From IMG/VR virus record IMGVR_UViG_3300032241_002437, positions 1 through 29,503 of that record: DNA of 29,503 bases; one strand, written 5' to 3'. Below, piece after piece: positions 1 to 29,503 of the stretch. The notes under the pieces were generated by a model. It saw only the letters and a program-made list of their open reading frames with translations. It was not told the origin of the DNA and made no database searches. Within the stretch, counting starts at the first letter, position 1; each line of letters starts with the position of its first letter. Source of the stretch: a virus. The position numbers were made by a program, and so were the translations under genes.

Positions 1-642
1 ACTTACATTTAATAAAGCTGTTTTAATAAATGCTGGCACTCCTTGTGCTGTTGATAATCCAGCTTGAATAACTTGAGCTTGATAGGATTGAATAGTTTGT
101 GCTGTAGCTCCAGCAGTGCCGGGATTAATATTGGTACAAGTTAGGGTAATCCCTGAGGGAACAGAAGTAATCAAAGTAGTCACTGTACCAGCAGGTACAG
201 CCCAAGATCCTGAAGTTGTAGCTAAACAATATAATGCAGGGCTTTGACCTATATTACCTATAATGCCACCATCTTGCACTGTATATTGATAAGTGCCATC
301 AGATACCACAAATCCCACTGGAATAACAAATCCAGCATTACCAGTAAAAGTTACATAAACAGAAGTATTTGATCCTTGTCCTTGTGCTACCCCATAGACT
401 GCACCTAGTTCATACAAAATGAAAGGGTTGGCTGTGTAAGGTGAGATAGAGTTTACTAAATCAACATAAGCTTGATCTTGAATAATGACTGCACCTGTGG
501 CTGTTGATGCCATATCCTCAATAAGAGAGCCGGGCAAATTAGCAGTAAGACCGGGACTTAACGCAGTAGCGGCAGTAATTTCAGCATTTAAAAGCTCTGT
601 TGGATTGGCAGGAATAGCCCCTGCTGTGGTTAAAGTTGCCAT
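1..642 (-). CDS. Baseplate J-like protein (partial, C-terminus beyond window)
   Basis: The reading frame starts at ATG 642 behind a clear AGGAATTATT Shine-Dalgarno stretch and stays open for 214 codons to the window edge, so only the N-terminal part is present. It is recognised as a phage baseplate J-like protein (P2 gpJ / Mu gp47 / T4 gp6 type), which joins others to form the baseplate wedge ring. Visible features are the N-terminal helical part with GSLIEDMAST and a YELGAVYGV segment near residues 78-86, then a beta-rich stretch with the IPVGFVVSDGTYQY pattern typical of the family. It follows the wedge protein gene by 8 bases and is the expected next gene in a contractile-tail baseplate operon. 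Tail fibre genes would be expected beyond the left edge. Confidence 0.85.
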   Translation of the reverse strand, partial: MATLTTAGAIPANPTELLNAEITAATALSPGLTANLPGSLIEDMASTATGAVIIQDQAYVDLVNSISPYTANPFILYELGAVYGVAQGQGSNTSVYVTFTGNAGFVIPVGFVVSDGTYQYTVQDGGIIGNIGQSPALYCLATTSGSWAVPAGTVTTLITSVPSGITLTCTNINPGTAGATAQTIQSYQAQVIQAGLSTAQGVPAFIKTALLNVS

Positions 643-650
643 AATAATTC

Positions 651-1295
651 CTAGGTAGCAATGACTGATTGTATTGTTGTCCCGTCTAAAAATACTACTC
701 TTATATTATATGTCGGAGTTGGAATATTTTGTTGTCTTAATATAGTTAAACTCTTAAAATATGGAGAATATTGTCGTTGCGTATTATTTAAGGCCAAATC
801 AGGGGGGACTTGAGTTTGAACTGAGGTTTGAGCAGGAATTCCATAGTTTGCATAATAAGGACTTTCATTGATAGAAAGTCTTAATGTTTGCGTTAATGTT
901 GCCAACCAAATATAACCAGCACTTACAATAACTTCTTCACCTTGCGTTAAGCCATAATTTTTAAAAAATGATTGATTACCACCGGTTTGCTGAAAAATAT
1001 TTTTTAATGGGGGAGCAAAAGGTAAAACTGTTTTAGTGGTAATATCTGACCAAATAGATGTAATAGTTTGATTACTACTATTAGTAATAACATCGTTTAA
1101 AATAATATCTCCAACAGTTACAGTAATAGATCCTAAAGTAAAAGTGGTATTTGCTGTATATAAGGTGGAGGTTGTTGTAAAAGTATTCCCCATACTATCA
1201 GTATAGGTATAGATTTTAGGATTTGGAGACCCCGTGATTAAAGTTTCTGTTAAAACTACCCATTGACCTTCTGAATTAATACCATAAGTTCGCAT
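651..1295 (-). CDS. Baseplate wedge protein (gp25/W-position)
   Basis: A 214-residue protein between the spike and J genes, the place held by the gp25/gpW-type wedge subunit in contractile-tail phages. The C-terminal half carries a pattern I recognise from myophage baseplate proteins: LRLSINESPYYANYGIPAQ, then PPDLALNNTQ and YSPYFKSLTILRQ, ending in a beta strand with VVFLDGT. The N-terminal half is beta-rich and Thr/Ser-rich and not informative. The ORF can be extended to a GTG at 1304, but AGGA would then sit almost on that codon; ATG 1295 has AGGA about ten bases upstream and follows the spike stop codon by one base, so I chose it. Assignment to the wedge rests on family resemblance and gene order; assignment to gp25 proper is inference. 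Confidence 0.65.
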   Translation of the reverse strand: MRTYGINSEGQWVVLTETLITGSPNPKIYTYTDSMGNTFTTTSTLYTANTTFTLGSITVTVGDIILNDVITNSSNQTITSIWSDITTKTVLPFAPPLKNIFQQTGGNQSFFKNYGLTQGEEVIVSAGYIWLATLTQTLRLSINESPYYANYGIPAQTSVQTQVPPDLALNNTQRQYSPYFKSLTILRQQNIPTPTYNIRVVFLDGTTIQSVIAT

Positions 1296-1296
1296 T

Positions 1297-1998
1297 TTAT
1301 CCACTTCCTACTGTTGTAGTAATCGTTGATCCACCAGTTTGAACTCCAACAACTTTATGAGTATGTGTTTCTAAAGTTACAGTTCCAGCAGTTATATCAC
1401 CTGTACTTGTTATCGTTCCAGTTACACTAACATTACCATTAATTGTAATGCCAGTAGCATCAATTTTGACAGAATTACTTCCAACTTCTAAAAGGATGGA
1501 AGTTTGAGCATTAACTACAACACCTGCTGGAATAAGTGTTATTTTGGTTAATCCTTGCATATCTTGTATCACAACACCATTTTTACCTTGCAAAAGTAAA
1601 GCATTAAGATCTGCTGGAACATTCCACTTAGCACTAGAAATAGGAACAAAAACAAGAGCAGAAAGGTTTCCTGCTGTGACAAGGGAAGGTTTCCCTTCAG
1701 AAAGTCCTGATATATTACCTAGCAAAACACTAGCAGATATACATATTCCAGTATCTCCTACTTGAACAGGTATTTTTACATATTGACTTCCAATGATAGG
1801 ACAAGTAACAGGTGGCAAAGTAAAGTTAGTTTCAACATCAAAATTAACTGTAACAATCGCATTCCCTACCCCATCAAATCCTACTTCAGTAACATAACAA
1901 GGCAAAACTAAATTTGTGCTAAACAAAGCATTATTAATTTGATTTTGTACATAATCACTAATGCTTGTAGAAAAAGGGGTTTTTTGAGCTTGTGACAT
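1297..1998 (-). CDS. Baseplate spike / puncturing protein (gpV/Gp138-like)
   Basis: A 233-residue protein forming the central membrane-piercing spike under the tail tube. Residues about 30-105 look like the Gp138/gpV OB-fold (VLPCYVTEVG, then VPISSAKWNVP near 117-127). Residues about 135-210 are short Thr/Val/Ile repeats (GITINGNVSVTGTITSTGDI) typical of a trimeric beta-helix. The C-terminal end has His-Thr-His at residues 212-214 followed by a Gly/Thr-rich tail; in P2 gpV and phi92 gp138 an HxH pair at this place binds an iron ion that stabilises the needle tip. The start ATG at 1998 lies one base after the stop of the hub gene, with AGGA upstream. Role in the baseplate is well supported; metal binding is inferred from the motif. 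Confidence 0.85.
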   Translation of the reverse strand: MSQAQKTPFSTSISDYVQNQINNALFSTNLVLPCYVTEVGFDGVGNAIVTVNFDVETNFTLPPVTCPIIGSQYVKIPVQVGDTGICISASVLLGNISGLSEGKPSLVTAGNLSALVFVPISSAKWNVPADLNALLLQGKNGVVIQDMQGLTKITLIPAGVVVNAQTSILLEVGSNSVKIDATGITINGNVSVTGTITSTGDITAGTVTLETHTHKVVGVQTGGSTITTTVGSG

Positions 1999-1999
1999 A

Positions 2000-3031
2000 T
2001 TAATAGATTCCTACATCAGCAATAGGTGTTTTAATTGCATAAGGTATATCCGATTCATTAGGAACGAAACAATTTAAAACAGTTACCCAACTATTTGCAT
2101 CAGCTTGTCTGCTGTTGCCCATGTGATGTATTTGTGAGATTTGGTATATGCCATGAAAAGGAATTTCATTTCTATAAAAATTTAATGGATTTTTTGTATC
2201 GACAGTTGCTACTGGGCTTCCCTTGGGGAATTGAATATAGTTTAAAAGTTGCAAATTACCACGCATCACAATTTTTGCTTGAATTTGTGCGGCAGATATA
2301 TATGTAATATTTCCAATTAAATCTTGATAGTCAACTAAACTAAAATTAGAATTTGAACCTGTATCATCATCTAAAAAAATACCATTATTTGTTGCAACCA
2401 TATTTACACCAGCATAATTTTCTTGGATTTTATACGACTTACTAATACCTTTAATATTTTGAGCAAAAGAAGTTAAATTGGTAAAAATATTGGTTTGTGT
2501 TTGGATTGCTTTTAAGTTTGGGCTAATTAATCCAGTAATTTTTATATCTTTGTAGGCATTAGATAAAGTTTGACTAATAGATTCTTGCAAAGTTGTGTCT
2601 TTATACCAAGTCCAACTTAAATTTGCTGGATTTTGATTATTGTTTGCAAAGCTAGAAGGACCGACTACTAAATCCAAGGAAACATTTGTTCCTTGCCAGT
2701 TACCAAAGGCTTGGAATACAGTGCCATCAAGAATTAAACCTTGCTGTGATGAGTTTGCTAATGGAAGTCCTAATGACATTCCAATCCAAACTTGTATTCT
2801 TGCTCCGTTCAAATCTGATGCTTGGCTAATATAAGAATATTGAACTCCTTTTATTTTAATTAAACCTAACTGTTGAGGCTGATGCAAAAAGGCTTGCATA
2901 ATGTCTAATTCAACCTGTAAAGCTGAATAATTACCATAAGCATTGTTACCATTACTTTCAGTAGTAAAGGTCAAAGGAATGCCTTTAAAAGCTCCTTGTT
3001 GAGGGGTAACAGTTATTCTGTAATAACGCAT
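2000..3031 (-). CDS. Baseplate hub protein (gpD/gp27-like)
   Basis: A 343-residue protein placed directly before the spike gene, as is the hub protein (P2 gpD, Mu gp44, T4 gp27) on which the spike sits. The sequence starts with a beta-rich domain (MRYYRITVTPQQGAF), has ALQVELDIMQAF near residues 38-49, and a C-terminal part with GIYQISQIHHMGNSRQADANSW (IYQISQIHHMG ... SW core), which matches the closing strand pattern (xVxxVxHxGxxRxxxWxT) of gpD-type hubs. It starts in a TAATG overlap with the stop of the plug gene and has no strong Shine-Dalgarno of its own, so it is probably translated by coupling. Confidence in the role is good from gene order plus the C-terminal motif; an exact family name is less certain. 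Confidence 0.75.
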   Translation of the reverse strand: MRYYRITVTPQQGAFKGIPLTFTTESNGNNAYGNYSALQVELDIMQAFLHQPQQLGLIKIKGVQYSYISQASDLNGARIQVWIGMSLGLPLANSSQQGLILDGTVFQAFGNWQGTNVSLDLVVGPSSFANNNQNPANLSWTWYKDTTLQESISQTLSNAYKDIKITGLISPNLKAIQTQTNIFTNLTSFAQNIKGISKSYKIQENYAGVNMVATNNGIFLDDDTGSNSNFSLVDYQDLIGNITYISAAQIQAKIVMRGNLQLLNYIQFPKGSPVATVDTKNPLNFYRNEIPFHGIYQISQIHHMGNSRQADANSWVTVLNCFVPNESDIPYAIKTPIADVGIY

Positions 3032-3300
3032 TATGTAATTTCAAAATTATTACTGCTTACTCTATAAATTAAAGTTGAGGTTTTAAAATAGCCAAACAAC
3101 AAATTAATAGAATAATCATTAGGAGATCCAATAATAGGTCTACTTAAAATTAAAGTGCCATAGTTATTGTAAATATTAATGTAATATCGTTGCCCATACA
3201 CATTATAAGGACAAGTAATTGTATAAATAGATCCATCTAAACTTGCTGTAAATTGAAATACAGAAGTAGAACTAGGATTAAATGAAATTAAAGTAGTCAT
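3031..3300 (-). CDS. Baseplate plug protein (small beta protein)
   Basis: An 89-residue all-beta protein. The pattern FQFTASLDGSIYTITCPYN, then a YINIYNNYGTLILSRPIIGSP segment and a final LIYRVSSNN strand, matches the small phage baseplate plug family (DUF6983; described structurally in cyanophage Pam3), which closes the hub below the tube. The typical landmarks are the LDG turn in the first third, aromatic strands in the middle and the short C-terminal strand. It lies between the Dit-like gene and the hub gene, the usual position of the plug. Start ATG 3300 has only a weak GGTAA upstream; spacing from the previous stop is three bases, so re-initiation by the same ribosome is likely. Confidence 0.7.
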   Translation of the reverse strand: MTTLISFNPSSTSVFQFTASLDGSIYTITCPYNVYGQRYYINIYNNYGTLILSRPIIGSPNDYSINLLFGYFKTSTLIYRVSSNNFEIT

Positions 3301-3303
3301 AAT

Positions 3304-3885
3304 TTACCAATTCAAAACAGACTGAGCTGTTCCATTTGTAATACCTTGAATTAAATTACTTGCAATAGCTGAAACAGCAGATGTTGTAATTAAAGGTTGA
3401 ACAAAATCCCATTGATAAATAATTTGAACTTGTTTTTCACTAGGGGGTGTTATATCTCTTAAAGAGGTTAAAAGGCAATTGGTATAAGTATATGCTGGGG
3501 TTAGTATGGTAAATGTTCCGCCACTTTGAATATGAGTATCGATACCTAATTTTAAAGCTGTTAATTGTGCTTGTTTTAAAGTATATCCACCACCTGTTTG
3601 AGCTGGACATACCATGAGCATACTAATTTTTAATGGCATTTGAATAACAGCATTAGCCGCCATTGTTAAATTAGCAAAAGGATATTCAGCTATTTGCCAT
3701 TCTTCTAAAGTTCCATTAGATAAAGGTTTAAAGTGAGCAAAAAACTCCCCATTTTCAATCCCCGGTATATCAAACATTTCTGTAAGGGTTATAAGGGGAA
3801 CAGGAATAGGTACTAAAGGATTCACCAAATAGATAGGTGAAATTTCATAAGCTAATTCAAAGGCTGTTTGGCTTACTGTTGTCAT
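3304..3885 (-). CDS. Dit-like tail/baseplate hub protein
   Basis: A 193-residue protein following the tape measure gene with a 4-base ATGA overlap. The central pattern (WQIAEYPFANLTMAANAVIQ at about residues 63-82, then PLKISMLMVCPAQ) and the later GGTFTILTPAYTYTNCLL with LRDITPP are landmarks of a conserved myophage tail protein family that is usually annotated as Dit-like or as an uncharacterised structural protein. In such phages it joins the tube end to the hub. The C-terminal part (QWDFVQPLITTSAV) closes the same domain. Function as an adaptor at the tube-baseplate junction is inferred from family and position; the sequence alone shows no catalytic motif. Confidence 0.6.
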   Translation of the reverse strand: MTTVSQTAFELAYEISPIYLVNPLVPIPVPLITLTEMFDIPGIENGEFFAHFKPLSNGTLEEWQIAEYPFANLTMAANAVIQMPLKISMLMVCPAQTGGGYTLKQAQLTALKLGIDTHIQSGGTFTILTPAYTYTNCLLTSLRDITPPSEKQVQIIYQWDFVQPLITTSAVSAIASNLIQGITNGTAQSVLNW

Positions 3886-5453
3886 GCGAACCTCATAGCA
3901 CTTGCGTTATAAATAATATTACCACCAGTATTATCAAAAATGTTTAAAGATACATTAGTATCTTTCATTTGATAATGAACAGGATCTCCCTTAGGATTTT
4001 TTCTCATCCATCCTTCTTTTTCCATCCAAGCAGGATCAACATTGGTATCTAACGCATTTTTATGGAAAATATAATTTTTAGGGTATTTTCTTGGGTCAAT
4101 TGGAGTATATGACTTTGGATCCAAAAATAGTTGATGTTGTTTATCCCAATCTCTCAAAAGACTATTAATAGGAAAATCTTTGCCAAATTGTTCTTTATAA
4201 TCTTTTTTTGTTTGTTCTAATAAAGCGTTAAATGCAGGGCTGTTATACTTCATGGTATCTAAAGTGGACTTTCCTTTATATTCTCCGATAACTTCTTCTG
4301 TATAACCACCGCCCCCAAAACCAAAATGTTCTTTTGTATTTTCCCAAAGTTTAGATTGTCTTTGTAACATAGGTGTTATGTTAAATAGCTCATCTAATCG
4401 TTTATAGGTAAATGGCTTACCTTCTTTTTCTCTTTGTTCTAATTTATTTTTTGTATCTTTTATAGTTCCTGAAATAGCATCAACAATTTCATGCTCTTTT
4501 TCACCTATTTTTTTCAACCCACCTAATGCACCTTGACCAAATCCTTCGCCATGTTCAGCAACAAAATTTGAAATAATATTTACAAAACTATTTAAATAGG
4601 GAATAAAAGGTGCAATGGTTTTAGTTAAACCAATTTCGATTGTTCTTCCAGCATTTTTAACATTGCTGTAGAAGTCTTGCATAATTTTGTCTGTTTCTTC
4701 TGAGGTTTGTAATTGCCCTGTTCTTTCTTGCCTTTGAGCTATTAAACTTTTTAACTCATTGGGCTTCATATTCTCAGCTTCAAAAATATCTTGCAAAGAT
4801 ATTCCAGTGCCTTCTAATCCCATAGCTTGATAACGAATTTTTGCTGTTTGAGGATCAAACTGCTTAAAATAATCCGCCAATTTTGGTAATACAGTTTCAA
4901 ATACTTCTAAAGCATTTTGTGTTTTAAAATCTCCACCAAAATTTTTCAAAGTCCTATTTAACATAGGATCAAATCGAGCATTGGATATTTGCTCTAAAAT
5001 AGAATTAATAGGAAACAATTGGCCATAAGTAGTTTCAGCCGCCCTTAATTGAGAAGTTGGAACATTAAGTCTTAATCCTTTAGTTCTATCTTGACTAATT
5101 TGACTAGCTAAAGCAACAACTCCACCAGTGCTTAATAAGCTTCCTAATCCCAACCATTTTGTTGCAGATAGTACAGTAGAAGCCATTGATTTTGCAATCT
5201 CAGCAGTTGTCTTAGAAGTATTTCTAAGAATCATATAACCGTCATTTAATGTTTTATTATAGTCTTTTTGCTTCTTAGTTGATTTATCTATTTCTGATGA
5301 TGTGGATTTAGCACCAGCAATACCAGTTTGAAAAGAGTTTTGCCAATCTTTTGGCATACCTTTAATTGCTTTTTGTATTTTTTCAAATTCTTTAGCAAAT
5401 GCTTGAAATCTATCATCAAGAACATCAATTTCAATTACCGATTTCGTTGCCAT
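3882..5453 (-). CDS. Tail tape measure protein
   Basis: The 523-residue product sits between the tail assembly chaperone genes and the baseplate genes, the fixed position of the tape measure protein, which sets tail length and threads through the tube. The N-terminal 80 residues are charged and helical; residues about 86-118 form a hydrophobic/Gly-rich segment (WLGLGSLLSTGGVVALA) typical of tape measures; the middle is long helical sequence; the C-terminus ends in a beta-like NVSLNIFDNTGG stretch seen in related proteins. No peptidase or lysozyme motif is visible. At the usual 1.5 angstrom per residue this predicts a short tail of about 75-80 nm (inference). ATG 5453 has a GAAAGA site upstream. 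Confidence 0.85.
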   Translation of the reverse strand: MATKSVIEIDVLDDRFQAFAKEFEKIQKAIKGMPKDWQNSFQTGIAGAKSTSSEIDKSTKKQKDYNKTLNDGYMILRNTSKTTAEIAKSMASTVLSATKWLGLGSLLSTGGVVALASQISQDRTKGLRLNVPTSQLRAAETTYGQLFPINSILEQISNARFDPMLNRTLKNFGGDFKTQNALEVFETVLPKLADYFKQFDPQTAKIRYQAMGLEGTGISLQDIFEAENMKPNELKSLIAQRQERTGQLQTSEETDKIMQDFYSNVKNAGRTIEIGLTKTIAPFIPYLNSFVNIISNFVAEHGEGFGQGALGGLKKIGEKEHEIVDAISGTIKDTKNKLEQREKEGKPFTYKRLDELFNITPMLQRQSKLWENTKEHFGFGGGGYTEEVIGEYKGKSTLDTMKYNSPAFNALLEQTKKDYKEQFGKDFPINSLLRDWDKQHQLFLDPKSYTPIDPRKYPKNYIFHKNALDTNVDPAWMEKEGWMRKNPKGDPVHYQMKDTNVSLNIFDNTGGNIIYNASAMRFA

Positions 5454-5466
5454 TTTTATCTTTCAA

Positions 5467-6173
5467 TTAAAAAAGAGATTTGTTTTTTATTGCATGAATT
5501 ATGTGTCGTTGCCTGTACTCTTGAGCATCATGCCATTTAGAATTATTCTCTTTCATAAAATCTTCAAAACCATCATTAGTTAAAAAATCTAAGCAATCAC
5601 CAATGATTCCTTTGTTTTCTTTCCAGTAGATTCTTTTTTCGTCAAGATCTGCAAACCATTCAGATATGTCATAATATCTGAAGATGAAAGTTCCCAATTC
5701 CTGAACGCACCTGCCATCTCCAAAAAAGAATCCTTTAAACTCTTTGGTGCAACTTTGGAGATTGCTGTAAAAAAAATTAAGTTACTTAAAATTTCTGATT
5801 CTTCATCTTCATCAAGAAGCTCTTTTTTTAATGCAATATCCAATGGTAAAGTTTGCCAACCATTTTCATCATTAAAAATAACATTCGTTAATCGTTTAAT
5901 TTCATTCACCAAACCAAATTTTACTCCACCTGCACCTTCCCACCTACCTGATTTATTAGCAATTGCTTTTAAAGCTGGGTAAGCAAGTTGAGGTGCAGAT
6001 AAAGCTAAATGAGCTTGATTAACACTATCAAAACACTCACTAAATACTTTTCCTAGTTCTAAGTAAAACTGTTCAAAAACATCCCTGCTAATTGGTTCTG
6101 AATGTATAAATAGAGTCCCTTTATCAGCAGTTTGAACTTGCATCACTAAATTCAAATGTTTGTTAATTTTCAC
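5467..6173 (-). CDS. Tail assembly chaperone, -1 frameshift product
   Basis: The frame from 5467 upward encodes a segment (SKWHDAQEYRQRHII near its end, preceded by a charged aromatic stretch) that I recognise as the C-terminal domain of myophage tail assembly chaperones. It has no credible own start: the only candidate is a TTG at 5697 without a ribosome site. It overlaps the end of the upstream chaperone gene in the -1 frame. If ribosomes slip at the A-run at 5634-5640, the first 180 residues of the upstream protein are joined to 55 residues from this frame, giving about 235 residues. This is the lambda G/GT and P2 E/E' arrangement, where both forms guide tube polymerisation around the tape measure, whose gene follows directly. 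Domain and layout are seen; slippage is inferred. Confidence 0.65.
5589..6173 (-). CDS. Tail assembly chaperone, unshifted form (gpG-like)
   Basis: A 194-residue protein between the tail tube and tape measure genes, where the tail assembly chaperone lies in almost all long-tailed phages. Landmarks are YPALKAIANKSGRWEG near residues 65-80 and a central NDENGWQTLPLDIALKKELLDEDEESE stretch (GWQTLPLDIA core), followed by a helical part. Translation most likely starts at GTG 6173 because AAGGA lies at normal spacing; the first ATG is ten codons further in and has no such site. The last 15 residues after the slip site are Lys/Thr/Ser-rich and look non-conserved, as expected for read-through of the zero frame. 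It would be the abundant product; the frameshifted form is listed separately. Confidence 0.7.
   Translation of the reverse strand: MKINKHLNLVMQVQTADKGTLFIHSEPISRDVFEQFYLELGKVFSECFDSVNQAHLALSAPQLAYPALKAIANKSGRWEGAGGVKFGLVNEIKRLTNVIFNDENGWQTLPLDIALKKELLDEDEESEILSNLIFFTAISKVAPKSLKDSFLEMAGAFRNWELSSSDIMTYLNGLQILTKKESTGKKTKESLVIA
5634..5640 (-). promoter_or_regulatory. Candidate -1 ribosomal slippery site G-AAA-AAA
   Basis: In the frame of the chaperone gene the codons here read ACG AAA AAA GAA. A -1 slip lets two lysyl-tRNAs re-pair on GAA and AAA (the first with a G-U contact) and continues as AGA ATC TAC, the frame of the C-terminal chaperone domain. It is the only run of this type in the 108-base overlap. 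The match to the canonical X XXY YYZ heptamer is imperfect at the first base. Confidence 0.5.
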
Positions 6174-6182
6174 TTTTTATCC

Positions 6183-6629
6183 TTATGATCCTATTGCAAA
6201 TAAATTCGAGTTAATAGCGTAAACACCACGCAATCTTACAATTAAACCTGCTTGCGTACCATCAAAAGCCACTTCCTGAATACTTGATAAAACACAGTTA
6301 TTTAACTGAAAAGGTGATAATGCTACAGAATCAGGATAAACAGTGACAGATCCTAATGTCGTATTCGTTTCAATTTGAGTTTTGTAGGCATTACCAAGAG
6401 CTTGCGTTCTTAGTAAGTGCATAGTGACATTACCATAGATGTATGGTTCAGGACTAGTTACTGCACCTGTTAAAGTGCCAATTAATTGTGAAGTATCACC
6501 TTCAAAACCTAAACTAATAGCTTCTTTTGCTAAATAGGAAGAAGTTACATTTAGATTGGTAAAGTTTGCATAAACTACACTTGCTAGTAGTCTATTTAAT
6601 GTACCTTGTTGTACTTGTGGATTAGACAT
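6183..6629 (-). CDS. Tail tube protein
   Basis: The 148-residue protein directly follows the sheath gene (12-base gap) and precedes the chaperone, the standard place of the tail tube (inner core) protein that forms the hollow conduit for DNA. The sequence is beta-rich, with GTLNRLLASVVYANFTNLNV at the start (LLASVVYANF core), a middle segment with TMHLLRTQALGNAYKTQIE and a closing VRLRGVYAINSNLF strand. These landmarks match the tube family found in myophages with this sheath type. The AAGGAG site before ATG 6629 is strong, consistent with high expression of a major virion protein. No unusual features. Confidence 0.8.
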   Translation of the reverse strand: MSNPQVQQGTLNRLLASVVYANFTNLNVTSSYLAKEAISLGFEGDTSQLIGTLTGAVTSPEPYIYGNVTMHLLRTQALGNAYKTQIETNTTLGSVTVYPDSVALSPFQLNNCVLSSIQEVAFDGTQAGLIVRLRGVYAINSNLFAIGS

Positions 6630-6641
6630 TATTTATTCTCC

Positions 6642-7964
6642 TTAAACTGGAATATTTGAAGCAGTTAGGTAAATAGTAATGGAACTAAATCCTCTTAATG
6701 GTACAAAGGTGCAACTTAAACCTTTATAAATACCACTTGCATAATCTGTTGGATTTTGTGCTACATAAGTAGCAAAAGATACAGCAAAAACTGTTGCAGG
6801 GGAGAGAATTAATCCAAATGAAATACCATTATTAACTGTTGCTTGTGCTACTTTTTGCAATGTATTAATACCAGCTTGGTTGTAATACAAAGGATTAGTT
6901 GGAGTATTTGATCCATTAATAATTGCATTAGCTAAAGAAGTGGCTACATTAATAGATAACCAATCTATCGAGTACCAGTAATTAAATGGATTTAGATCCA
7001 TAAAAGTACCACCTTCAATCAAAGTATTACTAATTTGACCTTGAGCACCTGTAAATACAAAGTTTGCTCCAGCTAATAATACTTGTGATTGTTGGGTAAG
7101 AGTAAGAGCTGTGTAAGGTGTTACTGAATAAATATAAGTATATTCAAGTGGTGAAGCTAAATTTACACTACTTGGGTTATAGCTTAAAGTTGCCCAAAAG
7201 AAAGCACTTGTACTAAATTCAGTAGAAGGTGCAGAAGGACTTGGTAAAACTGCAAATACTGATTTAATACCAGCATATAAATTGTAATTTGCTAATGTAG
7301 TGCTCACATAAAAATATTGTTGAGCAGTTGTTCCTTGATAGGTTCTATACATAGCAATAGCAGAGCTATTAGCATCCCATTCTTTAGGTATTAAATAACT
7401 ATAGAATTGTGGAGTTGCTGAAGTAGAAGGTTGTCCAACATTTGCAGTAATATAAGTTTGTAACGCTGTTATACCATTCGCTACAGTATTTGCACCTAAT
7501 TCGAGAACATAAACACCTAAATTAGATCCTTGAGCAAAAAAGGTATTTGCCATTGCCTGTAATTCAATAGAAGCACCTAATTGGAATGTTCCTAAAACAG
7601 AATCAGCACCGGGGTTAGTTACCAAAGGATAAGTAACAGTATTTGTTCCTGTTGATGTTCCAGTAAAAGTTCCGTTATATCCTGTAGGAGTTGCACCAGC
7701 AATAACAATTGGAACTGTTGCACCACTTGGAATACCATGAGGTGTTGAAGTGGTAACTGTTACTACAGATGAAGTCCAAGTAATTGCAGTAATATTAATG
7801 GCTGGGTTAATAATAGATGTAAGACTACTCAAGCTAGTTAAAAGCTGAGTTGTTCCTGATGCTAAAGTAGTACCTCCTTGACTAACAAAAGCTCCAGTTC
7901 TTTGTAAAGTATTGGGAGCACTTGCTACCTGTTGAGTTACTACTACTGATACGATATTTGGCAT
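6642..7964 (-). CDS. Tail sheath protein
   Basis: A 440-residue tail sheath protein; contraction of this shell drives the tube through the host envelope. The N-terminus (VVVTQQVASAPNTLQRTGAF, core TQQVASAPNTLQ, then VSQGGTTLASGT) and the C-terminus (TFVPLRGFSSITIYLTASNI, core PLRGFSSITI) are typical of a myophage sheath family. Between about residues 56 and 127 there is an inserted beta domain with TPHGIPSGATV and GYNGTFTGT motifs, a module that recurs in phage structural proteins; sheath insertions of this kind usually face outward. AAGGGGG precedes ATG 7964. The gene is followed by the tube gene, completing the sheath/tube pair that defines contractile tails. Confidence 0.85.
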   Translation of the reverse strand: MPNIVSVVVTQQVASAPNTLQRTGAFVSQGGTTLASGTTQLLTSLSSLTSIINPAINITAITWTSSVVTVTTSTPHGIPSGATVPIVIAGATPTGYNGTFTGTSTGTNTVTYPLVTNPGADSVLGTFQLGASIELQAMANTFFAQGSNLGVYVLELGANTVANGITALQTYITANVGQPSTSATPQFYSYLIPKEWDANSSAIAMYRTYQGTTAQQYFYVSTTLANYNLYAGIKSVFAVLPSPSAPSTEFSTSAFFWATLSYNPSSVNLASPLEYTYIYSVTPYTALTLTQQSQVLLAGANFVFTGAQGQISNTLIEGGTFMDLNPFNYWYSIDWLSINVATSLANAIINGSNTPTNPLYYNQAGINTLQKVAQATVNNGISFGLILSPATVFAVSFATYVAQNPTDYASGIYKGLSCTFVPLRGFSSITIYLTASNIPV

Positions 7965-7984
7965 AATGCCCCCTTATTTAACAA

Positions 7985-8302
7985 TTAAATATAACTAACA
8001 GATACAACTTGACCTGTACCTGTTGATACTACTAAACCATTTTTAACAGGAAAATCTACTGTGTACATACCTACTGTGTTAGGTAGAACAGCTATTAAAT
8101 TTGATGCACTAACACCACCAACAGTTGCAGAATCATAAATTCCACCTGCTGTTGATCCTGCTGTATTAATCATTGCCTTAGCAACACGACCTTGACCAGC
8201 TTTTACTAAAGTGGCTGTTGTGATATTAAGTGCTGTACTAATTCCTTGTGCAGTAATAGCGGCTCCGTTAACTACTGCTGGTTGTCCATTTCCAATTGCC
8301 AT
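7985..8302 (-). CDS. Small beta-rich structural protein, unknown role
   Basis: A 105-residue protein between the sheath gene and a 340-residue tail protein, so almost certainly a virion or assembly protein. It is rich in Gly, Ala, Val and Thr and has the run TLVKAGQGRVAKAMINTAGS followed by GGIYDSATVGG and a final QVVSVSYI strand. This pattern (a short strand pair with a Gly-rich turn, closing in a V-S-V strand) is common in small phage surface proteins that assemble as trimers on capsids or tails. I cannot assign a precise role. The start ATG 8302 follows a strong AAGGAG site. A decoration or head-tail junction function is possible; no enzyme motif is present. Confidence 0.5.
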   Translation of the reverse strand: MAIGNGQPAVVNGAAITAQGISTALNITTATLVKAGQGRVAKAMINTAGSTAGGIYDSATVGGVSASNLIAVLPNTVGMYTVDFPVKNGLVVSTGTGQVVSVSYI

Positions 8303-8336
8303 AATAACTCCTTATTTAAAATAAAACATAAAAAAA

Positions 8337-9359
8337 CTACACTGGTGCAGTTGCTTCTGTAAAGGTAATAAATGCTTCTTCAATTAATTTTAATGCTATC
8401 TCATTTACTATGTTTTGATAATAACTTATTTCAAAAATAATTGATTTTTTCTGTGCAATAATACCAAATTCAGGTTGCGTAACTTTTTCATCAAAAATGA
8501 TAGGCATGTTCATCATACCAATATTATCAGTATTTAAACTATATTGATAGATATAATTTACAAAATTTAATGCTTCTTGATTTCTAATACCAAAAATACT
8601 AATTTTAACCGTATCTTTAGATAGTTGGGTAATACTTGATTGGGTAGAAGGTTGATTTTCTACATAAACATTTTGAACAATAGGGAATTGTCCCAAAGCT
8701 ATAGTAGATTGTATATCCACGGACGCGTAAGGCGGAGCTATATTCTGTCCTACTAAATACGATGGGTACATATTGAAATACTGATTTAAAGACAACCAAA
8801 TGGGCAAACTGTTTGTCACAATTACGCTAGTTGTATCAAAATCTGTCATGGAATCGATTAACTGAGTATTCATTATAGAATACAAAGAATCTCCACGATA
8901 ATGATATAAATCTGCTTGTTTGTAGTAGTTATCTCTACGACTAAATGCAAATTTTAAGTTTTCATAGTTTGCAACATAAATCATATTAGGATTTAATAAA
9001 TTAAAATCCTGAATCAATTGTGGTGAAGTAAAAATTACATGATTGTAAGCAGTTGTACGATCTTCTAACTGGTGCATATCTGTATTTACATGAAATGAGC
9101 CAGTAACTGTTAATTTTCTTGATGGAAGTGGATTACCTTTTTTGTTAAAAATGCCACGACCATAAGTTAAGATGTTGTAAATAGCAGAATCAGTTAAAAG
9201 ACTAGCATTAACCCAAAATACATAACCATCCAAAGGAAGAATTAATTTTACATATAAGGTAAATGTAACCTGCTCATTCGCTGATAAGGTTTGCATACCC
9301 TGAGTTAAGCCAGCACCTAATTGTGGTTTAGCTCCTGAAGATTCACCTATAGTCGCCAT
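8337..9359 (-). CDS. Neck/tail-completion region structural protein
   Basis: The 340-residue product lies between neck protein genes and the sheath region. Recognisable landmarks are QVTFTLYVKLILPLDGYVFW near residues 30-49 (core YVKLILPLDGYVFW), then LTVTGSFHVNTDMHQLEDRT (core GSFHVNTDMHQ), and FTSPQLIQDFNLL near 109-121, which I associate with a conserved family of myophage structural proteins of unknown exact function. The C-terminal half includes a VKISIFGIRNQEALNFVNYI segment (core ISIFGIRNQEAL), resembling the domain of tail terminator-like proteins. Its role at the head-tail or tail terminator position is inferred from gene order. The start overlaps the previous stop as TAATG, so translation is coupled. 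Confidence 0.5.
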   Translation of the reverse strand: MATIGESSGAKPQLGAGLTQGMQTLSANEQVTFTLYVKLILPLDGYVFWVNASLLTDSAIYNILTYGRGIFNKKGNPLPSRKLTVTGSFHVNTDMHQLEDRTTAYNHVIFTSPQLIQDFNLLNPNMIYVANYENLKFAFSRRDNYYKQADLYHYRGDSLYSIMNTQLIDSMTDFDTTSVIVTNSLPIWLSLNQYFNMYPSYLVGQNIAPPYASVDIQSTIALGQFPIVQNVYVENQPSTQSSITQLSKDTVKISIFGIRNQEALNFVNYIYQYSLNTDNIGMMNMPIIFDEKVTQPEFGIIAQKKSIIFEISYYQNIVNEIALKLIEEAFITFTEATAPV

Positions 9360-9817
9360 TAATCAATCCATGCTTTTAAAGATGCTTCTAAAACTCCTGA
9401 ATACATAAATGAAGGTCTACGAGCATTTTTAGTTACTTTTCGTACTCCTTTTTTACCTGTTACATATTGCTTGGCTGATACACTTTTCATTCTATAGTTT
9501 GTACCATCTAAAGCAGATTGAGTTGGTACTCCAACTATTCCAGCTTGTTCAACTTCTTGTAGATATATCCATTTTTTTAAATCATTTTCAATCATGGATG
9601 CACCAGCATTAATTGAATTTTGAAAGGGTACTCCTAAAGCCATTTGAGCAATAGCCTGTTCCAATCCTTCAGCTAGATGATTGGCAATATTTTGTGTTTT
9701 ATTGTCCGCAAATGAAGAAAATAAAGTATATTTTTCTTCAAGGATTTTTGCAACTTCATAAGTCGTTTTATCATCGTATGGTTCAGAAACATCAATAACA
9801 CCAAGATGTAATTTCAT
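9359..9817 (-). CDS. Head-tail connector / neck protein
   Basis: A 152-residue protein when started at ATG 9817, which overlaps the stop of the previous gene as ATGA and has GGGGA six bases upstream; a longer form from TTG 9829 lacks such support. The protein is helical in the first two thirds (KTQNIANHLAEGLEQAIAQM, core IANHLAEGLEQAI) and basic in the last third (GKKGVRKVTKNARRPSF). Helical N-terminus, basic Lys/Arg-rich loop and position between the head completion protein and the tail proteins fit neck/tail-completion proteins of the HK97 gp10 kind, which sit at the top of the tail. The family match is by general shape and place only. Confidence 0.45.
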   Translation of the reverse strand: MKLHLGVIDVSEPYDDKTTYEVAKILEEKYTLFSSFADNKTQNIANHLAEGLEQAIAQMALGVPFQNSINAGASMIENDLKKWIYLQEVEQAGIVGVPTQSALDGTNYRMKSVSAKQYVTGKKGVRKVTKNARRPSFMYSGVLEASLKAWID

Positions 9818-10272
9818 GTTAATCCCCAAAGAGTACCAATAGATTGCATAAAAGCTAGTGCTTGCCTTCCATAAGGGTCTTTGATTGCTTGTAAATCTAG
9901 TAGCTGAAGATTTTGTAATCCTTTACCAATTGTTAGACTTTCACTGGTAGAGACATCACTTGCAGAATTAATAACACCAGCCACAAAATTATTCATGCCA
10001 TAGGCTTTTCTTGCATCAGCAAAAAATGTTTGACCAGCATAATCTTGTTGCCACTGAATTAATTGACTCCCACCCCAGTTATATACAGTTAATGTGTAAA
10101 TATCAGGGACAGTATTAGCAAAATCTTGAGGTACTATATCTAATGCTATTTGAAAAGCATAAGCATAACCTTGATCTGTAGGACTAATAACTACAGAATT
10201 TAATCCCATTACAGCCTGTGACCAAGCTACAAAACCTGTTAATGTTGGTGGAGAAGTAATGGGATTTGTCAT
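9814..10272 (-). CDS. Head completion / adaptor protein
   Basis: A 152-residue protein located right after the capsid genes, the place of the head completion adaptor that binds the portal after DNA packaging. Landmarks are GFVAWSQAVMGLNSVVISP (core WSQAVMGL), ALDIVPQDFANTVPDIYTLTVYNWGGSQLIQW (core YTLTVYNWGGSQLIQW near 61-76) and SIGTLWGLT at the C-terminus; I have seen this combination in conserved myophage proteins of the neck region. Mostly helical with one aromatic-rich strand segment. ATG 10272 has no clear ribosome site, which is unusual in this otherwise well-marked operon. Function is inferred from position and family resemblance. Confidence 0.5.
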   Translation of the reverse strand: MTNPITSPPTLTGFVAWSQAVMGLNSVVISPTDQGYAYAFQIALDIVPQDFANTVPDIYTLTVYNWGGSQLIQWQQDYAGQTFFADARKAYGMNNFVAGVINSASDVSTSESLTIGKGLQNLQLLDLQAIKDPYGRQALAFMQSIGTLWGLT

Positions 10273-10303
10273 AATTAAATTATATCTAAATTAAATCCAA
10301 AAA

Positions 10304-10810
10304 TCATGTTTTTTTAGACCTACCTCTGCTTTTTGGAGCTACACCTTCTTTTACTACTTCAATAGTTTGCTCAAACTTTGGCTCATTATCTGCAAAATGC
10401 TTTTTTTCCTCAATAATTTCTACTTCTAAAGGTGCTTTTTGCTTTAAACCCATTTGTTGAGCAGTTTCAGATATTTTTTGATCTGATGCTACTGCTGTAA
10501 TTTTTCTAGCTTCTGTAGCACGATCAATCATAGTTTGATCTCTAACTGTAATACCATTTTCAATAGCTTCTACATTAATAGGTTTATCAATCCTATAAGC
10601 CATTCCTGAAAAATTGCCTTTAATTTTTTCTACAGGTATTAAACCATAAATTTCATGTTGCTTAATAATTTGATCAATCTCATTATTGGATCCTTGAATC
10701 TTTACTTGCGATCCAGCTCTGATTCTTTCCATGAATGGTCTTGGATTTTCAAAGAGCATATAAGTGAATTGATGATCCTGTTTTGTGCAATTTGCTATAT
10801 AAAGTTCCAT
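10304..10810 (-). CDS. Unknown head-region protein with basic C-terminus
   Basis: I start this gene at ATG 10810, which has AAGGGGA at normal spacing, giving 168 residues. An in-frame ATG at 10903 would add 31 residues encoded by a hairpin-forming leader and lacks a ribosome site. The N-terminal part (MELYIANCTKQDHQFTYML, core YIANCTKQDHQF; then PFMERIRAGSQVKI) looks like a compact beta domain, the middle has DKPINVEAIENGITVRD (core INVEAIENG), and the C-terminus is Lys/Arg-rich (PKSRGRSKKT). I know similar proteins next to capsid genes in other phages but not their function; a small DNA- or capsid-inner-surface role would fit the basic tail. Position after the capsid gene suggests a head or neck component. 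Confidence 0.5.
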   Translation of the reverse strand: MELYIANCTKQDHQFTYMLFENPRPFMERIRAGSQVKIQGSNNEIDQIIKQHEIYGLIPVEKIKGNFSGMAYRIDKPINVEAIENGITVRDQTMIDRATEARKITAVASDQKISETAQQMGLKQKAPLEVEIIEEKKHFADNEPKFEQTIEVVKEGVAPKSRGRSKKT

Positions 10811-10830
10811 ATTATTTCCCCTTGTTTGGG

Positions 10831-10878
10831 TGGGTGACAGATGATGCGGTACTTCTTTTAAAAGTACCCTGCCACCCA
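10831..10878 (-). promoter_or_regulatory. Leader hairpin upstream of the 10304-10810 gene
   Basis: On the minus-strand RNA two nested stems form: an outer 10-bp stem (10878-10869 with 10840-10831, one G-U pair) and an inner 7-bp stem GGTACTT/AAGTACC (10868-10862 with 10854-10848), separated on one side by a 7-base bulge. The outer stem is fully paired only in the minus-strand RNA, because its G-U is an A-C mismatch on the other strand. No U-run follows, so it is not a standard terminator; the ribosome site of the next gene starts about a dozen bases downstream. Confidence 0.5.
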
Positions 10879-10920
10879 TTGTTACAAACTTGGCATCACA
10901 CAAGTTTTAATACTATAGCA

Positions 10921-11115
10921 TTAACTACCTGAAGTCTGTGTAGCAGTTGAATCAGTTGGTGCTGTAGTAGGCTCTAATGTTTCTGAAACTTCTTTAACAA
11001 CATCAGCTTTTGTTTCTGCTACTTCTTTTTCAACATCAGCTTTTTGACTACTTATAAAATCACGAACTTCTTCCATGAATTTTTCAAGTTCTCTAAGAAT
11101 ATTCTCAATCATCAT
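10921..11115 (-). CDS. Small acidic coiled-coil protein
   Basis: A 64-residue protein from ATG 11115, which has AAAGGA seven to eight bases upstream; the longer form from 11142 would begin inside the terminator hairpin and is rejected. The first 50 residues are a charged helix with heptad-like spacing (ILRELEKFMEEVRDFI, then a pair of near-repeats KADVEKEVAETKADVVKEV), and the last 20 are Thr/Ser/Pro-rich (PTTAPTDSTATQTSGS). It lies directly after the major capsid gene behind a terminator, so it is expressed at a lower level than the capsid protein. I do not recognise a family; a small assembly or capsid-associated factor is possible but not shown. Confidence 0.5.
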   Translation of the reverse strand: MMIENILRELEKFMEEVRDFISSQKADVEKEVAETKADVVKEVSETLEPTTAPTDSTATQTSGS

Positions 11116-11126
11116 ATTTTTATCCT

Positions 11127-11154
11127 TTAAAAAACCCCACAATGAAGTGGGGTT
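11127..11154 (-). terminator. Rho-independent terminator after the major capsid gene
   Basis: Minus-strand RNA forms an 8-bp perfect stem AACCCCAC/GTGGGGTT (11154-11147 with 11140-11133) around a 6-base loop, running into six U residues. It begins 22 bases after the capsid stop codon. It should act as a partial terminator that lowers expression of the genes to the left. Confidence 0.85.
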
Positions 11155-11175
11155 AATCTACTTTGCGCATTAAAA

Positions 11176-12201
11176 TCAATAAGCCGCAGATAATAAATAC
11201 ATTGCTTCAGGTCTTAAACCCCAACCTGATGTAGATCTCATTGTGTATAAAGTTGTAATGCCGCCATCAGGGATTGGAGTAGGAATCTCTGTTGGAGCAG
11301 ATACGTCAGTAAGCATTAATGAGGTTGCAGTTGTATTTGGTGTCAATGTAGCAAAAACGTTGGTATTGATTTGTGCATTTGCTTTAGGGACGTTAAGTTC
11401 AGGAGCAATCAATAGGATTGCATCTGTACCACCAGCACCTTGACCAATTAAAGTATCATCCACTGCAAAGCTAACATCATCACCACCTGCCCATTTAGCT
11501 ACAGTTTCAACTAAACCTGCGGCTGTTTCTACACCAGCGCCAATTCTTTGGAATTGGGATAAAGAAACAACACCCGAATAGCTGATTTGACTAATAAATC
11601 TTTGTGGGGCCAAAAATACTAAACGCAATGGACGGCCAATTTGTAAAGTATTAGTCTTTAAAGTACCAATCATATTCAATAAGTACTGAGCTAATTGGCC
11701 AGAATCCCACTTAGAATAGCCTGTATTACCGTTGGTATCAGAACCTAAAGTAGATGTTGTAATACCAGAAGTATTTAACAATCCTTCACCATTAGAAGGA
11801 TTGTAACCAAATAATAAAGCATTACGCAATTGCTGAGCAATACCTTGACGAGCTGCTAAACGCATAGCTTGTGGTAAAGCATAACCCCAAACGCCAGTAG
11901 CTTTTTCATCAAAATTATCATACTGAGCACGAGTTTGTACGCGATAAGTAGCTGTACTAATCATACTAGGAATAACTGATGCACTAGGTAATTGGTTAAA
12001 TTGGGATTGGTTAGCCTGAACCTGAGTCGTTACTTGTAGCTTTTTGGCATACACGTACAAATCAGCTTCACCCAAACGTGCCATTGGATTTTCTGTAGCA
12101 AGAGTTGTAAAAGCACCTGAAGCCAAACTGTACTGCATAATCAGTTCAGGCATCATATAGTGCGGATTAGCTGTTACAAATGAGGGAGCAAAGCCTGACA
12201 T
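11176..12201 (-). CDS. Major capsid protein (DUF2184-type, HK97 fold)
   Basis: A 341-residue protein in the capsid position, after scaffold and decoration genes and followed by a strong terminator. The sequence has the features of the DUF2184 major capsid family: a conserved N-terminus with PMARLGEADLYVYAKKLQV (core ADLYVYAKKLQVTTQVQ), RVQTRAQYDNFDEKA near residues 87-101, a helix with MRLAARQGIAQQLRNALLFG (core ARQGIAQQLRNALLFG) leading to the GLLNTSG loop, and a C-terminus with TMRSTSGWGLRPEAMYLL. It would form the icosahedral shell. It has AAAGGAA upstream of ATG 12201. An N-terminal delta domain of HK97 type is not present, in keeping with a separate scaffold protein encoded two genes upstream. 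Confidence 0.85.
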   Translation of the reverse strand: MSGFAPSFVTANPHYMMPELIMQYSLASGAFTTLATENPMARLGEADLYVYAKKLQVTTQVQANQSQFNQLPSASVIPSMISTATYRVQTRAQYDNFDEKATGVWGYALPQAMRLAARQGIAQQLRNALLFGYNPSNGEGLLNTSGITTSTLGSDTNGNTGYSKWDSGQLAQYLLNMIGTLKTNTLQIGRPLRLVFLAPQRFISQISYSGVVSLSQFQRIGAGVETAAGLVETVAKWAGGDDVSFAVDDTLIGQGAGGTDAILLIAPELNVPKANAQINTNVFATLTPNTTATSLMLTDVSAPTEIPTPIPDGGITTLYTMRSTSGWGLRPEAMYLLSAAY

Positions 12202-12216
12202 AGTAAAGTTCCTTTA

Positions 12217-12864
12217 TTAAATTAGGCAAAGAGCCACATATTGATTATAGATCCAGTTGGCAGTATTTGTTCCTGAATTATAGGAAACAGTTTTATTGCC
12301 ACTGGTACTAACGCCCAAAACTTTTACAGGGAAAACAGATTGGGTACCGGGTTGAGTTGTTGTAACCCAGTTATTTGTGTAGTTAAAGTAAACAGTAGTT
12401 GAAATTAATTGACCATCAATACCTACAGAAGCAGGATCAAGAATCAAAGGAATACGAGCATTACTACCAAAACGATAGAAGTTTACTGACATACCGGGGC
12501 TATATAAAGGTGCTGTACTCTGAGGAGTAGTAATACCTGCATAAGCCTGATTGTAAACTGAAATACCTGTTGGGTTAGCAGAGCCAGTAGCTTGTAGAAT
12601 TGAAGAACCAAGAGTAGCAGTACCAGGCTGTACATTGCCGGATAAAGTACCTTGACCATTTTGACCAATCGCAGAAAATTCTTGAATTGGAATACCACCC
12701 CAAAGAGGAGTAGTTGCAGATGTAGAAAGAACGCCACCAGCTAAATAGAACTTGACTGCTGGATCGTCTTGTGCATCACCTTGCGTATAACCAGCGGAGT
12801 TGGTATTAAATAAACCAGCTGCGTTGGTTGTTTGCATAGGATTTAGAGAAATTAATGCTGACAT
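12217..12864 (-). CDS. Probable capsid decoration/structural protein
   Basis: The 215-residue product is encoded between the scaffold and major capsid genes. It is beta-rich and poor in charged residues, with landmarks DPAVKFYLAGGVLSTSATTPLWGG (core DPAVKFYLAGGV near residues 34-45, PLWGGIP near 53-59), YSPGMSVNFYRFGSNARIPL (core VNFYRFGSNARIPL) and WIYNQYVALCLI at the end. I recognise this pattern from phage proteins that sit next to DUF2184 capsid proteins and are found in virions, most likely as capsid cement or decoration, but the exact function has not been shown as far as I know. AAGGA precedes ATG 12864. No enzyme or transmembrane features are visible. Confidence 0.55.
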   Translation of the reverse strand: MSALISLNPMQTTNAAGLFNTNSAGYTQGDAQDDPAVKFYLAGGVLSTSATTPLWGGIPIQEFSAIGQNGQGTLSGNVQPGTATLGSSILQATGSANPTGISVYNQAYAGITTPQSTAPLYSPGMSVNFYRFGSNARIPLILDPASVGIDGQLISTTVYFNYTNNWVTTTQPGTQSVFPVKVLGVSTSGNKTVSYNSGTNTANWIYNQYVALCLI

Positions 12865-12874
12865 AATTTAATCC

Positions 12875-13744
12875 TTACTTTCTGTTGTTGTGAAGGTGAA
12901 ATTCCTGAACTCTTTGAGCTGGAACTTTAAATGCGTCTAACCAACCAAAACCACCTTTAAACTTGGTAATAGTACGACCTGAAGCATCTCTTTCTTTAAT
13001 TTCGTATTCTGCATCATTAGCAAATACAGTTGGAGACTTAGCAGCTTGTAATGCGTCATTGAAAATTTGCTTTTCTGCAATAGAAAGCATTTTTTCGCCT
13101 TTGATTTCTTTAAGAAGATTAACATCTTTATAAGTATCAGAGTAAGCTTGTAGACCGCGTAACAAACGCTTACGATAAGCAACTAAACTTTCACCTTGAA
13201 GTGGTCTTGATGCAGATTTACCAAAAGAAGCAAATACGGAATCAGCTTTAGCTTGTGCATCAGCATATTTAGCTTCTTCTTCGTCCATCTTCATAGCTTC
13301 TTCATCTTTCTTGGACATTTTGTCATCGTCATCATCATCGTCATCATCTTTTTTGAAGTTCATGTGACCAGGATGTTCCATTTTACCTTCATCATCAGGC
13401 TTGATTTCCCCAGCCTTACCATGTTCTTTAGGATCGGATCCTTCAGCGTCCATGCGATCATCATCTTCATCTTTACGCTTTTTAGCATCCATTTTCCTTT
13501 CCATCATTTTCTTGGCTTTTGATTCAGATTCAGATTCTTCTTCATCATCGTCATCGTCATCGAACATTGTATCATCATCGTCTTTTTTGGCTTTCTTTTT
13601 GTCAGCCGCAGTAACCAATGGTGGTGCTGGTAAGTTTTTTTCCATACTATCTACGCGATAAGCAAGATTGCTCAAAGCTGATAGAATGGCATCTAATTTA
13701 TCACCTTGGGCATCTGCCTTTGGTGCATTTACATTTTCATTCAT
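12875..13744 (-). CDS. Acidic scaffold-like protein
   Basis: A 289-residue protein with an extreme acidic/basic low-complexity centre (about residues 48-160), including a run of nine Asp at 133-141 and Ser-Glu repeats at 71-75. The first 35 residues form a helix (LDAILSALSNLAYRVDSME), and the C-terminal 120 residues are an ordered domain (SLVAYRKRLLRGLQAYSD, then KFKGGFGWLDAFKVPAQRV). Its place between the prohead protease and the capsid gene is where the scaffolding protein lies, and highly charged helical protein is typical of scaffolds that are cleaved during maturation. It starts in an ATGA overlap with the protease gene, with GAGG upstream, so the two are co-translated. Scaffold role is inferred. 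Confidence 0.6.
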   Translation of the reverse strand: MNENVNAPKADAQGDKLDAILSALSNLAYRVDSMEKNLPAPPLVTAADKKKAKKDDDDTMFDDDDDDEEESESESKAKKMMERKMDAKKRKDEDDDRMDAEGSDPKEHGKAGEIKPDDEGKMEHPGHMNFKKDDDDDDDDDKMSKKDEEAMKMDEEEAKYADAQAKADSVFASFGKSASRPLQGESLVAYRKRLLRGLQAYSDTYKDVNLLKEIKGEKMLSIAEKQIFNDALQAAKSPTVFANDAEYEIKERDASGRTITKFKGGFGWLDAFKVPAQRVQEFHLHNNRK

Positions 13745-15480
13745 ATTGATACCTCAGGGTTAGTTAATAAAACTCCGGCTGGTTTGCCACCTTTATCCCA
13801 AACCCCCTTAGATCCTCTCGCTTTCGTTACGATTGCTATATGATCCAAAAGGAATGGAACACCTTCTATTAAGAGTGGCTCACCATTCTCAGTAGTAAGT
13901 GTTGTATTTCCAGCAGTGTTGTCAAACACTACTGAAGGGGATGTACTAATTTCTCCTTCGCAAATTTCATCAATTGCATCTTGATCGTAAATTTTAGCAA
14001 TTCCCCAAACTTCATCGCCTTTAATATAAGGCAACATAATACTTCCAACTGCTCTATTCTTAAATTCTTCTCCATTTAATACAGCAGTTTCGGGATGATC
14101 CATAATCACCATTAAACCATTACATCTTTTTAGAAACTCATCATTTAAATATAAAGATGAATCCCTCCAAACATATTCTTTAATAGAGCCTCTATAAGCT
14201 AATCCTGTTCCTGTAATGCGAATTGCCAATAGCATAATGTTCGCGTACATTTGAGGACTTGGTAATATATTATTTTTAATTAATTCAGCTACATTATACT
14301 CAGTTTTAATGCTTGCCACTTGCATAGCAATTTGTTGACCAGGATGCAAAGGCATTGGAGGTTCTTCTACAGGGCACCAATCATACCCAGTGGATTCATC
14401 ATTTATTTTAACTTCGCATTTTTTAAAGTTTCTAGCTATATAAGTACAAAATTGACCATCGTCATATAAAACTTCTAATTTGCCTTTATAGTCAATTCCT
14501 ACTTCTTCAAAACATTCTCTTCGGGCGCAATCTTCTAAAGATTCATTGGGTTCTTGATGTCCACCAGGAACCGCCCACATACGAGGATAATCTCCGCCAT
14601 CCCCCCTACGAATCATTAAAGTTTCGCCTTCATCGGTCAAAAATAGAATGCCTGAAGCTCTTCCTTTAGCTCCAGCATCTTTTGCTATTGGTTCAGATTC
14701 TAAAGCTGGTAATTCAATTCCGTGAACATCCGAAATAGCTATAGCTGAATCAGGAACACAATTAGGAACTTCTTTTCCGTCTTTTTCTTTCATGCCTATT
14801 TGATGATAATCTTGCCAACATGGATCTTCATCGGGGATTGATTCTGCATAATCAATTAAAGCATCAACAATGTTAGATAATTCGTTTTTTACTTCATCAG
14901 CATCACATTTCCATTTACGCAAAGATTTATTAATTCTTGAATCAGGATCATTAGCTGTTTTTGCAGAGGTTAATTTTTCCTTCATCCCTTTCATACGGGC
15001 GCAAAATGAGCTTTTACGAGCCCCGCCTTCAGGTTGTGGGGGTTTTAAATGGGCATGATGTTCTTTATTGTAACTTTCTCTGCCTTTTTCATTTAAACCA
15101 CCATTTTTATTCTCACCTTTTTTGGTTTGCCATAGTTCACTATCTGTTCCAAATCTAGGAACTGGATCGCCATTCCTAATGGTTACATTGTCAGATTGCA
15201 TAGCTTTTTGAAGATAATTATCTACCTTAACACCTAAAATTTTACGGCTAATGGCTTCTATTTCATGCCTAATTGATGCTAATTGGTGCTTAGCTTCATT
15301 TAATTCTTGGCCTTCATCTTTAATAAATTCAGGTGTACTTAAAGATGTAGGCTCTTCTGGAGATTCGTCTTTAGAATGCTTAATGAATTTTTTAGCCACT
15401 TCCTTAGGAATGCCAATATTGCTTCTACCGCTTGCAGCGGCATACATAGCTTTCCTTTGCTTTTCTGATTCAAATGGCAT
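13741..15480 (-). CDS. DUF2213 prohead protease fused to a NUDIX domain
   Basis: A 579-residue multidomain protein. Residues 1-35 hold the phage-typical start SEKQRKAMYAAASGRS. Residues about 105-192 form a Gly/Lys-rich module with GGLNEKGRESYNKE and KSSFCARMKGMKEKL, resembling the DUF6321-type module. Residues 220-243 carry a CWQDYHQIGMK ... EVPNCVP motif common in phage head proteins. Residues 272-378 are a NUDIX hydrolase domain with an intact box (G307, E313, R321-E322, E325-E326, G328), so hydrolysis of a nucleoside diphosphate derivative is likely. Residues about 415-565 are a DUF2213 domain, the presumed prohead protease, with candidate catalytic His462, Ser512 or Ser514 and His547 (a Ser-His-His set, inferred). 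It is placed just before the scaffold gene, as expected for a maturation protease. Confidence 0.8.
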   Translation of the reverse strand: MPFESEKQRKAMYAAASGRSNIGIPKEVAKKFIKHSKDESPEEPTSLSTPEFIKDEGQELNEAKHQLASIRHEIEAISRKILGVKVDNYLQKAMQSDNVTIRNGDPVPRFGTDSELWQTKKGENKNGGLNEKGRESYNKEHHAHLKPPQPEGGARKSSFCARMKGMKEKLTSAKTANDPDSRINKSLRKWKCDADEVKNELSNIVDALIDYAESIPDEDPCWQDYHQIGMKEKDGKEVPNCVPDSAIAISDVHGIELPALESEPIAKDAGAKGRASGILFLTDEGETLMIRRGDGGDYPRMWAVPGGHQEPNESLEDCARRECFEEVGIDYKGKLEVLYDDGQFCTYIARNFKKCEVKINDESTGYDWCPVEEPPMPLHPGQQIAMQVASIKTEYNVAELIKNNILPSPQMYANIMLLAIRITGTGLAYRGSIKEYVWRDSSLYLNDEFLKRCNGLMVIMDHPETAVLNGEEFKNRAVGSIMLPYIKGDEVWGIAKIYDQDAIDEICEGEISTSPSVVFDNTAGNTTLTTENGEPLLIEGVPFLLDHIAIVTKARGSKGVWDKGGKPAGVLLTNPEVSI

Positions 15481-15489
15481 AAAAATTCT

Positions 15490-16287
15490 TTATTTAGTTT
15501 TTATTGATTGTAATGCTATTTCGCCTTTTTTTGTCAAAATATTTTTGCATTGTTTTAAATTATACAAATACACATAATTACATCTACAATAAACTTCTTC
15601 ACCGGGTTGTGTAATTTCATCGGTATAGCCATAAGGATGCTCTAAATACCCTTGTTTATCGGCCCAGGATCCACGAATGACATAAATTTTTTCATCCCGT
15701 TCTTTATGGTCTTTGCGATAATTATAGTTAATTTGTTTCCAATGACTGTGCCATTTGCCTGCAATAGCACCGTTCTCAACTGCTACTATATCATTAATAT
15801 TTGCAATCAGTTTATGGGTTTGATCAATAATTACTCGTCTTTGCTCAAAGCCTATTTTTCCTAAGGATTTACGAATATCTTTTTTCTGCTGAACACGATC
15901 AACTACTTTAGATCCTCCTGGGGGAATTGAAGTTGCCCAACCTTCAAACCGTCTTAAAACGCTATTAATAGTTTCTTCCCGGTTCAACTTAATAAGATTA
16001 GATGAAGTAACTATTCTACGATTTAATTCTGATTGCAATTTAGGGGTAAGTTTACTTACATCAAATTTGCTAATATTTCCTTTAGCTAATCCCCCTTTAG
16101 TAACTAGCCGATGAAAAGCTGATCGAAGGGCTTTTTCTAGTTCTTGCTGTATTTGGGCTTCTGGAATAAGTTCAGCCATTGCTGACTTATAGATTCTATC
16201 CATCCACATTTTAATGCGTTCTTCTGAGTCATAGCCATTTTCTATAATGTCATTGACTGCTTTAGTAAGAATTTCAAAAAATGTCAT
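15490..16287 (-). CDS. MuF-like minor head protein
   Basis: A 265-residue protein of the phage Mu F / SPP1 gp7 head morphogenesis family, which is injected or bound next to the portal. The N-terminal 150 residues are helical; the C-terminal MuF domain begins near residue 150 with EQRRVIIDQTHKLIANIND (core IDQTHKLIANIN), continues with WHSHWKQINYNYRKDHKERD at 179-198 and ends with the family mark PGEEVYCRC at 228-236 (PG-x5-CRC). It is encoded between the portal-linked protein and the protease, the normal order portal - MuF - protease - scaffold - capsid. No toxin domain follows the MuF domain. No clear ribosome site precedes ATG 16287. Confidence 0.8.
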   Translation of the reverse strand: MTFFEILTKAVNDIIENGYDSEERIKMWMDRIYKSAMAELIPEAQIQQELEKALRSAFHRLVTKGGLAKGNISKFDVSKLTPKLQSELNRRIVTSSNLIKLNREETINSVLRRFEGWATSIPPGGSKVVDRVQQKKDIRKSLGKIGFEQRRVIIDQTHKLIANINDIVAVENGAIAGKWHSHWKQINYNYRKDHKERDEKIYVIRGSWADKQGYLEHPYGYTDEITQPGEEVYCRCNYVYLYNLKQCKNILTKKGEIALQSIKTK

Positions 16288-16299
16288 TGTTTAAATTAT

Positions 16300-16830
16300 T
16301 TATTTTAATTTTTTAATTAATTCTTTTGTATGGCTATTAGCTAAATCTTCATGTTTGTCTGCTAAATCGTGCATATTTTTTTTTCTGTAAGCTTCAGCAG
16401 CTTCTCTATGAGCTTTTGCTCCCTCTTGAGAAGGAAAATTTTTAAAACTTATTCCCCATGCTTTATCAGCCAATTCCCCTGCTGATACTTTATTTTTGTG
16501 TTTTTCATGAACTTCTTTTTTTACATTTTTAATTAAATCTTTTGTTTCTTTTTGTTTGGTTATTACTTTATTAACAGTATTAGAAATAGCTTGTTTTCTT
16601 TCTTTAGCTGTTTTAGGAGGTTGATTCGACTTTTCTTTTAATGCTGATGGGCCTTTAACTATATCTCCATTACCGTTGATTTGAACATGAGTTCCTTTAA
16701 TTGTTACCCATTTTTCATCAGCATCATTTACTGGTACATATTCTTTAGATTTTGATAGCATTTCAGAAACATTTTTTAAATCTTTATGAATACTAACAAA
16801 TTTACCTGAATTTTTATTTAAAAATCTCAT
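16300..16830 (-). CDS. Lys-rich minor structural protein next to the portal
   Basis: A 176-residue very basic protein. Residues about 40-60 hold KWVTIKGTHVQINGNGDIVKG, a short beta motif (W-V-T-I ... H-V-x-I ... G-x-I-x-x-G-P) that often occurs at the ends of phage portal-linked or MuF proteins (core WVTIKGTHVQI and GDIVKGP). The rest is Lys/Glu-rich helix; the C-terminal third (GAKAHREAAEAYRKKNMHD, core AHREAAEAYRKKN) resembles a short helical repeat with a regular Ala/His pattern. It starts one base after the portal stop, with AAAGGA upstream, so the proteins are made together. Internal virion protein or portal-associated factor is a fair guess; the function is not known to me. Confidence 0.5.
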   Translation of the reverse strand: MRFLNKNSGKFVSIHKDLKNVSEMLSKSKEYVPVNDADEKWVTIKGTHVQINGNGDIVKGPSALKEKSNQPPKTAKERKQAISNTVNKVITKQKETKDLIKNVKKEVHEKHKNKVSAGELADKAWGISFKNFPSQEGAKAHREAAEAYRKKNMHDLADKHEDLANSHTKELIKKLK

Positions 16831-16831
16831 A

Positions 16832-18244
16832 TCAATCCTTTGATTTGGGTTCTTTTGGAGCTTCTATTGGAGTAGGAGGTTCATATTCAGCTATTAAATC
16901 AGAATCTAGATTTAAAGAGCTTTCAAATAGATCTTCCATTTCATTAATGTTATCTTGAGCCCATTGTATCAATGTAGCTCTGTTTTGTGGATCTACTACG
17001 GGTAATACAGTTCTTAATATTTCGTTAATTGATTTTATTTTTGTATCAGCTACTTTAACTTTTTCACTTGGTGGTTCTTCCATGAGAGAAGTCCAATCGG
17101 CTTTAAAAGCATTTTGCCACATATAAAAAGCTTGTTCATAGGTTTTATCCCTATAAATTTCAGGGTATTGATTTTGAACTGCTTCAAAGAATTGCCTATT
17201 CCATGCTCTGTGCTGAACAATCTTGTCAAAAAATTTGAATAAGCTATCCATGTCATTTCTAATACCATCTATGAATTGAACAATAGCTTTAGCATCTTCT
17301 GTACCTTCACCAAATCCCTGTGTTAAAGCTTCATCTTTAAGTAGTAGAGCTGGAACATCAGAAGCAGCGGCTATGTTTGCTATAATGTTATTCCTTGCAG
17401 TAGTCATAGCTGTATCGGTATTAGTCAAATTAATGGCTTCGATAGCTTCATCAATATCAATGGATAATACATTGCCTGTAGCACCTTGCTGAAGATAAGT
17501 TCTTTTAATCCCAGATGCTATTTGCATTAAATTGTTAACAATTGATCCTGCAGGTTTCTGTTTAGCGATTAATAGCCCAGCTTTAAATGTTACCAAATCA
17601 TCTGTAATCATTGATTGGATAAAAGATTTTAAAGGATATAAAGCTCTTAAGAAAACAGATCGACCAGTAAAACCAAAAGCAGAAGATTGAAAGCTTAAAT
17701 AAATAGGGGTGTTATTAAACACTACAACAGATCTACTGGGGTGATAAGGTTGTCCTGCCGCTGTACTATAAGCTAATGGTTTTTGAAAATCTGGGGCATT
17801 TGGATTTTGGTTAGTAACTATTGAACCTGCTAAGTTTAATGGGTCAAGCTGATTAAAGTAAATATCCTGATCAGCAAGTTTCCACAGGTCTAATGGTTCA
17901 GTAGTTGCAACATTAGGAGATCCAATAACAATTGCACTTGCTCCATAAGCTCTTTTAATAAAGCTAACATCACGTATATGGTTTGTAGCGCCTAATTTAT
18001 CCCATTCCCTATTAAAAGCATCAACAAGCATCTCTTTGGGTTCTGCATCAACATTAATTAATCTAGGCTTAGATAAAGCCATAGCAATAGGTTTTTCAAT
18101 TAATTTGCCGCCTAATGGATGGTATTCCCAAAGGGTTTTACACAATTCATAACCAGCATTATCACCAGGTTGAATGTCTCCAGATGTAAGTATTTCCATC
18201 AATGTACCGCCAACTGATGTAGTAGTAATTGTAATGTTTGACAT
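16832..18244 (-). CDS. Portal protein (DUF1073 family)
   Basis: The 470-residue portal forms the dodecameric ring through which DNA enters and leaves the capsid. Landmarks of the DUF1073 portal family are the N-terminal AGYELCKTLWEYHPLGGKLIEKP (core LWEYHPLGGKLIEKP at about 38-52), the RAYGASAIVIG strand near residues 102-112, FLRALYPLKSFIQSMITDD (core LYPLKSFIQSM) and the clip region with LLLKDEALTQGFGEGTEDAKAI (core QGFGEGTEDAKAI). The C-terminus is Pro/Glu-rich and ends at residue 470 without any added domain. The gene follows terminase large subunit by nine bases and has AAGGAA before ATG 18244. Databases sometimes label this family after the fused anti-CBASS domain of some members; that domain is not present here. 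Confidence 0.85.
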   Translation of the reverse strand: MSNITITTTSVGGTLMEILTSGDIQPGDNAGYELCKTLWEYHPLGGKLIEKPIAMALSKPRLINVDAEPKEMLVDAFNREWDKLGATNHIRDVSFIKRAYGASAIVIGSPNVATTEPLDLWKLADQDIYFNQLDPLNLAGSIVTNQNPNAPDFQKPLAYSTAAGQPYHPSRSVVVFNNTPIYLSFQSSAFGFTGRSVFLRALYPLKSFIQSMITDDLVTFKAGLLIAKQKPAGSIVNNLMQIASGIKRTYLQQGATGNVLSIDIDEAIEAINLTNTDTAMTTARNNIIANIAAASDVPALLLKDEALTQGFGEGTEDAKAIVQFIDGIRNDMDSLFKFFDKIVQHRAWNRQFFEAVQNQYPEIYRDKTYEQAFYMWQNAFKADWTSLMEEPPSEKVKVADTKIKSINEILRTVLPVVDPQNRATLIQWAQDNINEMEDLFESSLNLDSDLIAEYEPPTPIEAPKEPKSKD

Positions 18245-18253
18245 AATGATTCC

Positions 18254-19534
18254 TTAATAGCCGTATTTATCACCAACACCAATAGCAATGCCATAGGTAA
18301 AACAATCTAACAAATCATCTGCTCTTTTATGAGCATCTTTATCACCTATTCTAAACCCAGTTATTTGAGTAATTAAATGATTTCTTGTTGAACCTTTAAA
18401 ACTTGCTACTTTATCAAAAGCATATTGGGATATTTTAATTTTTTCCTGATAAAAATGTCCCGAAACCGATATTGCCCTTTCATCTTTACCTACAGCAGTT
18501 AGCTTAGAATCAATAGAATGTGTATTCCATCCTCTAGTCCTTCCCTGTTGTAAAAGTATAGATCCAGTTGAAGCGTCTTCTATAAATAAGCCAATACTAC
18601 CATTTCTAGCTTGGATTTTGCTTGCAAAATCATCTAATCTTTGAAAAATAGTTGGAATATAACTTTCTAATAATGCTCCGTCAACTTGTAAAATGTCCCA
18701 ATCTAAAATAGTCAAGGGTTGTCCATAAAGTTTATTAATTGCAATATAAATTACACCTGTTCCATCGTTTTCTTTGCCGCCTTTGACTGCTGTGTCCATC
18801 ACTGCATAGACACCATCACATTTTGTGGGATAGTCTAAAGGCTTATTATCTTTAAGCAATTTATCAAGACTAAAAAAGGCAATACCTGACCAGTCTACAA
18901 ATTCAGCTAAATATTCTTGTTGAAATACTAAAGGATTATTGCGTTCCTTTTCTTTTTCAAGTTCCTCCGGGGGCACATAAGGATTCGTACTAGTAGGTTT
19001 ATGAAAGGTTTTAAACCCCATATCCTGATCATTACAGATAGAATAGAAAAAATTTTCTGTGTCAACCCCATTAGGAGTTGAAAACACCCAAGCAGTTCCC
19101 CTAGTGGTTAACATAGTAGGTTTAAGGGATCTTTCCCAAATTTCTTTCATTTGAGGAGTTTTAGTAAACGATGCTTCATCGATTAAAATCAAATCATATT
19201 CACGTCCTCGACCTGCTAATTCATTGTCATTTAGGATCCAAAAATCTACTTTGCCGCCAAATTTAGATTTAATAGTTCCTTCATTGCGATTTGCAGAAGA
19301 GACAATAGGAGCTAATATCTCTCGTATATGATCCCAAGGTTCTTGAAGCTGTTTATATTCAGGAGCAAAAATACCTACGGATTTCTTTTTACATACTCCA
19401 TCGGTAGCTAAAATTTCTAAAAATCTAGTTTTACCCCATCGTCTACCACATCGAACGGCATTTAGTTTAGTGCCGTTTAAATAAAGATCAGTTTGCCCTT
19501 TATGAAATGTAGGAGCGTAAATATCATATTTCAT
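18254..19534 (-). CDS. terL: Terminase large subunit
   Basis: A 426-residue ATPase-nuclease motor that packages DNA into the prohead through the portal. The ATPase part shows a Walker A motif GRRWGKT at residues 30-36, Walker B LILIDE at 115-120 and a coupling motif near FSTPNG at 151-156. The C-terminal RNase H-like nuclease part shows the three acidic positions expected: D247 (VMDTAVKGG), E319-D320 (FIEDAS) and D406-D407/D410 (ADDLLDCF). The length is normal for the family. It overlaps the small subunit gene by 11 bases and has no strong ribosome site, so coupling is likely. The protein type cannot decide alone between pac and cos packaging. Confidence 0.93.
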   Translation of the reverse strand: MKYDIYAPTFHKGQTDLYLNGTKLNAVRCGRRWGKTRFLEILATDGVCKKKSVGIFAPEYKQLQEPWDHIREILAPIVSSANRNEGTIKSKFGGKVDFWILNDNELAGRGREYDLILIDEASFTKTPQMKEIWERSLKPTMLTTRGTAWVFSTPNGVDTENFFYSICNDQDMGFKTFHKPTSTNPYVPPEELEKEKERNNPLVFQQEYLAEFVDWSGIAFFSLDKLLKDNKPLDYPTKCDGVYAVMDTAVKGGKENDGTGVIYIAINKLYGQPLTILDWDILQVDGALLESYIPTIFQRLDDFASKIQARNGSIGLFIEDASTGSILLQQGRTRGWNTHSIDSKLTAVGKDERAISVSGHFYQEKIKISQYAFDKVASFKGSTRNHLITQITGFRIGDKDAHKRADDLLDCFTYGIAIGVGDKYGY

Positions 19535-20000
19535 TCGATTTTACGGGAAGTCCACCATGATAATTGATTTCTACCGTTCCAGTGTTTTCTACTTCTTGCT
19601 TATCTTTCCAACCAAGCACATTTTTAGCTGTAAAAATCGCAAAAGGTTGTGAAAACGCTCCTATCATTGCTCCTTCAACAAGAATAGACTCCTGAAAATC
19701 TTTAGCTCTTTTGTAAGCGTTGGAGAAATTTGGATATTTTGGCTCCCCATTTGGAAGCTTTGCGGTTGCCCATTGCCATAAGGTTTCTCTATCAATACCA
19801 ATGTTGCAAGCAAACCTAGCAAGGGTAGGGAATTTACAAGGAATAATTTCTCTTCGCTCTCCGCCATTGCGATCTTTAACTATTTTTTCCTTATAGGAAT
19901 CTATATTAAAAAACTTAATAAGCTCTTCGCAATATTCCTCTTTGTAGCCAGAAGGTCTACCAAGCGGCAAATAATCTTTTGGGTCTTTTCTCTTAGTCAT
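19524..20000 (-). CDS. terS: Terminase small subunit
   Basis: A 158-residue protein upstream of the large terminase gene. The N-terminus has the common phage opening GRPSGYKEEYCEELIKFF (core GRPSGYKEEYCEEL); the middle contains FPTLARFACNIGIDRETLWQW (core IGIDRETLWQWA near 67-78), a helix-turn-helix that would read the packaging start site, and the end has FTAKNVLGWKDKQEVENTG (core KNVLGWKDKQ), the usual small terminase signature before oligomerisation. ATG 20000 has no recognisable ribosome site; an AT-rich TATTAT lies just upstream. The repeat-rich region directly upstream of the gene is a natural candidate for its DNA target, though other uses are possible. Confidence 0.8.
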   Translation of the reverse strand: MTKRKDPKDYLPLGRPSGYKEEYCEELIKFFNIDSYKEKIVKDRNGGERREIIPCKFPTLARFACNIGIDRETLWQWATAKLPNGEPKYPNFSNAYKRAKDFQESILVEGAMIGAFSQPFAIFTAKNVLGWKDKQEVENTGTVEINYHGGLPVKSNEI

Positions 20001-20076
20001 AGCTTGAATAATACCATAAAAATAAATTTTTTATCCACCCAATATCCCTTTTAGAAATAGCCTTTTTTCTACTTTC

Positions 20077-20380
20077 GCTACACTGCTACGGTAATCACGC
20101 CCTTTTTTGCATGTCTGCTATAGCATTTTTTTATACATATATTATTTTTCTTATAACTTTTATATAAATAAGTGTAGCAGTGTAGCAGTAAGTATAAAGT
20201 ATTGATTATATTAAGAAATACTCGCTACACTTCAGGCGTAGCTGCTACACTTCAAAGTGTAGCTTTTACATACCCTCTATATGTTTTTCCGTTAATTCTG
20301 ATGGTTTCCTTCCTCCAACCCCCTAAGTATAGCATCGAATGGTGTAGCAATCTTGCACTTTTCTGATCATAAGTGTAGCA
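20077..20380. repeat. Cluster of eight GTGTAGC(A) repeats in both orientations
   Basis: GTGTAGC occurs at 20172, 20180 (tandem, 8-base period), 20257, 20342 and 20373 on the plus strand; the reverse complement GCTACAC starts at 20077, 20224 and 20244. Degenerate copies lie beside them (TGCTAC at 20084, GCGTAGC at 20236, a TGCTATAGCA palindrome at 20116). Outside this 304-base stretch I noticed only single copies at about 21403 and 10935. It covers the 251-base gene-free space between the primase and small terminase genes and the last 130 bases of the primase gene. Iteron-type replication origin, packaging site and operator array are all possible. Confidence 0.7.
20244..20263. repeat. 9-bp inverted repeat across the primase stop codon
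   Basis: GCTACACTT and AAGTGTAGC are perfect inverted copies with a two-base spacer, spanning the primase TGA at 20254-20252. A second, imperfect palindrome of the same core lies next to it at 20224-20242. No T-run follows on either strand, so a protein-binding site is more likely than a terminator. Confidence 0.65.
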
Positions 20381-22225
20381 AGTTACGCTTTCCCAAAGGT
20401 CTTTATTTGAGATCTGAGTAACCTCAGGATGATCGATCAACCAGTTGTGAATTTCCTCTACCAAAGGACTAGAAAACACAAAATTCTTTCTATATTCTTC
20501 TATAGCCTTTTGAGCATTCTCATAAAGTTCTAGCATATCCGAATGCTTATAAATGTGTATGGCTTCAGCCCAAATTTGATCCCTATCATTTTTTAAAGCT
20601 TCAGTATTAGCTTTTTTTACCTCTATAGGTAACCACCTTCTATTACCTGTAGAGTCATTTAAAAACTCCTGATTATTAGTAGTTCCAATAAAAATACATC
20701 TTCTAGGAAACTCTTTAGGTAATTTTTCAAACTTATCCGTAAACCTTTCAATATTCCGAGTCATAAAGCTTTTTATATCTTCGTTTTCAGAAGTCTGAAG
20801 ACCACGCATTTCACTAAGTTCTAAAATAAGTCTACCTTTTAATATTCTTGATTTATCTTCGTCCTTCATCTTAAAAGATAGTTCCCCAAAAGAATCCGGA
20901 GGGGCTAAAGCTTTAACACTAGTTGTTTTACCAGTGCCTTGACTACCAAAAAGCACCACGTAAGAGTCTACTTGACAACCTGGGGACATTAGTCTAGCTG
21001 CCATTGTTGCAGTCATATATAAGCCAACTACTTGCGAAATCTCATTATCTTCTGCACCAAAATAAGTGCTTAAAATAGTTTTGCATCGTTGAACTCCATC
21101 CCATACTAAAGAATTACCCCAATCAAGTCCGCTATCAAAAGAATGATTTTCAGCATATAAGCTTACAATATCCATTAAAGTGCTTTTAGGAATAGTCCGT
21201 TTAAAGCTTAACTTTTCGCATTGTTGTTGGATTCTAACAAAGTCTGTTTCTCTCATTGGCCTTAATTCATTGTCAAACATGCCAACGTTAATATCTTTAA
21301 ATAAATCTTTTCTAATAGAAAATGCTTGTAAAAGAAGATTAATATTGTCAATCGTTGGATCAATTCGTCCTTTAGCATCTCTAGGAAAATCTATTTGCAA
21401 TAGTGTAGCTTGTGTTTTAGCCTTAATACGGTTGGCTTTAGCAAACAAAGTATTGATGGTAACCTTGTTACCCTTATAACTCCCTAAAGAGTCCCATTTG
21501 GTCCTACAATCATGTTCGTTGGTGTATTTTGTTACGCCTTTAATTGACCATTCATGAAACAATTGAAAGCCTATATCATTGCCACCAAAAGCATCATGTA
21601 AAGCACAAGCAATTTGAAACCATTCCCCATAATCGCAATCGGGGTTAAAAGAATCTAATAACTCACGAGCTTGATCGGGAAAGATCATGACTGAAGGTTC
21701 AGTAGATAATTCTTGATTTGTTTTTTGAGTTAATTGCTGAGGGGCTTTAGTTTTTAAAAAAAGTTCAATTTCCGTTTGGCAGTTTATGGGTGTTGGAATC
21801 GATCCACGAATTGAATTGCCGCTAAAAGTAAAGTATCTTCCTTGTTCATAATATTCTATAGGCTTTGCATTAAAACTAAGTCCTACCGAAGCATAAAATA
21901 AGAAATGTAAACCATTACCACTAACACTAATTTCTATATAAGCTTTATCTTTAAATAGGTTGTAAGCAAAAGTTCCAAGTTCATTAAATTCTCCATTAGC
22001 GTCCACACAATCATCTAAGTCTAATCCAACTAAGTCATCGATTGATGGATCAAATACGATGCCAGGATTGCCGCTAATGGTATGAAAAGGCTTTCTATTT
22101 TTATATTCTTGCCATTTTACTGCAGGTACTTTTTGAGCTTTTTTATTAATACCTTCGGAGGGAACTAATATCCATGGGATCCATCTTGATTGATTTAATA
22201 TTTCATTACTTATTTTTACGCTCAT
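20252..22225 (-). CDS. Primase-polymerase / VirE-type helicase fusion
   Basis: A 657-residue replication protein with three domains. Residues about 10-160 form a primase-polymerase fold: GLDLDDC (D69, D71, D72) gives the metal-binding acids and SGNGLH (102-107) the conserved His. Residues about 184-265 match the PriCT-2 linker domain (ARELLDSFNPDCDYGEW core, with WFQIACALHDAFGG). Residues about 360-600 are a VirE-family P-loop ATPase: Walker A GSQGTGKTT at 427-435, Walker B LILELSE at 466-472, and the sensor segment GTTNNQEFLNDSTGNRRW (514-531). Such proteins unwind the origin and make primers. The C-terminal 60 residues are wHTH-like. ATG 22225 has GAGGA upstream. It shares the minus-strand block with packaging genes although the polymerase is in the opposite block. 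Confidence 0.85.
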   Translation of the reverse strand: MSVKISNEILNQSRWIPWILVPSEGINKKAQKVPAVKWQEYKNRKPFHTISGNPGIVFDPSIDDLVGLDLDDCVDANGEFNELGTFAYNLFKDKAYIEISVSGNGLHFLFYASVGLSFNAKPIEYYEQGRYFTFSGNSIRGSIPTPINCQTEIELFLKTKAPQQLTQKTNQELSTEPSVMIFPDQARELLDSFNPDCDYGEWFQIACALHDAFGGNDIGFQLFHEWSIKGVTKYTNEHDCRTKWDSLGSYKGNKVTINTLFAKANRIKAKTQATLLQIDFPRDAKGRIDPTIDNINLLLQAFSIRKDLFKDINVGMFDNELRPMRETDFVRIQQQCEKLSFKRTIPKSTLMDIVSLYAENHSFDSGLDWGNSLVWDGVQRCKTILSTYFGAEDNEISQVVGLYMTATMAARLMSPGCQVDSYVVLFGSQGTGKTTSVKALAPPDSFGELSFKMKDEDKSRILKGRLILELSEMRGLQTSENEDIKSFMTRNIERFTDKFEKLPKEFPRRCIFIGTTNNQEFLNDSTGNRRWLPIEVKKANTEALKNDRDQIWAEAIHIYKHSDMLELYENAQKAIEEYRKNFVFSSPLVEEIHNWLIDHPEVTQISNKDLWESVTCYTYDQKSARLLHHSMLYLGGWRKETIRINGKTYRGYVKATL

Positions 22226-22278
22226 GTGATATAATTCCTCATTGAAGGGTTAATAGGGTTAATTCTTTTGTAAAAGCG

Positions 22279-22312
22279 AAATCTCCAATGCTCATAACAT
22301 TGGAGATTTTTT
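22279..22312 (+). terminator. Intrinsic terminator, plus-strand orientation
   Basis: A 12-bp perfect stem AAATCTCCAATG/CATTGGAGATTT (22279-22290 with 22298-22309) with a 7-base loop is followed by T-rich sequence TTTTTTATTTT on the plus strand. It lies in the 140-base gap between two minus-strand genes, so it would stop antisense (rightward) transcription; on the minus strand the stem also forms but is followed by CGC rather than a U-run. Confidence 0.7.
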
Positions 22313-22343
22313 ATTTTGGATTTTCATCTTAACATAAAGCTAT

Positions 22344-22369
22344 AAAGGGGTTTCCCCCTTTTTTTTTAT
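22344..22369. terminator. Second hairpin with T-run, possibly bidirectional
   Basis: AAAGGGG/CCCCTTT (22344-22350 with 22355-22361) is followed by a run of T on the plus strand. On the minus strand the same stem closes a GAAA tetraloop, starts in an A-run just after the stop codon of the 22366-22749 gene and ends in a short UUUAUA, so weak termination of the leftward transcript is also possible. Confidence 0.6.
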
Positions 22370-22749
22370 TTATAAATTACTGTGGGTTCTGAATCCATAA
22401 CTGCTTGGCAATTAATTTTCATAAGCTCTGCATATTTGTCACTAAATGTGCTTTTTGAACAATCGTTATGAACACAATTTACAAAATGTTGAATACGTTC
22501 CGCTTTTTGTTCTATTGCTTTTTGCATTGCAAATTCTTGAATATTAGCTACATCAGAAACTAAAAATAAATGATTAACTCTATTTGTATAAAATTGCATT
22601 TTAGCCATATTATTTGTATTAACATCAAAAGCTGTTCCTTGGATTTTGCCAAAAGATTGAATAACTAATTTTTTAACACAAACTTTTGCTTTTCCGTCCC
22701 AATCGGTAATAGACCAAACTGTGTCACCCTTTTTAAATATTTTGTTCAT
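22366..22749 (-). CDS. Unknown protein, first gene of the leftward block
   Basis: A 127-residue protein that I do not recognise. The N-terminal half (IFKKGDTVWSITDWDGKAKV, core KGDTVWSITDWDGKAKV) looks like a small beta barrel of SH3/KOW type: alternating strands with a turn at WDGK and later GKIQGTAFDV. The C-terminal half is helical (AMQKAIEQKAERIQHFVN) with two Cys and two His in close order (HFVNCVHNDC at about 88-97), which could bind a metal. AAAGGAG precedes ATG 22749. It is the first gene after the leftward promoter-like element and is followed by a hairpin, so it may be expressed early and more strongly than the primase. An early host-takeover or regulatory protein is possible. Confidence 0.6.
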   Translation of the reverse strand: MNKIFKKGDTVWSITDWDGKAKVCVKKLVIQSFGKIQGTAFDVNTNNMAKMQFYTNRVNHLFLVSDVANIQEFAMQKAIEQKAERIQHFVNCVHNDCSKSTFSDKYAELMKINCQAVMDSEPTVIYK

Positions 22750-22780
22750 TTGAAACTCCTTTTGTTAATTTGTTAATATG

Positions 22781-22800
22781 AGATCATTGTATATCACAAT
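22781..22800 (-). promoter_or_regulatory. Leftward early promoter-like element
   Basis: Minus strand reads ATTGTGATATACAATGATCT, with an extended -10 of the form TG-A-TATACA (22793-22788; TACAAT two bases on is an alternative). It is the same element found at 22898 and 27064 and lies about 40 bases before the start codon at 22749. Confidence 0.6.
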
Positions 22801-22816
22801 CTGTGTATCGTATATC
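22789..22816 (-). repeat. Three GATAYAC heptamers at the leftward promoter
   Basis: The minus strand carries GATATAC at 22816-22810, GATACAC at 22809-22803 and GATATAC at 22795-22789; the third is part of the promoter-like element. GATACAC recurs on the plus strand at 22903-22909. Close spacing at a divergent control region suggests operator sites. Confidence 0.45.
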
Positions 22817-22897
22817 CTTTTTATAAAAATAATTTAGTTTTGTCATATTGTGAAATAGTTAAAAAATTTTATATTTAGGGGATTACAAGTATCAATA

Positions 22898-22919
22898 ATT
22901 GTGATACACTGATTATGTA
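22898..22919 (+). promoter_or_regulatory. Rightward early promoter-like element
   Basis: ATTGTGATACACTGATTATGTA contains an extended -10 of the form TG-A-TACACT (22905-22910); the first gene starts at 22942 behind AAGGA. It nearly matches the element at 27064 (TTGTGGTATACTTATTATGTA). A weak -35 (ATTACA) lies 17 bases upstream. Confidence 0.65.
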
Positions 22920-22941
22920 TTAAACAAAAAAAGGATATTAA

Positions 22942-23691
22942 ATGAATTACATAAAATTATTTGAAAATTTAAATCAAAATCGACCGGAACATGCTATTTT
23001 TTCTGCTTCTGGATCAGATCGTTGGATGAAATGTTTAGGCTGGTATGAAGCTACTAAAAATTTGCCTTATGTTAAATCAGGCAAAGCAGCGCAAAGAGGT
23101 ACAGAAGCTCATACGTTAATGGATCAATGTATTAAGCAAGATAAATTGCCTGAAGAATTATCTAAAGACATAGAACTAATTGATTGGGTGGGTTATGTGT
23201 TAGACTTTATAACAGCTTCTAAATATCGAATTCCCCATTTACAAATATTTAGCGAAGTATATTTACCTTACAGCATTAATTCAGGTGGTACTACTGATGT
23301 GCTAGGAATTGATCCAGGTGTAGAGCTTATTATTGCAGATTTAAAAACTGGTTTATATTCTGTTGAAGTACAAAATAATGCCCAGCTATTAAACTATGCA
23401 GTTGCAGCTAGAAGTCATTTAGGTAAATTTAAAAGTTATAAATTAGTAATTATTCAACCCGGTGGCTATCATAAAGATGGGGCAATTAGGGAATGGGACG
23501 TTACTGATAAAGAACTTGATGCTTTTGAGTTAGAAATGAATAGCGCTATAAATCAAAATCTTGAAGGTGCTTCAAGAACACCTGGGGACCATTGCAAATA
23601 CTGTAAAGCAGAAGCTACTTGCAAATCAAATGCAGGATATATTTTAAACAAAGTGCAACTTAATTTAGCAAAGGATTTTTTAAATGAATAA
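22942..23691 (+). CDS. DUF2800 PD-(D/E)XK nuclease, Fe-S type
   Basis: A 249-residue Cas4/RecB-like nuclease of the DUF2800 family, found in phage replication modules. Visible motifs are GTEAH (53-57), GGTTDVLG (115-122, D119), ADLKTG (132-137, D133 and K135) and the QLLNY motif (148-152), together the nuclease core. Four Cys that can hold an iron-sulfur cluster are C31 near the start and C218, C221 and C227 near the end (CKYCKAEATC). It may act as an exonuclease in recombination or end processing. ATG 22942 is preceded by AAGGA at good spacing. The usual C-terminal extension of the family is encoded separately by the next, overlapping gene. Confidence 0.8.
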   Translation: MNYIKLFENLNQNRPEHAIFSASGSDRWMKCLGWYEATKNLPYVKSGKAAQRGTEAHTLMDQCIKQDKLPEELSKDIELIDWVGYVLDFITASKYRIPHLQIFSEVYLPYSINSGGTTDVLGIDPGVELIIADLKTGLYSVEVQNNAQLLNYAVAARSHLGKFKSYKLVIIQPGGYHKDGAIREWDVTDKELDAFELEMNSAINQNLEGASRTPGDHCKYCKAEATCKSNAGYILNKVQLNLAKDFLNE

Positions 23692-24034
23692 CCCACAAGA
23701 TTTAACTTTAGAACAAATTGCTAAACTTTTAAAAGCATTTCCAGCTGTAAAAGCTTGGATGGCAACTGTTGAAGAATATGCTTTAGAACAAGCCCAAAAA
23801 GGGATAGAACTTCCTGGATTTACTTTAGGAACAACAAGATCTTCTAGAGTTTGGATTGACGAAGAACAAGTGAAAACTAAATTACAAAATCAAGATATTG
23901 ATCATATTGCCCCAAGAGCTTTATTATCTCCAACACAAATGGAAAAGCTTTTAGGGAAAAAGCAATTTGCTAGCCTATTAGCAAATGATGTAGGTACTAC
24001 CATAGGCAATCCTAAGCTTCTACAAAAAGCTTAA
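23684..24034 (+). CDS. Detached C-terminal region of a DUF2800 protein
   Basis: A 116-residue protein that resembles the C-terminal third of longer DUF2800 proteins: a helix (EQIAKLLKAFPAVKAWMATV, core LLKAFPAVKAWMATVEEY), the strand PGFTLGTTRSSRVWIDEEQV (core PGFTLGTTRSSRVW) and the end segment LLSPTQMEKLLGKKQFASLL (core MEKLLGKKQF) with GNPKL. It starts eight bases before the stop of the nuclease gene, in another frame, with its own AAGGA site, so the two are expected to be made together and to form a complex. A +1 frameshift giving one polypeptide is less likely because a proper start and ribosome site are present. Confidence 0.65.
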   Translation: MNNPQDLTLEQIAKLLKAFPAVKAWMATVEEYALEQAQKGIELPGFTLGTTRSSRVWIDEEQVKTKLQNQDIDHIAPRALLSPTQMEKLLGKKQFASLLANDVGTTIGNPKLLQKA

Positions 24035-24065
24035 TTTTTAATGTGACGTTAACCAAGGAAATAAA

Positions 24066-24638
24066 ATGACTGATAAAATTTTAAAAACAAATATGATTAC
24101 CCCAGAGGGTGTTATGCAATGGGTTTTTTTAGATAAACCTAAAGCTGATAAAAACAATCCAGACAAAGAGCCACAATACACAGTGACTTTTTTAATGGAT
24201 AAAAATGATCCAACAACTAAAGAAGCTTTAGTAAAATTCAATAGCTGTATGAATGATGCTTTAGTAAAAAAGTTTGGTGATAAAGTACCAGCTAAATTTA
24301 CAAGCCCATTAAAAGATGGCGATAAAGATACCGATTCAGAGGGTAATCCTTGTGCTCCTAAATATCCAGGCAATTGGTATTTCGAAGCCAAAGCTAAAGC
24401 CAACTCAAAACCAGGAATTGCTTTATTAGGCGATAATAAAGAATTGATTCCTGTAATGGAAGAAGGCAAAGTTTGGTCAGGTTGCAAAGGAAAGCTTTCA
24501 ATCAATCTTTGGGCATGGGATGTTAAGCCTAAAAAGGGTGTTTCAGCTGGATTAAATAATGTATTGGTTACTGATACAAGTGCTCCTAAAATGTCAGGGA
24601 AACGCGACGTATTAAGTGACTTTGAAAACGAGGTTTAA
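24066..24638 (+). CDS. Single-stranded DNA-binding protein (DUF2815)
   Basis: The 190-residue protein matches the DUF2815 family of phage single-strand DNA-binding proteins, related in fold to T7 gp2.5. Landmarks are YTVTFLMDKNDPTTKEAL (core VTFLMDKNDP, residues 38-53), the DGDKDTDSEGNPCAPKYPGNWYF segment (core YPGNWYFEAKAK near 97-108), the WSGCKGKLSINLWAWD strands (core VWSGCKGKLSINLWAW) and GVSAGLNNVLV. The protein ends in an acidic tail with a Phe (DFENEV), the type of tail SSBs use to recruit polymerase and helicase. It lies between the nuclease and polymerase genes with AAGGAAATAAA before the ATG. Confidence 0.85.
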   Translation: MTDKILKTNMITPEGVMQWVFLDKPKADKNNPDKEPQYTVTFLMDKNDPTTKEALVKFNSCMNDALVKKFGDKVPAKFTSPLKDGDKDTDSEGNPCAPKYPGNWYFEAKAKANSKPGIALLGDNKELIPVMEEGKVWSGCKGKLSINLWAWDVKPKKGVSAGLNNVLVTDTSAPKMSGKRDVLSDFENEV

Positions 24639-24641
24639 AAA

Positions 24642-24875
24642 ATGGATGGCAAGTCTTTACAAGCAGAATTAAGTTCTTGGATTATTGAAAAGCTTAAAAA
24701 AGCAAAAGGAAATACAATTGGTCGACAATTACTTTGGAGACTTTACACAGTTGATTCAGGTATGATTCCAGGATCTACAAGTGCTGCATTTTCTGTTGCT
24801 TTAAAAACTTTATTAAATAATGGCATTGTTGAGATTACTTTTATTAATAATGTAAAACATGTCAAACTTAAATAA
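24642..24875 (+). CDS. Small protein before DNA polymerase, wHTH-like
   Basis: A 77-residue protein encoded between SSB and polymerase, with GAGG upstream of ATG 24642 and a 17-base overlap into the polymerase gene. The sequence reads as two helices (LQAELSSWIIEKLKKA and GRQLLWRLYTVD), a short third helix (AAFSVALKTLLNNG) and a closing strand pair (GIVEITFINNVKHVKLK). Helix-helix-helix followed by a two-strand wing is the shape of a winged helix domain, so DNA binding is possible, but no family match is known to me. Coupled expression with polymerase suggests an accessory role in replication. Confidence 0.5.
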   Translation: MDGKSLQAELSSWIIEKLKKAKGNTIGRQLLWRLYTVDSGMIPGSTSAAFSVALKTLLNNGIVEITFINNVKHVKLK

Positions 24876-26775
24876 AGTTTATTTAGACTTTGAAACATAT
24901 TCCGAAGCTGATCTTAAAAATGTTGGAGCTTATAAATATGCAGAAGATTCTAGTACTGAAATATTACTTGTAGGATTTGCTATAAATAATAGCCAGGTTC
25001 AAGTTGTAGAACCTGGCAATTCTAACTTACAAAAAGTATTTGAAGCAGTTAAAAATGGATTTACAATTGTTGCACACAATGCCCCTTTCGAACGATTGAT
25101 ATGGAAGCATGTCGGGGAAAAGTTAGGATGGCCTAAAATTAAGGACCATCAATGGTCATGTACTGCCGCTAGAGGAAGAGCTTTAGGTTTGCCAGGATCC
25201 TTAGAGGATATGGCTATAGCTTTAAATCTAATGCAACAAAAAAATAAATCAGGTACATTACTAATCAATAAGTTTTCTAAACCTAATAAAACAGGTAGAA
25301 AATTTCTAAAAGATTTTCCAGAAGATTATAAAAACTTTAAAACTTATTGTCAAGACGACATATATGTGTGTATAGAACTTGATAAAAAATTACCAGATTT
25401 ATCCCTTTATGAGAAAAAAGTATTCCTACACGACTTTATAGTGAACGATAGGGGCATTCCAGTAGACGTTAATCTGTTGCATAAATCAGCTAAAATTATT
25501 GCAGAGTTAGAACAGCATTTTGAAAATGAATCCTTAAGAGTAGCAGGTATTAGAGCTACACAAAGGAATAAAGTATTAGAATGGCTTAAAAACAAAGGAT
25601 TAGAATTAGAAGATTTACAAGCTGCTACCGTAGAAAAAGCAAGTCTTCAACCCGATTTAAATCCCGAAGTAAAAGAATTTTTAGAGTTACGCTATGAAAG
25701 CTCTAGGGTTGGGTTAAAAAAGAATAAAAAAATGCTTGAATTAGTTTGTAAAGATGCAACTATTAAAGGGTCCTTTTTATATCATTCAGCAACCACAGGA
25801 AGATACGGAGCAAGGGGAGTTCAGGTTCAAAACTTTGGCAAAGCAGATTCCGACAAAATGCAAGAAAATGTTTTGTATTTATTAGATCAGGGCAATGCTA
25901 AAGAATTTTTAGAAAAATATCCAAGGCCTTTAACTGCTATTAGTAAATGTATGAGGGGATTTATAAAAGCTATTCCCGATAATAAGTTTTTAATAGTTGA
26001 TTATTCTTCCATTGAAGCTAGGGTATTAGCATGGCTTGCGGATGAAAATTTTTTATTAGATAGTTATAAAAGAAATGAAGACGTTTATGTGAAAATGGCT
26101 AGCTCTATTTATAAATGTGATCCTTTAGAAATTAATCCGTCTAAAAGATTTTTTGGTAAACAAGTTATTTTAGGAGCAGGATATGGTATGGGCCCAACAA
26201 GATTTAAAGAACGTTGTGCCGATTTTGGAGTTACTATTTCTTTTAAAGAAGCCCAAGAAATTATTAATCTTTATAGAGAATCTGTTCCCAATATAGAAAG
26301 CTATTGGCAAAAGATTAATTTAGCTTGTATAAAAGCTATTCAAATGAAAAAATCTATTTCAGAAGGTAAATGTACCTTTTTTGTTGAAGGGGATTTTTTA
26401 TATATCCAATTGCCATCTGGTCGTAGATTAGCTTTTTATGAGCCCGTTATTCAACCAAATGATTGGGGCAAATTAGAGTTTAAATTTACAGGATTTTTTA
26501 ACGGTAAAAAAACTAGTGAATCTTCTTGGGGTGGTTTAATTACCCAAAACATTTGCCAAGCTGTTGCAAGAGATTTGCTATGCCATGGCATGCTAATTGC
26601 AGAAGAAAACGGTTACCCAATTGTTTTACATTGCCATGATGAAGCAGTTGCAATGATTCCATCCAATGTTGGATCTGTTGGGGATTACATAGACCAATTA
26701 TGCACTTTACCAAATTGGGCACAAGGATTACCTTTAAATGCAGAAGGCGAAACTTCTTACAGATATAAAAAATGA
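24859..26775 (+). CDS. Family A DNA polymerase with 3'-5' exonuclease
   Basis: A 638-residue replicative polymerase. The exonuclease domain shows motif I LDFETYS (D10, E12), motif II VAHNAPFE (71-78) and motif III YCQDD (163-167). The polymerase domain shows motif A DYSSIEAR (381-388), motif B R430-x3-K434-x7-Y442-G443 and motif C HDE (593-595). All catalytic acids are present. Position 438, equivalent to E. coli Pol I Phe762, is Leu, a form described in viral polymerases and linked to slower or more accurate synthesis. There is no 5'-3' exonuclease domain. The gene starts inside the end of the small upstream gene and ends in an ATGA overlap with the VRR-NUC gene. Confidence 0.93.
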   Translation: MSNLNKVYLDFETYSEADLKNVGAYKYAEDSSTEILLVGFAINNSQVQVVEPGNSNLQKVFEAVKNGFTIVAHNAPFERLIWKHVGEKLGWPKIKDHQWSCTAARGRALGLPGSLEDMAIALNLMQQKNKSGTLLINKFSKPNKTGRKFLKDFPEDYKNFKTYCQDDIYVCIELDKKLPDLSLYEKKVFLHDFIVNDRGIPVDVNLLHKSAKIIAELEQHFENESLRVAGIRATQRNKVLEWLKNKGLELEDLQAATVEKASLQPDLNPEVKEFLELRYESSRVGLKKNKKMLELVCKDATIKGSFLYHSATTGRYGARGVQVQNFGKADSDKMQENVLYLLDQGNAKEFLEKYPRPLTAISKCMRGFIKAIPDNKFLIVDYSSIEARVLAWLADENFLLDSYKRNEDVYVKMASSIYKCDPLEINPSKRFFGKQVILGAGYGMGPTRFKERCADFGVTISFKEAQEIINLYRESVPNIESYWQKINLACIKAIQMKKSISEGKCTFFVEGDFLYIQLPSGRRLAFYEPVIQPNDWGKLEFKFTGFFNGKKTSESSWGGLITQNICQAVARDLLCHGMLIAEENGYPIVLHCHDEAVAMIPSNVGSVGDYIDQLCTLPNWAQGLPLNAEGETSYRYKK

Positions 26776-27041
26776 AAGAGTCAGCAATTGAAAAGTATCT
26801 TACTACTTGTGTTAAAAGTGTTGGCGGTTATTCTATTAAACTTAATGGCTATGTTGGTATTCCTGATCGTATGGTATTGTTACCAGGCGGCATTATTCTT
26901 TTTGTGGAACTTAAAACTGTTATTGGACGTTTATCTCCTCTTCAAAAAAATTGGAAAAAAGTTTTAGAAAAATTAGGTTTTATTCATTTGGTTTTAAGAA
27001 GTAAAGAAGAAATTAATTTAGCTTTAGAAAAATATATTTAA
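26772..27041 (+). CDS. VRR-NUC domain nuclease
   Basis: An 89-residue stand-alone VRR-NUC protein, a compact PD-(D/E)XK nuclease common in phages, which as a dimer can resolve branched DNA such as Holliday junctions. Motifs: GIPDRM (29-34, D32), FVELKTVIGRLSPLQ with E46 and K48 and the helix Gln58 (core VELKT and LSPLQKNW). Length is typical of the single-domain phage form. The start overlaps the polymerase stop as ATGA, so translation is coupled to polymerase; a role in recombination-linked replication or in clearing branched DNA before packaging follows. It is the last gene before the promoter-like element at 27064. Confidence 0.85.
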   Translation: MKESAIEKYLTTCVKSVGGYSIKLNGYVGIPDRMVLLPGGIILFVELKTVIGRLSPLQKNWKKVLEKLGFIHLVLRSKEEINLALEKYI

Positions 27042-27063
27042 AGCTATTAATTTTTTAAATAAT

Positions 27064-27084
27064 TTGTGGTATACTTATTATGTA
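27064..27084 (+). promoter_or_regulatory. Promoter-like element for the nucleotide cassette
   Basis: TTGTGGTATACTTATTATGTA has an extended -10 of the form TG-G-TATACT (27070-27075). It lies in the only gap of note (76 bases) in the rightward block and closely repeats the element at 22898. The next start codon is 43 bases downstream of the -10. Confidence 0.65.
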
Positions 27085-27117
27085 ATAAATTTAATTCATT
27101 TTTAAAAAAGGTAAACT

Positions 27118-27798
27118 ATGTTAGATAAAGCAATTAAAAACTTAAGGCAAGATCTTTTAAGTTTTGGTAAAGAAATAATTACCAACAATTGGCAAGGTAC
27201 ACAAAATCCTCCAGCATTTTTAGAACTAATTAATGCAGGCTTTGAAGCTAAAATGCCAGAAACATTATCAGTTATGACTCAGCAATGCAAACCAGCATTA
27301 CCTTGGGCAGAAACACATTTTGCCGAAAGAGTATCTGGCATTCCTTTCAATCCTCCGCCATCACATGTACAATGGCTTAAAGGCACTGATGATTCTTTAG
27401 AAGCTAATGGTAAGTTTAGTCATAGCTATCCTGAAAGAATGCACAAAAATCTATTTACACTAGTTGAGCTATTTAAAAAAGATCCTACAACACGCCAAGG
27501 ATTTTTGCCAATATGGTTTGAACAAGATGGCCAAATGGCTTTAGATAATAGAAGAGTTCCATGCACATTAGGGTGGCATTTTACTTTTAGAGATGGCATG
27601 CTTCATTGTTACTATCCAATGCGATCTTGTGACGCTGTAAGGCATTTACATCATGATGTGTATTTTGCTGCAAGACTTACTTTATGGATTATTCAAGAAG
27701 CTAATTTGCATGCTGTGCCTGGTGTGCTTACCTTTCATGCAGTTAGTTTGCATTGCTTTGCCAATGATAAATATGCTTTAACTAAATTAGGAAAATAA
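27118..27798 (+). CDS. Thymidylate synthase-family enzyme, probable dCMP hydroxymethylase-like
   Basis: A 226-residue member of the thymidylate synthase / pyrimidine hydroxymethylase family, which transfers a one-carbon unit from methylene-tetrahydrofolate to C5 of a deoxynucleotide. Visible motifs: FSHSYPERM (100-108), the active-site Cys149 in RVPCTLGWHF, the phosphate-binding RSCD at 169-172 and the His212 segment (LHCFAND). In canonical enzymes RSCD is followed by GxPFN whose Asn reads dUMP; here the aligned residue is Asp180 (HLHHD), the substitution that favours cytosine in dCMP hydroxymethylases. The sequence is also shorter than cellular ThyA (about 264). The two genes that follow (kinase, amidotransferase) fit a modified nucleotide pathway. 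A dCMP methylase or divergent thymidylate synthase cannot be excluded. Confidence 0.75.
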   Translation: MLDKAIKNLRQDLLSFGKEIITNNWQGTQNPPAFLELINAGFEAKMPETLSVMTQQCKPALPWAETHFAERVSGIPFNPPPSHVQWLKGTDDSLEANGKFSHSYPERMHKNLFTLVELFKKDPTTRQGFLPIWFEQDGQMALDNRRVPCTLGWHFTFRDGMLHCYYPMRSCDAVRHLHHDVYFAARLTLWIIQEANLHAVPGVLTFHAVSLHCFANDKYALTKLGK

Positions 27799-27799
27799 T

Positions 27800-28312
27800 A
27801 TGCTAATTATTGCAGAAGGTCCAGATGGGTCCGGTAAAAGTACATTAATTAAAAACCTTGCTCATATTTTTAATTTTCCTATATATCACTCTGGGGGTCC
27901 TAAAACAACTGAGCGTATGTATGAAGTTCTTAAGGAACTTGAAACAATGGCTAATTCGGATCAAACCTATTTAGTAGATCGTGTTCCTTTTATTAGCGAA
28001 TTAGTTTATTCAAAAGCTTTTGATCGCAAACCAGTTATTGCAATAGAGAAATTATTCTCTTATTTTATTTTGCCAATAAAAATTATTTATTGCAAAATAG
28101 ATCAGCAAACAGCTTTAGCAAATATGAGTAGGGAATTTAAAGTCCATAAACCAGCGGAACATTTAAAAATGGTAGAAATTAATCATGCTAAAATTGCAGC
28201 TGAATATATTTCTTTAATGGATGTTTTAGAAGATATTGGAATAGAAATTTTCGACTACGATTGGACTATAGATAACAATTTAGATAACTTATTACCTTGG
28301 ATTGGAGAATAG
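27800..28312 (+). CDS. Deoxynucleoside monophosphate kinase-like protein
   Basis: The 170-residue protein is a P-loop kinase of the thymidylate kinase type. Walker A is GPDGSGKST at residues 7-15; the DR pair of the substrate site is D60-R61 in LVDRVPFISELVYS; a lid-like stretch with charged residues (MSREFKVHKPAEH, core SREFKVHKPAEH) follows near 118-130. It is shorter than cellular Tmk (about 210). It starts two bases after the stop of the thymidylate synthase-family gene, with AGGA upstream. In T4 the matching kinase (gp1) phosphorylates hydroxymethyl-dCMP made by gp42; by analogy this enzyme would act on the product of the gene before it. Substrate is inferred. Confidence 0.75.
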   Translation: MLIIAEGPDGSGKSTLIKNLAHIFNFPIYHSGGPKTTERMYEVLKELETMANSDQTYLVDRVPFISELVYSKAFDRKPVIAIEKLFSYFILPIKIIYCKIDQQTALANMSREFKVHKPAEHLKMVEINHAKIAAEYISLMDVLEDIGIEIFDYDWTIDNNLDNLLPWIGE

Positions 28313-28314
28313 TT

Positions 28315-29503
28315 ATGTGCGGATTTACTGCAATAGTAGGAGACATAGAGCATTTAATGGATTCTTTAAAAGCTTTAACTTTTAGGGGTTTAGGGGGTCA
28401 TAATTCTTATTACTCAGAAAAAAAGATTCACATTGCCCATACTAGATTACCAATAGTAGATTTTACAGTAGAAGGTAATCAACCTTCTAGAATAAATGAT
28501 CAAATTGGGTTTTTAGTCGGGGAAATTTTTAACTTTAAAGAATTTTCAAATTCAACTTCAGATACTAAAGCAGCTTTAGAAGTTTTTATTAAAGAAGGTT
28601 TAAATGGCTTTCATAAATTTGATGGCTTTTGGAGTTTTGTTACTATTTATCAAGATAAACTATTAGCTGCTACGGATTATTTAAGTCAAAAACCAATTTA
28701 TTACCGAACAGATATGAAAGCAATAGCTTCTGAACCTAAAGCACTTCTTTCTTATGGTAAAACTAATTTTGATGAAATTTTTTTTAGTAATATTAGAAAA
28801 TGGGGATACGATCCTACAGGGAGAACAGCTTGGGAGCAAATTAAACAATTACCCGCTGGACATTATTGGTTAAATGGAGAAATTAAGTCCTATTGGGATT
28901 GGAATAGAATTGATTCTGGGGATATTAGGGAAACAATTACCGAAGCAACCAAAAATAGATTGCTTGGAAAAAGAGAAATTGCTTGCTTGTTATCTGGAGG
29001 GTTAGATTCTTCAATTGTTTATATGTTAAGCAAAGAGCTTGGAGCCAATTTAAAAGCATTTCATATTTCTAATGAAGAAGCTGAATTTGCTAAGCTAATT
29101 GCCCCAAATATTCAAGAACTTTCTTTAAATTCAATTTCTTATAGAACAGCAATTAAAAATCATCAATCTCCCATAGATCTTGGTTCAGTATTACCCCAAT
29201 CTATTTTAGCTGAATCCATAGCAGAACATGGGTATTATGTTTGCTTAACAGGAGATGGTGCGGACGAACTATTTGGGGGATATAAACGTATCATGTTCTA
29301 TGATAGCCAATATAGCGACGTGTTTATGGAACTTCCTTATTACCATTTGCCTAAATTAGATAGGTTAATGATGAAAAATACTATTGAACTTAGAACTCCT
29401 TTTTTAGCTCCAAAAGTAGTAAAAACAGCATTAACACTTCCCTATAAAGAACGAATTAATAAATTAGCTCTTAAAAATGCTTTTAATTATTTATTACCTA
29501 GTC
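28315..29503 (+). CDS. AsnB-like glutamine amidotransferase (partial, 3' end beyond window)
   Basis: An open frame of 396 codons up to the window edge, starting at ATG 28315 behind GGAGAATAG. It has two domains. The N-terminal class II glutaminase has the nucleophile Cys2, R44 in HTRLPIVD and D83 in TSDTK, the expected glutamine contacts. The C-terminal ATP-pyrophosphatase domain has the PP-loop SGGLDSS (227-233), GDGADELFGGYKR (313-325) and ELRTPFL (358-364). It would release ammonia from glutamine and add it to an adenylated carboxylate, as asparagine synthetase does with aspartate. It is compressed relative to E. coli AsnB, and the oxyanion-hole Asn of NGEIYN is Val68 here (VGEIFN). RGPDD is also altered (RGLGG). 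Substrate may be aspartate or another acid. Confidence 0.85.
   Translation, partial: MCGFTAIVGDIEHLMDSLKALTFRGLGGHNSYYSEKKIHIAHTRLPIVDFTVEGNQPSRINDQIGFLVGEIFNFKEFSNSTSDTKAALEVFIKEGLNGFHKFDGFWSFVTIYQDKLLAATDYLSQKPIYYRTDMKAIASEPKALLSYGKTNFDEIFFSNIRKWGYDPTGRTAWEQIKQLPAGHYWLNGEIKSYWDWNRIDSGDIRETITEATKNRLLGKREIACLLSGGLDSSIVYMLSKELGANLKAFHISNEEAEFAKLIAPNIQELSLNSISYRTAIKNHQSPIDLGSVLPQSILAESIAEHGYYVCLTGDGADELFGGYKRIMFYDSQYSDVFMELPYYHLPKLDRLMMKNTIELRTPFLAPKVVKTALTLPYKERINKLALKNAFNYLLPS

Follow-up and report, generated by a model that had tools for sequence, protein, structure and literature searches.

Thymidylate synthase (TS)-like and AsnB-like genes are neighbours in dozens of uncultivated viruses, and this recurring pair points to a base modification not yet described. 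The stretch analysed here, referred to as the window, comprises 29,503 nucleotides (positions 1-29,503 of IMG/VR record IMGVR_UViG_3300032241_002437) and carries the genes at its 3' end. They probably make up the 5' portion of a phage cassette for cytosine hypermodification, in which an AsnB-like ligase would elaborate a handle installed by the TS-like enzyme; the tight and recurrent genomic partnership of the two genes strengthens this reading. Modification of phage DNA is a means of evading restriction and a source of tools for DNA chemistry. To our knowledge, known modifications follow one of two schemes: sugars or carbamoyl groups are put on a hydroxyl handle of TS type, or amide ligases act on a carboxyl handle of SAM type. 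The cassette appears to join a TS-type handle with an amide-ligase-type enzyme, and since it is conserved in at least 28 lineages, one analysis of nucleosides could be enough to uncover a new base.

The features of the window that bear on this reading are:
24859-26775, plus strand: family A DNA polymerase, immediately upstream (context; PF00476, phrog_17)
26772-27041, plus strand: VRR-NUC nuclease, situated between the polymerase and the cassette (context; PF08774, phrog_93)
27067-27075, plus strand: possible extended -10, TGnTATACT (TGGTATACT), noted by eye
27118-27798, plus strand: TS-like gene, 226 aa, with dCMP as predicted substrate (PF00303, phrog_160)
27562-27564, plus strand: codon of C149, equivalent by alignment to catalytic Cys146 of E. 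coli ThyA; invariant in 27/27 full rows
27655-27657, plus strand: codon of D180, the base-reading position by alignment (Asn177 in E. coli ThyA); Asp in every family row
27800-28312, plus strand: P-loop dNMP kinase-like gene of the thymidylate-kinase family, 170 aa (phrog_761; TIGR00041, below cut-off)
28315-29503, plus strand: AsnB-like gene, putative AMP-forming synthetase with a diverged N-terminal glutaminase domain (PF00733, TIGR01536)
28318-28320, plus strand: codon of the N-terminal nucleophile Cys2, corresponding to Cys1 in mature AsnB; present in 28/28 lineages
28516-28518, plus strand: codon of V68, which by alignment replaces oxyanion-hole Asn74 of E. coli AsnB

The ORF calls agree with the preliminary description in placing the TS-like, kinase and AsnB-like genes tightly on the plus strand, with 1 base between the first two and 2 bases between the kinase and the AsnB-like gene. 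The promoter-like element which it had placed in front of them (the possible extended -10) is weak: 500 bp of this region contain 5 sigma-70-like matches against 2.5 +/- 1.8 in shuffled sequences, which is not above chance. The AsnB-like ORF begins with ATG at 28315 and is open up to the record end. It encodes 396 aa, compared with 430 aa in full-length relatives, a shortfall of about 34 aa. The region beyond 29503, which had been singled out for inspection, was examined in L002, L003 and L004, the closest relatives; there, genes for a PF01503 NTP-pyrophosphatase, a PF00383 dCMP deaminase and an SNF2 helicase come after the trio. The window record stops before the pyrophosphatase and deaminase, and thus shows only the 5' part of the cassette. 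The VRR-NUC nuclease gene between polymerase and cassette is also found in L002 and L004.

Conservation of the cassette was assessed in 28 non-redundant AsnB-bearing lineages from IMG/VR. A TS-family gene lies near the AsnB-like gene in all 28, and the dCMP deaminase is present in 27/27 AsnB loci other than the truncated window. Conversely, AsnB is found in 78/78 loci with room for it among the nearest 80 TS loci. The NTP-pyrophosphatase is encoded in 21 of the 28 lineages and the kinase in only 5. The kinase has an equivalent place in L002, L031 and L063; in L004 it follows inserted small ORFs. The constant members are therefore the TS-like, AsnB-like and dCMP deaminase genes, with the NTP-pyrophosphatase usual and the kinase optional. 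The trio was dropped as a conserved unit for this reason. The cytosine-nucleotide modification cassette originally suggested, with a predicted dCMP-reading TS homologue and AsnB in one pathway, is supported; the kinase is optional, however, and the deaminase is constant. Three outliers (L073, L091 and L092, the last two being bacterial contigs) have a diverged C5-methyltransferase-like gene adjoining AsnB. A link to CMP-Kdo, noticed by eye from kdsA/kdsB-like genes near L043, was dropped, as it is not common to the set.

The TS-like protein in the window scores 30.3 bits against PF00303 (cut-off 24.3) but only 20 bits against the ThyA equivalog TIGR03284 (cut-off 108). Alignment locates C149, T150, D180, H212 and Y104, and the Asp reported earlier at the base-reading position is indeed there (D180). 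Identity as a plain thymidylate synthase was dropped on the basis of the equivalog score and of Asp180 where ThyA has Asn. All TS proteins of the cassette set have Asp at 177 and Thr or Ser at 147, and TS homologues on modified-cytosine contigs likewise have both (PMC8670742). The AF2 model (pLDDT 93) has as its closest folds MilA, TS, T4 dCMP hydroxymethylase and 9iqu/9iqc; the nearest solved relatives (9iqu/9iqc and MilA) act on dCMP or CMP. With its TS fold, catalytic Cys and Asp177, the protein resembles the dCMP-acting members of the superfamily (5hmdCMP or 5hodCMP synthases), and it is predicted to act on dCMP. A separate ThyX is encoded in 9 of 18 large contigs and a full ThyA in 1 of 18, so the TS-like protein need not supply dTMP there. 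RB69, T4 gp42 and L092 sit on very long branches in the TS tree, which thus does not separate hydroxymethylase from hydroxylase. Judging from codon comparison of the window with L002/L004, both TS and AsnB are under purifying selection (joint range dN 0.22-0.32, dS 1.4-2.5, NG86, with dS near saturation).

The kinase carries the P-loop GPDGSGKS, in agreement with its first description as a nucleotide kinase, and is thymidylate-kinase-like: it matches phrog_761 (E 1e-19), with 42 bits against TIGR00041 (cut-off 83).

The AsnB-like protein was initially called a glutamine amidotransferase. The family assignment stands (PF00733, E 8e-30, plus GATase_7), but the function is doubtful because the oxyanion Asn is lost family-wide and the Gln-binding Arg in most lineages. 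In the TS-linked AsnB proteins the Asn74 position is occupied by Val in 27/28 and Thr in 1/28, with Asn in none; Arg49 is lost in 24/28 and kept in 4, the window among them. All 28 retain Cys1 and Asp98. In 78 cellular homologues, by comparison, Arg49, Asn74 and Asp98 are present in 78/78 and Cys1 in 77/78. The glutaminase site of this clade has changed as one block; the glutaminase domain probably retains some role, since Cys1 and Asp98 are still invariant. By its residues, the ATP-using domain is intact (SGGLDS, D351 and E352 in 28/28, K449 in 27/28). Thr321-Thr322 of AsnB is replaced by Gly-Ser across the family, and the PFLD Asp is also lost family-wide. The window protein scores 181 bits against TIGR01536 (cut-off 267) and 124 against PRK09431 (cut-off 499); the full-length L002 protein is likewise below cut-off (185 and 139 bits), and its AF2 model (pLDDT 88) has E. 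coli AsnB (1ct9) as its nearest fold. Identity as a plain asparagine synthetase was dropped on the basis of these scores and the altered residues. TS-linked AsnB proteins form one clade (SH-aLRT 100), whose partner TS proteins come from at least two TS branches. Members of this clade were absent among 50,697 phage records, where the best match has 23-27% identity. The AsnB of L042 weakly matches a QueC-like PHROG family.

From the observed gene content, linkage, conserved residues and folds, we infer the following reactions. The NTP-pyrophosphatase would convert dCTP to dCMP, on which the TS-like enzyme, with its Asp reader and Cys nucleophile, would place a C5 handle. This may be hydroxymethyl (T4 gp42 or MilA chemistry) or hydroxyl (the chemistry of the RB69-type 5-hydroxy-dCMP synthase). 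The kinase, where encoded, would raise the modified dCMP towards the triphosphate for incorporation, and the dCMP deaminase would divert surplus dCMP to dUMP/dTMP. The AsnB-like protein is the candidate hypermodifying enzyme: its PP-loop domain would make an acyl-AMP from a carboxylate, and an amide or ester would then be formed on the C5 handle at the nucleotide or DNA level. Transfer of an amino-acid-type acyl group onto the handle is favoured, since handles of TS type are alcohols and the glutaminase site is impaired; the 5hmC carbamoyltransferase found in the same slot elsewhere may be compared. No conserved acyl-donor gene was found among the cassette loci. We give an even chance to the more specific proposal that widespread uncultivated phages contain a new hypermodified cytosine, its C5 hydroxyl or hydroxymethyl acylated or amidated by an AsnB-derived ligase with a rebuilt glutaminase domain.

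The statement that no pathway of this kind had been described needs qualification. A full-text literature search found no published TS-AsnB pair, and only one paper that bears on it: CmoY, an asparagine-synthetase homologue, was shown in 2025 to amidate 5-carboxymethylcytosine in phage DNA, and is an earlier example of an AsnB homologue that works on C5-substituted cytosine (PMC12783734). In Synechococcus phage S-B43, CmoA, CmoX and CmoY produce 5-carboxymethylcytosine and then its glycine amide (PMC12783734). As here, an asparagine-synthetase homologue stands beside an enzyme which puts a carbon handle on cytosine C5, and the handle is elaborated ATP-dependently; there, however, carboxy-SAM and a C5-methyltransferase act on DNA, whereas here a TS homologue would act on dCMP. 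The S-B43 CmoY frame has 271 codons, too short for both AsnB domains. TurkishDelight gp124, which has a glutaminase domain, is 23-27% identical to the AsnB-like proteins and keeps Asn74 and Arg49. In the more specific proposal above, the cytosine system would be an alcohol-handle counterpart of the carboxylate-handle CmoX/CmoY system.

In an alternative version, the C5 substituent would gain a carboxylate at some step, and the AsnB-like protein would amidate it with ammonia to give a carbamoyl-type cytosine. The two-domain AsnB architecture with Cys1 and Asp98 in 28/28 is consistent with this, as is the methyltransferase-like gene of the three outliers, and the same chemistry was proposed for the A0A7T0Q3R0 cluster of glutaminase-bearing CmoY relatives (PMC12783734). 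However, a TS-type reaction gives no carboxylate, and the oxyanion Asn is lost. A C5-methyltransferase homologue (PF00145) was found in 1 of 27 TS-AsnB viral records (L073) and is absent in 26, with positive controls; the carboxy-SAM synthase CmoA was above cut-off in 0/27 records, many of which are fragments, and both controls were strong. Membership of the CmoA/CmoX/CmoY system was dropped on these counts, and amidation with ammonia is rather unlikely.

dCMP deaminase and thymidylate-kinase-like genes are standard parts of dTTP supply, and TS-AsnB co-location could instead reflect nucleotide salvage, with the TS-like protein, kinase and deaminase only enlarging the dTTP pool and cytosine left unmodified. 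The Asp for Asn in all TS proteins, the missed equivalog cut-off and the separate ThyX or canonical ThyA of many relatives make this very improbable, and it leaves AsnB unexplained. It is also very unlikely that the AsnB-like gene encodes an ordinary asparagine synthetase, or serves nitrogen metabolism, and lies beside nucleotide genes by habit: E. coli AsnB is the nearest fold and PF00733 and TIGR01536 are the top-scoring families, but every asparagine-synthetase equivalog cut-off is missed, the altered residues include Thr321-Thr322, N74 and the PFLD Asp, and the single clade always accompanies a dCMP-type TS. PP-loop ATPases of related fold (GMP synthetase, TilS) adenylate the ring itself. 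That the PP-loop domain here does so with the pyrimidine ring, rather than with a carboxylate, could be read from this relationship and from the QueC-like match of L042; it is very improbable, as the protein keeps the complete fold of two-domain AsnB and not the fold of GuaA or TilS, and cytosine is already read by the TS-like enzyme.

The proposed hypermodification of a TS-installed handle also has close parallels in other phage cassettes. T4 gp42/gp1/gp56 shares the TS-family Asp reader and the Thr after the catalytic Cys, and the logic of kinase, pyrophosphatase and dCMP deaminase; similarity to gp42 is weak (20 bits), and the present cassette is without a glycosyltransferase and has an AsnB-like partner added. 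The RB69-type 5-hydroxy-dCMP synthase (AfhB, PDB 9iqu/9iqc), a TS-superfamily enzyme with dCMP as substrate, is the best solved-structure sequence match (E 1e-8, about 20% identity); the RB69 sugar-handling genes are not part of the conserved TS-AsnB cassette. On MetaGPA modified contigs the co-occurring families are TS, PF01503, PF00383, PF14437 and carbamoyltransferase (PMC8670742). These 5hmC carbamoyltransferase cassettes have TS Asp177, PF01503 and PF00383 in common with ours, PF14437 also occurs at the present loci, and the AsnB-like enzyme occupies the carbamoyltransferase slot; the carbamoyltransferase works via an acyl-adenylate, as the AsnB-like enzyme would. PF16861, the carbamoyltransferase family, turned up in only 3 of the 18 large contigs and there at a distance from the cassette. 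Actinophages FF47, Huwbert and Zuko have the order tmk, dUTPase/MazG, phrog_13667, TS-like, dCMP deaminase, polA; the TS-like protein is of the same subfamily (231-256 bits to the profile) with the same deaminase neighbour, and phrog_13667 adjoins TS where AsnB sits here. AsnB, carbamoyltransferase and phrog_13667 thus form a natural series, each paired with the same first step.

The 3' end of the window carries three genes whose family assignments are concordant across Pfam, PHROG and NCBIfam:

27118-27798, thymidylate synthase (TS)-family protein, 226 aa (PF00303, PHROG, NCBIfam)
27800-28312, P-loop kinase-like protein, 170 aa (Pfam, PHROG, NCBIfam)
28315 (ATG) to beyond the record end, asparagine-synthetase-like (AsnB-like) protein (Pfam, PHROG, NCBIfam)

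The tight linkage reported in the preliminary description is confirmed at these positions, with gaps of 1 base (TS/kinase) and 2 bases (kinase/AsnB-like). The promoter-like element proposed ahead of the trio is no better than shuffled sequence. All three proteins fall below their equivalog cut-offs: 20 bits vs 108 for the TS-like protein (TIGR03284), 42 vs 83 for the kinase (TIGR00041) and 181 vs 267 for the AsnB-like protein (TIGR01536). Because the window is the entire 29,503-base virus record, sequence past 29503 is unreadable in this genome.

The closest IMG/VR relatives (L002, L003 and L004) share 72% identity with the window TS, 50-53% with the kinase and 63-64% with AsnB. They contain the full cassette: TS, kinase, AsnB (430 aa), a PF01503 NTP-pyrophosphatase, a PF00383 dCMP deaminase and an SNF2 helicase. 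In L004 at least six small ORFs lie between TS and kinase (8675-11660); several share a C-terminal FARAILRKAxEK tail (RAILRKA-type).

The TS-AsnB cassette is real, widely conserved and apparently undescribed. The AsnB alignment picked up 74 loci when searched against viral contigs. Clustered at 85% identity and cleared of three unrelated homologues (L078, L079 and L080), these form 28 lineages, including the window. A TS-family gene is present in all 28, mostly overlapping AsnB or 1-7 bases upstream. A dCMP-deaminase-family gene is found in all 27 lineages besides the window, usually a short way downstream of AsnB. The pyrophosphatase occurs in 21 of the 28 lineages, the kinase in only five. 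The reverse test started from the nearest TS loci, 80 in number: AsnB follows TS in 78, and the remaining two stop 0 and 177 bases past TS. Most TS-AsnB viruses carry replication genes of T4 type (UvsX, primase-helicase, polymerase) and are widely diverged from the window, so the cassette crosses virus groups. No family member was found among 50,697 phage isolate records, and no published description was found in 5.39 million open-access papers.

Context and residues together give good support to a cassette that modifies cytosine. Aligned with E. coli ThyA, the TS-like enzyme has C149 at C146, T150 at H147, D180 at N177, H212 at H207 and Y104 at Y94. The Asp at the 177-equivalent position is invariant across the family; together with a change at 147, it marks the TS homologues of modified-cytosine contigs (PMC8670742). 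MilA CMP hydroxymethylase is the top match to the AF2 model (pLDDT 93), followed by TS, T4 dCMP hydroxymethylase and phage dCMP hydroxylase 9iqu/9iqc. By sequence, the closest solved structures are 9iqu/9iqc and MilA, and family similarity is 38 bits to the RB69 protein, 24 to ThyA and 20 to T4 gp42. The TS superfamily includes both RB69-type enzymes, whose product is 5-hydroxy-dCMP, and T4-type enzymes, whose product is 5-hydroxymethyl-dCMP (PMC13390438); the handle on C5 of dCMP may therefore be OH or CH2OH. Among large contigs, ThyX is encoded in 9/18 and full ThyA in 1/18, so in those contigs the TS-like protein need not serve dTMP synthesis.

In cultured Mycobacterium phage FF47 (L243:3033-3926), Microbacterium phage Huwbert (L244:2536-3564) and Streptomyces phage Zuko (L245:2823-3884), phrog_13667 precedes a TS-like gene of the same subfamily. 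By eye it resembles a very diverged TS, and it is a candidate second enzyme in these phages.

The AsnB-like enzyme probably elaborates the C5 handle. Residues are given in E. coli AsnB numbering (Cys1); the numbering follows a manually entered reference sequence and was verified on the 1ct9 match. Conservation of the PP-loop SGGLDS, D351 and E352 (28/28 lineages) and of K449 (27/28) suggests that the half of the protein that uses ATP is active. On the substrate side, an invariant DLGSV block stands where AsnB has TTIR, and PFLD has lost its Asp. The L002 AsnB model (AF2, pLDDT 88, pTM 0.90) is nearest to AsnB, followed by human ASNS, beta-lactam synthetase and TsnB9. Some members of this fold group have abandoned glutamine hydrolysis. 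We read the AsnB-like protein, from residues and model, as a putative AMP-forming synthetase of changed specificity.

The cassette would clear dCTP and place the handle on dCMP; the handle-bearing product would be incorporated and elaborated, the alcohol handle receiving the acyl group of an activated amino acid. The main rival is ammonia amidation of a carboxylate. All 28 lineages retain Cys1 and Asp98 in the glutaminase half. None of the 28 keeps Asn74 of the NG oxyanion motif, which has changed to Val or Thr, and 24/28 have Ser or Ala in place of Arg49; 78/78 cellular homologues keep both Asn74 and Arg49. Given an alcohol handle and this damaged site, transfer of an activated amino acid's acyl group would be the simplest chemistry. 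Cytosine hypermodification is already known in phages as a kind, and the TS-AsnB cassette has a fair chance of making a new base.

The nearest described system is CmoA-CmoX-CmoY of Synechococcus phage S-B43, in which the asparagine-synthetase homologue CmoY couples glycine to 5-carboxymethylcytosine in DNA; another, uncharacterised cluster of CmoY relatives carries the glutaminase domain (PMC12783734). CmoA is above cut-off in none of 27 TS-AsnB viral records and a C5-methyltransferase is present in one, with strong matches to both in the S-B43 and TurkishDelight controls. TS-AsnB is thus a separate solution using the same enzyme superfamily. In the MetaGPA cassettes, the slot filled here by AsnB belongs to a 5hmC carbamoyltransferase; the other co-occurring families (TS, PF01503, PF00383, PF14437) are the same (PMC8670742). 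That carbamoyltransferase is drawn as acting via carbamoyl-adenylate.

In a quick-method tree with cellular homologues, EcAsnB and TurkishDelight gp124 as comparators, TS-linked AsnB proteins form one clade (SH-aLRT 100), including L091 and L092 (bacterial genome contigs) and the outlier L073. The adjacent TS proteins do not form one clade, and starred branches require two changes or more. L073 and L091 TS nest with those of Manatee Spring phages (98/94, starred), near which no AsnB was found; placement of L092, RB69 and T4 is unsure because of long branches. That one AsnB clade sits next to TS proteins from different branches speaks for functional coupling and not for shared ancestry of a single locus.

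All three outlying clade members, and none of the main-branch lineages tested, have a diverged C5-methyltransferase-like gene adjoining or near AsnB (L073:10055-11293, L091:9349-10788, L092:6683-7945), with GHPECGNFS or GHTDCGSYS in place of GxPCQxFS. It is a possible bridge to CmoX/CmoY logic. Near the cassette in 8/28 lineages and in L092 is another protein, with an N-terminal CxxC-rich region (HCTCxYCxxN):

L045:925-1938 and L092:5734-6672 (examples), DNA methyltransferase-like CxxC protein

Named by eye, kdsA-, kdsB- and HAD-phosphatase-like genes and a cytidylyltransferase lie upstream of TS in viral locus L043 (2443-5442), and a UDP-glucose dehydrogenase-like gene follows the deaminase (9722-10594). 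Related cytidylyltransferase genes occur in 7/28 lineages. Elsewhere in the window, two overlapping ORFs (22942-23691 and 23684-24034) divide a DUF2800-type exonuclease (PF10926, phrog_69) between them, matching profile positions 1-247 and 248-362. The exonuclease cluster also has two consecutive ORFs in L002 and L004, which makes a sequencing error an unlikely cause of the split. On the minus strand, 22366-22749 encodes a 127-aa protein with a weak match, below cut-off (21.7 bits), to the leucyl-tRNA synthetase editing domain.
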